The notes under the pieces are model-generated. The model worked only from the letters and a program-made list of their open reading frames with translations. It was not told the origin of the DNA and ran no database searches. Below are positions 1-64,000 of a DNA stretch of 64,000 bases, piece after piece. Origin of the DNA: Halorussus caseinilyticus (GTDB lineage: Archaea; Halobacteriota; Halobacteria; Halobacteriales; Haladaptataceae); contig NZ_CP119812.1 of the NCBI RefSeq assembly GCF_029338395.1, positions 1 through 64,000 on the forward strand, read 5' to 3'. How positions within the stretch are numbered: position 1 is the stretch's first letter; the number at the start of each line of letters is the position of its first letter. A program made the translations under genes and the position numbers.

Positions 1-79
1 CGATTCACCGGAGGGATATGGAATAGATTAATGGCGGGGCGGCGAGATGGTCGGGTAGAGCGCATGTACCGGAAAATTG

Positions 80-143
80 ACCGTTCATTCCAACCAACCG
101 CACGGCCTACTTACTTCTCAAATTGCGCTAACTAGACAGTGCC
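80..143 (-). mobile_element. Solo end of an IS6-type element
   Basis: About 64 bp nearly identical to the right end of the element at 8930-9666, finishing in the same terminal motif (CTAACTAGACAGTGCC). No transposase sequence lies to its left, so only the end remains. Together with the copy at 8930-9666 it brackets toxin locus 1. The flank shows no target duplication. Confidence 0.7.
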
Positions 144-200
144 TGAGAGTCACAGCTGTTTGTTTTCGTACTTGATAACTGTTCAGATCGCAGTTGTTGT

Positions 201-725
201 TTATTGATTGCTTAGCACGTCAAGTCGCTCTTTCGCGGCCTCTAACTCTTCTCCAAGTCGGAGCAAGTAATCATCTTTTTTGAGGTCAGGATTTAGTTTG
301 AGGACATCACGGTAGTACTCCTCAGAAGCCTGAACAAGTTCAGTAATCCACTCCTGTTTTGTAACTGTAAATGTCCTTTCCATTTCCCAACGTTCTTCAG
401 GGTTTTCTGCACCTTCAAGATGGAGACAATGAGTAAGATCAACTGTCTCGTCGTAAGGCTCAGCCACAAGATACGATGGACCATTCCGAAATGTAACCCT
501 CGTCTCAGATCCGGAGACAATTGCTTCTGTTTGAGCAAGTAAACGTGCCAAATCTTCTGACAGCCACACACCAACGTAAGTGTCATCAGTTCCAATGAGA
601 TACTCTCCGTCAATCTTAGTTTTCAGATGACCAAATGGGTCTGAGTCGTTTTCGTCGCAAACCCGCTGCCGAAAGTTCTCGGCATACGTGATTTCAAACT
701 TGACAGCAGACGTTGTCGGAACCAT
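201..725 (-). CDS. Immunity protein for BECR-like toxin (locus 1)
   Basis: A 174-aa acidic protein with no signal peptide or membrane segment. It is homologous to the protein at 30389-30901: both have an EYL(L/I)G..D.YV segment around residues 41-51, then VSG and a (T/S)YLV.EP segment near residue 87, and a helical C-terminus. Both sit directly behind the same toxin family; here the ATG lies 4 nt after the relic toxin stop at 730. Two homologous genes behind two homologous toxin tails is the classic signature of a cognate immunity gene. It is intact although its toxin is frameshifted. Inferred role: cytosolic neutralisation of the BECR-like RNase toxin. I cannot assign a named immunity family. 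Confidence 0.72.
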   Translation of the reverse strand: MVPTTSAVKFEITYAENFRQRVCDENDSDPFGHLKTKIDGEYLIGTDDTYVGVWLSEDLARLLAQTEAIVSGSETRVTFRNGPSYLVAEPYDETVDLTHCLHLEGAENPEERWEMERTFTVTKQEWITELVQASEEYYRDVLKLNPDLKKDDYLLRLGEELEAAKERLDVLSNQ

Positions 726-729
726 ACCG

Positions 730-2648
730 TTACTTCACTCCTTGTCCCGGGATTACTCTTCGAACCGAACTACCTTTCTCTGGAAAGGCAGTTTCAATGG
801 AACCGTCCGGTTGCACGACAACCCGCATTTGGGTGATTCCTATGTCATCGAATCCATGTTCACTCGGATCTAGCATATATTCAACTTTCCCCGGGCACTT
901 CCCCCAGACGTTTTCCCGCGTCGGACGGTTAAATAGATTAGTTTTTTAACCTCTGCTGGGGAGAGTTCGTTCGGTATTTTTCGCCTTTAACGGTCTGCCC
1001 TATTGGAAAGAGTGAGGTAACTTGCTCACCATCTTGAGAACCAGTGAGATGCCTAACAGCAATATGGAGCCAACCATCTCCACCTGCGTTGGCATCACCC
1101 AACTCAAGCCAAATTGTCTCCGACTGTGAATCATATTCGGTGTTTTCCGGTTTAACTACAAGTCCCGTCTCACTAAGGTCGGCTCCCTCGTCAGCAATCT
1201 TAACTAAATCTTCTACTGTTACGTCGTCACTGACGTAGTAGTCATCGTCGTTTCCACGACTCTCGGTAGCTTCGAATCCGCCGGAGGTCGTTGCTCCCGA
1301 TTCGATTGTTCTCGTAGGCTTGTAGGAGTTTCCGACGTTCTGCACGACTCAGTTCACCATTCCGTTCCAATTTAGCGAATCGTTTGGCGACATCGGGGTC
1401 AATGTCGTCGGCCTGCCGCATGATAGCGACGAAGTTGTCGCCGCCGTCCGCGATGAGTTCGGGGTCGTCGGTCCGTGCAAGCAGTCGCCCGACTACTCGC
1501 TGGTCGGCCGACTGCATGCCGTCGATTTGCGAGTGCGTACTCGCCTCTGCGTTCGAGAGTCGCTGGCGTGCGTCGTACTTCCCGGCGGCGGTCTTCACGC
1601 CCGCCACCACCCGGCGTCCGCTCTTCTTGCTCAAGTGCCAGCTTCCCTTCGCCGCTCGCTCGCCGAGTTCGAACGTCACCCGCTTTGCGCGCCCGGTCGT
1701 CCGCTCCTTCGCCACGTCGTAGTACCGTTTCGCTTCCGAGAGGCGTCCGTTGCGGTCGAGGCGGTCTACGAGGTCGGCGAATCGGTCGGAGTTTTTCACC
1801 GCGGTCTGGGCTTGTCCGCCGACCACCAGTTGGACGGCTTGGAACGCCACGTAGCCCGTGTACCAGCCGACGCGGAACGCATCATACTCGGCTTGCTCGC
1901 TCGGGTCCGACCTGTCGTAGGGATTGTTCGTCGCTTGTTTCGCTTCGAGACTCTCGACCATCTGGCGGGGGAGTGTGGCGAGAATCTTGTCGATGAGTCC
2001 GAGTCGGTCGACGAGAGTGGCGAGTTGCTCGAACGCTCCGAGGAACGCGAGTGGCTGGTCGGTGAGCGCTTTGACCGTCTGCGCGGTGGAACCGGCTCCG
2101 ACGGTGAATCCCGAGAGCATTCCGGCGAACATCGAGGCGCGTTCCGGGCCGAGGTCAGACTGGGTGGTGAGTTCTTTGACGGTCGCGCCGTAGACGTTCG
2201 CGCGTTCCATCGCCACCTGCTGGCGGCGGTTGTCGTGGGTGTCGCGGGCGTGAACCACGACGCTCGTCCCGGTCAATCCGTCGAGAATCGTCTCGGGCAG
2301 ACCCGTCTCGAACGCGCGGGACTGACTCCCGTGGCGGTCGCCACCCCACGTCGTCCGCGTCTGGACCTCGCCGTTTTTCGTGAGCCGTGAGGACGCCACC
2401 CCGCTCGGGTCGTCCACCCGGTAGCCGACCGCGTACGACGTATCCCCGCTGAACGCGTCTTTGCCGAACTCGGCGCGGAACACGTCGATGGTCGGCCCCT
2501 CGTAGTCGGCGAGCGTCGGGTCCGACCCGCCACGTCTCTCCTCGGCGTCGGCGATACCGTCGCCGTCCGTGTCGGCGCGCGTCGGGTCGGTGCCCAGGTC
2601 GAGTTCTCGACCGTCGTCGAGGCCGTCGTCGTCCGAATCCTGCCGCAT
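730..2648 (-). pseudogene. Orphan polymorphic-toxin C-terminal cassette, BECR-like toxin, frameshifted
   Basis: A start-less 3' module of the giant toxin proteins. It begins inside TSP3 repeats (DSDDDGLDDG, DTDGDGIADAEE), continues through the Ig-like and hydrophobic pre-toxin region and the segment KRVTFELGERAAKG that is identical in the copy at 23550-28721, then diverges. The toxin domain is spread over three frames, with shifts near 1256-1290, in the T5 run at 977-981 and near 887-905. When stitched it matches the domain at 29591-30376: a W-H..RHLTG element, FPIGQTVKG, and a final strand pair MRVVVQPDGSIETAFP. That order (H/RH, T.F or FP, R.VVV.P.G.I.TA.P) is typical of the BECR RNase fold (EndoU, colicin D/E5, RelE). 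No start or promoter is visible, so it is a silent donor cassette or a decayed tail. Confidence 0.7.
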
Positions 2649-2852
2649 CGGGTCGCTTCTTTGTTTAGTTTCTCTTGTCCGGCGAACTTCGTCACTTCGT
2701 CTCCATCTACCACAATTTTCATTTCGCCTTGTATGGTTCCGGGAAGGAGACTTCCATCAGATTCTAGATTTCTAAATCCGATTGAAACGATACAGCTTGT
2801 CAAATATTCATAAAATTAAGCGAGTTCATTGTAGGATGTTGGTTGTTCTTTT
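2649..2852 (-). other. AT-rich junction before the orphan cassette
   Basis: An open frame on the minus strand (reading FRNLESDGSLLPGTIQGEMK and on) runs into the TSP3 start of the orphan cassette but in another frame. It matches nothing I know. It may be the remnant of a further toxin tail, or the joint at which the cassette was inserted. Base composition is clearly lower in GC than the TSP3 DNA beside it. Confidence 0.35.
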
Positions 2853-3467
2853 TCACTCTGGAAGATTCCACTCGTCAGAAGAAACTACGTTGTCGATTAA
2901 TTCCGGTAGGTTTTCCCGCTTATATTCTAACCAGTCTACAAGCTTTCCCTGAGTTGACTTAGTAATTAGCTCCTCATTTTCACCAGCAGCCAGAACTGTA
3001 GTACTGAAGATCGCTTGTACACTCATGATGGGGCCCTCTGCGAAATGAGCGTTCGGATTCCCTACTTCACGGTAAACCTTTTCAGCGGAATCATACGCCC
3101 TAGTAGCACCTTCAAGGCCCGCAACTAATCGAAAATCGCCAATAAATTCATGCCAAACACCACGTTCAGCTTGGTCAGGAGGATGTGTCGGCTCAGGTCT
3201 TTCCCTCATGCGTGCTGCGTATTCCTCTGCGAGTTGGATACCAAGTTGAGCAGCAAATCGGCACTGCCGATTTTGATCGGCAAGCCGATAGCAGAGGCAC
3301 GCTTTAAATAACATCCGTAATTCCATTGCCCAACTAGCAGAACCGAACCATTGTCCGGCCTCCTCAAAGCTAGCTTGAACGTAGGTATCTCCAGCAACAC
3401 CAAACCTACGGTCCTTTGCAAGAGATGTTGCTTCCTCTTCTAGTTCGCTACGACGGTTAGTTGTCAT
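2853..3467 (-). CDS. TPR-like immunity protein (second copy)
   Basis: A 204-aa helical protein paralogous to 3614-4222. The first 33 residues align without gaps, and both carry a (W/Y)xEFIGDFR(L/V)V segment (near residues 111-120) followed by AY..AE..Y. Repeated helix pairs with A/Y/C spacing suggest a TPR-like solenoid. Its ATG overlaps the stop of a 25-codon toxin-tail relic (TAATG), the same toxin-to-immunity order as the intact upstream pair. Inferred role: immunity to a toxin of the same family as the tail of the 4241-8648 protein, kept after the toxin was lost. It could also be a general orphan immunity gene. Confidence 0.65.
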   Translation of the reverse strand: MTTNRRSELEEEATSLAKDRRFGVAGDTYVQASFEEAGQWFGSASWAMELRMLFKACLCYRLADQNRQCRFAAQLGIQLAEEYAARMRERPEPTHPPDQAERGVWHEFIGDFRLVAGLEGATRAYDSAEKVYREVGNPNAHFAEGPIMSVQAIFSTTVLAAGENEELITKSTQGKLVDWLEYKRENLPELIDNVVSSDEWNLPE

Positions 3468-3544
3468 TAGCAGTTAACCTCCTCTAACGGGTCGTCTTTG
3501 TAGTTTCTTGCGGCGTCCTCTGCCTTATCAGCACTGTCGAAGAA
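3467..3544 (-). pseudogene. Relic: last 25 codons of a toxin tail
   Basis: Reads F-F-D-S-A-D-K-A-E-D and ends in EEVNC-stop. The toxin tail at 4241 reads F-Y-K-T-I-D-D-A-E-K and ends in NNVDC-stop. The frame is closed upstream by TAG at 3545-3547. The stop overlaps the next immunity ATG. It is best explained as the stub of a second toxin deleted except for its 3' end. Confidence 0.6.
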
Positions 3545-3613
3545 CTATATCAGCTATCGTTTTAGTGTTGATATAGTGGTGAGGACATATTGGGTATACA
3601 AATTTCTATAAAT

Positions 3614-4222
3614 CTATTCCGATTGAGAAATGAGCTTGTCAAAGGCATCCGGGAGGTGTTCTTGTTTGTATTTAACCCATTCACTAAATGTCATCTCTTG
3701 CATTATTTTTCTCCAATTCTCGACATCACCATCAGATTCGTGGAGAATCTGTTCAAAAAATTCGACTAACCAGATGTGTTCTTGTTCACGATGCGCTAGT
3801 GGTGGGTCTCCCTCTTCAAAGTATATTTGCTCCGCCCGTTCATACGCAGACACTTTCTCGGTGAGAATACCAACTACTCGGAAATCGCCAATGAACTCGT
3901 ACCATGCGGCGTACCGCGCTCTATCGTAAGCAGTAGTACCACCGATATTTTTTGTTCTATCAAGTAACTCTTCTGCAATGAGTACACCTTGCTGGCATCG
4001 ATTCCTTGCACGGTCAGTACAACCACCAAGTCGATAACAGGTTGCAGCATTAAGAAGATAATATTCGCCATGGCTCACGTTCTTCCCACGATGGGTAGGG
4101 GGCCAGTCGGCTAAGTAAATATATGCGGCAGCAGTATAGCACTCACCTGCTTCAACGAAATCGCCATTTTCTCGATGTTGTTGTGCGGCCTGTTCATGCT
4201 CATGTGCTTTGTTGAAAGACAT
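3614..4222 (-). CDS. TPR-like immunity protein for the locus 1 toxin
   Basis: A roughly 202-aa acidic, helical protein without signal peptide, beginning MSFNKAHEHEQ. I prefer the ATG at 4222 over an in-frame TTG at 4234 because it aligns exactly with the start of the paralogue at 2853-3467. It lies 18 nt behind the stop of the giant toxin protein. The TPR-like helical repeats and the shared EFIGDFRVV segment define a two-member family here. Position directly after a variable toxin tail supports an immunity role, which is inference. The gene is AT-richer than the TSP3 DNA, as usual for exchanged toxin/immunity modules. Confidence 0.66.
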   Translation of the reverse strand: MSFNKAHEHEQAAQQHRENGDFVEAGECYTAAAYIYLADWPPTHRGKNVSHGEYYLLNAATCYRLGGCTDRARNRCQQGVLIAEELLDRTKNIGGTTAYDRARYAAWYEFIGDFRVVGILTEKVSAYERAEQIYFEEGDPPLAHREQEHIWLVEFFEQILHESDGDVENWRKIMQEMTFSEWVKYKQEHLPDAFDKLISQSE

Positions 4223-4240
4223 GTATTCACTCAAAGGTAG

Positions 4241-7200
4241 TTAGCAGTCAACGTTATTGTCTTCGTCATACACTACTTCTTTGTCGTTCTTTGGGATATC
4301 CTTTTCTGCATCGTCAATCGTTTTATAGAACCCTCCGTCATTACCTGTAAGAACCGTGCGTAATACGTGATACGCATCAGATACAGTATCGGCGACGGCC
4401 ATGATAACCTTATTCGGGCCGAGTCGAAGTATATAGTATCGCTGTTGACCCGCATCAACGATTTTTGTTGGATTTTTCAATATTTCTCGAAGTGTCGGGA
4501 CCTTATCGATTGGTTTAGACTCACGAAGTGAGTGTTCAGGATTATCGTGCTTCGTTATATCGATTGTATCATCACAATCCTCGTTATATACTGGCTGTTC
4601 ACTCGCCGCCATTATCGTGCCACCGACAATCGAAATCACGATTTCTTCGAGGTAGTCGGTCTTGCCGATGACAGTGTAGTCGCCCTCGCCGTGCTTGTGG
4701 ACCGTCGGATTGTTCTGCAGGACCTGCTGAAGTTCGGCTTCGGTAATACTCGTCGTCTGGGCGATGTACTGCCAGCCATGCCCGCGAACCACCTGCGCAC
4801 CTGTCCGTGGGTCTGTCCCGGTCTCGGCCGCGCCCGTCGGGAGCGTCACCGTCGTCGCTAACGCGGTTTCGCTCACCGGATACTGCGCTTCAACGCCTGT
4901 CACGGGTTCGTTCCTGACGGTCTCACCGCTCGCCGAAATATACTCGTTGGTGACGTACGCGCCGCCTGCGGCGACACCTAATCCGAGGAGGGCCGCCGGA
5001 ATCCGAACTACTTCGTCCGGTATCAAATCAGGTGAGGGTAGCGACCCAGCGGTCCCGACTGCGACACCGGCCGCCGCGAGTTCTGCGCCAGCGCCCTCCG
5101 TCACGTCGATGAGTACGACGCGCTCGTTGCCGTGGGCGTCCGTGACGTTCACCCAGTATCGGTCCGGTGGTTCGTTGAGCAGTCCGTGGTCGTCGAACTC
5201 GACTCGGTAGTCGTCGCTAGCCTGTTTCGTGACTGTCGCCTTGCTCGCGTTCCAATACGCCGAGTCGAGGATACTGTCCGGCGCGTAGCGCGGCTTCGAC
5301 CGCACTGTCACTGCAGACTGGTCGCTGACAGTAAACGCGATGTGTTCTTTGAAGTTGTCCGAGTAGATGTCAGAGACTCCCGGCGGATTGTCCTCTATCC
5401 AGATACGTGGGTCCGACGAGTCGCGGAACCCGTCGCCGTCGGTGTCCGCGTCCAAGACCTCGCTGTGCCAGATTCGTCGCTCCTCGTAATCGGAAAGCCC
5501 GTCACTATCGGTATCGAACGCTGTCGGGTTACTCTGAAGCTCGAAATATCCGCCATCGACGTACCGCGGGATGTAGCCTGCCACTTCCTCGCCGTCCGAC
5601 AGTCCGTCCCCGTCCGTGTCGGCGTCGTACGGGTCGGTGGACACGCGCCCGGTCCCGGTCTTGACGCCGAGTTGCTCTAACCCGTTCGTCAGGCCGTCGC
5701 CGTCACTGTCGCGTTTCACCTCGACACTCGCCTTTCCGGGACTCGTGCCTGCGAGGTTCTCGGTGTGAATCCAGACGGATACCTGCTGGCCGTCGGGATT
5801 CTCGAACGTCTCGTCGATGTAGGCGTGGTCGGTGTTTCGCTCGCCGTCGTCGCCCGACAACTCCAAGACGGTCCGCGTTTCCGACCCGACCGACACGGCG
5901 ACTTCCACACTCGCGTTCGATTCTTCCGCGAACGCGATAATCGGCATCGTGAACGTGACTTCGACCGTATCCGACGGAATCGTGAGCGACTTCTCGTTAT
6001 CAGACGGGTCGAACTGCTTGGGCGGCGACGGGTCACTCGTTCCCTCGTCGTCATCGTCATCATCGTCGTCACTGTCGTCATCGTCGTCGCCGTCTCCACC
6101 GTTCACGGGACATTCGCCGTTATCCGGGAAGCGCGGACCTGTACACGCCGCGCTCACGTCGTCGGAGTAGAACAGCGACGAGTTCTGGCCGATGACTGCG
6201 CGGCCTGCGCCGGTCGAACACGACCCCGTGCAGTTCCACCCTGAGAGGTCACTGAACGACTCGTTCAGCGCGTATTTGGGCTTGGGTTTCGCACGTTTCT
6301 GCATGTAGTTCTGCCATGCGGTCTGGTTCATGGCGACGAACGTCGAGAAGTGCGGGGTCGTCCCCGTCACCGAGTCGTTTTCGGCGTCCACTTCCGAGGA
6401 GTTTGACGTACGTCTGCAGTTCGGGGTCGTAGGTGTAGACCGCTAAGTCCGACTCGTCGCCGACCGCCTGCTCGTCGTAGTCGATGGAGAGGTTCGCTTG
6501 CTCGAACTCGGCGTCTGCATCCACATCGAGAACTTCCGATGCGGAGGCGTTGGCGACCGTTCCGGTCTGAATCCGGTCGTTGGTCTCGTTCTGAATCGTT
6601 ACCGTGTCCGCGACGTTGCCTTCGCCCGAGATGTTCACCGCCGCGCCCACCGACTCGTTTGTCGTCTCGGTCGCAAACGTTTCGTTCCCGTCCAACACGC
6701 CGTCGCCGTCGGTGTCCGCCACAGTTGGGTCGGTGCCGACTGCGTACTCGTCGGGGTCGCGCAAGCCGTCGCTGTCGGTGTCCGGTTCCAGTGGGTCGGT
6801 CCCGTTGGCGAGTTCCGCCGAATCGTTCAACGTGTCGCCGTCGGTGTCGTTTTCGACGGGGTTGGTGTTCGCGGCCTGTTCGCGGCGGTTCGACAGCGAG
6901 TCGTTGTCGAGGTCTTCGGCCGGGTCTCGAACCGTGTCGTTGTCGGTATCATTCGTGAGCGGGTCGATACCCCGGAACTGGAGTTCAGAGCCGTCCCGCA
7001 AGTCGTCGCCGTCGGTGTCGTTGTCCAGCGGGTCGAGACCGAACCGGTACGCCTCGTAGACCGTCTCCCCGTCGCTATCGAAGTCCTCCGCCCCGTCAGT
7101 CACGTTGTTCCCCGACTCGTTGAACGAAGTCCGCGACGCGTTGCTGTCCGGCCCCAAGGGGTCGGTTCCCGTCACGTTCAACTCGTAGAAGTCCGGCAAC

Positions 7201-8648
7201 CCATCGCCGTCGAGACGGAGTACATCCCGGCCGACAGTTGCGTTCTCGCCGCCGTACTCCGGCGACCACCGCCGGTTCGGGTCGGTTGCCGCGACCGTGA
7301 TGCGGTTGACCTGCCGCGAGAGGGTGACGTTCGTCTCGAAGGTCCCAATCGCGCCCGGCGTGGTGTTCACCGACAGATTGAGCGTCCGGTTCGCGCCGTT
7401 CAACGACAGCGACAACGCGAGTTCGTGGCCTCGAACGTCGAACACGCGGCCGCGAACCGCGTAGGTGACGTTCTCCTCGTGGGGCATGTCCTCGCGGGTG
7501 GTGATGGTGACGTTCGGGGTGGCGGCGAGGTCGAGTACGTCGAGGGCTTGCTGGGCGTGAATCCACGCGACGCGGTACTGGCTGATGGCGGTATGCTGTT
7601 GGCCGCGCGCGCGGAACCGCTCGGCGCGCTCGACTGCTCGGCGCGCTCCGGAGATGTTCTCTGCGACGGCTTGCTGGTCGAACGAGACGTTCCGGTCGCG
7701 AAGCGTGCTAGCGAGTCGGTCGGCGTCCGCGATAGCGGTCGCCGCGAGGCGTTCGTCCGACCGCACCAGTAGTTTCGTGACGCTCGGCGCGAACTGCGGG
7801 GGTGTACTCGCTTCCTTATCGCGCTCGAACAACTGGGCGGAGGTGGTACGGTTGGCGTCGAGAACGTAGTCGAGTGATTCGTTGAGTTCGCGGAGGGCTT
7901 GGCGGCGGTGGTCATCGGCGGAGCTACCGGGCGCGTCGAACTCGGTAGTCTGGAGGGCGTCGATGGCGGCAAGCCGGTAGTCGGCGGCCGACGCATTCTC
8001 GCGGATAGAGACGTTGAGAGTCGCGTTCGCCAGTGGTTCGCTCCGATTACGGAGCGCCGACCGATTCGTAGGCGGTAGCGGGGCTTGCCCGTTCTTCGCC
8101 CATTCGGGCGGCCCGCGTTTGTCCGCGTTCGAGTTCCCGCCCTTGTTCGGCACCCACGACGGCGGCCCCGCGTGCGGTGGCGGTCCCTGACCGGGGTTCT
8201 CCGGCGGTCCCTGTCCGGGATTCTCCGGCGGGCCTTGGCCGGGGTTCTCGGGTGGTCCTTGCGTCTTGTTCTCCGGCGGACCTTGGCCGGGGTTTTCGGG
8301 CGGTCCCTGCGTTTTGTTCTTTGGCGGTCCCTGTCCGGGGTTTTCCGGTGGGCTTTGGCCGGGCGTGGTCGTCTCATTCCCGGCCGTCGTCGTGGTCGCG
8401 GTCGTGGTCGTGGTCTTCGACGGTCCGTTCCCCTTGCCGTTCCCCGGTCCGTTTCCGTTGCCGTTGCCGGGGGTGTCGGGGAAGACCTCGTGGCCTGCGA
8501 TAGTGGTGGCGAGCGACGAGAGCGACGGGAGGTCGGCGTCGGACTGGGAGGGTGGCGAGTCGAGGGCGGCAGTCGCGGGCGTTACTGTCGCCGTGACGAT
8601 GAGGATGGAGAAGGCGACGGCGAGAATCTGCTGGCTCCGAGCGTTCAT
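4241..8648 (-). pseudogene. Giant secreted polymorphic toxin protein, copy 1 (one frameshift)
   Basis: About 1,470 aa once a frameshift is repaired at 6398-6399, where GG replaces the GGGG of copy 2. Order: Sec signal peptide (MNARSQQILAVAFSILIVTA), Thr-rich stretch, PGQGPPEN repeats, helical domain, beta-sandwich, TSP3 repeats (DTDGDG, DTDSDG), an HFS motif at 6344-6352, jelly-roll-like domain with a poly-Asp run (about 6048-6096), more TSP3, Ig-like domain, a hydrophobic Gly/Ala segment, then a unique toxin tail. The tail has H.........P.LREILKNPTKI and YYILRLG...I elements, resembling BECR/DUF4258-type RNases. Probably secreted through Sec and held at the cell surface by Ca-bound repeats. 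The frameshift separates surface stalk from toxin, so it may be a pseudogene, a slippage switch or a sequencing error. Confidence 0.75.
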
Positions 8649-8756
8649 TGCGGTCGTGTTCTCACCAGCATCTAAAGTGTCTATTGAGTATTATAAAATC
8701 TGATACTGAATGGAAGATTCAAATATCAGAGATGAATGAGACCTGTTATAGCAGGT
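8645..8756 (-). promoter_or_regulatory. Conserved toxin promoter: palindrome, TATA box, 8-codon uORF
   Basis: The palindrome (arms ACCTG/CAGGT) lies at 8741-8756 and a TATA box (TTTATAAT on the minus strand) at 8690-8697. A uORF, MLVRTRPQ, occupies 8671-8645; its TGA overlaps the ATG of the giant gene (ATGA). The uORF ATG lies about 22 nt from the TATA centre, where archaeal transcription starts, so the message probably begins at or next to it. The same layout occurs at 23442-23553 and 35142-35253. Confidence 0.7.
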
Positions 8757-8929
8757 AGTTAAATACTGAAAGACTGTTACTCGGTTGCTCGGTCAGTGGT
8801 GACGAGTAACGAACCAAGCGGTGGTTTCGCTGAGGGGAATAGTCACGGCCGGGTGTCGCCCCGCCAGTACCGAACAGGTGGTGTTAGCAGAATCCGGTCC
8901 GCGTCTGTCGGCGAGACGACCACCGATGA

Positions 8930-9666
8930 GGCACTGTCTAGTTTACCTCCTCAACCGGTGTGCGTTCATCGAGTGCTTGGTGGGGTCGCTGGAAGTTATA
9001 GTAATGGACGAACGACGCAAGCCACTGGCGGACGCTCAGCCGACTGCCCACCCACGACGAATGGAAGCGGTCAATTCTCATTTTGAGGGTGTGAAACTTT
9101 TCGATGTGGTTTCGGTCAACATATTCAAGGTGACCGCTCAATCCTAATCGAGAGAGGGCAGTCAGATAGCCTGCGCCATCGACCAGAAACACCGCCTGTG
9201 AGCAATCGTGTTTCTGGGTGAGACCGTGGAGGAACGCAGCTGCCGGATTGGTGCCATGCCGACCAAACACAGAGACATCAGGCAGCATTTTCATTTCGAG
9301 ACTGGTTGCTGCGTACACCCAACAACACTTACCGTTAATCCGGACAGCGGTCTCGTCGACCGCGACCCGCGTCGGCGACGCCGACAGCGGGTCGCCAACG
9401 CTGTCGGCCAGCCGATGCACCCAATTCCAGACCGCTCCATGTGTCCGTTCAACGCCTAATAATCCGAGAATCACTGCTGTTTCTCTGAACGAACATCCGG
9501 TAGCGTGGAGACGGACGGCGAGCGCCCTGACGGACGTCGCCGTCCGCTCCCGCTACCAACTTCAAGAGTAGCCGTCTCTAACGTCTCCCTGAGCAGGTCT
9601 GCGACCTTCATTCCAACCAACTGCACGACCTGCTCACTTCTCAAACTGCGCTAACTAGACAGTGCC
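8930..9666 (-). mobile_element. IS6-type insertion sequence, degraded copy
   Basis: A 737-bp element with terminal inverted repeats starting GGCACTGTCTAGTT, matching the intact copy at 55261-55992. It sits in the upstream region of toxin gene 1: homology to the equivalent region of locus 3 stops a few bp from its edge. No 8-bp target duplication is visible, so the flanks have been rearranged. Confidence 0.85.
8938..9611 (-). pseudogene. IS6-family DDE transposase, frameshifted
   Basis: Closely similar to the intact transposase at 55307-55984. A one-base deletion near 9555 breaks the N-terminal helix-turn-helix part. The conserved HIEKW(F)HTLK segment has lost its Trp codon through a 3-bp deletion. 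The DDE region is otherwise kept: D in AVDETAV, D in LVDGAGY, E in HIEK. Probably inactive, though an intact copy in the same window could act on its ends. Confidence 0.85.
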
Positions 9667-9873
9667 CGTAGGTTCCGTTTATCATCTATTAGATGGTTCA
9701 TACTGGCGCACAGGGCGTATATAGGGAGCGTCAAGCACGGCCAGTAATCGCATCATATACGTCATAACAAAATTTTAACCTGTTCAGAGACCATTCGCTG
9801 GTCGCCACACACGACGCATAACTCGGGCTCAACAAGCCAGTCGGAGAGCGGCAACCAGCACGCACCCCCAAAC

Positions 9874-11660
9874 ATGTCCAATTCCGACGACCCAATTCAG
9901 GGCGAACCGCAACGTTCGCCCACCGCGAACCGACGCACCGTTCTCAAAGCAGTTGGCGCAACTGGCTTGGCCGCCACCGCCCCATGGACCACTGACCACG
10001 TTGCTGCCATCACAGGTACCACCCCGCTTACCATCCCCAAGTGGGAAGACCCACTCCCCGACCCGGAGTGTTGACCCCCACCAGCCGGAAAGGCGGCACT
10101 CACCGCTACGAAATCGAACTCACCGAATTCGACCAGACCGTACTCCCCACCTCGATGGGACTCGATACGACCGTCTGGGGCTACGGAGGAAGCTATCCGG
10201 CGCCGACTATCGAAGCCCGGCCCGACCGCCCGGTCGAGGTCGAATATATCAACAACCTCCCGACCGACCACCTGCTGAGCGTCGACGAACGAGTCCATGG
10301 TGCTGAACCCCCGGCCCCCGAGTCGCGGACTGTGACCCACCTCCACGGCGGCGTGACCGGGCCACGTAGCGACGGCTACCCAGAGGCGTGGGTTGACCCC
10401 AACGGGAACACTGCCGCTGACTTCCCGGCGATTCACGACAGTCCGGTCCCCCACCAGCAGGTCAAAGAGTACCCCAACAAGCAGGAACCGGCGACGTTGT
10501 GGTATCACGACCATGCGCTCGGAGCGACACGCCTGAACGTCTACGCGGGCCTCGCCGGGTTCTACCTGCTCCGGGACCCCATGGAGAACAGTCTCCCCAA
10601 AGGCGACTACGAGGTCCCAATCGTCATCCAAGACCGCTCGTTCAACAGCGACGGCTCGCTCCAATACTCGGACGGCACCGACGACGACTACGAAGCGGAG
10701 TTCTTCGGCGACGTGCCCGTCGTCAACGGCAAAGCCTACCCGTACATCGAGGTCGAACCGCGCAAATATCGCTTCCGGTTCCTGAACGGGTCGAACGGAC
10801 GAGTGTTCAACCTCAACCTCAGGAACGAGACGGCCCCGGGCGTGCCGACGATGAACCAGATCGCTACCGATCTCGGATTCCTCGACTCAGTTGCGACAAT
10901 CGGGCCGGGTGGCGACCAGTCTTCGCTACTACTCGGCGGTGCGGAACGGGCGGACATCGTCATCGACTTCTCCGACTTCGAGGGCCAGACCTTCACGCTC
11001 ACCAACAACGCTCCGACGCCGTATGCGGGTGAGACCGTCCCCATCTCCGAGTCGGACATGCCGGAAATCATGCGGTTCAAGGTCACGGACTCAGTGACCG
11101 AGGAGGACGAAACCATCCCGCTGTCACGGTTCCTGACCCAGATCAACAAGCGGTATCCGGAACCTGACGTGACGGATTCAGGTACCACCCGGTACATGAC
11201 CCTCGACACGGGCACACTTGAGGTCGCACCGGGCATCGAGTACGACAGCCACTTCCTCAATCGGTCCCAGTGGACCGACGAGGAGGCAGTGGTCCAGCCG
11301 ACGTTTGGGACCTCGGAGGAGTGGGTGTTGGCGAACGTGACGGGTGACTCACATCCGATTCATCTCCATCTAGTCGACTTCGAGGTGGTGGGGCGGCGGA
11401 CGTTCAACGCGGAAGCGTTCGATGAAGCGCGGCAAGCCGGTGAGGACCCGGCAGTGGCGGACTACCTCGAAGGGCCGGTTATCCAACCGGATCCGGGTGA
11501 GCAAGGCCCCAAGGACACAGTCTTGGTGAATCCGAACGAGGCCGCTATTATCAGACCGGCCTTTACCGGGTTCACTGGCCGGTACGTCTGGCACTGTCAC
11601 ATCCTTGAACACGAGGACCAGGAAATGATGCTACCCTACGAGGTGGTACCTGACGAATAG
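9874..11660 (+). pseudogene. Secreted multicopper oxidase (laccase-like), frameshifted
   Basis: Copper-dependent oxidase of the CotA/laccase type, related to haloarchaeal secreted laccases. The N-terminus has a twin-arginine signal (NRRTVLK) followed by a hydrophobic stretch, indicating folded export. All four copper-binding His motifs are present in order: THLHGG, WYHDH, HPIHLHL and WHCHILEHEDQEMM; the last supplies the T1 Cys, His and axial Met. A single missing G near 10068 (GAGTGTTG, expected GAGGTGTTG) splits the signal peptide (ending 10074) from the enzyme body. Restored length is about 595 aa, normal for the family. Either a recent null allele or a sequencing error. Confidence 0.85.
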
Positions 11661-11871
11661 TACCTCTGTTGCAGGTCGTGGGGCATATACTCTCTATTCA
11701 GCAAGCCGTATTTGCCATTCTCTTAAACCCTCAACAGGGGTGAAAATAGCCCTCTGCCAGTAGAGACGCTACATTCCCTTTCATAACGTGAGAGCTTGGC
11801 ATCCTGTGATACACACATACCTATTTATAATATAACAGTTAATCTTGTTTTCACTTTATCATCCGGATGCA

Positions 11872-11997
11872 ATGGCACAAGCTGACTCCGACGACGAACC
11901 GACCTACGGATTCAGACCGTCACACACAACGAGTTCGGGAACGTCGCGGCGTATCGTGACCTCCGAGAAACGGAATAGCCAACAACTGAAAGCATAA
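11872..11997 (+). CDS. Small acidic ORF, possibly frameshifted
   Basis: 41 codons starting MAQADSDDEPTYGF, with a TATA-like stretch about 45 nt upstream. From 11912 another frame (IQTVTHNEFGNVAAYRDLRE) reads more like protein and stops at 11979, so the gene may be frameshifted. Product unknown. Confidence 0.3.
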   Translation: MAQADSDDEPTYGFRPSHTTSSGTSRRIVTSEKRNSQQLKA

Positions 11998-12209
11998 CTC
12001 CAAAACACACCCACATCCTGTCTTCTGCTAATAACCGACCAATCCTCGGGGTATCGGTTACAGACGAACCCGAGTAGGGTTGAAGCGGTCTCTGCTTGTT
12101 CTTCGGAATTCTCCTCGTGGTCGCGCGATTGGTTTGAGGATTGGACAGCCTCGCCACCGTCGGCGAGGAGTTGGTGGTGGCGGACGGCGTCGAGAATGGG
12201 TCGGCGTAG

Positions 12210-12322
12210 CTTCCGTTCCGAACACGCACATCACCGTTCTGGAGTTCGAATTCGAGGGCTTCGTACTGTGCACGTTTCCGGACTCTACTCGTCGTCTCTA
12301 GGTTTGCGAGTGGCGTTGTCAT
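12210..12322 (-). pseudogene. 5' remnant of a SWIM zinc-finger-type gene
   Basis: Begins MTTPLANLETTSRVRKRAQYEALEFE..., the typical N-terminus of a small haloarchaeal SWIM zinc-finger family as I recall it. After NGSYADP the sequence becomes unrelated and the Cys/His finger is absent. A similar relic lies at 47569-47706. Both have a G/C-rich hairpin and T-rich stretch just upstream on the minus strand. Confidence 0.45.
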
Positions 12323-12571
12323 CGTCTTCGTGAGGCACCGAGAAGTCGAGTGGCCCGCACCCTTCAGGGACAGAAAAATCACGGAGTACGAGGAGTAAGC
12401 CCTACCCTTTAGATTGGAACAGATATGCGAAAAGTGCTGATTATGCAGAAGACGCTGTCTGCTCTGATTGCTCGCTCGGAGAGCAGATGGACGCATGCTC
12501 CGACCAAAGATAGCTTATAGGTTACTTACAAGAACAGAGGTCGGACGTGTCGAATCCGGATTCACGCTAGT

Positions 12572-13009
12572 CTACATCGTGACGATACTCGGATCAGTCC
12601 GCTCGTGGATGCCGTCGAAATCGTCGTCGAAGCTCGCAATTGAGTCGATGTCTCGCAATTGACTATGTGCGATTGTCGTTGCGTCCGTGAAACTGAGTGT
12701 GTGGTCGTCGTACGTGGTGAAACACTCGAACGCGGCTTCAGAAATATCGGGAGTAACGTGGTCGAAGGTGAGTACGTCCGGATAAGGGTCGTTGCCGAGA
12801 ATCCGGTCGGCAATCGTAGTCGCGGCAGTGACATCGTTCGTCCGTCTTCGCGTGAGTGTTACTGCCTCGTCCAGAATGTAGTCGTTCGTGTACGGTTGAC
12901 CGAAGTCACCGTCGAGGACGCGGTCGAAGAACGCTTTCGCCGTCTCGTGTCTCGCGGCATCCTCGTCGTGGTGGGCGTAGAACACACCCGTATCGATGAA
13001 GATGCTCAT
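12572..13009 (-). CDS. PIN-domain ribonuclease toxin (VapC-like)
   Basis: A 145-aa PIN-domain protein. The first acidic residue is in MSIFIDTGVF (D6), the middle Glu in DYILDEAVTL, and the C-terminal acidic cluster in SFTDATTIAH and ASFDDDFDG. VapC-type PIN domains are Mg-dependent RNases that cleave tRNA or rRNA. Its ATG overlaps the end of the antitoxin gene (13006-13009), so the two are translationally coupled. Length and motif spacing are normal, so it is probably functional. Confidence 0.85.
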   Translation of the reverse strand: MSIFIDTGVFYAHHDEDAARHETAKAFFDRVLDGDFGQPYTNDYILDEAVTLTRRRTNDVTAATTIADRILGNDPYPDVLTFDHVTPDISEAAFECFTTYDDHTLSFTDATTIAHSQLRDIDSIASFDDDFDGIHERTDPSIVTM

Positions 13010-13281
13010 CCGTAGATGATGTCGTCGATGTCGTCTTCTGTCGTTTTCTGACCGGATGCAACGGTCCCATCGTGGAAGGCCTCGTGAGCGTCATCGTCGA
13101 CGGGAACCTGCGAGTCGCGGAACGAATCAATGACCTCGGCTTTCGACTCGGCGGCGTCGTTGACCAGTCGCTCTAGAATCTCTTGCTGAGTGACCTGCTT
13201 TCCCGTTTTCAGGCGGATTTCGGCTTGTAACCGTTCGAGACGAGACTTGGTTTCCTCGTCCATCTTTACTGACGTCGCCAT
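13006..13281 (-). CDS. VapB-like antitoxin
   Basis: A 91-aa acidic protein, starting MATSVKMDEETKSRLERLQAE, with ribbon-helix-helix character at the N-terminus and a charged tail, upstream of and overlapping the PIN toxin by 4 nt. This is the usual antitoxin-first order. It should neutralise the toxin and repress the operon by DNA binding. Confidence 0.75.
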   Translation of the reverse strand: MATSVKMDEETKSRLERLQAEIRLKTGKQVTQQEILERLVNDAAESKAEVIDSFRDSQVPVDDDAHEAFHDGTVASGQKTTEDDIDDIIYG

Positions 13282-13401
13282 ACGACTAGTAGTATTCTCT
13301 ACTCAATAACTGTTTCTACCAAAACCACGAAATCTCTACGCTGACACTCCCCGTGACCGGGTTCAGTGACGCGTTTATTCCGGTAAGACGCGCCACACCA
13401 T

Positions 13402-13782
13402 TCAATCCTCGATTGGCTCAAGAGTCCGAAGGTCTGCTCGCAGGACATCGCCACGCCGGATGACGTACCTGAAGGCAAGTACCGGGAACCGACACTTCGT
13501 AAATCCGGCCGTCTGAATATCGAGTTCGTCGCCTTCCTCGACGTACGTTGCGAGTGCCCGAAGAAACTCGTGGGTCCGCTGTCCTGCTTCGTAGTCGGGC
13601 AGGCCGTTTTCTCGACGCCCGTAGACCTCGAAGGCGTCGTAGCCCCAAATCGAGAATCGGTCGTTGTCGTCGACCTCCCAGTCGAGCGTTCCGAAACAGT
13701 ATGATTCGCAGAGTTCTCGAACTGCCTGTGCATCGGTAACGGTGACGCCGTTCGACGTTGTTGCTGCTCGGAGTGTTGCCAT
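13402..13782 (-). CDS. Uncharacterised haloarchaeal protein
   Basis: A 126-aa protein starting MATLRAATTSNGVTV. I chose the ATG at 13782 because the upstream extension to 13893 is low-quality and Ser/Arg-rich. It has a WGYDAFEVYGRRENG segment and a C-terminal LAFRYVIRRGDV. No signal peptide, membrane helix or known catalytic motif. It lies between two toxin-antitoxin pairs and may be an accessory of this defence-like cluster, but no function can be assigned. Confidence 0.55.
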   Translation of the reverse strand: MATLRAATTSNGVTVTDAQAVRELCESYCFGTLDWEVDDNDRFSIWGYDAFEVYGRRENGLPDYEAGQRTHEFLRALATYVEEGDELDIQTAGFTKCRFPVLAFRYVIRRGDVLRADLRTLEPIED

Positions 13783-13929
13783 GGTTCTCGGGCAGGGAAT
13801 GTTGTCCCCGCCCCTTTCTGGGGTCGGAAAACTCGTTTGTGCTCGCTGATAGCCTACTCTCTGGTAAGTTGCCTCGCTGGATGGTCCGTTCAAGAGTGTG
13901 CAGTCGGATGTACGAGAATATCAATCCCC

Positions 13930-13950
13930 GTAATACTAATTACGTATTAC
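13930..13950 (+). promoter_or_regulatory. Palindromic operator-like site before AbrB/PIN operon
   Basis: GTAATAC ... GTATTAC arms around a 7-nt centre, ending 18 nt before the antitoxin ATG. A perfect 7-bp inverted repeat is the expected binding site for an autoregulating AbrB-type antitoxin dimer. Confidence 0.5.
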
Positions 13951-13968
13951 TCCGTAGTTCTCCTTGAG

Positions 13969-14253
13969 ATGCCTCGGGTCACTACCAAAGGTCAGGTCAC
14001 GATTCCGAAGGAGATTCGTGACGCCCTCGGAATTGAACCGGGCGACGAACTCGCCTTCGAGAAAACAGACGCTGGCTATACGATTCAGAAACAAGAACCG
14101 ACGACAGCCAACGGTGAGAACCCGTTCGAAAAATACCGCGGAAGCGCGGAGAGCGAAGCGTCGATGCCTGAGCGAATGCGCCGACTCCGCGGCGAATATC
14201 CACGAGATGTGAACGACGACGAGGACGACGGAGACTCGGGGGCTGAGGCGTGA
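13969..14253 (+). CDS. AbrB/SpoVT-type antitoxin
   Basis: A 94-aa protein with the swapped-hairpin AbrB signature MPRVTTKGQVTIPKEIRDAL and GDELAFE at the N-terminus and a disordered acidic tail for toxin binding. Its stop overlaps the start of the PIN toxin gene (14250-14253), giving coupled translation. A 138-aa version from 13837 is unlikely, because the AbrB fold starts at this ATG and the operator-like palindrome lies directly upstream. Confidence 0.85.
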   Translation: MPRVTTKGQVTIPKEIRDALGIEPGDELAFEKTDAGYTIQKQEPTTANGENPFEKYRGSAESEASMPERMRRLRGEYPRDVNDDEDDGDSGAEA

Positions 14254-14726
14254 TCACGTCGGTTGATACGAATGCACTCCTCGCGTTGTTGTACGAGGAT
14301 GGCTATGCGGACGCAAGTGAGGACGCACTCCGAAGCGCCTATCAGGACGGCAAAGTCGTCATTCCATCCATCGTCTACGCAGAACTTGCGGCCGATGGTC
14401 ACTTCGAGACGACGTCCAACCTTGACCAGTTTCTCGAGGACTTCAGCATTCAGCTCGAAGACCCGTCTCCAGCCGCGCTCTTCCGAGCAGGTGAACAATT
14501 CCAACAGTATGCTGACCGACGGCCAGACGGGCTTCAGTGTCCCTCCTGTGGTACGAAGCAGACCGTGCGATGTGAGGAGTGCGGTGGCGAACTCGCGCCA
14601 CGCCAGCACATCGCCGCCGATTTCGTCATCGGTGGTCACGCGGTCGCTGATGCAGATGCACTCATCAGCTTTGACGATGCATTCTACGACACGTACTTTC
14701 CGTCGCTGACTGTCTTCCCAGAGTGA
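14250..14726 (+). CDS. PIN-domain toxin with zinc-ribbon insertion
   Basis: A 158-aa PIN protein starting at GTG: D6 in SVDTNAL, Glu in YAELAA, acidic residues in AADFVIGGHAVADAD and SFDDAF. Between the second and third acidic motifs it carries CPSCGTK....CEECG, four cysteines spaced as a zinc ribbon, which ordinary VapC toxins lack. The insertion could bind the RNA target or stabilise the fold at high salt. It forms an operon with the AbrB antitoxin. Confidence 0.8.
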   Translation: MITSVDTNALLALLYEDGYADASEDALRSAYQDGKVVIPSIVYAELAADGHFETTSNLDQFLEDFSIQLEDPSPAALFRAGEQFQQYADRRPDGLQCPSCGTKQTVRCEECGGELAPRQHIAADFVIGGHAVADADALISFDDAFYDTYFPSLTVFPE

Positions 14727-14756
14727 AAGCGAGTATTCCTGCTATCCAGAAACTCT

Positions 14757-14960
14757 TTGTCGGGTTTTCAAGTATGGGTGGTCCTACAAACGTGCACTGT
14801 CGGCCGTGGTGGCGTCCCGCTCGGCTTCGGGGTGAGCACTGACGACGACGAGTCTGTCGGAACGCTGGTTCACCCCTCTGCTGAACAGGCCGAAGCGCTG
14901 GCCGTTGACCTTCTCGAACAGGCACACACCGCGAGGGAGGGTTACGATGCAGACCAGTGA
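14757..14960 (+). CDS. Small hypothetical protein
   Basis: About 60-67 aa, ending EQAHTAREGYDADQ, from a TTG or a GTG a few codons later. It contains a GFGVSTDDDESVG segment and an amphipathic C-terminal helix. Just upstream of another small gene (14947) and the Cas7-like relic. Start uncertain and function unknown. Confidence 0.35.
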   Translation: MSGFQVWVVLQTCTVGRGGVPLGFGVSTDDDESVGTLVHPSAEQAEALAVDLLEQAHTAREGYDADQ

Positions 14961-15138
14961 CGACCGCGTGACGGCTCGAATCCTCCGCACTGAGGACGGC
15001 CAGACCTGCACGGAGTACGAGGTCGGCGGCGTTGCAGTGAACGCGTACGCCGGGGTTCGACTCCCCGAACGGGCACTCCGAGTGGCGACCGGCCGCCACG
15101 GAATCGACCGACAACCAACCAACGACACCAAACTATAA
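14947..15138 (+). CDS. Small hypothetical protein
   Basis: A 63-aa beta-rich protein beginning MQTSDDRVTARILRTEDGQT. It overlaps the end of the preceding small ORF and ends immediately before the Cas7-like relic, so the three may once have formed an operon. No recognisable family. Confidence 0.45.
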   Translation: MQTSDDRVTARILRTEDGQTCTEYEVGGVAVNAYAGVRLPERALRVATGRHGIDRQPTNDTKL

Positions 15139-15827
15139 TTGAAGACATCGACTGCGACGTGTTCGTGCGAATCCGGACCGACCTGCTAGTGGTCGGGGAC
15201 AGCATCATGACCGACAGCCACCACGTCTCGAACGGCAACTACGAGGACGACGACCCGTAGAACCAGATTGGAGGCATCATCCCGGCCTTCAGCCTCTCCG
15301 GGTGGCTCCGCCATGGGATGGAGAAGGTCGTTCAGGAACGCGGCGGCACCGCCTGTCACCTCGGAGAATCGAACGCAAACTTCCGCAAGGTTGGCGTCTA
15401 CAACCGCGACCTCGAAGCCGGGTATCATCCGGCGACTGCCTCGAAGACGAAGACGGCAACGGGTGCGTGATTCTCGACTTCTTCGGCGGCTTCGGGAATC
15501 GCCCCGGCAAGGTGATGCGCCAGCCGATTCAGTTCTCGCCGGTCCGCTCCAGTCGTCTGTGGCGGTCGTGGGCGTCAGCGTGGAACCGCCTGACTGCGCA
15601 CCCGCTCGATACCGATCACGACAAGTACGACATGACCCTCGATGCCAACCTTCGGCGGATGCAGTCCTAGAGCGCGGCGCTCCAGTACATCGAGGATTAC
15701 GCTGAATGGAGGCCCGGTCGAGACCGCGAAGAACGGCCTCACCCGGGTCGGCTCACACTCCAGATACGGCTTCGGAGAACTACGGCTGAAGCCCCTCGGC
15801 GAACAGTATCAAGAATCAGCGAAGTAA
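15138..15827 (+). pseudogene. Decayed RAMP-type (Cas7/Csf2-like) gene
   Basis: Open frames join across an in-frame TAG (15258) and at least two frameshifts (near 15430-15460 and 15560-15600). The stitched protein begins with VFVRIRTDLLVVGDSIMTDS and continues with GGIIPAFSLSGWLRHGMEKV, an ESNANFRK segment and ILDFFGGFGNRPGKVMRQPI. A first strand, then an (I/V)PA.S..GWLR element and a Gly-rich FGGFG.RPG loop are what Cas7-superfamily RAMP proteins show, especially the Csf2 type of plasmid-borne type IV systems. Family assignment is inference from motif order. No other intact cas gene is visible, but a one-spacer CRISPR lies 1.5 kb downstream. Confidence 0.45.
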
Positions 15828-15844
15828 CGACTAACAGGCAACCA

Positions 15845-16018
15845 ATGGAACACCAGAATCAGGATGAATCGGGCGAGAAAAATACAGCGGTGCGGCTGAA
15901 TAAAGAAATCGTATTACCAACAACTGGTATGGCGTCGTACTCTGGCGAAAGTCCGGCCGTAAACGGCACGTGGGCCGTGAGCGACCCGGACCGTGGAGGT
16001 GGTGGGAGGTGGCGGTGA
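15845..16018 (+). CDS. Small ORF, possible fragment
   Basis: 57 codons from MEHQNQDESGEKNTAVRLNK to a Gly/Arg-rich end. It begins 17 nt after the Cas7-like relic, so it could be the start of a decayed partner gene. No motif recognised. Confidence 0.25.
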   Translation: MEHQNQDESGEKNTAVRLNKEIVLPTTGMASYSGESPAVNGTWAVSDPDRGGGGRWR

Positions 16019-16403
16019 CCGCACCACACCAGCAAAAAGGGGCGTACTCGGACTATTCCTACCAGCGACCGCGCTCAGGGAACTGGATAGTCGTCCACCC
16101 GGCCACGGCGAGGGAAACACGTCCTTCGTACCGCTAATCGAGAATAGTTCTGTTGGTTAGCGGCGACGACTCGTCGGTCGTCGGCGCTCCAACCACGACC
16201 GACACCGAATCCGCCTACCCTGACGCCGCGTCGGTTCCCTCGAACTCGCCGAATAGTACCGCGACCGTTCCACGTCCCGAGTCGCCGAGCGAGCAGTCCT
16301 CGGCGTCCACGTCGCCCGCACAGTCGTCGGACTCGCTAACTCCGGAACTTCCGGTTCGCACCGGACTCCCGCCGACCGGAGGCTGATACTCTCCGTTCCC
16401 CGA

Positions 16404-16415
16404 TTTCGGCCGAAA
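16404..16415. promoter_or_regulatory. Perfect 12-bp palindrome TTTCGGCCGAAA
   Basis: Occurs here, about 125 bp before the TFS-like gene, and again at 58343-58354, about 290 bp before the integrase gene; each time it is preceded by GA. A possible binding site for one regulator. Confidence 0.25.
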
Positions 16416-16538
16416 AACTGCCAGTGGGTAGATTTCACTCGTCCTCAGTCGCATCGACCACGTATGAACAGTTGTCTGAACTCCACGACGGAGCGGAAGT
16501 TAACACATATATCCGACAACCGTATATCCCTCCTTTAT

Positions 16539-16856
16539 ATGCAATTCTGTGACGAGTGTGGTTCGATGATGCACACGGAGGGCGAGACGTGGGTGTGTCG
16601 CTCCTGTGAGAACGAGGAGTTGCGGGACTCGCAAGCAGAAGCGGCGATGGCAATCAAGGATGGACAGCAGAACGACGGGGCACCCGCCGTGGCCGACGCG
16701 ACCCAAGGCTCCAGCGAGACGATGCAGGAGCCCTGCCCGGCGGACGACTGCGACAGCGACCGGGCCTACTACGAGATGATGCCGAAGCCGGGCGGCTCCT
16801 ACGAGGTTCGACTATTCACCTGCGTCGAGTGCGGCTACAAGTGGCGCGAGTCCTGA
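16539..16856 (+). CDS. TFS/RpoM-like zinc-ribbon transcription factor lacking the catalytic acidic pair
   Basis: A 105-aa protein with an N-terminal zinc ribbon (CDECG ... CRSC), an acidic linker, and a C-terminal TFIIS-type ribbon (CPADDCDSDRAYYE ... CVECGYKWRES). This is the layout of archaeal TFS, which docks on RNA polymerase and stimulates transcript cleavage. True TFS has an Asp-Glu pair at the tip of the C-terminal hairpin (consensus RSADE); here the tip reads PKPGGSYEV, so the pair is missing. It is therefore more likely a regulator or inhibitor of polymerase, as known for acidic-less archaeal paralogues. The ATG at 16539 was chosen because the zinc ribbon starts at once; a TATA-like stretch lies upstream. 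Confidence 0.8.
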   Translation: MQFCDECGSMMHTEGETWVCRSCENEELRDSQAEAAMAIKDGQQNDGAPAVADATQGSSETMQEPCPADDCDSDRAYYEMMPKPGGSYEVRLFTCVECGYKWRES

Positions 16857-17059
16857 CGGCACATCTCGCGAACCGCGCCGCTTAAATATGCACAGACCGC
16901 GACATCAGACTCTCAATTCCGGTTCAACAAGACTCCATATCTCTAATCGGTATTTATCGCTCGTTTCTGCTACTCCAAGAACACACCCGTAGTCGTCGCG
17001 CATCTCCTCCCGCCGTCGCTCTCGTCGACCATCGGCCGAGAGGTAGGTTGGGAAGACCA

Positions 17060-17291
17060 CCGAGGCGTCGGCGCTCCGCCGTCTACGACCACCTCAACAA
17101 CCTCCAAGCGACCGGCATGGTCGTCGTCGACGACCACGCCACCGAACAAGCCCGCGGCACAATCTACCACATCCCCGACACCAACGACGACGACCGCACT
17201 CCTCCAGCAACTCCGAGCCACCCTCCACGAAAAACTCCGAGAAACCGGCTACTACCACCTCAGCGAACAGAAACCCGACAACCCAAAATAA
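17060..17291 (+). pseudogene. Remnant of a winged-helix regulator
   Basis: Reads VYDHLNNLQATGMVVVDDHA, typical of a recognition helix and wing, then shifts frame near 17205 into ALLQQLRATLHEKLRETGYY and stops at 17289. The N-terminal part is scrambled. Probably a broken ArsR/TrmB-like regulator. Confidence 0.45.
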
Positions 17292-17356
17292 AAACCGTCT
17301 CAGGGCCTCTAGATATTACGACCTGACTCTCACCAAAAAATAGCCCAACTCGGCCT

Positions 17357-17467
17357 ACTTCAATCCCGTCGTGGGTTTTCTGGGTGCTGCGACGCCTCGC
17401 GCGGTCGAAGATGGGAGATGGTTGGACCGTATTTCAATCCCGTCGTGGGTTTTCTGGGTGCTGCGAC
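17357..17467 (-). CRISPR. Minimal CRISPR: two 37-nt repeats, one 37-nt spacer
   Basis: Repeats at 17357-17393 and 17431-17467 differ at one base. On the minus strand they start GTCGCAGCACCCAG and end GGGATTGAA(A/G)T, the ATTGAAA-type 3' end typical of haloarchaeal CRISPR repeats. The single spacer is 17394-17430. No further repeat units are seen on either side and no complete cas genes lie nearby. Probably a stub of a deleted array or a mini-array served in trans. Confidence 0.75.
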
Positions 17468-17588
17468 AGGGGGGTGAAAATCCGGCCAGCGACCCAATAA
17501 AGCTTGCTCATGCGCTCGCTGAGGACTGGCTGTTCGTGGACTGGGGCTGTACAGAGAGTTTAAAAAGGTCGATGAAGGCTCGGGAGAG

Positions 17589-17927
17589 TTACATGGACTC
17601 GGCGTGCGTTCGGAGGAGTAGCCGTCCGGTGAGCGTCAGTTCGACCTGCTTGGTCTTCCCTTCTGCACTAGTCCGAACTGCACCTGCTTCCGCGAGTTGC
17701 GTCACATGCCGGGCGACTGTACTCTTCGCGGCGTCGCTGTCGCTCGCTAACTCGGAAATCGAAACTGGCCCCTCGATAGTTGCGAGAAGTTGCAACGTGT
17801 CGAGCGTCTTCGCGGTCGCGCCGTCAAGTCCGACCCGCACGCCGTTCAAGACTTGTTCGACGGCCGCTTCCACCCGGACCACATCGGTCTCACTCTCGGC
17901 GTCGGCGTTGGATAGGTTCGACGCCAC
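17589..17927 (-). CDS. Winged-helix transcription regulator
   Basis: About 113 aa from a GTG at 17927. The core, TLQLLATIEGPVSISELASD then KSTVARHVTQLAEAGAV and a KQVELTLTGRLLL wing, is a MarR/IclR-type winged helix. It begins 2 nt after the stop of the zinc-ribbon gene, so the two form an operon. Probable DNA-binding regulator with unknown target. Confidence 0.65.
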   Translation of the reverse strand: MASNLSNADAESETDVVRVEAAVEQVLNGVRVGLDGATAKTLDTLQLLATIEGPVSISELASDSDAAKSTVARHVTQLAEAGAVRTSAEGKTKQVELTLTGRLLLRTHAESM

Positions 17928-17929
17928 GG

Positions 17930-18109
17930 TTAGCGGCAGTCGGCGCAGACGACGCCTTCGCCACTGGTTGGACCACCACACTCGGGGCAGTCGGCGGGGA
18001 ACAACTCTGGCCCGCAGTCACGGCGCGCGACCTCTTCCGCGCGTTCCATGCGTTCGCACTCCCGGCAAATCCGGTTGGGCGTCCGACAGCCACACTTGCG
18101 ACACCCCAT
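17930..18109 (-). CDS. Small double zinc-ribbon protein
   Basis: 59 aa with eight or more cysteines: MGCRKCGCRTPNRICRECER at the N-terminus and CPECGGPTSGEGVVCADC at the C-terminus. Two treble-clef or ribbon knuckles are likely. Such proteins are frequent on haloarchaeal plasmids and viruses and may bind nucleic acid. The ATG at 18109 is chosen because the first Cys pair follows immediately. Confidence 0.65.
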   Translation of the reverse strand: MGCRKCGCRTPNRICRECERMERAEEVARRDCGPELFPADCPECGGPTSGEGVVCADCR

Positions 18110-18508
18110 CGTTACACCCCTCCGTCCGGGCCGCAACTGGTTGGCGAGCGTTACGCTTTTCTTCCGATAGCTCTGACTCGTACATGGCTTTTCCGTGGGT
18201 TTGGAAAGCCGTGGTTCGCGGGTGTTCCAGCACCCGTGACCGTTCTCCACAAAAGAGAGAACGCTCGGTGAGCCTCGGCTTTCCTATCTGTTCGTAGACA
18301 CGGATACAACTTAAAAATACTGAAAGTAATATGCAAGCTATAGCGCCGCTACCCCTAGAAAAACGCACTTTCAGACCACCGCAATAGTACTTAAACCGAC
18401 GGGCAACCACGGGCGAGACACACCACCGCCGCCGAGCAACCAGTGGTTAGCACAACTTGCTACCGTCGCCGACCCCTCTTCGCGGCCCCGAGCGAGGACA
18501 CGACGGCC

Positions 18509-18760
18509 GCTAACCAACAGTGGCCGTCGTTCGTTCGCCCGTGTTGGTTAGCCACAGTTCCGGCCGAGACGGGGCGCTCGGGGGAGTCCGGCCATTAACC
18601 AACAAGCCGACTCTTGGATACCGTCGTGTTGGTTAACTACAGTTCCGTCCGAGTTCCGACCGAGACCGACGGCCGACTGAGGGCGGCGTCGAAGCAAGAC
18701 GCTCGGGGGAGTTCGACCGCTAACCAACACCGGCCGTCGCTCGTTCGCCAGTGTTGGTTA
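18509..18760. repeat. Array of three long inverted repeats (TAACCAACA-N22-TGTTGGTTA)
   Basis: Arms at 18509-18519/18542-18552, 18595-18604/18627-18636 and 18721-18729/18752-18760. Every pair is perfect over 9-11 bp and always separated by 22 nt. The spacer between units 2 and 3 recurs between the two units at 20045-20210. The stretch 18110-18962 has no convincing gene. Confidence 0.75.
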
Positions 18761-18962
18761 ACTACGGTTCCGGCCGGGACGCTGTGATACTCTTGAAGTC
18801 TGGTTGGGGGTGGCGTCGAGGCGCTCTTGGTTGGTGGTGTGGGCCGTGAACGGGCTTTGGTGTCTTGTTGGGTGTGTGTCGAATCACGTACATAAAGTTA
18901 ATATTCTATCATGATGTATTCTGGTGTTGGTCGAACAGCTAGAATTCGACAGGGAGAACTCG

Positions 18963-19787
18963 ATGATTCGAACTCGACACCGACTCGCTGTCTTCTGTCT
19001 CGTACTGACAACGCTTCTTCTCGTCGCCGGACTCACGGGCGGCGACACCCATCCGCGAGCGCAAAACTGTGACTCGACATCGAAGAACTTCGATGAACAA
19101 ACGGCGCTCCAGAACCTCCACACCCCGCCCCGGCCGATACTAGAAATACTTCCGCGAGAGACCACGACGTACACCGGAAACGCGACCGTCTTCCTCATCT
19201 GCGTCGTTAACCCGCCGGAGAACTCCGTCTTACTTGACCCGTATCTTACCGTCATTCATTCACCGGAGAAAGACAATCCCGTTCCGAGGATGGTAGCCGT
19301 CTCTCGAACCGTAGAGAACGGGACACGGACAAATACCCTCCATACGAAGCCACTTATAAGTCAGATGGAATATCACTGTAGTACTCGGATTCCTATCGAT
19401 GGACTTCATCCGGGGGAAGCCGCACAAGTGCCGGTTATTGTCACGAACAGTAGTCCATCCGGCGAGTATCGACTCGTCGCAAAAGTCGGTTGGGTAACCA
19501 ACAGACGAGTCGGAAACTTACCTATCGAACGACGAGCGACGTTACATATCGATTCACCGCCGACGCCGCCGTGCGGACTTTTCTGTACGGTGCAAGTCGC
19601 ACTTGTGTCTACTGTAGAGTTCGTCTTTGAGGAACCTGTAAAAGCCACCGCTATTTTCACTGGTTTAAGCCTTCTCGCCTACATTTTCGGCCCCGAGAAT
19701 ATTCGAATCACTACTCGTCGGGTAGCGAGACGACTGTTCCATTCCGCACGTCGGGGTTTCGACTGGCTTCGCCAACGAGTCTCGTAG
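18963..19787 (+). CDS. Secreted or membrane-anchored protein of unknown function
   Basis: A 274-aa protein with an N-terminal signal peptide (LAVFCLVLTTLLLVAGLTGG), an external beta-rich domain with several Cys residues and N-glycosylation-type sites (GNATV, ENGTRT), and a C-terminal membrane helix (ATAIFTGLSLLAYIFG) before a very basic cytosolic tail. I prefer the ATG at 18963 to an in-frame upstream start because the signal peptide begins there. The gene is enclosed by the TAACCAACA inverted-repeat arrays on both sides. Possibly a surface receptor or adhesin; no family recognised. Confidence 0.6.
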   Translation: MIRTRHRLAVFCLVLTTLLLVAGLTGGDTHPRAQNCDSTSKNFDEQTALQNLHTPPRPILEILPRETTTYTGNATVFLICVVNPPENSVLLDPYLTVIHSPEKDNPVPRMVAVSRTVENGTRTNTLHTKPLISQMEYHCSTRIPIDGLHPGEAAQVPVIVTNSSPSGEYRLVAKVGWVTNRRVGNLPIERRATLHIDSPPTPPCGLFCTVQVALVSTVEFVFEEPVKATAIFTGLSLLAYIFGPENIRITTRRVARRLFHSARRGFDWLRQRVS

Positions 19788-20044
19788 GAAAACAGCGAAA
19801 GCTCGGAGCAAGCTGACGGCACCAAATCGCGGCTTTCGACCGGCTAACTCACTCTGCCACCCTCTTCCCCGATAGAAAAGAGCCTGTCTCGTCGAGGGGT
19901 CGCTCCCGTCGCTCGGCCGACTATCACTCTCCCCCTCCACGTCGGTCACTGCGAGACGCATGGTCTACGATGCCGCGAATTGGATAACACCGAAGAAAAC
20001 AGTCGCCACGACTTCGGCCACCCCGAGCGACGACGCGTCGGCAA

Positions 20045-20210
20045 CTAACCAACAGTGGCCGTCTTCCGTTCGCCCGTGTTGGCTAGCCACGGTTCCACCC
20101 GAGTTCCGACTGAGACCGACGGCCGACTGAGCGCGGCGTCGAAGCAAGACGCTCGGGGAGTCCGGCCGCTAACCAACACACTGGTTCTCGGATACCGATG
20201 TGTTGGTTAG
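20045..20210. repeat. Two more long inverted repeats of the same type
   Basis: Arms 20045-20054/20077-20086 (one mismatch) and 20169-20180/20199-20210 (12 bp). Spacing between the TAACCAACA cores is again 22 nt. About 85 bp between the units matches the spacer inside the first array (for example GGCCGACTGAG and GAAGCAAGACGCTCGGG). Apart from this array I see no gene in 19788-20512. Confidence 0.75.
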
Positions 20211-20512
20211 TCGGGTTGGCCGAGACGACGCATGTTCGGACTCTTGCCGTCCGAGTTGGTGGTGAGTTCGACGTTCACTTGCTCGACGGGGCGCGTCGAG
20301 GACCGTGCGCGTCCGGGCTTCCACCCTACTCGGATATATCTGGAATCCGACCGTCTCGACGCGATAGCGGCCGACATGGAAGTCGCCGTCGAAGATTTCT
20401 ACAGGGTCGAACGAGACCACTTCGGAGTCGTTACCAGTGGTAGTGAACTAGTGACACATTCCAGAATCGTACCATTAAAAGTATTACAATCGACCGACAC
20501 ACTTCACCTGCA

Positions 20513-20650
20513 ATGAAAGAGAAACTCACCACCCTCGGTCGCAACCACCCGAAAGCACTCGGCGTGGTCTTCACCGCACTCTTGCTGACCGGCCAGTTCC
20601 TCACGGAAGTCGATATTAGTCCGCTAGCCGACTCCCACCCCGGTCCCTAA
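20513..20650 (+). CDS. 45-aa single-span membrane peptide
   Basis: Starts MKEKLTTLGRNHPKALGVVF, then a hydrophobic helix and a short polar tail ending SHPGP. A TATA-like stretch lies 40 nt upstream. Similar small membrane peptides are widespread in haloarchaea; function unknown. It ends 1 nt before the convergent CHAT gene. Confidence 0.5.
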   Translation: MKEKLTTLGRNHPKALGVVFTALLLTGQFLTEVDISPLADSHPGP

Positions 20651-20651
20651 A

Positions 20652-22705
20652 TCACAGTAAGTCCGCCGCCGAGATTTCGTCGCTCCAGTATCGGTCGTTC
20701 TCGTAATCGACCGGTATGGTATCGCCGTCCAACACGTCATCGAGTTCCGACGGCGAAAGGTCGAACGTATCGAGTTCTCCACTTACCAGATAGCGAGTAT
20801 CTGAGTCGATATGGAAATTAAGGACAGACCCGAGTCCGTGGCTTGGGGTGACGAAGGTTTGGATTTCGGTGTGGGCGGTTTCGTCGTCGGTGTCGAGGAG
20901 ACGGAGGTAGAGGGGTTTCCACTGCGGGAGTGACAGAGTGAGAGGCCGCCGTTGCCGACGGTCATCCAGCGCGCTCCGGCGAGGACGTGGTTGCGGAGGA
21001 CGTGGACGCTGGTGCGGAGGGTGTGGCCCGCGGCGAGCAGGCGGGCGAAGTGGAGGCCCGCCCGAGTCGCTATCGAGTCAGCGATGTCGAACAGCGTGAT
21101 AATGCCGCCGAGACTCCCCGCCTCCACCAGCCCCATGCCCTGCTCGTGAGAGTTACACGCATTCAACAGGAATGCTTTCACGTTCACGTCCGCGAGCGTC
21201 GTCGTGTCGAGATGGCCGTCCGGACAGACGATACCGTCGTCGTCAACGTGACCGATGTAGTGGAGGAAGTCCGCCGACTCCGCGAGCAACTCGCGGAACT
21301 CCGCGACCGATAGCTCCGTGTGCATCGAAATATCGAACTGGTGGCGGTCGTTCAACTGGTAGTACTCCGACACCACTTGTTCGTCGCGCATTGCGGTGTC
21401 GTTGCAGACGACGTGAATCCGTATCGGCGACTCGTCAGGGTCCACGTCGAGACTCCGACGGAGCGACTCGACGGTGAGTTTGTTCGCGTCGATAGGCGGA
21501 CTATCGCCCACCCACGCGTGCCCGATGGTGTCGAACGATACAGGGTCGGGCGTGACGAACTCGGTCGTAACTGGTTCGTCGGTTTCCGCGCCGAGGAAAT
21601 CCGTAATCACCTCCGGCGTCTGTTTCACCGGCCTCGGGTCGGGGTCGGGCGTCGTCCGCACGACCGCTAAATCGTTGGCGACGAACGGAATCGCGTCGAG
21701 ACTCTCCACCGTCGGGTCCACGTCCACCGTCAGCGGCCAGTCGGGGATTGCGTCCGCGACCGTCTCGAACGACACGCCCAGATACGTTTCGAGGCGGTCG
21801 GCGAGCGGCCGGTCGTAGAGCGCGGCGAAATCCACGTCTAGCCGTGACTCCACGCGTCGGCGTTCGTGGAGGTCGACCTGATAGTAGCCTTCGGTCCGCG
21901 TCACGCAATCCAGCAGGAACGTCTGCCGGAGGACGCGGCCGACCGTCTGCTCGAACCCCTCCGCCCCGTCAAGGTCGTACGTAAAGCCGGTGTCGGTGAC
22001 GAGTCGCGGCCGGTCGCCAGCCACTACCTTCGCGCCGAGGTAGTAGGCGAGCGACGAGACGGGATAGACGTACTCGTACTCCGGCGGGACTTCGATACGG
22101 ACGCCGGTGTCAGGGGGTTCGATACCGTTGGGCACGTCGAACTCGTCGCCGACCTCCACCAGTGGCGGATGCCCGCGGAGGGTCGGGAACGACCGTTCCG
22201 GACTCGTCGTTTTGAGCGCCGACCCGAGAAGCGACACCGCCCGCATCGCGCCCTCCGGATTCGGCGTCGTCGTAATCGTGCCTGCGGGCCGGTCGTGGAG
22301 CGACCGCACGCCCACCCGGACCACCGTCTCCCCATCGAAGTCGAGGCGGACGACATCGCCGTCGCGGTGAATCGTCACGGGCTGGTTGACTCGGAGGTAG
22401 AGTTTCGTCGGTGCGATGTTCACTTCGAGCGTCCGCGGCCCGTCCGTCTGAAGCCGTCCGTCTGACGGGTCGAATGTCGCGGTTAACTCGCCGTCGTCGT
22501 GCAGGAACACGCTCGTCAACTCGGGAATCCGGAGCGCGGTCGTCGCAAACTCCACCGCGGTTTCGACCGGGAATCGGAAGTGGTCGCACGCCGCCACATC
22601 CGGGGCGACCGGCGTGGCCGTCTCGACCTCGAAGTAAGCGTTCTCTATCGGGTCGAAAATCCGGATACCGCGGTTGTCGTCGAGCGCCGTGACGGTCGGC
22701 TTCAT
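20652..22705 (-). pseudogene. CHAT-domain (caspase-like) protease, frameshifted near the 3' end
   Basis: About 684 aa once a frameshift near 20925-20950 is repaired. Residues 1-380 are a beta-rich N-terminal domain. The CHAT protease domain follows: a Rossmann-like start, the catalytic His motif FLHYIGHVDDDG (near residue 495) and the catalytic Cys motif AFLLNACNSHEQGMGL (near residue 525). CHAT proteases are caspase relatives that often execute cell suicide or cleave a partner in defence systems. After ARWMTVGNGGLSL the true frame continues with PQWKPLYLRLLDTDDE and stops at 20652. The catalytic core lies upstream of the shift, so activity may survive. It starts 2 nt after the partner gene at 22708-23224. 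Confidence 0.72.
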
Positions 22706-22707
22706 CG

Positions 22708-23224
22708 TTACACCGGAACCCAGTCAGTCGTAATGTCGTCGTCGGGGAGATGCCAGCGTTGTTCGACCTCGCCCGCCCGCGACCGCAACTCGACACGCGC
22801 ATCGAACACCTCGCTGTCGAGCAGGTACGCGGCACGCTCGGGGTCGTCGCGGAACTGGCAGTACAATGTCCCGTTCACGAGTCCGACGTACTGGGAGACC
22901 GTCCGCCATCCCCGGTTCGGCGGTCGCCGCTCGACGCGCCTGCTCGCCGCTTACGAGTCGGACGCTCTCCATGTCGGCCGTCACGCCCTCTGGGAGGACA
23001 CGGCCGGGGTTCCGGGGTTCGTGGGGTGTGACGAGAACCTGCTTCCGGTCCGGACCTCCGAACGACAACGCCAGTTGCTCGCCGAACCCGTCTTCGTCCA
23101 CGGTCCCCGTCACGAGGATGCTACACCCCGTCTGTTTCAGTTCTGCGAGTCGCTGCGCGAACACCCGCGTTGTCTCCCGTCCGCTCCCCCGAAACAAACG
23201 TGAGATACCTCCAATCCTCCTCAT
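22708..23224 (-). pseudogene. Partner of the CHAT protease, frameshifted
   Basis: Roughly 170 aa after repair of a frameshift near 22915. The first part reads MRRIGGISRLFRGSGRETTR...LKQTGCSILVTGTV and resembles small RecA/RAD55-like haloarchaeal proteins (DUF7504 type), without an obvious Walker A motif. The second part, in another frame, ends WHLPDDDITTDWVPV. Its stop lies 2 nt before the CHAT gene ATG, so the two are one operon. It may sense or deliver a signal to the protease; this is inference. Confidence 0.5.
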
Positions 23225-23441
23225 ACTATCCACTTCATCGTACACACATTAATTCTATCCGCTTCAACCCCGAGAGAACCCCTCGGGTTTCCCAGTATCC
23301 CGCCAATATCTCGGTCTGGAGGGCCGCAGGGGTGTCGGAACCAACACTGAGAGACGGTTTGCTGTCGAAATGACCGCCGCTTGGACTGTGAATTAATATC
23401 AGTAACCAAGTGACAAAGTAACAGACTTTCAGTATTTAATT

Positions 23442-23553
23442 ACCTGCTATAACAGGTCTCGTTCGTCTCTGATATTTCAATCTTTCATTTAATATCAGAT
23501 TTTATAATACGCAACAGACACTTTAGATGTGGGTGAGAACACGGCCGCAATGA
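23442..23553 (+). promoter_or_regulatory. Conserved toxin promoter with palindrome, TATA box and 8-codon uORF
   Basis: Palindrome ACCTGCTATAACAGGT at 23442-23457, TATA box TTTATAAT at 23501-23508, uORF MWVRTRPQ at 23527-23553 with its TGA overlapping the main ATG at 23550. Same geometry as loci 1 and 3. Confidence 0.72.
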
Positions 23554-26500
23554 ACGCTCGGAGCCAGCAGATTCTCGCCGTCGCCTTCTCCATTCTCATC
23601 GTCACGGCGACGGTGACACCCGCCACCGCCGCACTCGACTCGCCACCCGCCCAATCCGACGACGACCTGCCGTCGCTCTCGTCGTTCGCCACCACCATCG
23701 CAGGCCACGAACTCTTCCCCGACACACCCGGCAACGGCAACGGAAACGGACCGGGGAATGGAAACGGACCGCCGAAGACCACCACCGCGACCACGACAGT
23801 CGGCAACCAGACGACCACGACCACGCCCGGCCAAGGACCCCCCGAGAATCCCGGACAGGGACCGCCAAAGAACAAAACGCAAGGCCCACCAGAGAACCCC
23901 GGACAGGGACCACCGGAGAATCCCGGTCAGGGGCCGCCACCGCACGCTGGACCACCGGAGAATCGCGGACCGCCGTCGTGGGTGCCGAACAAGGGCAGAG
24001 ACTCGAACGCGGACAAACGCGGCCCGCCAGAATGGGCGAAAAACGGGCAAGCCCCGCCACCAGTCTCGAACCGCTCGGCGCTCCGTAATCGGAGCGAACC
24101 ACTGGCGAACGCGACCATCAACGTCTCTCTCCACGGGAACGCCTCGGCCGCCGACTACCGACTCGCCGCCATCGACGCCCTCCAAACCACCGAGTTCGAC
24201 GCGCCCGGTAGCTCCGCCGACGACCACCGCCGCCAAGCCCTCCGCGAACTCAACGAATCGCTCGACTACGTTCTCGACGCCAACCGCACCACCTCCGCAC
24301 AGTTGTTCGAGCGCGACAAAGAAGCGAGTACACCCCCGCAGTTCGCGCCGAGCGTCACGAAACTACTGGTGCGGTCGGACGAGCGATTAGCTCATACGGC
24401 TATCGCGGACGCCGACCGTCTCGCTAGCACGCTCCGTGAGCGGAACGTCTCGTTCGACGAGTCGGCCGTCGAAGAGAATATCTCCGGAGCGCGCGCGGCG
24501 GTTGACCGCGCCGAGCGCTTCCGGGCGCGCGGCCAACAGCATACCGCCATCAGCCAGTACCGAGTCGCGTGGATTCACGCCCAGCAAGCCCTCGACGTAC
24601 TCGACCTCGCTACGACGCCGAACGTCACCATCACCACCCGCGAGGACATGCCCCACGAGGAAAACGTCACCTACGCGGTCCGCGGCCGCGTCTTCGACGT
24701 TCGAGGCCACGAACTTGCGCTGGCGCTGTCGTTGAACGGCGCGAACCGGACGCTCAATCTGTCGGTGAACACCACGCCGGGCGCGATTGGGACCTTCGAG
24801 ACGAACGTCACCCTCTCGCGGCAGGTCAACCGCATCACGGTCGCGGCAACCGACCCGAACCGGCGGTGGTCGCCGGAGTACGGCGGCGACAACAGGACGG
24901 TCGGGCGGGACGTGCTTCGACTCGACGGTGACGGGTTGCCGGACTTCTACGAGTTGAACGTCACGGGAACCGACCCGCTCGGCCCGGACAGCAACGCTTC
25001 GCGGACTTCGTTTAACGAGTCGGGCAACAACGTGACCGACGGGGCGGAGGACTTCGACAACGATGGAGAGACCGCCGCACAAGCCTACTGGTTCGACCTC
25101 GACCCGCTGGACAACGACACCGACGGCGACCGCCTGCGGGACGGCTTCGAACTCCAGTTCAGCGGTATCGACCCACTGTCGCCTGACACCGACAATGACA
25201 CGGTTCGAGACTCGGCCGAAGACCTCGACAACGATTCGCTGTCGAACCGCCGCGAGCAGACCGCAGGGACGAATCCCGTGGAGAACGACACCGACAGCGA
25301 CACCCTCGGCGACGCCGAGGAGTTGGCTAACGGGACCGACCCCTTGTCGCCCGACACCGACAGCGACGGCTTGACTGACCCCAACGAGTACGAGTTAGGG
25401 ACGGACCCAACGGTCGCCGACACCGACGGCGACGGCGTGCTAGACGGCGACGAAACGTTCTCGACGACGACCGAAAACGAGTCCGTCGGCGCGAGCGTCA
25501 ACGTCACCGCCGACGGCACCACTGCCGCGACCGTCACCATCCAGAACGAGACCGACGACCGGATTCAGACCGGAACGGTCGCCAACGCCTCCGCATCGGA
25601 AGTGTTGGACGTGGACGCGGACGCCGAGTTCGAGGAGGCGAATCTCTCCATCGACTACGACGAGCAAGCGGTCGGCGACGAGTCGGACTTAGCGGTCTAC
25701 ACCTACGACCCCGAACTACAGACGTACGTAAAACTCCCCTCGGAAGTGGACGCCGAGAACGACTCGGTGACGGGGACGACCCCCCACTTCTCGACGTTCG
25801 TCGCCATGAACCAGACCGCATGGCAGAACTACATGCAGTCACGCGCAAAACCTCTACCCAAATACGCGCTCAACGAGTCGTTCAGCGACCTCTCGGGGTG
25901 GAACTGCACGGGCTCGTGTTCGGCGAGTGGTGGCCGAGCAATCATCGGACCGGAACTCATCAGCTCTCAATCGGCTGGTGACCAAACTCTGGCACGCAAA
26001 CTCGGGATTGGAACCGAATGTTACACCACCCCCGACGGCGAGGAGTGCGCACCGCCCACTGGACCAGACCCAACGACGACTGAATCATCGGAAACAACGA
26101 CGGCTGACGACCCCGGCACTGCTCCAACCGACCCCGAACCCGAACCCGACCCGCCGAAGGACCTCGGGTCCGCGGAACTCGCTAAATCCGTCTCGATTCC
26201 GTCGGACGCGGTCGAAGTCACGTTCACGATGCCGATTGTGGCGTTCGCCGAAGAGTCGAACGCGAGCGTGGAAGTCGTGGTGTCGGTCGGGTCCGAGACC
26301 CGGACCGTCCTTGAGCTGTCGGGTGAAGACGGCGAGCGCACCACCGACTACGAGTACATTGACGAGACGTTCGAGAACCCCAGCGGACAATACGTGTCCG
26401 TATGGGTTCGTAAGGAAAACCTCGCCGGTGCGAGTCCGGCATTTGCGAACATCGAACTCAAACGCGACAGCGACGGCGACGGCCTGACGAACGGGTTAGA

Positions 26501-28721
26501 GCGACTCGGCGTCAAGACCGGGACCGGACGCGTGTCCACCGACCCGTACGACGCCGACACTGACGGCGACGGCATCACCGACGGCGCGGAAGTCGCGGAC
26601 TACATCCCGCGGTACGTCGATGGCGGCTACTTCGACCTCGAAAGCAATCCGACGAAAGTCGATTCAGACGGCGACGGACTCGATGACTTCGAAGAGACTT
26701 ACGAGGAGCGACTCGTCCGCTATGCGGGGTCGAGCGACGACTCCAAGCGGTTCTTAGCGGCACTGCACAGCGGCGACGACCCCGGTGACTACCTCACGTC
26801 CCAGACGGTGACGACCGATGCGATGCGTCGGGATACCGACGGCGACGGCATTCCGGACGGCAAGGAACTCGAACTCGGGACGAACCCCGACGGGTCCGAC
26901 ACCGACGGCGATGGCGTCCCGGACAGCGAAGAACTCGACTGGGGGGCCGACCCGACGCTCCACGACTATCAGGGGCCGGAAATCGGCGTGCAGGAAGCGA
27001 ACTTCTACAAGCGTTCGTGGAGCACGAAGACGACCTATCAGGTGGTGTACTCCGCGGACGACCCGAGCGGGGTCACGATGACGGAGTTGCTGAAAACCGG
27101 CGAGGTCGAAAAACGCTACCAGTGGTCCGAAAATACGCATCTCGGCCACTCACCGTCGTTCTCGACGGGCGCGAAAGAGACGATTCTCGACGGACTAGCC
27201 GGAGCGACGGTGAAGATTCGGGCGACCGACCGCCACCAGAACGTGCGGACGAAAGTGGCGATGGAACGAACTAACGTCTGGGGGTCGGTGGCGAAGGAAC
27301 TCGCCACCGAGATAGACGGCAGTGACACCGAAATCGCGCTCGGCGCAGGCCTGCTCTCCGGTCTCTCGGTGGGCGCGGGCGGAACGGGCCGCGCTATCGA
27401 TTCGATTGTGAGCAATCCCTACGGGTTCTACCAGACGCTCACACAACTCATCTCGCTCGCTCGCAACCTCGGCCTCGTCCATGAACTCCTTAACTCGCTT
27501 CCGGAGCAACTGGTTGAGGACCTCAAACAGAAACAACAGGTGAACAATCCGTACGACAAGCAGACCGAGTCGGCGGAGTACGAGAGCTTCAAGGAAGGCT
27601 GGTATATCTCGTACGGCTTCTACTATCTCGCATCGACGCTGGTCGGCGAGAAGGCCAAGACCGCGGTCAAGAGTACGAAGACGTTCTCGAACTTGATGGA
27701 GCGGCTGGAGAGCGACGGGAAGTTGTCGGAAGCGCTCGGGTACATGGACGCGGTGAAGGGCCGGACGACCGGGCGTGCGAAACGGGTGACGTTCGAACTC
27801 GGCGAGCGAGCGGCGAAGGGAAGCTGGCACTTGAGCAAGAAGAGCGGACGCCGGGTGGTGGCGGGCGTGAAGACCGCCGCCGGGAAGTACGACGCACGCC
27901 AGCGACTCGGGAGTCTTAGTGACCATACGTTAGCGAAAATCGAGGGATATTCACCGGAGACACAGCGGTTCGTGGGACCAGTTCTGTCGCGTCTTGGTCG
28001 TGATGGCGAAGAGTTCCTTGAAGAGGCTGATAGCGACGACGTTACCCAGATGATGCAGATGCGGCGCGTGATGGCCGATGGAGGTCGTCTAACTATTGAT
28101 GAGTCTCGGCTTTGGTCATATCGACTTGCAAAACTTGTTGGTTCAGATGAGGTATCCTCCGACGAGTACGCGAAGTATTTAGATAATCTTGAAGCGATGA
28201 ATCATGAACGTCGGGAAGAACTCGTAGAACTTACTCTTGAGTCTGATTCTGCATCTGCTAAGGATGCAGTTCAGTTTACCAATGATTACGTTCGTCTTCG
28301 ACAGGTTGACCGTATTGATAGCGATAACGTCGAAGATAACCTTGAGGATGTCTATCAGCTAGCGCTAACTGGTGATAGTGGGAATTTCGCGGGTGCCGCG
28401 TTCGAAGCACGGTATGCCGCAAGTAAAGCGGACGACGTTCTCGCTATCGAGGGTGACCTGAAAGATATCGAGCGAATTGAAAACCGGCCGGGTGATATTG
28501 ACGTGCTGACCGAGGAAAATGGTGAAAGAATAGGACATGAACTGAAGAGTAGTAGTGACAAAGGTGAAGTTGGCGATATAGTTGAGGGATATGAAGAATT
28601 AATCGACAAAGGCGTTGTTGATGATTATAGACTCGTGTTCAAACGCGACCCATCCAATGAGCTAGAACAATACATGGACTCAAACGGAATAAACTACGAG
28701 GTTTATACACCCGAAGAGTAA
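23550..28721 (+). CDS. Giant secreted polymorphic toxin protein, copy 2 (PD-(D/E)XK nuclease tail)
   Basis: 1,723 aa. Start ATG at 23550, because the signal peptide starts there as in the other copies. Order: Sec signal (1-28), PGQGPP stalk (about 85-150), helical domain, beta-sandwich, TSP3 block (about 458-635), HFS motif (746-748), jelly-roll, TSP3 block two (about 970-1130), Ig-like domain, hydrophobic pre-toxin region (about 1247-1452), variable toxin (1453-1723). The toxin ends with D1651 in GDIDVL and E1664-L-K1666, the D...ExK core of restriction-endonuclease-like nucleases; an earlier Glu in AAFEARYA fits the helix residue. The tail is AT-richer than the rest. Predicted: secreted, Ca-rigidified surface fibre delivering a DNase to neighbouring cells. 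The only copy with an uninterrupted toxin and adjacent immunity gene. Confidence 0.82.
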   Translation: MNARSQQILAVAFSILIVTATVTPATAALDSPPAQSDDDLPSLSSFATTIAGHELFPDTPGNGNGNGPGNGNGPPKTTTATTTVGNQTTTTTPGQGPPENPGQGPPKNKTQGPPENPGQGPPENPGQGPPPHAGPPENRGPPSWVPNKGRDSNADKRGPPEWAKNGQAPPPVSNRSALRNRSEPLANATINVSLHGNASAADYRLAAIDALQTTEFDAPGSSADDHRRQALRELNESLDYVLDANRTTSAQLFERDKEASTPPQFAPSVTKLLVRSDERLAHTAIADADRLASTLRERNVSFDESAVEENISGARAAVDRAERFRARGQQHTAISQYRVAWIHAQQALDVLDLATTPNVTITTREDMPHEENVTYAVRGRVFDVRGHELALALSLNGANRTLNLSVNTTPGAIGTFETNVTLSRQVNRITVAATDPNRRWSPEYGGDNRTVGRDVLRLDGDGLPDFYELNVTGTDPLGPDSNASRTSFNESGNNVTDGAEDFDNDGETAAQAYWFDLDPLDNDTDGDRLRDGFELQFSGIDPLSPDTDNDTVRDSAEDLDNDSLSNRREQTAGTNPVENDTDSDTLGDAEELANGTDPLSPDTDSDGLTDPNEYELGTDPTVADTDGDGVLDGDETFSTTTENESVGASVNVTADGTTAATVTIQNETDDRIQTGTVANASASEVLDVDADAEFEEANLSIDYDEQAVGDESDLAVYTYDPELQTYVKLPSEVDAENDSVTGTTPHFSTFVAMNQTAWQNYMQSRAKPLPKYALNESFSDLSGWNCTGSCSASGGRAIIGPELISSQSAGDQTLARKLGIGTECYTTPDGEECAPPTGPDPTTTESSETTTADDPGTAPTDPEPEPDPPKDLGSAELAKSVSIPSDAVEVTFTMPIVAFAEESNASVEVVVSVGSETRTVLELSGEDGERTTDYEYIDETFENPSGQYVSVWVRKENLAGASPAFANIELKRDSDGDGLTNGLERLGVKTGTGRVSTDPYDADTDGDGITDGAEVADYIPRYVDGGYFDLESNPTKVDSDGDGLDDFEETYEERLVRYAGSSDDSKRFLAALHSGDDPGDYLTSQTVTTDAMRRDTDGDGIPDGKELELGTNPDGSDTDGDGVPDSEELDWGADPTLHDYQGPEIGVQEANFYKRSWSTKTTYQVVYSADDPSGVTMTELLKTGEVEKRYQWSENTHLGHSPSFSTGAKETILDGLAGATVKIRATDRHQNVRTKVAMERTNVWGSVAKELATEIDGSDTEIALGAGLLSGLSVGAGGTGRAIDSIVSNPYGFYQTLTQLISLARNLGLVHELLNSLPEQLVEDLKQKQQVNNPYDKQTESAEYESFKEGWYISYGFYYLASTLVGEKAKTAVKSTKTFSNLMERLESDGKLSEALGYMDAVKGRTTGRAKRVTFELGERAAKGSWHLSKKSGRRVVAGVKTAAGKYDARQRLGSLSDHTLAKIEGYSPETQRFVGPVLSRLGRDGEEFLEEADSDDVTQMMQMRRVMADGGRLTIDESRLWSYRLAKLVGSDEVSSDEYAKYLDNLEAMNHERREELVELTLESDSASAKDAVQFTNDYVRLRQVDRIDSDNVEDNLEDVYQLALTGDSGNFAGAAFEARYAASKADDVLAIEGDLKDIERIENRPGDIDVLTEENGERIGHELKSSSDKGEVGDIVEGYEELIDKGVVDDYRLVFKRDPSNELEQYMDSNGINYEVYTPEE

Positions 28722-28731
28722 TTAATAACTC

Positions 28732-29427
28732 ATGCAGGACTGGGACATTCAGTTTTATTGGCCGAACGTGCCTGACTGCCGGTTTGTCCATCGGCTTTTA
28801 TACGCTCTCGTCGTGCAGGAAGTCCGATACAATACTGGCGGGTACCCCGGTCAGTACCGAATTATTCCGATCAATCCAAATGAAGAGATTGCTCAAAAGG
28901 CAACTAGTGAACGCGAATGTACCGAACGACTCGCGGATATCGTGAATCTATATGCTGGCTTCAATCCGTCAACGACCGAACTCAGCATTCGTCTCGCGTA
29001 TACCGAACCGGCTGACCCGATTCATTTTAATCTTGGTCTCGTCCCGGCCGATGAGTCGGGATGTCGAGTTCGATTAACTGTTGTCGGAAACGAAGTTCAG
29101 ACGGACGACAGATTCCAATCGTTCGTTGACCTTTGTGCCGGTGTGTTTGAACGTGTCGGATTCCCTTACGGGTCGTTTAGAAGTGAACACGATGATTGGA
29201 TTCCGACAACGTTTGCATCATTCCTCCAAGAGCGACTCCGACGAGTGGCCTTTTTATCAGCCGAACTTTCTGACGAGTTCGGTCGTCGGAAACTCCTCTC
29301 TGCTCCGACTGAACGAACTGTTGAACTCGCCGACGAGGGTATCATACTCGTCGTCACTTCTGGTCCCGTAGAAGGAGGGGACCGAATCCAAGAAGTAAAC
29401 GAATACCTTGAATTGATTCAAAGTTGA
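28732..29427 (+). CDS. Candidate immunity protein for the nuclease toxin
   Basis: A 231-aa soluble acidic protein, starting MQDWDIQFYWPNVPDCRFVH, whose ATG lies 10 nt after the toxin stop. It has mixed alpha/beta character with LAYTEPADPIHFNLGLVPAD in the middle and a C-terminal ILVVTSGPVEGGDR. No signal peptide or membrane helix, as expected for a cytosolic antitoxin acting on its own producer's toxin. Composition is AT-rich like the toxin tail. I see no resemblance to the other two immunity families here. The role is inferred from position. Confidence 0.62.
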   Translation: MQDWDIQFYWPNVPDCRFVHRLLYALVVQEVRYNTGGYPGQYRIIPINPNEEIAQKATSERECTERLADIVNLYAGFNPSTTELSIRLAYTEPADPIHFNLGLVPADESGCRVRLTVVGNEVQTDDRFQSFVDLCAGVFERVGFPYGSFRSEHDDWIPTTFASFLQERLRRVAFLSAELSDEFGRRKLLSAPTERTVELADEGIILVVTSGPVEGGDRIQEVNEYLELIQS

Positions 29428-29511
29428 CGGGTTCGCAAAGAGGCGAGACATAGCATCGGCTCATATATGATAATTTTAACAAATTAATCATGTACCAAAA
29501 TAACTCAAAAT

Positions 29512-29580
29512 GATGATGATAAGTGTTCCTCAACGTACTGGTGGCCGCAGTCGGTGATGCAGTACGCGCATTCGGGGTGT
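29512..29580 (-). pseudogene. Zinc-knuckle relic
   Basis: On the minus strand it reads HPECAYCITDCGHQYVEEHL, a CxxC-type remnant. A related scrap with DHGHQYVEGTLSV occurs at 31030-31110. Probably the end of a small zinc protein gene left at a recombination joint beside the orphan cassette. Confidence 0.35.
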
Positions 29581-29590
29581 CGTCGTGGTG

Positions 29591-30376
29591 TCCAAGGAGG
29601 CAGTGGTCGGGCGACTTCTCACGCGGACCGACGACCCCGAACTCATCGCGGACGGCGGCGACAACTTCGTCGCTATCATGCGGCAGGCCGACGACATCGA
29701 CCCCGATGTCGCCAAACGACTCGCTAAATTAGAACGCGACGACGAACTAACGGTCGCCGAGCGGAAACGACTGTTGCAGGCATACGAGAATGAACGGGTC
29801 GATAACGAGGACCTTCGCCGCGTCTCGAAGCTGTTGGACGAGAGTAACGACGAGTATCTCTACGACGATGATGTCTCTATTGACGAGTTGCTTGACAGCG
29901 TAGACACGGCTGACTTAGATAACGTTCATTTAGTCGTAAAAGATGACGAAGGAGATGTACGACCCTTACTTCAAGGCCACTACGATCCGGACGATAATAA
30001 GAAAAACCGTGGTTGGGTTTATCTTAAGGGCAGACATATTCACGGAGAGCAAATGGACGATCCGGACAAGAGCGCTACTGACTTCTTCCCTCTTGGTCAA
30101 AACATCAAGGGGCGTGATTTAGACCCTGCAGAGAAAATGACTGAGAGCGATATAAAGAAGATGGTGTATAAAGCAATAAAAAACTCTGAGACAGATCGAC
30201 AAGACCGCATAGCCTACGACCTTAGTTCAGGCTTGAAATCTCAGACTGGTGTGAGTAGAATTCGAGTCGTTGTTCGAAACGGGCGTGTTCGGCAAGCGTA
30301 TCCGAAGGAAGGAGATGCCGTGCATAAGTGGATTCAGGAAGTTGGTATGTGGAAAGACGAACTAGAAAATCAGTAA
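29591..30376 (+). CDS. Orphan toxin cassette with BECR-like RNase domain (no start)
   Basis: About 260 codons, opening abruptly with VVGRLLTRTDDPELIADGGD, nearly identical to the equivalent point of the cassette at 730-2648; there is no signal peptide, TSP3 or promoter. From residue about 90 it is specific: GWVYLKGRHIHGEQ, SATDFFPLGQNIKG, then a helix and RIRVVVRNGRVRQAYP. This H / RH / T..F / R.VVV..G.V..AYP order fits BECR-fold RNase toxins. It overlaps nothing and is followed 12 nt later by its immunity gene. As a start-less module behind the full toxin gene it can only be used by recombination into that gene, like orphan CdiA-CT or Rhs tips. Confidence 0.7.
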   Translation, partial: SKEAVVGRLLTRTDDPELIADGGDNFVAIMRQADDIDPDVAKRLAKLERDDELTVAERKRLLQAYENERVDNEDLRRVSKLLDESNDEYLYDDDVSIDELLDSVDTADLDNVHLVVKDDEGDVRPLLQGHYDPDDNKKNRGWVYLKGRHIHGEQMDDPDKSATDFFPLGQNIKGRDLDPAEKMTESDIKKMVYKAIKNSETDRQDRIAYDLSSGLKSQTGVSRIRVVVRNGRVRQAYPKEGDAVHKWIQEVGMWKDELENQ

Positions 30377-30388
30377 AAATCGAGAATA

Positions 30389-30901
30389 ATGAATTCTAAC
30401 ACAGCTACCGAGTTCCGAATTCAGTTGAAACACGATCCTAAATTTGAGGAACTCATCGCCGCTAACGAGATGCCAGATGCCCGGATAAAAGTCCGGATTA
30501 ACGACGAGTATCTCCTTGGTGACGAGGATCACTACGTTGAAAGTATTATGATTGGGTTAACTCTTGTTGACTTGTTGGAAGCCGCTGAAAACGTTGTGTC
30601 GGGTACTAGAGGGTCTGTTGAATTGCTGGATAGTGGAACGTATTTAGTTCTTGAACCAGAGGACCAGAGAAGGGTTACCATCAGCAAATGTTTTAGTCCT
30701 TCTGCGGTCTCAAATCCAAGTGAGCGTCTCTTTGACCCGTGCATGGCAACACGAGGAGCTGTTATCTCCGAAATTATTCGTGTTGCCGAGGAATGGCGGA
30801 ATGACGCACTTGAAGTCAACCCGGATATCACTGCAACTAAATGGTTTAAGAACCTACAGGAAAGCGTCGATAGCCTAAATGATGAATTCCAAGACCGATA
30901 G
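30389..30901 (+). CDS. Immunity protein for BECR-like toxin (locus 2)
   Basis: A 170-aa acidic soluble protein, homologous along its length to 201-725: INDEYLLGDEDHYV, ENVVSGTRGSVELL, GTYLVLEPEDQ and a helical C-terminus. It lies 12 nt behind the orphan cassette. With no start for its toxin, its expression would need read-through from upstream or its own promoter (AT-rich AAAATCGAGAATA before the ATG). Confidence 0.7.
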   Translation: MNSNTATEFRIQLKHDPKFEELIAANEMPDARIKVRINDEYLLGDEDHYVESIMIGLTLVDLLEAAENVVSGTRGSVELLDSGTYLVLEPEDQRRVTISKCFSPSAVSNPSERLFDPCMATRGAVISEIIRVAEEWRNDALEVNPDITATKWFKNLQESVDSLNDEFQDR

Positions 30902-31272
30902 TTTACACTATTTTTGGTGATGCATCCCAACGGTCTTTCCCTTCAATTGAACCTCGTTAAGAACGCAGACCACACATAGGTTATTGCTCCCTCCTTACTA
31001 GAGTACTATCAGTCACTCGTTTCGAGGTCGCTAACGGAAAGCGTGCCCTCGACGTACTGGTGGCCGTGGTCGGTGTTTCCAAGCGCGTGATGTCGTCACG
31101 GACATCGAAATCGCTGTCGAACGAGTAAAGGCGACATATCGGCCCCGACACGTCCGCCCCTTTTCGACGCGGTGTATCAGCGTGACGCCGCCCACGACGG
31201 AGGGGCGTTGACTTCTCTCTTCTTCATAGACATTCCGATGGAGTTATTATATGTAGTTGAAAGGACTGGCGT
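30902..31272. other. Gene-free spacer with one zinc-protein relic
   Basis: Only a short minus-strand relic (DHGHQYVEGTLSV, about 31030-31110), related to the one at 29512-29580, is recognisable. A TATA-like AT-rich stretch at 31240-31258 probably serves the membrane-protein gene that follows. Confidence 0.4.
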
Positions 31273-31929
31273 ATGACTGTCCAGATTGAGACTAGCACAG
31301 TAACCGTACTTGTTCCGTTACTACTGGTTATCGTTGAACGCCTCAGCAATCTTGCTCGCCAAATCGCGGACCAACCGGGCGATTTGGTGGATTCCGAACC
31401 ACTGTTCTTCCCCGGAAACACGACGGACGACCCCGACGCAAAACTAACGCACGTCCGACAACGACTACCTCAGCTTGGCCGATTGAACTACCTCCACAGT
31501 ACGAATATGGCGTTACTCTCGGGAGCGTTCGTACTTGCTGTTACCGTCGATACACCCCTCGTCGGGAACGTCCTCGGTCTCGTAGTGCTTCTCATCTGGC
31601 TTCAACTTCCACTACTCGAAATCGACGAGTACGGAACAATCCGAGAAAACATCAAGCACCCGAAATCACTCTACGTCCACATCGCGGGAACGCTTCTCCT
31701 TGCACTACTACTCACCGGCGGATGGGGATTCCAACCGGGCCTCTTCATCACACACACGAACCTATTCAAACCGGACGTAGAGACATTCCTCCAGTACGAC
31801 CACCAACTCCTTTCGTCACTAATCCTCGCTCTCTCGCTGTTCGGGACGACTCTCGGCTTCCTCTGGTTCTTCGAGCAAGAAGCTGACCAAGCCGCCAAAG
31901 ACGAATCACCCATCTCACTCCTTAGTTAG
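31273..31929 (+). CDS. Multi-spanning membrane protein, unknown
   Basis: 218 aa. An N-terminal hydrophobic helix (VTVLVPLLLVIVERL), a polar stretch, then four membrane helices: MALLSGAFVLAVTV, VLGLVVLLIWLQLP, IAGTLLLALLLTGGWGF and LSSLILALSLFGTTLGFLWF. No transporter or enzyme motif seen. It stands alone on its strand between the toxin locus and a repressor gene. Confidence 0.6.
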   Translation: MTVQIETSTVTVLVPLLLVIVERLSNLARQIADQPGDLVDSEPLFFPGNTTDDPDAKLTHVRQRLPQLGRLNYLHSTNMALLSGAFVLAVTVDTPLVGNVLGLVVLLIWLQLPLLEIDEYGTIRENIKHPKSLYVHIAGTLLLALLLTGGWGFQPGLFITHTNLFKPDVETFLQYDHQLLSSLILALSLFGTTLGFLWFFEQEADQAAKDESPISLLS

Positions 31930-32035
31930 CGACTCGCCGTAATTCGCTACTGCTAGTTTTCATCTCGGACACCTGTATTCGTCAAACTAAGGGAATAGAA
32001 AGTGAAAGAGATAATATATTAACCATATTGTAGGA

Positions 32036-32311
32036 TTAGCTATTATTAGACTTACCTTCCAACTCGCTCGCGTCGAGTTCGCCAGCCAAATACGCGCAAC
32101 CTTTCTCCGTAATCCGGTACATAGCCTTCGATTCATCAACTCGTTCAAGTAGTCCGTTTTGGCTAAGTGTTCGACACCGTTCAGAGACGTATCGACGGTC
32201 GTAGTCGATGTTATAACCGATTGTGCTGGGATTAGCGGCGATGCCCGCGTCTCGGAGTAATTCGAGGATGTAATCGTCGGCCCGAGTCATCCAGTCTATC
32301 CGCGGGCGCAT
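32036..32311 (-). CDS. PhiH1-repressor-like winged-helix protein
   Basis: About 91 aa from MRPRIDWMTRADDYILELLR. The core DAGIAANPSTIGYNIDYDRRYVSERCRTLSQNGLLERVDE followed by an YRITEKGCAYLAGELDA wing is characteristic of the haloarchaeal phage PhiH1 repressor family. I prefer the ATG at 32311 over the upstream one at 32371 because family members usually start close to the MTxADD segment. It is divergent from the plasmid gene cluster at 32641-34798, which it may repress. Confidence 0.75.
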   Translation of the reverse strand: MRPRIDWMTRADDYILELLRDAGIAANPSTIGYNIDYDRRYVSERCRTLSQNGLLERVDESKAMYRITEKGCAYLAGELDASELEGKSNNS

Positions 32312-32464
32312 ACCTCCAAATCCGGAGAAAGAGCGTTTAGTCCTACTGTTCTGGAACCTATGGGGGCACAAACGTAGTCTACAGCTTACGTTTATCCAGT
32401 AAACTTATTACTCCCTTCAGACATTCCAAATAATAGGAAGCAACTCGCGGACCTGTTGCTCTCG

Positions 32465-32533
32465 GGTCCAGTTGGCAAAGGAAGCGGACCGATGCTTGGG
32501 ACATCGGGTCCGCGGAACGCTTCCACTTGGACC
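32465..32533 (+). ncRNA. Candidate structured RNA (69-nt three-part hairpin)
   Basis: Nested stems: GGTCCA (32465-32470) with TGGACC (32528-32533); GGAAGC (32480-32485) with GCTTCC (32519-32524); GGACCGATG (32486-32494) with CATC-G-GGTCC (32502-32511), loop CTTGGGA. No protein frame is convincing here. It lies between the divergent repressor and the PadR-like gene. It could be a small RNA, a leader structure or a DNA cruciform site. Confidence 0.4.
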
Positions 32534-32640
32534 AGCAGAAGCATGCAAGCCTACTGTGAGGCGGGACTTGAATCTCCCGCACGGATAGCCGCGTGTATCG
32601 ACTCTGCAAACACTCCGTCAGAACGCGGAGGTGCCGGACG

Positions 32641-33057
32641 GTGACGGCCGAGGCTCTGCCGTCACTTGTAGACCTCCACGGGTTCCAACGAGACGTACTC
32701 TTCGCGGTCCGCGCGCTGGAACGGGACGGCGACCCGCCGCGGGGCCTCCGCGTGAAACGCCGGTTGGAAGCGACGTACTACGAGGAAGTCCATCACGGCC
32801 GTCTCTACCAGAATCTCGACGCGCTCGCTGACCAAAACCTCGTCTCGAAAGGCGCGAAAGATGGCCGCGCCAACGAGTACACTACCACCGAGGCGGCGCG
32901 CACTATCCTCGACGCGCACGTTCGAGGGCGCGCCGAACAGGTCGGCGTCGAACTCGCCGAAGACGAGAACCCCGACGCCTTCCCGAGCGACGAGACGCCG
33001 GACGGCCAGACGGAACTCGGCGACACAGAGGCCCTGCCAACGGAGGGCGAAGCGTAG
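32641..33057 (+). CDS. PadR-like winged-helix regulator
   Basis: 138 aa from a GTG. The core LHGFQRDVLFAVRALERDGDPPRG, then VHHGRLYQNLDALADQNLV and an ANEYTTTEAA wing, is a PadR/winged-helix domain; the C-terminus is acidic and disordered. It is first gene of a tightly packed row (next start overlaps its stop) typical of haloarchaeal plasmids. Probable autoregulator of that row. Confidence 0.75.
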   Translation: MTAEALPSLVDLHGFQRDVLFAVRALERDGDPPRGLRVKRRLEATYYEEVHHGRLYQNLDALADQNLVSKGAKDGRANEYTTTEAARTILDAHVRGRAEQVGVELAEDENPDAFPSDETPDGQTELGDTEALPTEGEA

Positions 33058-33572
33058 TGACCGCCCGCGACGAGTTCGGTCCGGACCTCGATACGGCGAT
33101 TCCCGAGACGTTCGACGTATGTCCGGACTGTGGCACGCCGACGGTGAAACTCGGGAGTCACAACTGTCCGACCGACGACTCCCTCCAAGACCCGACGCGC
33201 GAAGAGCGCGACAAACGCATCGAACAAGACCCCTACTCGGACGGCGAAACGGTTCTCGTTCGTGACCGGCCGCGGACGTGGGCGTACGCCTACCACGAGA
33301 CCGACGCGGACGGCAACACGCTTTGTCCCGCCCACCAGAACGCCGACTTCTACGAATGCACGCGCTCGAAAGCGAAGGAACGCCAGTTCGCGCCCTGCCA
33401 GTTCTGCCGTCGTATCCGCGAGGCGAACAGCGACGACCGGGACGCCGACCGCGACCGGAACGGAGACGGGCCGGACCCGAGTGCCGACGCCGACCGGGAC
33501 TGTGACGCCGAGCGTTCCGACCGAGAGCGCGCCAACCGTGACCGCGAGCGCGGGGTGGTCGCGTGTGAGTAG
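33057..33572 (+). CDS. Zinc-finger protein of plasmid cluster
   Basis: 171 aa, GTG start overlapping the previous stop. It has CPDCGTPTVKLGSHNC near the N-terminus, a central CPAHQNADFYECTRS and CQFCRRIR, and a long Asp/Arg-rich tail. Several Cys/His pairs suggest two zinc sites. Likely nucleic-acid binding; role unknown. Confidence 0.6.
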   Translation: MTARDEFGPDLDTAIPETFDVCPDCGTPTVKLGSHNCPTDDSLQDPTREERDKRIEQDPYSDGETVLVRDRPRTWAYAYHETDADGNTLCPAHQNADFYECTRSKAKERQFAPCQFCRRIREANSDDRDADRDRNGDGPDPSADADRDCDAERSDRERANRDRERGVVACE

Positions 33573-33687
33573 TACATCCTCGGCGCTCGCCGACGGCCAC
33601 TGTCCCGAGTGCGGCACGCCGATTACGGCGCTCTCGGCGACCGGCCCGGACGCCCACCATGCCGACCCCTGCGGTTGCACCGTCTAA
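33565..33687 (+). CDS. 40-aa zinc-ribbon peptide
   Basis: GTG start inside the end of the previous gene. It contains HCPECGTPITALSATG and ends HHADPCGCTV. The four Cys can bind one zinc. Coupled by overlap to the gene before it. Confidence 0.5.
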   Translation: MSSTSSALADGHCPECGTPITALSATGPDAHHADPCGCTV

Positions 33688-33713
33688 CAACCAACCAACG
33701 ACTCTCGAAACCC

Positions 33714-34070
33714 ATGACCGACAACACCAACGCGACTGAAAGCACCGCCAGCAAATCACTCGACACCACTATCGCACCCGCGACAACGAAGGCGGACAAG
33801 CAAGACACCATCTACTACCTCGAACGCCTCTTCGTCGGCGCGTACCCACCCGGCACCACGCTCCAGTACCACGACTACGAACTCACCCACACGTCCGAGG
33901 GCGTCTGGAGCGTCCACCACCGCGACGACGCCAATCCCATCGACGTACTGAACGTCGCCGCGTTCCGGAGCGCCACCGAACTACAGGCGTACCTCGACGA
34001 CCTCGCCAACCACGCCCCGGACTCCCGAGAGGAATGGCGTACGCACCGAACGCGAGGAAACAACCGATGA
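33714..34070 (+). CDS. Uncharacterised plasmid-cluster protein
   Basis: 118 aa. A Thr/Ala-rich disordered N-terminus, then a compact domain from YYLERLFVGAYPPGTTLQYH to FRSATELQAYLDDLAN. Its stop overlaps the next start (ATGA). No known family seen. Confidence 0.6.
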   Translation: MTDNTNATESTASKSLDTTIAPATTKADKQDTIYYLERLFVGAYPPGTTLQYHDYELTHTSEGVWSVHHRDDANPIDVLNVAAFRSATELQAYLDDLANHAPDSREEWRTHRTRGNNR

Positions 34071-34798
34071 GCGCCGACGAGTTCGACCAGCCAATCGACG
34101 CGCTCGACCACCACGACCTCGCCCGCGAAGTCCGGAAGCTCCGCGAGGAAGTCGAAGCACTCCGCGCAGAGTACGAAAGCCAGCAGGTCGAAATAGAACA
34201 ACTGCGTGGCGACCTGCAACGCGAACGCCGCGAACGCAAGGACGCCGAAGAGGAACTGAAGAAAGAGCGCACCCAACAAATCGCTCGCGCGAAGGCCGAC
34301 GTACGTGAGGACGTGCAAGACCTCCACGACACGGTGGTTGACGAACAACAGACGCGAAGCCGCGCCGACGCCCAACTCAAACACCGCGTGAACGAACTCG
34401 CCGACGCCGCCGACGTGGAAGTCACCGACGACGACCTCATCGAGAAAGACCGTCTCGTCCGACTCGTCCGGAACGGACCAGAAGACGTGACGGACCGCAT
34501 CTATCCCGTCCACGAACGCGCCCGCGCCCTGCTCGAACACGCCGACGATTGGGGCCGTGTCGTCTCGGACGCCAACGGCTACCGCGTCGTCTACACTGCT
34601 CCCGACGTGCGACTCTTCCTGAACGCGTACTTCGACCGCACCTTCAAATCGAGCGAAATTAAACGTGTCTTCGAGAAAATCGAGGGCTTGGCCGAAACGT
34701 CGCCGCGTACCGTCCGCAAGGACAAGACGCGGAAGGGCGAACACGTCCTGACCGTCGAACTCACCGTAGACGGCCACATCTTCACCGCCGACGGCTAG
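34067..34798 (+). CDS. Coiled-coil DNA-binding-like protein of plasmid cluster
   Basis: 243 aa. Residues 20-110 form a long coiled coil (REVRKLREEVEALRAEYES, RERRERKDAEEELKKER). The C-terminal half, from LIEKDRLVRLVRNGPEDVTD to TFKSSEIKRVFEKIEGLAE, looks like a winged helix. Such coiled-coil plus winged-helix proteins occur in haloarchaeal plasmid maintenance rows. Last gene of the row; role not known. Confidence 0.6.
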   Translation: MSADEFDQPIDALDHHDLAREVRKLREEVEALRAEYESQQVEIEQLRGDLQRERRERKDAEEELKKERTQQIARAKADVREDVQDLHDTVVDEQQTRSRADAQLKHRVNELADAADVEVTDDDLIEKDRLVRLVRNGPEDVTDRIYPVHERARALLEHADDWGRVVSDANGYRVVYTAPDVRLFLNAYFDRTFKSSEIKRVFEKIEGLAETSPRTVRKDKTRKGEHVLTVELTVDGHIFTADG

Positions 34799-35141
34799 CC
34801 ACGCCCCCCGACTCATAGGTGGTGTTAGCACAGCCACCAGTGGCGGGGTGTCAGCGACACCCCGCACTCTCCCACAAGAAGGCTCTCACGACAACCACAC
34901 TTGCACACACGGTCTAGCGGACTTGTACAAGGCGGTATAGGTAGTCGTGGATGTATTTTGAAGTGTGGTCGTCGGTGGTCGTCTCGGGGACAGTACCGGA
35001 CCTGATTCTGCTAACACCACCTGTTCGGCACTGGCGGGACGATACCCGGCCGTGACTATCACCCTCAGCGAAACCGCCGCTTGGTTCGTTACTCGTCACC
35101 ACTGACCGAGCAACCGAGTAACAGTCTTTCAGTATTTAACT
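34799..35141. repeat. Upstream region shared with toxin locus 1
   Basis: From about 34980 to 35141 the sequence matches the stretch upstream of toxin gene 1 (8757-8929, inverted), including GATTCTGCTAACACCACCTG and GACCGAGCAACCGAGTAAC. Locus 2 keeps only the last 70 bp or so. No gene is visible; 34799-34979 holds nothing recognisable. Confidence 0.65.
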
Positions 35142-35253
35142 ACCTGCTATAACAGGTCTCGTTCGTCTCTGGTATTTCAATCTTCCATTCAGTATCAGAT
35201 TTTATAATACGCAATAGACACTTTAGATGCTAGTTTCTACTGCACTGCAATGA
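35142..35253 (+). promoter_or_regulatory. Conserved toxin promoter with palindrome, TATA box and 8-codon uORF
   Basis: Palindrome 35142-35157, TATA box 35201-35208, uORF MLVSTALQ at 35227-35253 overlapping the main ATG at 35250. The uORF codons differ from the other two loci but its length, frame and overlap are kept. Confidence 0.72.
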
Positions 35254-38200
35254 ACGCTCGGAGCCAGCAGATTCTCGCCGTCGCCTTCTCCATCCTCATC
35301 GTCACGGCGACGGTCACGCCCGCGACTGCCGCCCTTGACTCGTCATCCTCCCAGTCCGACGCCGACCTCCCCTCACTCTCGTCGCTCGCCACCACTATCG
35401 CAGGCCACGAACTCTTCCCCGACACACCCGGCAACGGTAACGGAAATGGACCCGGCAATGGAAACGGGAAGGGACCGGGCCAGACGACGACCGCGACCAC
35501 AACGACGGCCGGGAATGAGACGACCACACCCGGCCAAGGCCCGCCGGAAAACCCCGGACAGGGACCGCCAAAGAACAAAACGCAGGGACCGCCCGAGAAC
35601 CCCGGCCAAGGTCCGCCGGAGAACAAGACGCAAGGCCCACCGGAGAATCCCGGACAGGGACCACCCGAGAACCCCGGACAGGGACCGCCGGAGAATCCCG
35701 GTCAGGGACCGCCGGAGAACCCCGGACAAGGACCGCCACCGCACGCGGGGCCGCCGTCGTGGGTGCCGAACAAGGGCGGGAACTCGAACGCGGACAAGCG
35801 CGGCCCGCCCGAATGGGCGAAGAACGGGCAAGCCCCGCTACCGCCTACGAATCGGTCGGCGCTCCGTAATCGGAGCGAACCACTGGCGAACGCGACTCTC
35901 AACGTCTCTATCCGCGAGAACGCTTCGGCCGCCGACTACCGGCTTGCCGCCATCGACGCCCTCCAAACCACCGAGTTCGACGCGCCCGGTAGCTCCGCCG
36001 ACGACCACCGCCGCCAAGCCCTCCGCGAACTCAACGAATCGCTCGACTACGTTCTCGACGCCAACCGTACCACGTCGGCGGAACTCTTCGAGCGCGATAA
36101 GGAAGCGAGTACACCCCCGCACTTCGCGCCGAGCGTCACGAAACTACTCGTTCGCTCGGACGAACGCCTCGCGGCGACCGCTATCGCGGACGCCGACCGA
36201 CTCGCGGCGACCCTGAACGACCGGAACGTCTCGTTCGACCAGCAAGCCGTCGCAGAGAACATCTCCGGGGCGCGCCGAGCAGTCGAGCGCGCCGAGCGCT
36301 TCCGCGCCCGTGGCCAACAGCACACCGCCATCAGCCAGTATCGGGTGGCATGGATTCACGCCCAGCAAGCCCTCGACGTACTCGACCTCGCTACGACGCC
36401 GAACGTCACGGTGACCACTCGCGAGGACATGCCTCACGAGGGGAACGTCACCTACGCGGTTCGTGGCCACGTCTTCGACGTGCGCACTCACGAACTCGCG
36501 CTGGCGCTGTCGTTGAACGGTGCGAATCGGACGCTCAATCTGTCGGTGAACACGATGCCGGGCGCGATTGGGACGTTCGAGACGAACGTGACGCTTTCGC
36601 GGCAGGTCAACGAAATCACCGTTTCAGCGACCGACCCGAACCGGCGGTGGTCGCCCGACTACGGCGGCGAAAACAGGACCGTCGGCCGGGACGTGCTTCG
36701 ACTCGACGGCGACCTCTTGCCGGACACCTACGAAGAACAGGTGACGGGAACCGACCCGCTCAGTCCGGACAGCAACGCGTCGCAGACTTCGTTCAACGAA
36801 TCGGGGAACAACATCACGGACGGGGCGGAGGACTTCGACAACGACGGGGAGACCGCCGCGCAAGCCTACTGGTTCGACCTCGACCCGCTGGACAACGACA
36901 CCGACGGCGACCGCCTACAGGACGGCTTCGAACTCCAGTTCCAAGCGCTCGACCCGCTGGACACCGACTCCGACAACGACACGGTTCGGGACCCCGCCGA
37001 GGACCTCGACAACGACTCGCTGTCGAATCGCCGCGAGCAGACAGCAGGTACGAATCCGGTCGAAAACGACACCGACGGCGACACGTTGAACGACTCGGCG
37101 GAACTCGCCAACGAGACCGACCCCTTGTCGCCCGACACCGACAGCGACGGCTTGCGCGACCCCGACGAGTACGAAGTCGGCACCGACCCGACCGACCCCG
37201 ACACCGACGGTGACGGCGTGCTGGACAGCGACGAGACGTTTGCGACCGAGACCACCGACGAGGAGACCGGCGTCACCGTCAACGTCACCGGCGAAGGCAA
37301 CGTCGCGGGCGCGGTGTCGGTGAACACGAGTTCGCGGACGATTCTGGAGACCGCGAGCGTGCAGAACGTGAGCGCGTCGGGAGCCTACGACTTCGAGACG
37401 ACCGCGAACTTCTCGACGGCGACCATCTCGCTGCCGTACAACGACTCGCGGGTCAGCGCCGAGAACGAGACGACGCTCGGCGCGTATCGGTACAACGAGA
37501 CGCTCCAGACGTTCGTCGCCGTCACCAACTCGACGGTAGACACCCGCAACGACACGGTGACCGCCGAGACGCCGCACTTCTCGACGTACACGGTGCTGTC
37601 AACTGAGACGTGGGAATCGCGGTTCGACCGCGCGCTCCCGGACAAGTGGTCGAACACGGACAACTTCAGCACCCTCGACGGCTGGGAAGAGGACGGCAAC
37701 GTCTCGACGGCGACGGTCGACCGCGCCGGAGTCGCCACGAGCGACGCCGCCAGCGAGGAGTCGGCGGCGGTAGTCGGGTCGCTCACGCGCGAGCAGACCG
37801 AGCGCAACTGGTCGAAGCCGTCTGAGACCGAGAGCGAGACGACTACGACATCGGAGGGGTCCGAAACGACGACCACAGTGACGGCGACGACGACGGAAAC
37901 GGTGTCAGGTTACGAATACTGCGAGCAGTCCGGGCCGGAGAGCAACTGGGGATGTGAGCCGACCGAGGAACCCTCGGAGACGACCGAAGAGGAAGTGTCG
38001 AACCCGGACCCGAAGGTCGACTCGGACGGCGACGGGACGTACGACCGCTACGACGACTGTCCGGCGACGCCGGGTGAGAACAACGGGTGTCCCCAGCATA
38101 GCGACAACGACGGTATCAAAGATTACAACGACGAGTGCGACAACAAGGAGGGGTACGGCGACGGGTGCCCGACCCACAGCGACGCCGACGAGGTGTCGGA

Positions 38201-40586
38201 CTTCCACGACGAGTGTCCGAACACGCCGGGAGTCCGCGAGAACGGGTGTGCGAAAAACACCGACGGCGACGACTACAACGACTTTTTCGACGACTGTCCG
38301 GACGAACCGGGGACGCTCTCGAACGGCTGTCCGACCGACGACGACGGCGACAACACCCGCAACTACTACGACGACTGCCCCCAGTTCCCCGGCTGGAAAC
38401 CCAACGGTTGCCCGCGCGAGTCGAGTTTAGAACGTACCGTCACCTTACGCGACGCCGAAACCGTCACGTTGGGCGTGGTGGCGAAAGCCAACGCCATCAG
38501 CCATCGGTCGGTAGCCGAACTCGTGGTCATCGGGCCGGACGGCGAACGCACTCGGGTCTACGGCGAAGACAACACGTACGCGAGTACCGAGAGCGTCCGC
38601 GAATCCCAACTCGGCGCGGAGGCCGTCCTCCCCGGCGGCGGGGGTGACGCTCACGGGGATTTCGAGGCGGTCGAACACGACCTCTCGGAGTACGCGGGCG
38701 AGCAAGTCACCATCAAAATCGAGACGGTCGGCCGCGCCACGTTCGAGATTGACGCGCTGAAACTCGGCTACGACACCGACGGCGACACGTTGTACGACGC
38801 GGTCGAACGCGGGACGTGTGGCCTGCGGGACGGCCGCGGGCAGTGTCTGGACACCGACCCGCGGCTGGCGGACACCGACGGCGACGGGTTGAGCGACAGC
38901 TACGAGGTGGGCGAGCGCCAGCAGGTTCACGGCCGCGAGTACCACGTCCTCGTGAGCAACCCGACCGAGCGCGACACCGACCACGACGGCCTCTCGGACG
39001 CCCAAGAGCTACGTGGGTTCGACACCGCAGTCACCCAGAGTCCGGACGCCTCCCGGAAGTATCTCAACGGCGAGTCGCCCTCGGACAAAGCCGAACACCT
39101 CACCACCGAGTGGACCAACAGCAACCCCTTCGCGTACGACTCGGACAACGACGGGTTGTCGGACCGCGAAGAGTGGCTTCACAAGACCGACCCGACCAAT
39201 CCCGACAGCGACGGCGACGGCCTGCTCGACGGCCGCGAACGCGCCGTCGGCGAAGACCCCACCCTCCACGACTATCGGCCGCCGGACATCCGTCTGGCCA
39301 GATACGGCTATCTCGCCAACTACAGCGAGATGGAAATCGAGTACATCCTCGAATACCTCCTGTTCGACCCCAGCGGCGTCGAACACACCGCCGTCGAGAA
39401 GAACGGCAAGACGCGCTACCAATCGTCGCCGAACGCGGTGTTCAGTCGTCACGACGGGTCGTTCTCGGTGTCGGGCGTGAGCGCGGTCAGCGACGAACTC
39501 GCGGGCGCGACCGTCGAAGTCACCGCGACCGACAGCCACGGCAACCGGAAGAAAACGGTCGGCATCCGGAAAGCCAACGCTGTGGGGCGTCTCGCCGGAA
39601 AACTCGACGCGGACACGATGTACGCGACGGGGGCCGCCGAGAAACTGGGGGCGCTCTCTGGCTTTTCGGCGGGGATGGGCGGCACCATCAAGTCGCTCCT
39701 CGGGTTGGTCAACGACCCGCTCGGATTCGTCAAAGGACTGACCGGCCTCATCGACCTACTCGACGAGTCGGGCCTGCTCGGGATGTTCCTCGACGCGATG
39801 GTGTCGAGCCTCCAAGACAAACAGAAGACGAACAACCCCTACGCAGAGGGGTCGGCGCTCTACGACGAGTACCGTAATAGCTGGTACGCGGGCTACACCG
39901 TCGCGTTCATCACGAAAGCGATTGCAGGCGCACAAGCCACGAAAGTCGTCAAGAGTTCAACGTACGCCCAGAAGGTCTCGAACTTCGCCAAATCCACGCG
40001 CGCAGGCAAGGCCGCGATGCGAGTGAAAGCACCCTACGACCGCGGGAAAGCGCGTGCGGCGACCGGGTTGGCGCGAGCGACCGACCGAGCGTCGGGGCCG
40101 CTACTCCGGCGGGCGAAATCGGCGGGCGCGACCTATCGACTCTGGCGGTTGCAACGCGAAGGCGAGGTGGACACGAGCGACCTGTCAGACATTGAGCGCG
40201 ACCGAGTCGTGCGGTATCTCGCGCGCCACGGTGAGGATGGGGCTGAAGACCTCCGTGAGATGGACGACGTGGCCATTCAGCGGATGTTCCGGAAGACGTG
40301 TAGTAGCGGTGGTATCGGGTCATTTGGCCGGGCAGGTGGTGGTTGCACGCCGTTGAGTGACGAGGAACTCCGGGACTACGCTAGTGCAGTTGGAGACGCA
40401 GATGTCGGGCTTGGTCCGTTCTACAAGAAGGTTGACGACACGGATGTAAGTGAAGCGGCGGCCGAACGGTTTGTCGCCGAGACTGGACCGGCAGGACTTC
40501 GATTGGCGGTTAAGCTTGAGTCTAAGGCGTTTGAACAACTGGTCAAAATCGATGCGGATGCTCAGCGCGTACTCGTCCGAGCGTGA
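35250..40586 (+). CDS. Giant secreted polymorphic toxin protein, copy 3 (toxin end truncated)
   Basis: 1,778 aa. Signal peptide and PGQGPPEN stalk as in the other copies, with the longest stalk of the three (about 90-170). TSP3 block one about residues 490-670; HFS motif at 776-778. Then a divergent middle with Cys-paired TSP3 repeats of the OmpA type (DSDGDGTYDRYDDCPATPG and four more), a jelly-roll, another TSP3 block and a hydrophobic pre-toxin region different in sequence from copy 2. The last residues (DADAQRVLVRA) run into DNA belonging to an IS630-type relic, so the catalytic toxin part is lost and no immunity gene follows. Probably still exported as a fibre, but harmless unless re-armed by recombination. 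Confidence 0.8.
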   Translation: MNARSQQILAVAFSILIVTATVTPATAALDSSSSQSDADLPSLSSLATTIAGHELFPDTPGNGNGNGPGNGNGKGPGQTTTATTTTAGNETTTPGQGPPENPGQGPPKNKTQGPPENPGQGPPENKTQGPPENPGQGPPENPGQGPPENPGQGPPENPGQGPPPHAGPPSWVPNKGGNSNADKRGPPEWAKNGQAPLPPTNRSALRNRSEPLANATLNVSIRENASAADYRLAAIDALQTTEFDAPGSSADDHRRQALRELNESLDYVLDANRTTSAELFERDKEASTPPHFAPSVTKLLVRSDERLAATAIADADRLAATLNDRNVSFDQQAVAENISGARRAVERAERFRARGQQHTAISQYRVAWIHAQQALDVLDLATTPNVTVTTREDMPHEGNVTYAVRGHVFDVRTHELALALSLNGANRTLNLSVNTMPGAIGTFETNVTLSRQVNEITVSATDPNRRWSPDYGGENRTVGRDVLRLDGDLLPDTYEEQVTGTDPLSPDSNASQTSFNESGNNITDGAEDFDNDGETAAQAYWFDLDPLDNDTDGDRLQDGFELQFQALDPLDTDSDNDTVRDPAEDLDNDSLSNRREQTAGTNPVENDTDGDTLNDSAELANETDPLSPDTDSDGLRDPDEYEVGTDPTDPDTDGDGVLDSDETFATETTDEETGVTVNVTGEGNVAGAVSVNTSSRTILETASVQNVSASGAYDFETTANFSTATISLPYNDSRVSAENETTLGAYRYNETLQTFVAVTNSTVDTRNDTVTAETPHFSTYTVLSTETWESRFDRALPDKWSNTDNFSTLDGWEEDGNVSTATVDRAGVATSDAASEESAAVVGSLTREQTERNWSKPSETESETTTTSEGSETTTTVTATTTETVSGYEYCEQSGPESNWGCEPTEEPSETTEEEVSNPDPKVDSDGDGTYDRYDDCPATPGENNGCPQHSDNDGIKDYNDECDNKEGYGDGCPTHSDADEVSDFHDECPNTPGVRENGCAKNTDGDDYNDFFDDCPDEPGTLSNGCPTDDDGDNTRNYYDDCPQFPGWKPNGCPRESSLERTVTLRDAETVTLGVVAKANAISHRSVAELVVIGPDGERTRVYGEDNTYASTESVRESQLGAEAVLPGGGGDAHGDFEAVEHDLSEYAGEQVTIKIETVGRATFEIDALKLGYDTDGDTLYDAVERGTCGLRDGRGQCLDTDPRLADTDGDGLSDSYEVGERQQVHGREYHVLVSNPTERDTDHDGLSDAQELRGFDTAVTQSPDASRKYLNGESPSDKAEHLTTEWTNSNPFAYDSDNDGLSDREEWLHKTDPTNPDSDGDGLLDGRERAVGEDPTLHDYRPPDIRLARYGYLANYSEMEIEYILEYLLFDPSGVEHTAVEKNGKTRYQSSPNAVFSRHDGSFSVSGVSAVSDELAGATVEVTATDSHGNRKKTVGIRKANAVGRLAGKLDADTMYATGAAEKLGALSGFSAGMGGTIKSLLGLVNDPLGFVKGLTGLIDLLDESGLLGMFLDAMVSSLQDKQKTNNPYAEGSALYDEYRNSWYAGYTVAFITKAIAGAQATKVVKSSTYAQKVSNFAKSTRAGKAAMRVKAPYDRGKARAATGLARATDRASGPLLRRAKSAGATYRLWRLQREGEVDTSDLSDIERDRVVRYLARHGEDGAEDLREMDDVAIQRMFRKTCSSGGIGSFGRAGGGCTPLSDEELRDYASAVGDADVGLGPFYKKVDDTDVSEAAAERFVAETGPAGLRLAVKLESKAFEQLVKIDADAQRVLVRA

Positions 40587-40795
40587 TAACTTGGTCGAGG
40601 GACCGCCTTTGACTGGTTTTGAGGTAAGACCAGCGTCGCCACTGGCTTCGTAGGCGTCCTTCCAGCGATAAACCGAGCTTGGCCAGACATCACGACTTGT
40701 GCAACCTCGGAGACGCTGTGACCTAACCGAAGCAAGGCGACGGCAAGCCGTCGCCGCGCTTCTAACTCTCGTTGCGTTCCAACTGGCCGTGTCAT
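40577..40795 (-). mobile_element. IS630-type transposase relic
   Basis: Minus-strand start MTRPVGTQRELEARRRLAVA followed by LLRLGHSVSEVAQVV is the N-terminal helix-turn-helix of haloarchaeal IS630-family transposases. After a frameshift it continues SSVYRWKDAYEASGDAGL and KPVKGGPSTKL and then hits the toxin gene. It truncated the toxin end of copy 3. Confidence 0.6.
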
Positions 40796-40961
40796 AACGC
40801 TAGAAGTAGGCTCTCAGTGGATATCTCACTTTCTCACCCGGAAAGACCAAAGAATTCTGTGGCTTTGTTGAAACCCTCTGGTGATGACAGCTCAGCCCGT
40901 TTTGCCGAGATACTACTCCCTTCCTCTTGAAGACGACGCTCACTAAACCAGCTGTAGAGGA

Positions 40962-41316
40962 TTACGGCCAGTCGTCCGGCAACTCGTCCTGATGGTCGTG
41001 CATCAATCTAAGAAGCGGCCTGATCTCCTCGAACCGAGAGCCGCGGGTGATAGTACCGGTATCCCGATCCCAATTGATGAATCCTGTGTCGGCCAGTTTT
41101 GGGAGGTGGGTATGGTAGAGTTGCTGGTGTAGCAGGTCAAGTGCGTCACTATCCTCCTCGTGCCCATCCGCAATCGACTCCGAAGTGATGTCGTCCTCGT
41201 CCTGCGGATTGTGTTGGGCAACGGCCATGAGAATGCGGCGGCGGTACTCGTGGCTGAGGATCTCGAACAGTTCACTCAGTGAACTCCAATTCTCCTCGCT
41301 TTTTTTTTTGCTGACA
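40962..41316 (-). pseudogene. DUF7344-like winged-helix regulator, start broken at an A10 run
   Basis: The reading frame contains SSLSELFEILSHEYRRRILM and LHHTHLPKLADTGF-type segments (LYHTHLPKLADTGFINWDRD), the pattern of small haloarchaeal winged-helix regulators. The natural start ATG-TCA-GC at about 41316 is in frame only if the run of ten A (41301-41310) had eleven; as printed only an internal start at 41228 (MAVAQH) is open. Either a sequencing slip or a phase-variable start. A long palindrome lies just upstream. Confidence 0.6.
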
Positions 41317-41335
41317 TTTGCTGATAGCTCTTGTT

Positions 41336-41366
41336 GCGAAACGCGTCACTTAGTGATGCGTTTCGC
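41336..41366. promoter_or_regulatory. 31-bp near-perfect palindrome upstream of the winged-helix gene
   Basis: GCGAAACGC-G-TCACT around a central T and AGTGA-T-GCGTTTCGC; only one pair is mismatched. It begins about 20 bp before the start of the regulator on the minus strand, where an autoregulatory operator would be expected. Confidence 0.5.
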
Positions 41367-41787
41367 GCAGCCGATGCGCGAAGAGAAATGGATGACTGCG
41401 AACGGGTAATCCCGTTTCAAGCAGCCCCCACCGTTGGGGCTAAACGCACAGTGTGTGCTGGGTTCCGTACAGTGTCTTGGTTCCCGAGAGGGAAAAGGGT
41501 TTGTGAGTATCCAGCATGGCATTCGAGTTGGTGTAGAGTAGTTCCAGTAAAGCTACCACCCTCTTCACCATCCCGTAATTGTCGGCATCACATCGGTTCA
41601 CTAGTGGGCTCAACGACGACGAGCGCCCGCTCGATAGTATGCACGACGCACTTGATCGAGGGAGGCGTGACTTCGGGAGTGAGTCTATCAACCTCCGCTA
41701 CTCACTCGTTGTGTTTCTCAGCGAGGGTTTCAACAATGCCGTCAAAGCGAGTCCGGGCGATCATCCGAAAGTGGATCTGACCGGGGC
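41367..41787. other. Gene-free region with scrambled frames
   Basis: Short minus-strand frames (VAEVDRLTPEVTPPSIKCVV and similar) look like decayed coding DNA but fit no family. GAGGGTTTCAACAA at 41724-41737 is an inverted copy of 40865-40878 and may mark the end of an old insertion element. Confidence 0.3.
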
Positions 41788-42216
41788 TTACCCTTGGGTC
41801 TCACGGACGAACTCGTCGAGTTTTGCTTCGATGAGTGTGGCGACGCGCTCGCTATATTTCCAGAGTGCAGCGTTGAGCCGCTCTTCGGTTTCGTCGTCGA
41901 GCCCGTCTCCTCCACGAAGGACGGAGTCTTTGGTGATCTGTGGGTGGTACACACAAACGACGCCGAGTGAGGTATCCGAACTCGATGTCCCGGCCGTGTG
42001 GATTCCGTACTGATCGGTTCCCCAGACACCATCGCCGCCCTCTCGCTCCAGTTCGGAGTCGAGCGCGTCGAGCAGACGGAGCTCCGCTTCGGTGAGGATT
42101 GGTTGGTCGCCTTCGAACAGTTCAGTGTACGCCTCCATCCGGGCACTTCTCGTCCACTGGTCCAACTGGGAGCGCGCCCGTAGTACGAGTTGGCGTTCGT
42201 CTGGGAACTCGGCCAT
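41788..42216 (-). CDS. Uncharacterised acidic haloarchaeal protein
   Basis: 142 aa starting MAEFPDERQLVLRARSQLDQ. Helical with EGDQPILTEAELRLLDALDS in the middle and a VWGTDQYGIHTAGTSSSDTS segment containing conserved-looking Trp and His. No signal or membrane helix. No function assigned; it probably belongs to the normal haloarchaeal core rather than the mobile part. Confidence 0.6.
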   Translation of the reverse strand: MAEFPDERQLVLRARSQLDQWTRSARMEAYTELFEGDQPILTEAELRLLDALDSELEREGGDGVWGTDQYGIHTAGTSSSDTSLGVVCVYHPQITKDSVLRGGDGLDDETEERLNAALWKYSERVATLIEAKLDEFVRETQG

Positions 42217-42483
42217 AGTTCTAGAAGGACGGTCAGGTCAATCAACGTTCCTACGGTGGACCAGAGCGACAAGTACGATGACGACGAGCCTACGTTAGGT
42301 ACACAGCTGACCGTTCGATCGCTATCCGCAGGATCTGTGATAGTAGACTCGTGACACGCGCTCTTGAACAGAGTATGACGGGAGCGATGGCTTCTCAGTC
42401 GGCGGAGGGAACGCTTCAACTCGCGACGCTCTCTAGTGAAGGTGGCCCTCCACGTTATGCACCTGACCGAACTACAATAGGTC

Positions 42484-42666
42484 ATGGCAACAATTGTCTA
42501 CCGAGGCGTTGATGACACTGTCTCGGAGGATGTCGACGACGAGCAACTGAACTATCGGGAAGACCACTGGCAGATTCACCACGGCGACGACGAGTACACG
42601 TACATTCCGAGAGAGCGTGTCTATACGGTGCAGATGAACGACCCGCATTTCATAACGGACGAGTAG
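42484..42666 (+). CDS. 60-aa acidic hypothetical protein
   Basis: Starts MATIVYRGVDDTVSEDVDDE and ends MNDPHFITDE. A compact beta-rich sequence (HWQIHHGDDEYTYIPRERVY) with no known motif. The start lies directly after an AT-rich stretch, suggesting a leaderless message. The 267 bp upstream hold nothing recognisable. Confidence 0.5.
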   Translation: MATIVYRGVDDTVSEDVDDEQLNYREDHWQIHHGDDEYTYIPRERVYTVQMNDPHFITDE

Positions 42667-42969
42667 ACACACGATGAAGATAACACTCTGGAACCGGGGT
42701 CTGTGACTCCGTTGCAACACGCTGTCGCTGATCGTTCGATGATGCTATGCTGAATACTCCCTCTATATTCAGCAAGTGGTTTGTATCTCCTTCTGAGGAG
42801 TTCAACGGGGCCACGGACATCGTCTTCACGGTTTTCTTCTGCGTATGAGTCGTACGTGTCTGATCGGAGAGCATCGAGTTCACTATCGTGAGCAAAACTG
42901 TCGATACCTGTGAAAGACGCCACTGAGGCGGGGACCGAACTCGAGCGTACCATTGGGCTGACCGGTGGC

Positions 42970-42999
42970 ATCGCCATCGGGGTCAAGCCCCGAGGCGAT
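42970..42999 (-). terminator. Hairpin after the permease gene
   Basis: ATCGCC-A-TCGGGG, loop TCAAG, CCCCGA-GGCGAT. A strong GC stem 40 nt beyond the permease stop. Without a clear T run, so termination is inferred. Confidence 0.4.
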
Positions 43000-43038
43000 T
43001 CACGCGCTGTACTTCGGGATTGAGTCAGAACACCCGTG

Positions 43039-44850
43039 TCACACACGGACACCCCAGAAGAACGCGATGCCGAGGACGGTGACCACCGACAGGAGCAACT
43101 GTAACGGCGCACCGACGCGAATGAAGTCCGAGAACGTGTACCCGCCGGGTCCGTAGACGAAGAGGTTCGTCTGGTAGCCGACCGGCGTCATGAACGCCGT
43201 CGAGGCGGCGAACGTCACGGCAAGCACGAACGCGAACGCGTTCGCACCGATCGACTGGGCCGCGCTGGCAGCCACCGGAATCATCAACACGACGCTCGCA
43301 TTGTTACTGATGACGCTCGTCAACAACCCGGTCGCGAGGTAGAACACCCAGAGGACCCCGATTGGCGGCAGGAATACCGCTGTCGAAGCCACGGCATCGC
43401 CGAGCAGCGCCGCAGCCCCGGTTTGCTGCAGGGCGATGCCGAGCGGGATGACGCCTGCGAGCAGGAAGATCACGTTCCACTCGACCGACGAGTAGAGTTC
43501 GGTCGGTTTCAGGACGCCAGTGAAGACCATCGCCACCACCCCTGCTAACGCAGAGACGACAATTGGGAGAATGTTTAGTGCTGGCAATGCGACCACACCA
43601 GCGATGATGCCGACGGCGAACGGGATTTTCTCGCTCCGGTAGGTTATCTCGTCGAACTCGTGGGCGACGATGAAATCCTCGTTCTCGACGAGTCGAGTGA
43701 GGCTATCGGGCGGTGCCTGCACGAGGAGCGTGTCACCGACCCGGATACGGATGTCCTCGAATCGGTCTCGGACGACGTCACCACGGGTTCGAAAGGCGAG
43801 GACGTTCGCATCGTAGCGCTGTCTGAAGGTCGAACTGGCGAGGGTTTCGCCGACGAGGAACGACCCCGACGGGATAACGACCTCGACGAGGACTGGTTCT
43901 TCCTCACCGGGGTGCAGGTCGTCTTCGGTCCGTGGACCGCCAGACAATGTGAGGCCTTCCGTGTCCATGATTCGTTCGAGTGTCTCCCGGTTCGTCCTGA
44001 GCCGGAGCGTGTCGCTCTCGCGGATCTCCTTCCGAGCGAGCGGTTCTGAAAAACGCTCACCGTATCGGATCAGCTGTAACACGTCGATGTCGAGTTCGTT
44101 GTCTCCCAGTGCCTCCTCGACCGTCTGCCCGATCAACGACGAGTTCGCTGGCACGACGACGTCTGCGAGGTACTCTTGGAGGGCGTACTCTTCGACGAGG
44201 TCCTCGTCGGCGGGAATCCGTTCGGGGAGCAGTCGAACGCCAACCGTCATCAGATAGAGGGAGCCGACCGCGAACACGATGAGACCGAGTTTGGTGAACT
44301 CGAACATCCCGAATGCGTGCAGACCAAGTTCGGGAGACTCCGCTCCGAGTTGGGCTGCGAGATCGCTCGCGAGGATGTTCGTCGACGTCCCGATGAGTGT
44401 CAACGTGCCGCCGAGCATTGAGGCGAACGACAGCGGCATCAGTAATTTCGACGGTGAGGTCTTCCCGTTGTGTGCGAGGTCGTTAATCACCGGGACCAGA
44501 ATCGCGACGACCGGCGTGTTGTTGACGAGGCCCGAGATGGGGCCGGTGATGCCAATCGTCGCCGCGAGTTGCTTGTGTCGGTTGGCCCCCGCGAACGCGG
44601 CCATCTTCCGACCGAGCAGCTGGACGATGCCGGTCCGGTTGATTCCGGTACTCAGGATGAGCATCGCCAAGACGGTGATCGTGGCCGGATTCGCAAATCC
44701 CGAGATTCCCTCCCGCGGAGAGATCTGTGTCCACGGTTCAAGTATCATCAACAGCACCATCACCAAGATGGCGGTGACGTCGATCGGGAACCGTTCGGTC
44801 GCAAAGAGAACGAGCGCGAGAAGAATGAGGGCGAAGACGACGAACATCTC
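43039..44850 (-). CDS. SLC13/DASS-type anion permease with two TrkA-C domains
   Basis: About 603 aa. Two halves of membrane helices flank a central cytosolic pair of RCK-C (TrkA_C) domains. The first half contains ISGLVNNTPVVAILVPV and GGTLTLIGTSTNILAS, the second TSVISNNASVVLMIPVA and MTPVGYQTNLFVYGPGG: the SNN/NTP and T-S-T-N signature of the SLC13 and ArsB/NhaD-like ion-transporter superfamily. TrkA_C pieces (SGSFLVGETLASSTFRQRYD; RVGDTLLVQAPPDSL) bind regulatory ligands. Substrate is probably sulfate or a dicarboxylate. I prefer the ATG at 44850 (MFVVFALILLALVLF); an in-frame ATG at 44982 would add 44 residues of uncertain status. Confidence 0.85.
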   Translation of the reverse strand, partial: EMFVVFALILLALVLFATERFPIDVTAILVMVLLMILEPWTQISPREGISGFANPATITVLAMLILSTGINRTGIVQLLGRKMAAFAGANRHKQLAATIGITGPISGLVNNTPVVAILVPVINDLAHNGKTSPSKLLMPLSFASMLGGTLTLIGTSTNILASDLAAQLGAESPELGLHAFGMFEFTKLGLIVFAVGSLYLMTVGVRLLPERIPADEDLVEEYALQEYLADVVVPANSSLIGQTVEEALGDNELDIDVLQLIRYGERFSEPLARKEIRESDTLRLRTNRETLERIMDTEGLTLSGGPRTEDDLHPGEEEPVLVEVVIPSGSFLVGETLASSTFRQRYDANVLAFRTRGDVVRDRFEDIRIRVGDTLLVQAPPDSLTRLVENEDFIVAHEFDEITYRSEKIPFAVGIIAGVVALPALNILPIVVSALAGVVAMVFTGVLKPTELYSSVEWNVIFLLAGVIPLGIALQQTGAAALLGDAVASTAVFLPPIGVLWVFYLATGLLTSVISNNASVVLMIPVAASAAQSIGANAFAFVLAVTFAASTAFMTPVGYQTNLFVYGPGGYTFSDFIRVGAPLQLLLSVVTVLGIAFFWGVRV

Positions 44851-44985
44851 GGCCGTTACTGACGGGAAGCCGAGACCCTGAACTGCCAACGAAGCGTTAG
44901 AGAGGACCACACTAAACAGAGACGCTGACGCGGGATAAGGACTGGTATGTACACGAGCGAGTTGATTAGAGCGACACTTCATGCA

Positions 44986-45012
44986 CTGCCTTGGGGTGGA
45001 GTCCCGAGGCAG
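44986..45012 (-). terminator. Hairpin between the CorC-like gene and the permease gene
   Basis: CTGCCTTGGGG, loop TGGAG, TCCCGAGGCAG, sitting just after the stop of the 45014-46351 gene. A possible transcription terminator or processing site. Confidence 0.35.
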
Positions 45013-45013
45013 T

Positions 45014-46351
45014 TCACTCGTCGTCCGTCTCCTGTATTTCCTGTGCCTCTCGAATCACGAGTCGTTCGATTCGAGTATCATCGACGACCTCGACCTGAAG
45101 AACGTACCCGTTCGCGTCGATCTGATCGCCCATTTCAGGAACTCTGCCGAGACGACTGAAGACCAATCCACCGATTGTCTCGACGTTGTCGCTCTCGAAC
45201 CGAGTGTCGAGCCGGTCATTCACGTCCTGAATGGGGACTCCTCCATCGACGACGTACGTCCCGTCGGCTTGCTTCATGATGGATGGTTCTTGGGCTCGTG
45301 TGTCGAATTCGTCCTGAATGTCACCGACGATTTCCTCAAGAATATCCTCCATGGTTACTATACCCTCGAAGACACCCCATTCGTCGATTACGACGGCCAT
45401 CTGTCCTTCCTCACGCGTCTGAAAGTCGGCGAGGATCTCGTCGATCCGTCGCGTCTCCGGGACTGCGAGGATCTCTCGTGCGAGTTCGCGAGCGGTGATC
45501 GAGTCACGATCCGCCTCGGTTTCGCTCGCTCGGAGGATGTCTTTGACGTGGACGAAGCCAACTGGTTGCCCCTCTTGCTCGTCGAGCACGAGGTAGCGCG
45601 TGTAGGTCCCGGTTGCGGCAACCGACCGGAGTTCCGACAGGGGCATCGAGGCAGTCACGGTTTCCACGTCTGGTTGTGGAACCATGACCTCGCGGGCGAC
45701 CGTATCCCCGAGTTCGAAGACGCTCTCGATCATCTCGACTTCGTTGAGGTCGATGTGTCCCGTCTCCTCCGAGCGGGTGAGGATCATCTTGATCTCAGAT
45801 TCGGTGTGGGTTTCCTCGCTCTCGGACGCCGGGGAGACACCAGCGAGGCGGGTGAAGTAGTTGGCCGTTCCGTTGAAGACGATGATGCCGGGCACGAACA
45901 CGTAGTAGAAGAACTTCATGAGTGGGGCGACGAGGAGCGCGACACGCGTGGCCTTCTGGATGGCGAACGTCTTCGGGGCGAGTTCGCCGAACACCACGTG
46001 GAGGAACGTGATGAACCCGAATCCCAGGACGAACGCGACGAGGTGGACCGTTCCCGAGGGGAGCAACTGGCCGAGGACGGGGTCGATGAGTGCTGCGACG
46101 GCCGGTTCACCGATCCAGCCGAGACCCAGCGAGGAGAGCGTGATGCCGAGTTGACTGACAGCCAGATAGTCGTCCAGATTTTGGATGACCTCCTGGACGA
46201 GTGCTGCCCCCGGTTTGCCGCGTTCGACGAGTGCGTTTACCTGCGTGGGACGGACTTTGACGAACGCGAACTCCGCAGCTACGAAGACCCCGTTCATGAC
46301 GACGAGGAAGAACGCGAGAAGCAGTCCGCCGAGAGAAATCAGATCAACCAT
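45014..46351 (-). CDS. CNNM/CorC-family membrane protein
   Basis: 445 aa. DUF21 membrane domain at residues 1-190 (GGLLLAFFLVVMNGVFVAAE; HVVFGELAPKTFAIQKA with the family P-K-T motif), then a CBS-domain pair (EVMVPQPDVETVTASMPLSE; ADFQTREEGQMAVVIDEWGV and FEGIVTMEDILEEIVGDI) and the CorC_HlyC C-terminal domain (GGVPIQDVNDRLDTRFESDN). Such proteins export Mg or regulate divalent-cation flux; the CBS pair likely binds ATP-Mg. Length is normal. Confidence 0.88.
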   Translation of the reverse strand: MVDLISLGGLLLAFFLVVMNGVFVAAEFAFVKVRPTQVNALVERGKPGAALVQEVIQNLDDYLAVSQLGITLSSLGLGWIGEPAVAALIDPVLGQLLPSGTVHLVAFVLGFGFITFLHVVFGELAPKTFAIQKATRVALLVAPLMKFFYYVFVPGIIVFNGTANYFTRLAGVSPASESEETHTESEIKMILTRSEETGHIDLNEVEMIESVFELGDTVAREVMVPQPDVETVTASMPLSELRSVAATGTYTRYLVLDEQEGQPVGFVHVKDILRASETEADRDSITARELAREILAVPETRRIDEILADFQTREEGQMAVVIDEWGVFEGIVTMEDILEEIVGDIQDEFDTRAQEPSIMKQADGTYVVDGGVPIQDVNDRLDTRFESDNVETIGGLVFSRLGRVPEMGDQIDANGYVLQVEVVDDTRIERLVIREAQEIQETDDE

Positions 46352-46638
46352 AACCAGTTATGGACGCCTAGACACTTGTAGAGGGTGGCTACCGTACTGA
46401 TATTCTGTGGTCAGCGTTGCCACGAATCGCGGGTGACCGCGATGCCGAAAGCGTCGGTACTACCCCCTCTCCTACTCGCTCTCTACTGTCCGCTCGTGGG
46501 AGGTAGCAGTTTACGGTTCTGTCGAAATTCTGTTGATTCGGCACTGTTCCTACTGAAACAGCCGTTCGATAGGTGTACACATCGGTCACGCTTGGCGCGT
46601 GCCAGCAGTCGCTTCCACGGGCGTCCGTGACCGTCGCT

Positions 46639-47238
46639 CTAGATGCCGAGCCACTCGTCGACCCGAACCTGATAGCCGTTCGCCCGACAGAACTTCGCCG
46701 CTTGTCGGCGCACAGCCCGGGACGTCGGGAGTTTTTCTTTCTCGCCGATGTGGTCGACGATCCAGTCGCTGATGGCTGTGATCCCTTCGTCGTCGTCATC
46801 GGCGTCGATCGCTGCGAGTTCCTGAAACGTCATCTCGTACGCTTTGCGCTGTGTCCAACTGAACTCCGTATTTCGAAGCGTCTCACTGGATTCGACGACT
46901 CGTTTCATCGCCGCGGCAACTGTCGGCCGCTGTACCTGCACTCGCACGGCGGCCGGGGTGTCGAACGTCTCCTCGTCCGTCTCCGGGACGAGATCCTCGA
47001 CCGTGTAGCTCCCCTCGACCGATTCTATTGCGCGGTCGCCGAGCGCCGCGACGATCTCGGTCCCCGTCGCCGGGAAGTTCATTGCTTCGAGTTCCGCCTC
47101 GAAATCGCCGAGTTCCGCCGCCTCGACCGGTGGCTCTTTTTCGTCTCCTCGCTCCAGTTCCGTGGCAAGGTCACGCTCTTGCTGGCGTCTCTCAGCGTCT
47201 CGCGCTTGCTTGTCTCGACCGTTTCTATCATCTGCCAT
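46639..47238 (-). CDS. DUF5789 family protein
   Basis: 199 aa with a charged, disordered start (MADDRNGRDKQARDAERRQQ) and the DUF5789 pattern ELEAMNFPATGTEIVAALGDR, a region with inverted-helix spacing, and a C-terminal FCRANGYQVRVDEWL. A conserved haloarchaeal family with no known biochemical role. The 287 bp before it (46352-46638) contain no recognisable feature. Confidence 0.7.
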   Translation of the reverse strand: MADDRNGRDKQARDAERRQQERDLATELERGDEKEPPVEAAELGDFEAELEAMNFPATGTEIVAALGDRAIESVEGSYTVEDLVPETDEETFDTPAAVRVQVQRPTVAAAMKRVVESSETLRNTEFSWTQRKAYEMTFQELAAIDADDDDEGITAISDWIVDHIGEKEKLPTSRAVRRQAAKFCRANGYQVRVDEWLGI

Positions 47239-47568
47239 CCTATAATATAGGCTCTCCAGTCGGATAGTCCTGTGGTCGAGATCAGGCTACCGTCGTTTCG
47301 AGGACTTCGAAGAGCACCGAACTAAATCTCGACGGGTCAGGTGCATCGATTGCTCGACAAACCGGGGCAACCGCGACTTCGGGAGAACCTTCATTCCGTC
47401 AAACTGCCGGGTATATCCGTGTTCAGCCGAGTATTTCAACAAATCCGATACGGGATATACCTACCGGCCGACGAAGAATACTCGCTATTTTTCGAGACTC
47501 ACGTCGCCGTTTGCGGTGACAGTGACTGCGAACAACGAATCTAACGAGTTGGGGTCGATCACGCTGAG
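47239..47568. other. Spacer without recognisable gene
   Basis: About 330 bp. Short frames such as MHRLLDKPGQPRLRENLHSV occur but none shows protein-like composition or a good start. No structured repeat noticed. Confidence 0.3.
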
Positions 47569-47706
47569 TTACTTGGGCGGGCTCCCACCGAGAATATGGA
47601 TGCGACGGCCACGCCAATCCACGGGGTCGGAGAATTCGAGGGCTTCGTACTGGGCGCGTTTCCGGACTCTACTCGTCGTCTCAAGTCTTGCAAGTGGTGT
47701 CATCAT
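47569..47706 (-). pseudogene. Truncated SWIM zinc-finger-type gene
   Basis: 45 aa beginning MMTPLARLETTSRVRKRAQY and ending GGSPPK. The N-terminal 25 residues match the relic at 12210-12322, but the zinc finger is absent. A hairpin (TGCCCC/GGGGCA) and T-rich stretch lie just upstream, the same as in the other relic. Confidence 0.45.
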
Positions 47707-47879
47707 CGTCGTGAGGCACTGAGAAGTCGAGTGCCCCGCACCCTTCAGGGGCAGAAAAACTAACCGACCGGCTCTAACTCGTCCATTGAAGCGACGTATC
47801 TATCTCGTTGTGAAACGCATGGAGCGACTCTCTTTGTGGACGAGACCGGTTTATTATCTGTATCTTGGTGGGTCGTTGT

Positions 47880-48269
47880 TCAATCGAGCTGTTGGAACCG
47901 ATTGAACCACTGCAAGTCATCGTGGAGTACGTCGTACACAACGTCGCCGTATCTGTGCGCGAGAATATTTCGAAACCCGACTGCTTCTTCGAGTTTCGCC
48001 TGCGTCTCGTTCGAGATGATGTCTGCTTCCCCAAGCGCCTGTATCTCCTGTTTGGCGGTTCCGCTCGGGGAGAGATTTTCTGTCGACCGAACGTGCTAAG
48101 CGAGGTCGATACATGCCTGAATGAGGTTCATCAACGTCCGCTCAACCGCTCGCTGGGTCACCATATCGTCCACATACTCCGCCTTTGAGAGACCTCGCAT
48201 CTGTTCGAGGTCCTCGATGTACTGGTTGATGTGGCGGAGTTTGTCAACGAAGACGTGTTCGTTGACCAT
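47880..48269 (-). pseudogene. HepT-like HEPN RNase toxin with an internal amber codon
   Basis: 129 codons. Starts MVNEHVFVDKLRHINQYIED and contains FRNILAHRYGDVVYDVL, the R-x4-H-x-Y motif of HepT/DUF86 HEPN ribonucleases. A TAG at 48096-48098 interrupts IDLA-(stop)-HVRS, where Gln (CAG) is expected, so one C-to-T change inactivated it. HepT is normally paired with a minimal nucleotidyltransferase antitoxin (MntA) that AMPylates the Tyr of this motif; none is present. The gene ahead (48270-48572) is coupled by a 1-nt gap. Confidence 0.7.
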
Positions 48270-48572
48270 CTATGCGTCTCCGCTTGCTAATCGGTCGATG
48301 AATTTTCGCTCGAACTCGCTCTTCGTCGCCTCCCACCCACGCTCCAGCAGTTCTTGTCCATTGTCGGACTTGACGGGCGTTACTACTGGCAGGTCGTCCC
48401 ACCGGGCCTTCCCAGCGACTGACGTGCCCGACTCGTCAAACGTTACGTAGTAGTCGAATACTGCAGTTGCGTGTGGGCTGGCTCCGACGAGTTGGTCGAA
48501 CACCGTCTTTCCAGTCGCGAGTGCTTCGTCTCGTGTCGATGCCTCTACCAGCGAGTAAATCATCATATGCAT
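48270..48572 (-). CDS. Uncharacterised protein upstream of hepT relic
   Basis: 100 aa starting MHMMIYSLVEASTRDEALAT, ending KFIDRLASGDA. A small alpha/beta protein with FDYYVTFDESGTSVAG and no nucleotidyltransferase GSxRxG motif. Its stop directly precedes the HepT ATG, so it could be a non-canonical partner. Confidence 0.5.
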   Translation of the reverse strand: MHMMIYSLVEASTRDEALATGKTVFDQLVGASPHATAVFDYYVTFDESGTSVAGKARWDDLPVVTPVKSDNGQELLERGWEATKSEFERKFIDRLASGDA

Positions 48573-48913
48573 TGGTTCTCACTTCGGTCTGCCGACGCAC
48601 GCGACTACACGCCGCGCTACTGCTTGGTGCGCCGGCACCCATCGCCGGCGCAGAAAAACCACTGCCAATATTAAACCAACCAAGAGGAAGTCGTAAGTTA
48701 ATGTGTAGTTAACCAACGAATTCCGAAGTACATGCTGGTCTGTTTCAGGCTCTAGGCTATGTCGGAGCGTAGTGCAGACTTGGTATTCTCTCATTAGGTG
48801 TTGATTTCACGAGAACAGCAAGGCGGAAGCCCACGACTTTAGCCGTAGGTAGATGACTAGTCGTCAGATACCCTCTCGAAGAGAGTGATGAATAGATATG
48901 GGGCTGTCAAATG
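48573..48913. other. Spacer with hairpin and IS605-type end
   Basis: Holds a perfect hairpin TGCGCCGGC-ACCCATC-GCCGGCGCA (48627-48651) followed by GAAAAACC, and at about 48828-48858 GCGGAAGCCCACGACTTTAG, which matches the usual right end of haloarchaeal IS200/IS605 or IS1341 elements. No transposase remains between them. Confidence 0.4.
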
Positions 48914-49477
48914 CTATAGCTCCGGAATCGTGGTGGAGAGCAGGATAAATGCGTTTACTGTGAGGAGCGCAAGTACGAGCCAACCGAATAGACGTTCGGA
49001 GACGTGATCGAAGATCCAGACGCCGACCCAAGCGCCGAGGAATACCATCGGAATCGCGACCGCCGCCTCGATTAGTAGTGGCGTCTCGACCGCGCCGGTG
49101 TACGTCAGACTTCCCAACCGATAGAGCATGAGAGACCCGAAGAAGGCAGTGAACACCGCCTTCATCTTCTCGTCGCTCCAAAAGCCGCCCGCGGCCATGA
49201 ACACGCCGTAGACGATCATCGGCGGTCCCGGCACTGCGACTGCCCCACCGAAGGTACCCGCGAACAGACCCGCGGTCGCCCCAACGATCTTCCCCGGGCT
49301 GTAGCCCTTCTCTTCAATCCAGTCGGTAACGACGTCACTCTGTCGTGTCGCACCAACGACGACAACTGCGAGTACCAGTACGACGCCGATAGCGGCGCGC
49401 ATCTGAGTCCTGTCGAACTGCTGGAGGGCGACTCTTTTGTGTGTTATCGCCAAAATCGGAATAGGACCTACACCCAA
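48914..49477 (-). CDS. TauE/SafE-type sulfite exporter, N-terminally short
   Basis: 187 aa with membrane helices (AAIGVVLVLAVVVVGA; GATAGLFAGTFGGAVAVPGP; LIEAAVAIPMVFLGAWVGVW; LFGWLVLALLTVNAFILL). The family glycine/proline loop GGAVAVPGPPMIVYGV is seen once; complete TauE proteins are about 250 aa with two such repeats. Thus the first half appears lost, and the printed N-terminus (MGVGPIPILAITHKRVALQQ) is a late start. Would export organosulfonates or sulfite if complete; probably partial. Confidence 0.65.
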   Translation of the reverse strand: MGVGPIPILAITHKRVALQQFDRTQMRAAIGVVLVLAVVVVGATRQSDVVTDWIEEKGYSPGKIVGATAGLFAGTFGGAVAVPGPPMIVYGVFMAAGGFWSDEKMKAVFTAFFGSLMLYRLGSLTYTGAVETPLLIEAAVAIPMVFLGAWVGVWIFDHVSERLFGWLVLALLTVNAFILLSTTIPEL

Positions 49478-49694
49478 GGTCGCACAGAATCACCGTAACT
49501 GTCGAAGCAGGGCTATAACTTGACTACACCCTCCGAAGGCTTCTCGGTGTTCTTGGGTTGAACGGGCACAACTGGTGTAAGGGATGTCGTTGATAAATCA
49601 TCCATGACGTTCCCTGCTGTCCGTCAGTTAACCCACCGACAAACAGCTACGAGTTCATTAAAAACCGAATCCATCCACCCACGTGACTAGGAAC

Positions 49695-50202
49695 GTCGAC
49701 GCTGACTTTCTCGGGAAATGGAGACGGCTCTACCTCCCCCGACCAAGAGCAGCAATCGGGCTTCGTCTTCGCACACGTCAGCGACCTCCACGGCCAACTC
49801 GTCTCAGGACATCAGGTCTACTACAACAATCCGCGCAACTCGCTCGACCTCGACTTCGATGGCGACGAAAAACGCATCGAACACGGGGGTGGGGTTCCAG
49901 TCTTGACAGCGAAACTCGACCAGCTTCGTGACGCCTCCGACGACGTGCTGACGCTGATGAGCGGCGACACCTTCCACGGGACGGCGGTCACTACCTACAC
50001 GGACGGCCGGGCAACTGGGACTACTCGAACGAGGCCGTCGAGGACGGGAACTTCAGCGATTTGAGGGCGGAACTGAACGCGCCAATAGTGGCCAACAATC
50101 TCTACGACTGGGAGACGAACGAGTGTCTCTGCGACTCATATGTACTCCGAGAAGTTGACGACCTGACTGTGGGTATCGTCGGAATGACGAACGTCTACGT
50201 CG
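49695..50202 (+). pseudogene. Fragments of a 5'-nucleotidase-type metallophosphoesterase
   Basis: One frame reads SGFVFAHVSDLHGQLVSGHQ, GGGVPVLTAKLDQLRDASDD and LMSGDTFHGTAV, the metal-binding blocks of UshA/SoxB-like phosphoesterases. A deletion near 50009 then shifts to GNWDYSNEAVEDGNFSDLRA, ANNLYDWETNE and GIVGMTNVYVDR. The last part is the N-terminus of the ORF at 50061-51140. The middle of the enzyme and its C-terminal domain are absent. Confidence 0.65.
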
Positions 50203-51140
50203 ACCGGGAGTACACGGTCGTCGTTGACGACTACTTGGACCAAGAGCCACGACCGCTCTCGGAAATCGACTCCGGGCAGGGTCCGATGGGCGGCGGACGG
50301 GGCGGCCGAGGCGGTCGCGGTGGCAGAGGTGGTGGCGGTCCCGGCGGCATGGGACAGATGGGTGACAGACGACCGCCGTACGCCGGGCTCCTCATCAACG
50401 GACGCTTGCCGACCGACCCGCAGACGTTCACCGTCCGGGAGGGCGAGCGGGTACGGCTTCGATTCGTGAACGCAGGGAGTGCGACGGCGTTCCGAGTTCG
50501 ATCTGCCGGTCACGAAATGGCGATTAGTCACGCCGACGGCCGGCCGGTCGAACCGGTGACGGTAGACTCGTTTGTCTTCGGGGCTGGCGAGCGGTACGAC
50601 GCAATCATCGAAGCCGACAACCCCGGGACGTGGGAGATACGTGCCGACGCCGTCAACGGTAGAGAGCCACCGGCACGCGCCCTCCTTCAGTATGAAGGGA
50701 GTAATGGGCCTCCGTCTGCGCCGTCCTCGGCGGGACGCCGACTTCAGTACGGGGACCTCCGTGCGCTCTCACCGCTGGACGGCATCGATGGCCGGCCGGA
50801 CCGCCAGTTCGACCTGACGCTGTCGGCGGGTCGCGGCGGTTCCTACGAGTGGCTAATCGATGGTCAGGCGTACCCCAGTGCGGACCCGCTCCGCGTCAGC
50901 GAGGGTAATCACGTCCGGGTGAGGATGGTGAACCATAGTCCGGTGATTCACCCGATGCACCTCCACGGTCACTTCTTCCAAGTCGGGAACGCCGTCAAGG
51001 ACACCGTCGTCGTCCCCGGCCACATGGGCGAGGTCACCTTCGACTTCCTCGCCGACAACCCCGGCGAGTGGCTGTTCCACTGTCACGACCTCTACCACCT
51101 CGAAGCAGGGATGGCACGCGTCATCCAATATGTCGAGTAA
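50061..51140 (+). CDS. Chimeric ORF: phosphoesterase piece fused to the last two domains of a multicopper oxidase
   Basis: 359 aa. Residues 1-50 are phosphoesterase (ending GMTNVYVDR). From residue 52 on it is a multicopper oxidase: EYTVVVDDYL, a Gly/Arg-rich MGGGRGGRGGRGGRGG loop, domain 2, then domain 3 with HPMHLHGHFFQV and FHCHDLYHLEAGM, which supply T1 and part of the trinuclear copper ligands. Domain 1, with its HWH and HxH motifs, is missing, so oxidase activity is unlikely. The join near 50202 looks like a deletion between two neighbouring copper/phosphate genes. It has no signal peptide. Confidence 0.7.
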   Translation: MRAELNAPIVANNLYDWETNECLCDSYVLREVDDLTVGIVGMTNVYVDREYTVVVDDYLDQEPRPLSEIDSGQGPMGGGRGGRGGRGGRGGGGPGGMGQMGDRRPPYAGLLINGRLPTDPQTFTVREGERVRLRFVNAGSATAFRVRSAGHEMAISHADGRPVEPVTVDSFVFGAGERYDAIIEADNPGTWEIRADAVNGREPPARALLQYEGSNGPPSAPSSAGRRLQYGDLRALSPLDGIDGRPDRQFDLTLSAGRGGSYEWLIDGQAYPSADPLRVSEGNHVRVRMVNHSPVIHPMHLHGHFFQVGNAVKDTVVVPGHMGEVTFDFLADNPGEWLFHCHDLYHLEAGMARVIQYVE

Positions 51141-51164
51141 AAGGACGGGACGTGTTTGTTCTCG

Positions 51165-53402
51165 TCAGTCTGCTGGTTGGGCCTCCTGCTGTGCTGGCAC
51201 GCCCGGTAGACTGGGGAGGCTGAGGTCAACCCGGCGGAGGAACTGGGCGTTAGTTGCGACGATTACTGTCGACAGCGACATCAAGAGTGCGCCGACCGCG
51301 GGCGAGAGCAGGATACCGATGGGAGCGAGAACCCCTGCCGCAAGCGGGAGTGCGAACACGTTGTAGCCTGCAGCCCACGCGAGATTCTCCTTCATCTTTC
51401 GGTAACTCGCCTTGCTCAGCTTCACAAGACGAACGACATCCAGCGGGTTATTCTGGACGAGGATAATGTCCGCCGACTGGACGGCGACGTCCGTCCCAGA
51501 CCCGATGGCGATACCGATGTCAGCCCGCGTGAGTGCTGGCGCGTCATTGACTCCGTCCCCCACCATCGCCACGAGTTTGCCCTGTTCTTGGAGTTCGGTT
51601 ACTTTCTTGTCCTTGTCCTCAGGCAACACCTCGGCAAACACCGTGTCGATACCAAGGTCGTCGGCGACGGCATGGGCGACATCCTTGGAATCGCCAGTTA
51701 ACATCGCCACCTCGATGCCGAGTTCGTGGAGCGCGTCAACGACCTGGTAACTCTCCTCACGAACGACATCTGCAAGCGCGAATGCGGCAACGGGCGTCTC
51801 ATCGCGTAAGAGATAGACGACCGTTTGGGCGTTCTCTCCGGCCCGTTCCGCGAACGCCGTCAGCTCTGAGGGAACGTCTGTGTCGAGATGTGACAGGAGG
51901 TTTGGACCCCCGACGTGAATCGTGGCACCGTCGACGGTCGAACGAACTCCGCGGCCCTTGAGCGCCTCGAAACCAGTAGCGGTGGGTGCATCTAGGTTCC
52001 GCTCGTTCGCGGCTTCGCGTACTGCCTGCGCAATCATGTGTTCCGAATCACCCTCAACGGCGGCGGCGAGCGCCAGCGCCTCGTCCTCGTCGATGTCTTC
52101 GACAGTCTCCACGTCGACGATACCCTGTTCGCCCTTCGTGAGCGTCCCTGTCTTGTCGAAGATAATCGTATCCAGTTCCCGAGCCTGTTCCATTGCAATC
52201 CGATCCCGAATCAGCATGCCGTTCTGTGCGGCCAGCGACGTGTTGATGGCGACGACGAGCGGAATAGCAAGTCCGAGTGCGTGCGGACAGGCGATTACGA
52301 GTACCGTCACGACTCGCTCGATGACCGTCGCGTTGAACGAGACGGCGATCGTCCACGCGATGCCGGTCACGATAGCCGCCGCCAATGCGATGTAGAACAG
52401 CCATCCCGCCGCGCGGTCGGCAAGTTGTTGTGTCCGAGACTCGCTCTCTTGGGCCTCCTCGACGAGACGCATGATACCCGCGAGCGTCGTCTCGTCGCCC
52501 GTCGCAGCAATTCGTACCCGGAGGCTCCCATCACCGTTGATAGTCCCACCGATGACCTCGTCGCCAGGGTCTTTCGACACCGGCTTCGACTCGCCAGTAA
52601 TCATCGACTCGTTCACGTCCGAGTCGCCCTCCTTAACGACGCCGTCAGCAGGTACGCTAGTCCCCGGACGGACGAGTACAAGGTCGCCTTCCCCAAGTTC
52701 ATTCACCGGAACCTCCTCAGTCCCGCCGTCGTCGGTGATGCGCTCGGCGGTGTCAGGGAGGAGCTTGGCCAGTTCGTCGAGGGCGCTAGAGGCCCTGCGG
52801 ACCGAGCGCATCTCGATCCAGTGGCCCAGCAGCATGATGTCGATCAGCGTCACGAGCTCCCAGAAGAACGTCGACGCGGTCGGGAAGACGACGCTCGCGA
52901 GGCTGTAGACGAACGCGACGGTGATGGCCATCGAAATGAGTGTCATCATGCCCGGCGTGCGGTCCTCGAGTTCTGGAACCGCCATCCGAAGGAACGGCAC
53001 GCCACCGTACGCGAAGACGATTATCGCAAAAACGGGATTAATCCACTCACTGCCGGGGAACGCCGGGACCGAGAACCCGAGCCACTCTTGAAGCGTCTCG
53101 CTGTAGAGCAGGACTGGAATCGAGAGGAGCGTCGAGACGAAGAAGCGCCGCCGGAACATCTGTTCGTGTCCCTCGTGCATGCCGCCCTCGTCGTGGCCGT
53201 CATGGCTATTTGCCTGCTCTCCGTGGTCGCCGTGCGTCCCACTAGAATCGTATTGCTCGTCGACCTCTCGTTCAGCCTCGTCGGCGTCTTCAGCTTCATC
53301 CCCGAGTATTGATTGTTCTACTCGCGGTTCCTCTCGGTCGTCAACATCCGAATGCCGGTCAGACCGGTTTCCATTGCTGGATTCGCCGCTGTGGTCGTCC
53401 AT
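51165..53402 (-). CDS. copB: Copper-exporting P1B ATPase, CopB type
   Basis: 745 aa from the ATG at 53402; the frame stays open to 53714 but that extension looks non-coding. A His- and Asp-rich N-terminus ([20 protein letters not shown]) binds metal. The core shows the actuator TGES, metal-site CPH in [20 protein letters not shown], phosphorylation [19 protein letters not shown] hinge and eight membrane helices. CPH rather than CPC marks the Cu(II)/Ag subgroup (P1B-3). It drives copper out of the cytosol. Convergent with the chimeric multicopper oxidase. Confidence 0.88.
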
Positions 53403-53521
53403 GTCTCCCCCCGTAACCAGATAGTATGATTCCTCGGGGGAAAGAGTGTGTGGCCCAGCGTTAGACCCGTAACATAGACGGAAGCAGTCACAAAGAAGGG
53501 ACGTGACGATACGGTCTGTAG

Positions 53522-53785
53522 GCCTATCACTCCGAAACCCGTGTTCTGGACTATGACCCTCGTACGCCGGAAGAGTGTATCGAACTCGACGCTCTCGTCC
53601 AGAGGGAGAGTTTGAGCGACAGACTCCGCCAGCGAGCACTCCAAGCGTTGGCGGCTTCACAGTGCGATACGATGCTCCGGAGACTTGCCGGGGAAGAATC
53701 CTTAGAGCCAGCACTTCGCCAAGAAGCGGAAAAATCCTTCACGAGCGAGACGATCAGTAGTAGGAAAACGAACAAAAAGGGGTAG
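53522..53785 (+). CDS. Fragment of an unidentified protein
   Basis: Open frame reading [20 protein letters not shown] then [20 protein letters not shown] and ending SSRKTNKKG, helical and charged. It has no clear start after the upstream TAG, so it is probably a 5'-truncated gene. No family recognised. Confidence 0.35.
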
Positions 53786-54049
53786 ACCGTGCTGTTACAA
53801 TTCTTCTCGACAGTTGGTGGTCACGTTATGGTCTGAAAGATGTCTATGCCATCCAGACAGGGGGTTTCGAGCAGATGTTGCGGTGGGTCGTGTGCTCACA
53901 GTCTTCTGAACGGGATGGAGAGAAAGCCACCATGTCTCAGCTGTAACGGTAGTTACGTACCTGTATTGGCGATGTCCCCAAGACCACGTAGTGTGGTTCA
54001 GATGAACTATATACTCGGTATAAGACACGGCGGAGAGTCGTTCAACGGG

Positions 54050-54646
54050 ATGTCTGAAAACAAGAAATCACCGCGACGGCGTGACATTCTCCGAGCAAGC
54101 GCGGGAGCAAGCCTGCTGGGTATCACTGGGCTAACTGCCAGCAATGCCACCGCACAGGAAGAGACGACCACAGAGACCTCAACCGAAGACGAGCACGATG
54201 GCTTCGAAGTCAGGATACTCGGAGAACCTGCACCCTTCGTTGACGATGTGGCCGCAAGGTTCGAACTCACCTTCGCCGACGCCGAAACTGCACAGGAGGA
54301 GACGCGAACAGAGACCCCGACCGATGACGATGGGACCATCGTCATCGACATGGAGGACGCATCTAATGTCATCGTTGCCGAGGCGACCTGGACTGAGGGC
54401 GCGAAGTCCGGCTGGCACCAACACCCCGGGATGTCCATCGTCCACATGGTCGAGGGCGAAATCGAGTACACGCGAGCAGATGACTGCGTCAGCCGGACCT
54501 ACGCGGCGGGCGATGCGTGGATCGATCCCGGCGCCGTCCACACGGCGGATAGCGAGACTGGCGCACGAGCCTACGTGATGTTCCTCGGTATTCCCGAGGG
54601 GGAACCAGCGACGGAGCCGATAGCCCCCGAAGACGTGGACTGCTGA
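54050..54646 (+). CDS. Secreted cupin-domain protein with Tat signal
   Basis: 198 aa. Twin-arginine signal peptide (KSPRRRDILRASAGASLLGI), a Thr/Glu-rich linker, then a single cupin: GWHQHPGMSIVHMVEGEIEY gives the H-x-H metal ligands and the distal Glu, and WIDPGAVHTADS the final His. ATG at 54050 chosen because the RR motif follows closely; a TATA-like ACTATATACT lies about 45 nt upstream, so the message is nearly leaderless. Small secreted cupins may bind metal or act as isomerases. Position near copper genes suggests a copper link, which is inference. Confidence 0.72.
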   Translation: MSENKKSPRRRDILRASAGASLLGITGLTASNATAQEETTTETSTEDEHDGFEVRILGEPAPFVDDVAARFELTFADAETAQEETRTETPTDDDGTIVIDMEDASNVIVAEATWTEGAKSGWHQHPGMSIVHMVEGEIEYTRADDCVSRTYAAGDAWIDPGAVHTADSETGARAYVMFLGIPEGEPATEPIAPEDVDC

Positions 54647-54830
54647 CGGTCCAGTCCGGAAGTCCGGTGGCCGACGCTGGCGGGCCCAAGATCTGTCCGG
54701 TAGACGATTTTGTTTTACCTTACGTCAGAAAATCCCCTATCCCGGTCGCTCTCTGTATTCTGTGTGTCGATATACGGTATTATTTTGTGAAACGCAAGGA
54801 GATTATTATCGGCCAGAAGTACAGCAAGTC

Positions 54831-54862
54831 AGCTACCCACCCCTGAAGGGGTGGCTTCCGCG
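54831..54862. mobile_element. Left-end remnant of an IS200/IS605-IS1341 type element
   Basis: CAGCTACCCACCCCTGAAGG with the complementary GGGGTGGCTTCCGCGCTG forms the subterminal hairpin commonly found at haloarchaeal TnpB-element ends. No tnpA or tnpB follows. The remaining sequence in 54647-54900 has no gene. Confidence 0.5.
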
Positions 54863-54900
54863 CTGTTACCGCTGTGACACGAATCTGCCGATATCCACTG

Positions 54901-55122
54901 TTAGCAACAGTCGCTTTCGTCAGGAGACCATTCGCAGGCATCACCCGTGGTAAGTTCATTTTCTTCTACGTACGCTGAGAGACACGCGTAGTTACAGAAG
55001 TACGTGGGTGACCCACAGTTGTTGGTACAGTCGCGGACGCAGATTGGGTCGTGGTCGAAGATACGGGACCTACAGTACGCACACTCCTCATCAGGATCGG
55101 GCGTTGTAACAGTCGTGGGCAT
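54901..55122 (-). CDS. Small Cys-rich zinc protein (DUF7576-like)
   Basis: 73 aa with ECAYCRSRIFDHDPICVRDC and PTYFCNYACLSAYVEE: a treble-clef-like arrangement with at least eight Cys. A common haloarchaeal family of unknown role. Confidence 0.65.
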   Translation of the reverse strand: MPTTVTTPDPDEECAYCRSRIFDHDPICVRDCTNNCGSPTYFCNYACLSAYVEENELTTGDACEWSPDESDCC

Positions 55123-55260
55123 ACTTGGGTTACGAAGTCGGTTGCAGAAAGTGTTCCGCAGATATGTTACTAAACGCTGGCCGACGCTGATTGGTTCTCA
55201 CATCGCTCTATTCGATGTGTGCTCTGTACTGGTTATTACCGAGTTCTTCTGGTCAAAATA

Positions 55261-55992
55261 GGCACTGTCTAGTTAAGGAGCGAGCAGGTCGAAGAGCTAG
55301 TGATTCATGCTACTCTCAGACCTGCTCAGAGAGACGTTAGACACCGCGACTCTTGAATGTTGGCAGCGCGAGCGGACGGCGACTCCCGTCAAGGCGTTCG
55401 CCGTCCGGCTCCACGCTGCCGGATGTTCGCTTAGAGAAACAGCAGCGATTCTCGGATTATTAGGCGTTGAACGGACGCATGGAGCGGTTTGGGGTTGGGT
55501 GCATCGGCTGGGTGACAGCGTCGGCGACCCGCCGTCGGCGACGCCGACGCGGGTCGCAGTTGATGAGACCGCTGTCCGGATTAACGGCGAGTGGTCTTGG
55601 GTGTACGCTACAATCGGCCTCGAAACAAAGGTGCTGCTCGATGTTGTCCTGTTTGGACGACGAGGCACCAATCCGGCAGCTGCGTTCCTCCACGGTCTCA
55701 CCCAGAAACACGATTGCTCACAGGCGGTGTTTCTGGTCGATGGCGCAGGCTATCTGACTGCCCTCTCTCGATTAGGATTGAGCGGTCACCTTGAATATGT
55801 TGACCGAAACCACATCGAAAAGTGGTTTCACACCCTCAAAATGAGAATTGACCGCTTCCATTCGTCGTGGGTGGGCAGTCGGCTGAGCGTCCGCCAGTGG
55901 CTTGTGTCGTTCGTCCATTACTATAACTTCCAGCGACCCCACCAAGCACTCGATGAACACACACCGGTTGAGGAGGTAAACTAGACAGTGCC
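55261..55992 (+). mobile_element. Intact IS6-family insertion sequence
   Basis: 732 bp with inverted repeats GGCACTGTCTAGTT / AACTAGACAGTGCC. It carries one full transposase and lies 30 bp before the Orc1/Cdc6 start, so it may have replaced the native origin-side promoter. No target-site duplication is visible in the flanks (TCAAAATA vs ACTAAGGC). Confidence 0.88.
55307..55984 (+). CDS. IS6-family DDE transposase
   Basis: 225 aa. N-terminal HTH (RETLDTATLECWQRERTATP; HAAGCSLRETAAILGLLGV), then DDE residues: D in RVAVDETAVRI, D in VFLVDGAGYL and E in NHIEKWFHTLKMRID. The C-terminal VHYYNFQRPHQALDE segment is conserved in the family. Complete; can probably mobilise the other ends in this window. 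Confidence 0.9.
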   Translation: MLLSDLLRETLDTATLECWQRERTATPVKAFAVRLHAAGCSLRETAAILGLLGVERTHGAVWGWVHRLGDSVGDPPSATPTRVAVDETAVRINGEWSWVYATIGLETKVLLDVVLFGRRGTNPAAAFLHGLTQKHDCSQAVFLVDGAGYLTALSRLGLSGHLEYVDRNHIEKWFHTLKMRIDRFHSSWVGSRLSVRQWLVSFVHYYNFQRPHQALDEHTPVEEVN

Positions 55993-56022
55993 ACTAAGGC
56001 CATTTCATTTGAAATCCGGTGT

Positions 56023-57402
56023 ATGGCCGACAGTCTCAACCAACGAACACTCGGCGAATACGCCGCCGAACACGGGGCCGTCGCCCACTCCAGAACCGAA
56101 CAACGCGACGACCCTCTCTCCGTTCTCAACGAAGAAGACCCTATCTTCGCTGACGAAAACCTCCTCCGCATCGACCACGTCCCCAACCAAAACAAAATCG
56201 TCGGCCGAAACCGCCAAATCGAAACCGTCGCCCGCCGCCTCAAATCAACGATCGACGGCGGCTCCGGCAAAGGAACACTTCTCCTCGGCAAATCTGGCTC
56301 CGGAAAAACACTCGTCACCCGCTACGTCAGCCGCGAAGTCGAACAACGCGCCCGAGAAAACGACGTGCGGGTCGGCCGCGCAATCGTCGACTGTGGACAA
56401 CGACGCTCCGAAACCCAGACCGTCATCAACCTCGCAAAATCCCTCAACCAGCCGGACGAAACCAACGTCAGCGTTCCCGCCTCCGGAATCGCCACTGGCG
56501 CGTACTACGACCGACTCTGGGACATCATCAACCAACTCTACGACGCCGTTATCGTCGTCTTGGACGAAATCGACCGACTCGCACCGGGCGACGAACTCAA
56601 ATCCGGCATGCCGCCCGAAGAAGCAGACGACAGTAAACTCCTCATGCAACTTTCGCGCGCGGGCGAAGAAGACGACATCGACGCCGGAATGACCGTCCTC
56701 GGCATCAGCAACGACCTGAAATACGGCGACCGACTCGATACCCGCGTCGAAAGCTCGTTCTCCCCCGACGAAATCGTCTTTCCAGCCTACGACGCCAACC
56801 AACTCGGCGAAATCCTCGAACGCCGCCGCGACGCTTTCAAAGACGGCGTCCTCTCCGACGACGTAATCCCACTCTGCTCTGCGTTCTCCGCACAAGAACA
56901 CGGAGACGCACGCCGAGCGCTCGACTTATTCCGGCTCTCGGGCGAAATCGCTCGTGATGAAGACGCCAGCGAAGTCCGCGAGGAACACGTCCGGTCGGCC
57001 AACGACGACGCTGAAGTCACTCGCATCCGCGACCTCATCCGTGGCTGTCCAACACAAGCGAAAATCGCTATCGCGGCGCTCGCCGCGATGGACGAGTTCA
57101 CCGACCACTCGTACTTCAAAGCGACCGAGATGTACCGCGTCTACCGTGCGTTCGCACAAGCCATCGACGTTGACGCACTCGGCCAGAAACGAATCACCGA
57201 CCAACTCCGAGAGTACGAAACCCTGAAAATCATCGACATCGACCGGACGAGCGACGGCTACCGCGAAGGCACATACCTCAAACTCTCCCTCCTCGACGAC
57301 TCAAACCTCATCCTCCAATCCGTCGGCCTCGACAGCCGCCTCGCAAACATCCCAATCGGCAGTACGATGCAACGAGAAATCGTGAAACTCGTCGAATCCT
57401 AA
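56023..57402 (+). CDS. orc: Orc1/Cdc6-type replication initiator
   Basis: 459 aa. AAA+ core with Walker A LLLGKSGSGKTLVTRY (near residues 84-99), Walker B VIVVLDEIDRLAPGD, a sensor-1 region VLGISNDLKYGDRLD, sensor-2 arginines in GDARRALDLF, and a C-terminal winged helix (LREYETLKIIDIDRTSDGYR). Such proteins bind origin repeats and start replication; haloarchaeal plasmids usually carry one next to the origin. Origin repeats are not obvious here because the IS6 insertion abuts the 5' side. The N-terminal 50 residues (RTLGEYAAEHGAVAHSRTEQ) are typical of plasmid-type members. Confidence 0.88.
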   Translation: MADSLNQRTLGEYAAEHGAVAHSRTEQRDDPLSVLNEEDPIFADENLLRIDHVPNQNKIVGRNRQIETVARRLKSTIDGGSGKGTLLLGKSGSGKTLVTRYVSREVEQRARENDVRVGRAIVDCGQRRSETQTVINLAKSLNQPDETNVSVPASGIATGAYYDRLWDIINQLYDAVIVVLDEIDRLAPGDELKSGMPPEEADDSKLLMQLSRAGEEDDIDAGMTVLGISNDLKYGDRLDTRVESSFSPDEIVFPAYDANQLGEILERRRDAFKDGVLSDDVIPLCSAFSAQEHGDARRALDLFRLSGEIARDEDASEVREEHVRSANDDAEVTRIRDLIRGCPTQAKIAIAALAAMDEFTDHSYFKATEMYRVYRAFAQAIDVDALGQKRITDQLREYETLKIIDIDRTSDGYREGTYLKLSLLDDSNLILQSVGLDSRLANIPIGSTMQREIVKLVES

Positions 57403-57544
57403 TCTTCTCACCAACTCTCTGCGGCCACAGCTGTCGTAGGTCTCTGTCCACGTCCAGATGTAGTCTCGCAATCAGCGACGGAGGTTCGTTCGCGACGGCA
57501 CTTCCGGTGTCGAATCCACCGAACTCTGATCTCGAACTACCCAG

Positions 57545-58072
57545 TTAGAGGTACTTGCTTACCGAATCAGGGGTTGCAACGTCCACCGGCCCTTCAACTG
57601 TTTCTTCGACGAACCTGGTTGCATCCTCAACGACTGGCTCAGGGACTACGAGAATGCGCTGGTAGCTCGGCACTCGAAAGTCGTCCAACTGGTCAAGGAT
57701 GTGATCTGGGTCGTTGGCAATCGCGGTAGGCGTCTCAACCTCGATGATGGTGTTCGGTGCGGCGAACCCCTGTACGAGAACGTCGGGTACGTGACTTACG
57801 CCGTCTAACTCGCCGTCCGGATTCCCAGCGGCACCCGGTGGCTCAACGTGATCGACATAGACTGACGTATCCGAGGGTGTGGCGTTAGTGGCCGTGTCGA
57901 AGGTTTCTGTTACGAGTACATTGTGGTCGTAGTCTTCATCTCCCGCAGCGAGAATAGCTCCGATGACACCGCCTGCGACGGTTCCTGCGGGTCCGGCCAC
58001 GCTTCCGATTGTGGCTCCAATTGCGGCTCCACCAATCGTCTTACCCGTGTTGCTGTCGTTATCGTCGGACAT
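57545..58072 (-). CDS. Glycine-zipper protein with a possible nuclease-like domain
   Basis: About 175 aa from MSDDNDSNTG. Residues 10-45 are a glycine-zipper membrane segment (GGAAIGATIGSVAGPAGTVA then GGVIGAILAAG). The C-terminal part has PDVLVQGFAAPNTIIEVETP and RVPSYQRILVVPEPVVED: a PD...ExE core that resembles PD-(D/E)XK nuclease-type folds but lacks the usual Lys. Could be a membrane-inserting effector or a sensor. No immunity partner identified. Confidence 0.5.
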   Translation of the reverse strand: MSDDNDSNTGKTIGGAAIGATIGSVAGPAGTVAGGVIGAILAAGDEDYDHNVLVTETFDTATNATPSDTSVYVDHVEPPGAAGNPDGELDGVSHVPDVLVQGFAAPNTIIEVETPTAIANDPDHILDQLDDFRVPSYQRILVVPEPVVEDATRFVEETVEGPVDVATPDSVSKYL

Positions 58073-58644
58073 ACCAACAGCCACTCAGGCCATTGTATAA
58101 AAGTTGTTGTGGGGTCTAATACCTGACTTCGCCTCATCGGGTTTAAAAACCGCGAATGTCGTTTCGTTCTCTCGCGTCGTCGCGTTCATCCGCCGCGAGT
58201 TCGGTGTCGGCTGAGGACCTTACTGCATTCCGACCGAGACCGCCGAGTCGGTAGCGGTAGCTATGCCTTCGCCCCTACGTTTCCGCTGTTCTCCCCCGCC
58301 GCTCACCGCTTCGACTGTTAACTTCTACTGCTTACCCGCCGATTTCGGCCGAAAGAATCGCCGGAAAGACGGTTTTGCTCATTCAAAGTCGCGTCTACTG
58401 GTCCCTACCTTCGATATATTGGTATATGATTTACAATGGTTGTTAATGGATTTGGTGTCGACTCGTGTCTGTTCTGGGTTTCCTGCGGAGAAAACATTAC
58501 ACGACAACTACTAAGTAAGCCGAATGAAACGCTCTACCCGTCGAAAACAGGGCGCACGAAATCGAGGGTCGGCGACGTGCGGCCGCTACCCGCCGATTCC
58601 CGCGGGGACGGTTTCGAGACGCCCGCCTCCTCCGCTACAACACC
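58073..58644. other. Spacer before the integrase gene
   Basis: 570 bp without a convincing gene. Contains a perfect TTTCGGCCGAAA palindrome (58343-58354) shared with 16404-16415 and an AT-rich stretch near 58410-58450 that may hold a promoter. No attachment-site duplication noticed. Confidence 0.4.
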
Positions 58645-59919
58645 ATGTCGAAGACACGCTACGCGACGATGGACCGAGACGACTGCGAACAGTACTACTG
58701 GGACGAGATTGCCCCGGCGATGCGGGTCGAGGGTCGCAATCCCGACGCCGAGACGCCGAGCTATCGGTGGCTGAATCGGGAGTATCCGGGGTTCGTGAAG
58801 CACCTGAAGCGGTCGTTCGACCTCTCGCCCGGCGACTTCTACGACGAGCGCGGGATTCCGCCGGAGGGCGACGACGACCCGTCGCCGTTCGGGTTCGTGG
58901 ACCACGACGCGACCCGCGAGGCAGTCGAGGACTACCTCGCGGAACTCGCCGACCGGCGCGGCCGGGCGGAAGCCACCGTCTCGACGCGCCGGTCCATCCT
59001 CCGGCAGTACCTCCGGGCGTACCGGCAGGCCCACGACGCCGACGACCTGCTTTCGCCGCTTCTGGACGCCGCCGAGCAGTCCGCCGAGATGGACCGCGTG
59101 GCCGACACCTTCGACGTGTTGCGGCGGCGCGATGACGCGCTGACCACCCTCCCCGCCAAGCAGAAGTACGCCCAAGAGGTCCGGCAGTTCTACAGCCACC
59201 AACTCGCGTTCGGTCCCGCCCAGTACGACCCCACCGAAAAACTCGAAAAGCGGTTCGGGTGGGACGAGACGCCCGACTGGGACAACCCGAGTCTCGACGC
59301 CGACCAAGTGCGGGCGCTCTACGAGGCGGCCGACGCGCAGGACGACCGGTTGCTCGTCGTGGGCGTCTGCGGGTGGGGCCTGCGCCCGAGCGAAGTCGCG
59401 GCGCTCCGCGACGACCAACTGCCCGACTCGCTCGACCCGAGCGACGACCCCTACATCGAGTTCGGCGAAGGCGAGCGAAAGAACGGGCCGGGGACCGTGA
59501 CGATGCTCGCCGGTCTCGACGTACTCCGCGAGCGTCTGGATACGCTGACCGACCGCGAGGGGTGGAACGGCTACCTGTTCCCGTCGTCGTCCGCCGCGGC
59601 GGGCCACCTCACGACCGAGACGGTGCGCCGTCGGTTCAAGAATATCGCCGACGACGCCGACGTGACGGTGGACGGCGGGACGCCGACGCCGAAGTTCGGG
59701 CGGCGGTTCTGGTACACCACGTACACGCGCGCGGTCGAACGCGTGGCAGAGCGGGTGTCTGCGGTCGCGCGCGAGCAGGGAAGTTCGGACGCCTCGGTCG
59801 TGCTGAGAAACTACCTCTCGGCCGACGAACGACGGAAGCGACGGCGCGAGGAGATGCGCGAGGAGTTGGAAGGACTGTTCGCGGACCGAGACGGCGGGGG
59901 CGCGGAGAACGAAAAATAG
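58645..59919 (+). CDS. Tyrosine-type site-specific recombinase (integrase)
   Basis: 424 aa. N-terminal SAM-like DNA-binding domain (VEDYLAELADRRGRAEATVS), then the catalytic domain. Arg I is in VCGWGLRPSEVAALRDD and the nucleophilic Tyr in SVVLRNYLSADERRKR. The second box reads KFGRRFWYTTYTRAVERVAE, where the usual His-x-x-Arg has T-Y-T-R, so the His is replaced. It could still be active in a relaxed subfamily, or act as plasmid resolvase. Lies beside partition and replication genes. Confidence 0.75.
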   Translation: MSKTRYATMDRDDCEQYYWDEIAPAMRVEGRNPDAETPSYRWLNREYPGFVKHLKRSFDLSPGDFYDERGIPPEGDDDPSPFGFVDHDATREAVEDYLAELADRRGRAEATVSTRRSILRQYLRAYRQAHDADDLLSPLLDAAEQSAEMDRVADTFDVLRRRDDALTTLPAKQKYAQEVRQFYSHQLAFGPAQYDPTEKLEKRFGWDETPDWDNPSLDADQVRALYEAADAQDDRLLVVGVCGWGLRPSEVAALRDDQLPDSLDPSDDPYIEFGEGERKNGPGTVTMLAGLDVLRERLDTLTDREGWNGYLFPSSSAAAGHLTTETVRRRFKNIADDADVTVDGGTPTPKFGRRFWYTTYTRAVERVAERVSAVAREQGSSDASVVLRNYLSADERRKRRREEMREELEGLFADRDGGGAENEK

Positions 59920-59996
59920 ATATTAAAGAAATAAAAACATTGCCTTAGAAAATTTTTACCAATCTATAGACCATTGGTAGCGGTCCGAACCGGGAG

Positions 59997-60422
59997 TCAG
60001 AGGTCGTAGCCCCATTCGCGGAGAATCGCCTCGGCGGCGTCGAGGTTGCGCATCCCCGCGAGGTAGATGGCCTCACACGCGTCGAGTTTGTAGAGTCCGT
60101 CCTCGAACCGGTCTTCGAGATTGCGGCGCGCGCCCTCTTCTTCGTCGTCGGTGTCGGACTGGACGAACAGTGGTCGATGGAGTCCTCGACGCGCCGAACC
60201 AAGTCGTGGAGGTCGCTCCACGAGGTGGCGCACGAGGTTGTCTACCTCCGGGTCCACGCGGTAGTCCTCCGCGCCGAAGTGGTGGGTGAGTCCGCCGTCC
60301 TGCGGGTCCATGTCGATGACGAGAGCGTCCTGACCGCGGCGGGCGTGCGCCGCCGCGAGGTTGACCGAGTGGGTCGTCTTGCCGACCCCGCCCGCTTCGC
60401 TCTAGACGGTGTACGAAATCAT
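59997..60422 (-). pseudogene. ParA/Soj-type partition ATPase relic
   Basis: Starts MISYTV-(TAG at 60402-60404)-SEAGGVGKTTHSVNLAAA, the deviant Walker A of ParA with a premature amber where Trp is expected, then DALVIDMDPQDGGLTHHFGA (Walker B region). After GHLVRHLVERP-type sequence a frameshift and deletion jump to GLYKLDACEAIYLAGMRNLD. About two-thirds of the gene is missing. Its upstream iterons remain (60483-60547). Confidence 0.75.
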
Positions 60423-60482
60423 CGACTGGTGGGTCACACCCGGCGCATAAAAATCTCCGTCAGACGAATCAGTCAGACTGAA

Positions 60483-60547
60483 CAGTGACACTAATCAGTA
60501 ACACTATCTAGTAATACTGACCAATAATACTGTCTAGTAACACTGGT
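60483..60547. repeat. Five tandem 13-bp iterons (partition site-like)
   Basis: Units CAGTGACACTAAT, CAGTAACACTATC, TAGTAATACTGAC, CAATAATACTGTC and TAGTAACACTGGT, perfectly in phase. A 13-bp palindrome TCAGTCAGACTGA lies at 60469-60481 directly before them. They sit 61-125 bp upstream of the parA relic start, as a parC-type centromere/operator would. Confidence 0.65.
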
Positions 60548-60637
60548 GGACGGTAGAGACCGAGTGAGTCGTCCCCCGTTCCGCCCGCGGGTACCGCGAA
60601 GGGCATGATTTATGCCTCGTATCTCTGAAAAGCCAGT

Positions 60638-63600
60638 GTGAGAAACGTATCGAATCGGGAAATTATCGTGACTCTTGTCGTGTTGAGCCTCGGACTTTCG
60701 GCGGGAGTCACGATTGTCGCCGGGAGTAGCGACCTGATGTACGTCGAAGACGACATCTCCGAAGATACGACGTGGACGGCGGCGGGCGGTCCCTACCGAA
60801 TCGCCGCGGACGTGACCGTCGAGAAGGGGACCACGCTCCGCATCGAACCCGGAGCGGTCGTCCAGTCCGCCGAGGACATCACGATTGCTGTCGAGGGGAA
60901 CCTGACCGCCGAGGGAACTGCGAGCGAACCCGTCACGTTCACCACCGCGCCGCAGGCACCCGCGGAGATTCGCTGGGCGTCCATCGAGTACGACGGCGCG
61001 TCGGACTCCCGACTCTCGCTGTCGCACGTCACGATAGAGCGAGCGACGAACGGAATCACCGTCGCCAGCGGTGCCGGAAAAATCGCACTCTCCGAGACGA
61101 CGGTCCGAAACGTCGAGCGGAACGGGATTCGCGTCGCCGACACGTCGAACACGCCGAAGATTACGGTCGAAGACTCGGCGTTCGCCGAAATCGGCGAGCG
61201 AGCGGTCGCACTGACCCCCGGCACGGGGACCGTCCGCGAATCGGACGTGGCCGCCCAGTCGAACGACCTCGGCGAGCAGACGATGCACAGAGCCACGGCG
61301 ACGTTCGTCGCCGACGTGACGATGGACTCGTTCCGAGTCGGCTACCGCGGGCACGGAAACGCAAGCGGAGTGAAACGTGGGTCCATCAAGCGCCTCGGTA
61401 TCGACACCGACGGCGACGAGCGAGTGGACCGGTCGCTGAAACCGGCGGTCCGAACCGTCGGCCATCCGGGAAGCAACGCCTTCCGAATCCGGTTCAACCG
61501 CTCGGTCACGGTTCCGGCGGGAGCCACGCTGGTCGCAATCTACGGCGGCGTGACCAACCCGGAAACCTACGGCACGTACCCGGTCGCGGTCAGTTTCGAG
61601 CGGGCGGGCGTCGAACAGACCGCGGGGACCCGGATTCCGTTCGACATCTACTCGTCGGCGGGCCAGCGATTCGGCAGTGAGGACGCGAAACCGAGTCGCA
61701 CCGGACGACTCTCGATAACCGGCACCACCTTCGACGCCATCGGAGACCGAGGCGTGTTCGTCGCCGCGGACGCCGCCCGGCGGCTTCGAATCGCCGGGAA
61801 CTCGTTCGCCGACGTGCGCGGAACCGCCGTCGCGGTCCGCGGCGAGCGAGTCGGTTCGGTCGTCCTCGACGGAAACGACATCTCCGCGCTCGGTGAGGAG
61901 GCCGACGGTCTCCGAGTCGCCACGCAGGAGGTCGAGAGCTTGGAAATCAGAGAAAACAACGTCTCGGGTGCCGACGCTGGCATCGCCTTCGTAGCGAGCA
62001 ACCGCAACGTCGGCGGCGTGACCGTCGCCTCCAACACCGTCGCGCGAAGCACGACAGGTCTCCGCGTCCGACACGACGCCCGGTACTTCGACCAAGACGT
62101 GTCGCTGACGGTCCTGAACAACACGTTCGCGAACAACGCCCGGCGCGGCGTCTCGGTGGTCGCCGAGGACGCGCGACTCGCCGGGTTCGAGGTCCGAGGC
62201 AACCGGATTACGGCGAACGGCGAGGCTGGGATGGTGCTGGAAGGCCACCGGGTCGAGGAGAGTCGCATCGCGGACAACCGACTCGCCGAGAACCGCGGCG
62301 ACGGACTCGCCATCTGGACGGACACCGTGATGCACAACGTCTCGGTGGCGGCGAACCGCGTTCTCGATAACGCGGGCGTCGGCCTGCGCTTCGATAGCCA
62401 GCTGACCCACGCCGGACGACTCTCCGTGACCGAGAACGTCGTGGCCGCGAACGCCTACGGCGTCCGCGTCTCGGGGTCGCTCGGTGCGCGAATCCTCGAC
62501 AACACCGTCGTCCACAACACCTACGGCGACGGTCCGCCGGTCGGCTCCCCCGGCTACCGGCCCGGAACCGGAATCGTGGTCGAAGAGGGTGACGCTGGCG
62601 CAATCTTCGAGGCCGGGAGCGTGGACCCGCGACTCGCAGAGCTAATCGACGAGCGGATGGTCGAGTTCAGTCTCGAACGGAGACCCGGCGACGACTACAC
62701 GGTCGTCCTCAGACCCGACGAGGGTGCCCACATCCGGCGGGGCGACGACAGCGCGCTGGCAGTCGAGGCGCTCCCCGACGACATCCCGACCGGGGTCACG
62801 CTTGGGAAGGACGACGACCGGCGCTCGGGCGTCGTCGTCCGGGACAACGACGTGTACGGCCACGACCGAGGGATGGTGGTGAACGTCAGCGGACTCGTCG
62901 ACGTGAACTCGACGACCCGCCTGCTCGTCAACACGACCCGGACCGTCGTCGCCGAGCGAAACTACTGGGGCGCACCCGACGGCCCGACACACGCGTCGAT
63001 TCACCCGGAGGGGACCGGCGACCTCGTCGTGACGCGCCGCGGGTGGGTCGATTTCGTCCCGATGGCGTCGTCGCCGTTCGGACCGCGGCGTCACCGTCCG
63101 ACGGCGAACCTCACCGTCTCGCCGCGACCCGCGGTAGTCGGCGAGCGAGTCCGCCTCTCCGGTGTCGAGTCGAGCGACGCCGACGGACGCGTCGCGTCCT
63201 ATCGGTTCGTCGTCGGCGGCGAGCGACGGACCGTCGCGGAACCCGCCGTCTCCGCCTCGTTCGAGACGAACGGCACGGAGACGGTTTCCCTACTCGTGGA
63301 AGACGAGATGGGGGTCGAGAGCGAAGCGCCCGCGACGGTCACGGTGAACGTGCAGAACGCGACGGCAACGAACGAAACGGCAACGAACGAAACGACCGCG
63401 AACGCGACGACGCAAGCCAGCGAGACGGAAACTGACCGGCAGACGACGCTCTCGGCCAGCGCGGACAGCGGTTTCGTCCCCGGTCTGACCGTCTTCACGA
63501 CTCCCGGCGGACTCGTCGGACTCGTGTTCTACCTCGCGGCGCTGGTTCTGGGCGCGTACGCCGCCGTCCAGACGGTCCGGGACGAACCGATTCCCGTCGA

Positions 63601-63757
63601 GGGGATGACCATCAACGGTCTCGCGGGGGCCGGTGTCCTCGTCTGGGCCGGGTTCGGACTGGTCGGCACCGACGGACTCCTCGCGGTCGGTGTCGGCGGT
63701 GCGGTCCTCTGGGCCGGTCTCGTCGGCGTCCTCTGGGCAGTGACACAGCGGTTGTAG
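60638..63757 (+). CDS. Large surface protein: beta-helix repeats, PKD-like domain, C-terminal membrane helices
   Basis: 1,039 aa from a GTG. Signal peptide (IIVTLVVLSLGLSAGVTIVA), then a right-handed beta-helix of NosD/CASH type from about residue 40 to 820 (recurrent V.DNDIS, GNSFADVRGTAVAVRGE, ENNVSGADAGIAFV, NRVLDNAGVGLRF), a PKD-like domain (TANLTVSPRPAVVGERVRLS to VSLLVEDE), a Thr/Asn-rich linker (NATATNETATNETTANATTQ) with glycosylation sites, and three C-terminal membrane helices. The helix is usual in carbohydrate-binding or polysaccharide-lyase-like proteins. Probably cell-surface glycan interaction; enzymatic residues not identifiable. Confidence 0.7.
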   Translation: MRNVSNREIIVTLVVLSLGLSAGVTIVAGSSDLMYVEDDISEDTTWTAAGGPYRIAADVTVEKGTTLRIEPGAVVQSAEDITIAVEGNLTAEGTASEPVTFTTAPQAPAEIRWASIEYDGASDSRLSLSHVTIERATNGITVASGAGKIALSETTVRNVERNGIRVADTSNTPKITVEDSAFAEIGERAVALTPGTGTVRESDVAAQSNDLGEQTMHRATATFVADVTMDSFRVGYRGHGNASGVKRGSIKRLGIDTDGDERVDRSLKPAVRTVGHPGSNAFRIRFNRSVTVPAGATLVAIYGGVTNPETYGTYPVAVSFERAGVEQTAGTRIPFDIYSSAGQRFGSEDAKPSRTGRLSITGTTFDAIGDRGVFVAADAARRLRIAGNSFADVRGTAVAVRGERVGSVVLDGNDISALGEEADGLRVATQEVESLEIRENNVSGADAGIAFVASNRNVGGVTVASNTVARSTTGLRVRHDARYFDQDVSLTVLNNTFANNARRGVSVVAEDARLAGFEVRGNRITANGEAGMVLEGHRVEESRIADNRLAENRGDGLAIWTDTVMHNVSVAANRVLDNAGVGLRFDSQLTHAGRLSVTENVVAANAYGVRVSGSLGARILDNTVVHNTYGDGPPVGSPGYRPGTGIVVEEGDAGAIFEAGSVDPRLAELIDERMVEFSLERRPGDDYTVVLRPDEGAHIRRGDDSALAVEALPDDIPTGVTLGKDDDRRSGVVVRDNDVYGHDRGMVVNVSGLVDVNSTTRLLVNTTRTVVAERNYWGAPDGPTHASIHPEGTGDLVVTRRGWVDFVPMASSPFGPRRHRPTANLTVSPRPAVVGERVRLSGVESSDADGRVASYRFVVGGERRTVAEPAVSASFETNGTETVSLLVEDEMGVESEAPATVTVNVQNATATNETATNETTANATTQASETETDRQTTLSASADSGFVPGLTVFTTPGGLVGLVFYLAALVLGAYAAVQTVRDEPIPVEGMTINGLAGAGVLVWAGFGLVGTDGLLAVGVGGAVLWAGLVGVLWAVTQRL

Positions 63758-63805
63758 CAGAAGCGCGGCGGCTCGGAGAAATCGAACCGACCGGATGCGG
63801 TCGGT

Positions 63806-64000
63806 CTAGTCGTCGGAAATCGGTTCGCTGTTCGGCGACTCTTCGAGGAACTGGTCGGTGCCGAAACTCTGGAAGCGCGACCCGCCGTTGACCGAGTACT
63901 CCTCGCGTCCGAGGAGTTGGTTGACGATGAGAGCGTTCCGGTACGCGCCCAGCGAGAGGTCCGCGATGTTGAAGCCGTGGGCGTGCAGTGCGCCGTTCTG
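63806..64000 (-). CDS. C-terminus of a probable lysine/ornithine N-monooxygenase-type flavoprotein
   Basis: 65 codons to the stop: ALHAHGFNIADLSLGAYRNA, LIVNQLLGREEYSV, SRFQSFGTDQFLEE. The H.HG...DL.LGAYRNA(L/V)I.N.L.GRE pattern is that of siderophore-type N-hydroxylating monooxygenases (IucD-like). The gene continues beyond the window, so the call rests on 65 residues. Confidence 0.45.
   Translation of the reverse strand, partial: QNGALHAHGFNIADLSLGAYRNALIVNQLLGREEYSVNGGSRFQSFGTDQFLEESPNSEPISDD

Follow-up and report, generated by a model that had tools for sequence, protein, structure and literature searches.

Spaced palindromes on haloarchaeal plasmids and viruses as putative binding sites of a small protein family

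Our analysis of an array of inverted repeats in Halorussus caseinilyticus points to a pairing of a DNA site with a small protein that is real, widespread and apparently undescribed. We think that the repeats are probably binding sites of this protein, which is found on haloarchaeal plasmids and viruses, and that the two together form an autoregulated, centromere-like plasmid-maintenance system. Comparison of the sequences strongly suggests that the protein binds the site, and argues more weakly for a role in partition. Among the results listed in literature searches, covering mostly journals outside subscription, no haloarchaeal paper described the motif.

The array and the architecture of the site

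The stretch of DNA analysed (64,000 nucleotides, the window) belongs to a contig, C4, that also carries an orc1/cdc6 replication initiator at 56023..57402 on the plus strand, recognized by the Pfam domains Cdc6_lid and Cdc6_C. The motif TAACCAACA-N22-TGTTGGTTA has five matches in the window at three or fewer mismatches, compared to 0.01 expected from dinucleotide-preserving shuffles of the 64 kb. Exact copies, to which we assign no strand, lie at 18511..18550 (C..G-flanked), 18596..18635 (T..A-flanked, and 20/20 to the general consensus TTAACCAACA/TGTTGGTTAA), 18721..18760 (C..A-flanked) and 20170..20209 (C..G-flanked). The remaining copy at 20046..20085, also C..G-flanked and without strand, has one mismatch, its right arm being TGTTGGCTA, so that the five repeats of the preliminary description are four exact copies and one near copy. 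That description was right about the surroundings of the repeats. By their inner 22 nt the sites divide into two types that are related to each other (18511/18721/20046 and 18596/20170), three sites come before and two after the ORF at 18963-19787, which has no Pfam match, and the DNA between units is itself repeated. The inter-site segment at 18625..18730 (plus strand) has 90% identity to its counterpart at 20075..20179 (plus strand), with the aligned stretches given more narrowly as 18625-18708 and 20075-20158, 18486-18568 has 87% identity to 20021-20103, and the segment is part of a duplicated multi-site module that is present on plasmid C3 too. Between the duplicated C3 and C4 site copies the interiors differ by 27.5%, the flanks by 31% and the arms by 1.7%, a comparison that is biased because it was the arms that identified the copies. 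Decayed arms do occur, in a copy at C3:16039 with three mismatches and in a flank-matched copy at C3:23213-23289.

A set of 151 independent sites gives the consensus TTAACCAACA-N-TGTTGGTTAA, with T as the outermost base in 85% and C in 13%. The arms are fixed, the interior carries next to no information, and Watson-Crick pairing of the inner positions (0.21-0.32) is that expected by chance. On nine plasmids that carry the candidate binding protein described below, the gap between 10-bp arms is 21 (28 sites), 22 (28), 20 (4), 23 (4) or 18 (1) bp. This places the half-sites 31-32 bp apart from centre to centre, or 3.0 turns of 10.5 bp; the figure of about four turns given earlier corresponds to the outer length of 40 bp and not to the 31 bp between core centres. 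A random and unpaired interior, fixed arms and a spacing of 21-22 bp argue for a double-stranded protein site rather than an RNA hairpin, a CRISPR or a MITE, and the layout fits a site read on one face of the DNA helix. A CRISPR array, already discounted in the preliminary description, was rejected for the reason given there, that the variable part sits inside the dyad, and also since the sites are scattered singly across plasmids.

Several other features of the window were observed. Two 38-nt repeats, 74 bp apart, lie beside the site array at 17356-17393 and 17430-17467; they resemble a seven-copy CRISPR-like array on C3 (L215:6000-6478; repeat ..TTTCAATCCCGGTGTGGGTTTTCTGGGTACTGCGAC, spacing 71-75) and are read as a short CRISPR remnant. 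The same C3 locus also holds a second array, which matches Rfam CRISPR-DR24. A MazE/AbrB-like antitoxin followed by a PIN-domain toxin is found at 13969-14726. Very large, related surface-type proteins are encoded at 23529-28721, this one with TSP3 repeats, and at 35250-40586, in modules that are duplicated within C4 and on C3.

Spread of the site and the candidate binder

A search of the H. caseinilyticus genome (5 contigs, 4.39 Mb), as the preliminary description had suggested, placed all matches at three or fewer mismatches on C3, C4 and C5, with C1 and C2 free of them. These three contigs appear to be circular plasmids whose written sequence runs on beyond a full turn, as C4 repeats itself after 116,449 bp, C5 does so after 103,568 bp and the site list of C3 repeats too. 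Copy counts therefore need deduplication. Of 195 related genomes 99 carry the motif at one mismatch or less, and none carries its reversed control. Among the matches listed in a scan of GTDB genomes almost all are haloarchaeal records, many of them plasmid-sized. Viral contigs supplied 37 stretches with the site, and haloviruses carry it too, ChaoS9 having three sites with one directly upstream of the gene of the candidate binder. The window region had no match in PLSDB by DNA similarity search.

The largest gene cluster near the sites is a mix of two small proteins, and the one of ~108 aa has a site immediately ahead of its start. This haloarchaeal protein is the likely binder of the site, judging by its genomic association. 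In a test that did not depend on the site, a protein-profile search supplied 40 genes, which were fetched with their flanks. The palindrome was upstream of all 40, perfect in 39 and 19/20 in the other, compared to a shuffled maximum of 15/20, and in the 39 genes with a callable start the site ends 12-16 bp before the ATG. A strong protein hit and the site also tend to occur in the same genomes, the counts over 188 genomes being 88/9/10/81 (Fisher p 6e-31, ancestry ignored). The family is known from pHS1 of Halobacterium salinarum R1, pNG500 of Haloarcula marismortui and pHLAC01 of Halorubrum lacusprofundi, has a member in the virus ChaoS9, and is found on 222 PLSDB plasmids, where the named genera are all haloarchaeal. 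A phylum-wide sample of 247 genomes gave 34 positives, all within the same order. In the viral contigs a single-sequence search returned two relatives and an alignment search none. At two loci, L317 and L320, the site is preceded by another inverted repeat of distinct sequence (CGAAACTTGTATATAAATAAGTTTCG in L317), ~100 bp ahead of the binder start, which is possibly the promoter with another operator.

Adjacency alone could mean that the gene is simply a target, and it is the shift of specificity along with the protein that argues for the protein reading the site. T..A flanks are found at the sites of 58 of 59 proteins with YYYWQWR (type A). Those with YYYLQWR (type B) have C as the left flank in 5/5 and C..G in four, and the B-type pNG500 likewise has a C..G site. 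Sites with C..G flanks were present in 17 of 189 genomes; the majority of the copies come from a single genus (g21), which was also a source of B-type genes. A third protein subgroup (..YYYWQWREGDSWKNEYIAPVN) has GTTACCCCAC-N20-23-GTGGGGTAAC upstream, its arm being TTAACCAACA with two substitutions. This palindrome is found in 9 of 189 genomes, often in several copies, and at four loci (L347, L348, L351 and L352) the start of the variant gene follows it by one base. The system thus appears to have at least three specificity classes. Taken together with the random interior and the strict 21-22 bp spacing, this covariation favors the protein binding at fixed spacing that was suggested at the outset.

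What kind of protein this would be is less clear from comparison to known families. The copy on C5 matches nothing in Pfam or NCBIfam, and hence no ParB, KorB or other centromere-binding domain, and the family profile gave nothing convincing against the PDB and no recombinase match. An AlphaFold2 model from a 15-sequence alignment (pLDDT 75, pTM 0.41) has helices at 14-22 and 25-52, a low-confidence linker, and strands at 73-79, 82-91 and 94-103. The predicted layout is then a helical hairpin, an acidic linker and a C-terminal three-stranded sheet with ..YYY[WL]QWR.., for which Foldseek returned no significant match.

The earlier view that no gene explains the sites can be revised, as this small plasmid gene family does so, although its members in this genome lie outside of the window. 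C5 has an intact A-type gene with its site ~18 bp upstream, C3 has two frameshifted B-type remnants, and no binder gene could be detected on C4. The flanks differ between the plasmids, those of C3 and C4 sites being mostly C..G and those of C5 sites T..A. The array in the window consists of duplicated, mainly C-flanked sites, a class for which this genome retains only the two C3 pseudogenes as binder, and its plasmid carries no binder gene; the array may still be bound, perhaps by the C5 protein, or may be a relic. An IclR-like HTH gene at 17589-17981 was also considered as the binder. Its relatives were seen only beside the C3/C4 arrays, and it was set aside because the sites elsewhere accompany the small protein family.

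Layout on plasmids and the proposed function

Plasmids with the binder carry 4-13 sites each, compared to 0 in shuffled sequence for the mapped ones. Of 82 sites mapped on eleven plasmids, a simple gene caller, which makes the count approximate, places 71 between genes. Sites not adjacent to the binder lie nearer to it than a uniform distribution would give (n=75, mean 0.36 of the half-circle, KS p 2e-4), and sites between tandem genes lie close to the end of the upstream gene (median 0.13, p 2.5e-5), with the caveats that some mapped plasmids share a backbone, so that the sites in these statistics are not all independent, and that the gene calls are approximate. On each of the nine binder plasmids mapped for this, an orc1-like gene lies next to the binder. 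On pNG500 the gene order is parA, ORF, site, binder, and on most mapped plasmids parA is not adjacent to the binder, being present or elsewhere. An ArdC-like gene is near the binder on several plasmids (C5:35270-36442; pJ7-1; pHS1), resembling the leading region of conjugative plasmids.

In the mechanism that we propose, a binder dimer or a pair of dimers would hold the two half-sites, three turns apart on the same helix face, and ignore the sequence between them. The site beside the binder's own start codon would provide autoregulation. The remaining sites, across the plasmid but denser near the binder/orc1 locus and mostly between genes, would then allow the complex to mark and maintain the plasmid in the manner of a partition or centromere complex.

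The same protein and site could instead have a transcriptional job, with the protein as a plasmid-wide repressor or silencer and the sites as operators or roadblocks. We regard this as unlikely, while giving it some weight given that one site is always just upstream of the binder gene and that further gene families recur near sites. However, the orientations of the flanking genes are those of intergenic DNA generally, 13 of the 71 intergenic sites are between convergent genes, and the sites between tandem genes favor the end of the upstream gene over the start of the next. A role in replication, as iteron-like copy-number control or handcuffing at an orc1-linked origin, is less probable again. 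The proximity of the binder to orc1 on all nine mapped plasmids and the higher density of sites there would suit it, but many sites are tens of kilobases away, and iterons usually sit together at the origin.

Two further readings fare much worse. A folded RNA, raised in the preliminary description, or more generally arms acting as a hairpin in RNA or single-stranded DNA (a 3' end element or small RNA), would explain the folding potential of each unit (z-scores -1.6 to -6.3) and why many sites are just after stop codons; it is very improbable, as pairing beyond the arms is at chance, a loop has no need for the exact 21-22 nt that is kept, and Rfam gave only sub-threshold matches with no family at the gathering score. 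We give least credence of all to ends of a MITE or IS, named at the outset as what might undo the binding idea, or to a recombination site, since, even though the units in this genome have partly spread through duplication of larger modules, interiors and flanks are unrelated across the 151 independent sites, the unconserved 22-bp core is far longer than the spacer of tyrosine recombinases, and the partner protein is small and without a recombinase match.

The maintenance reading is of interest because the way haloarchaea keep many large plasmids is poorly understood. The site and protein pair is present on plasmids of known strains and in ChaoS9, which makes it directly testable, and the covarying classes supply a specificity code that is ready for use, and perhaps one for incompatibility as well. 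In its fullest form the proposal is of an undescribed, haloarchaea-specific plasmid centromere system with a new DNA-binding family, half-sites three turns apart and at least three classes of site and protein that possibly enable several large plasmids to coexist within a single cell. This we put forward tentatively, with rather less confidence than the maintenance role itself.

Comparison with known systems

Bacterial ParB/parS and the KorB/OB system of RK2 use more than one palindromic site on a replicon, and some of these sites lie at promoters, with autoregulation and linkage to the origin. Here there is no ParB or KorB domain match, and the half-sites are three turns apart whereas theirs are adjacent. 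Some members of the binder family have been annotated before, namely ChaoS9_240, phiH1_250 and Nmag_4297, which are in or near haloviruses and are annotated only as uncharacterized (PMC6471424, PMC6210493); no mention of the site was found in the text of these two papers.

Among archaeal systems, SegAB of the Sulfolobales has a small DNA-binding protein and palindromic sites upstream of its cassette, clustered and scattered over the replicon (PMC12284271), and the likeness is in this combination of a small archaeal protein with palindromes upstream, nearby and scattered. SegB is a chromosomal ribbon-helix-helix protein, always found with segA, that uses a compact 13-bp palindrome mostly in genes (PMC12284271), whereas the system here is on plasmids and viruses with two 10-bp arms 21-22 bp apart that are mostly intergenic. 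Homology to SegB or a ribbon-helix-helix fold found no support in a family match, and the model, of modest confidence, has helices with a three-stranded sheet. On the plasmid pNOB8, dimeric AspA binds a palindrome upstream of its own gene in a three-gene par cassette, AspA-ParB-ParA (PMC5120986), which is comparable to the parA-ORF-binder order on pNG500. AspA is a winged-helix protein for which a single 23-bp site nucleates spreading (PMC5120986), in contrast to the many sites with a free interior seen here and a binder to which no fold is assigned. Given that no known centromere-binding domain turned up and that the sites are laid out differently, we do not class the system as a member of any of them; in the way it would work, it is most like SegB, AspA or ParB-type centromeres.
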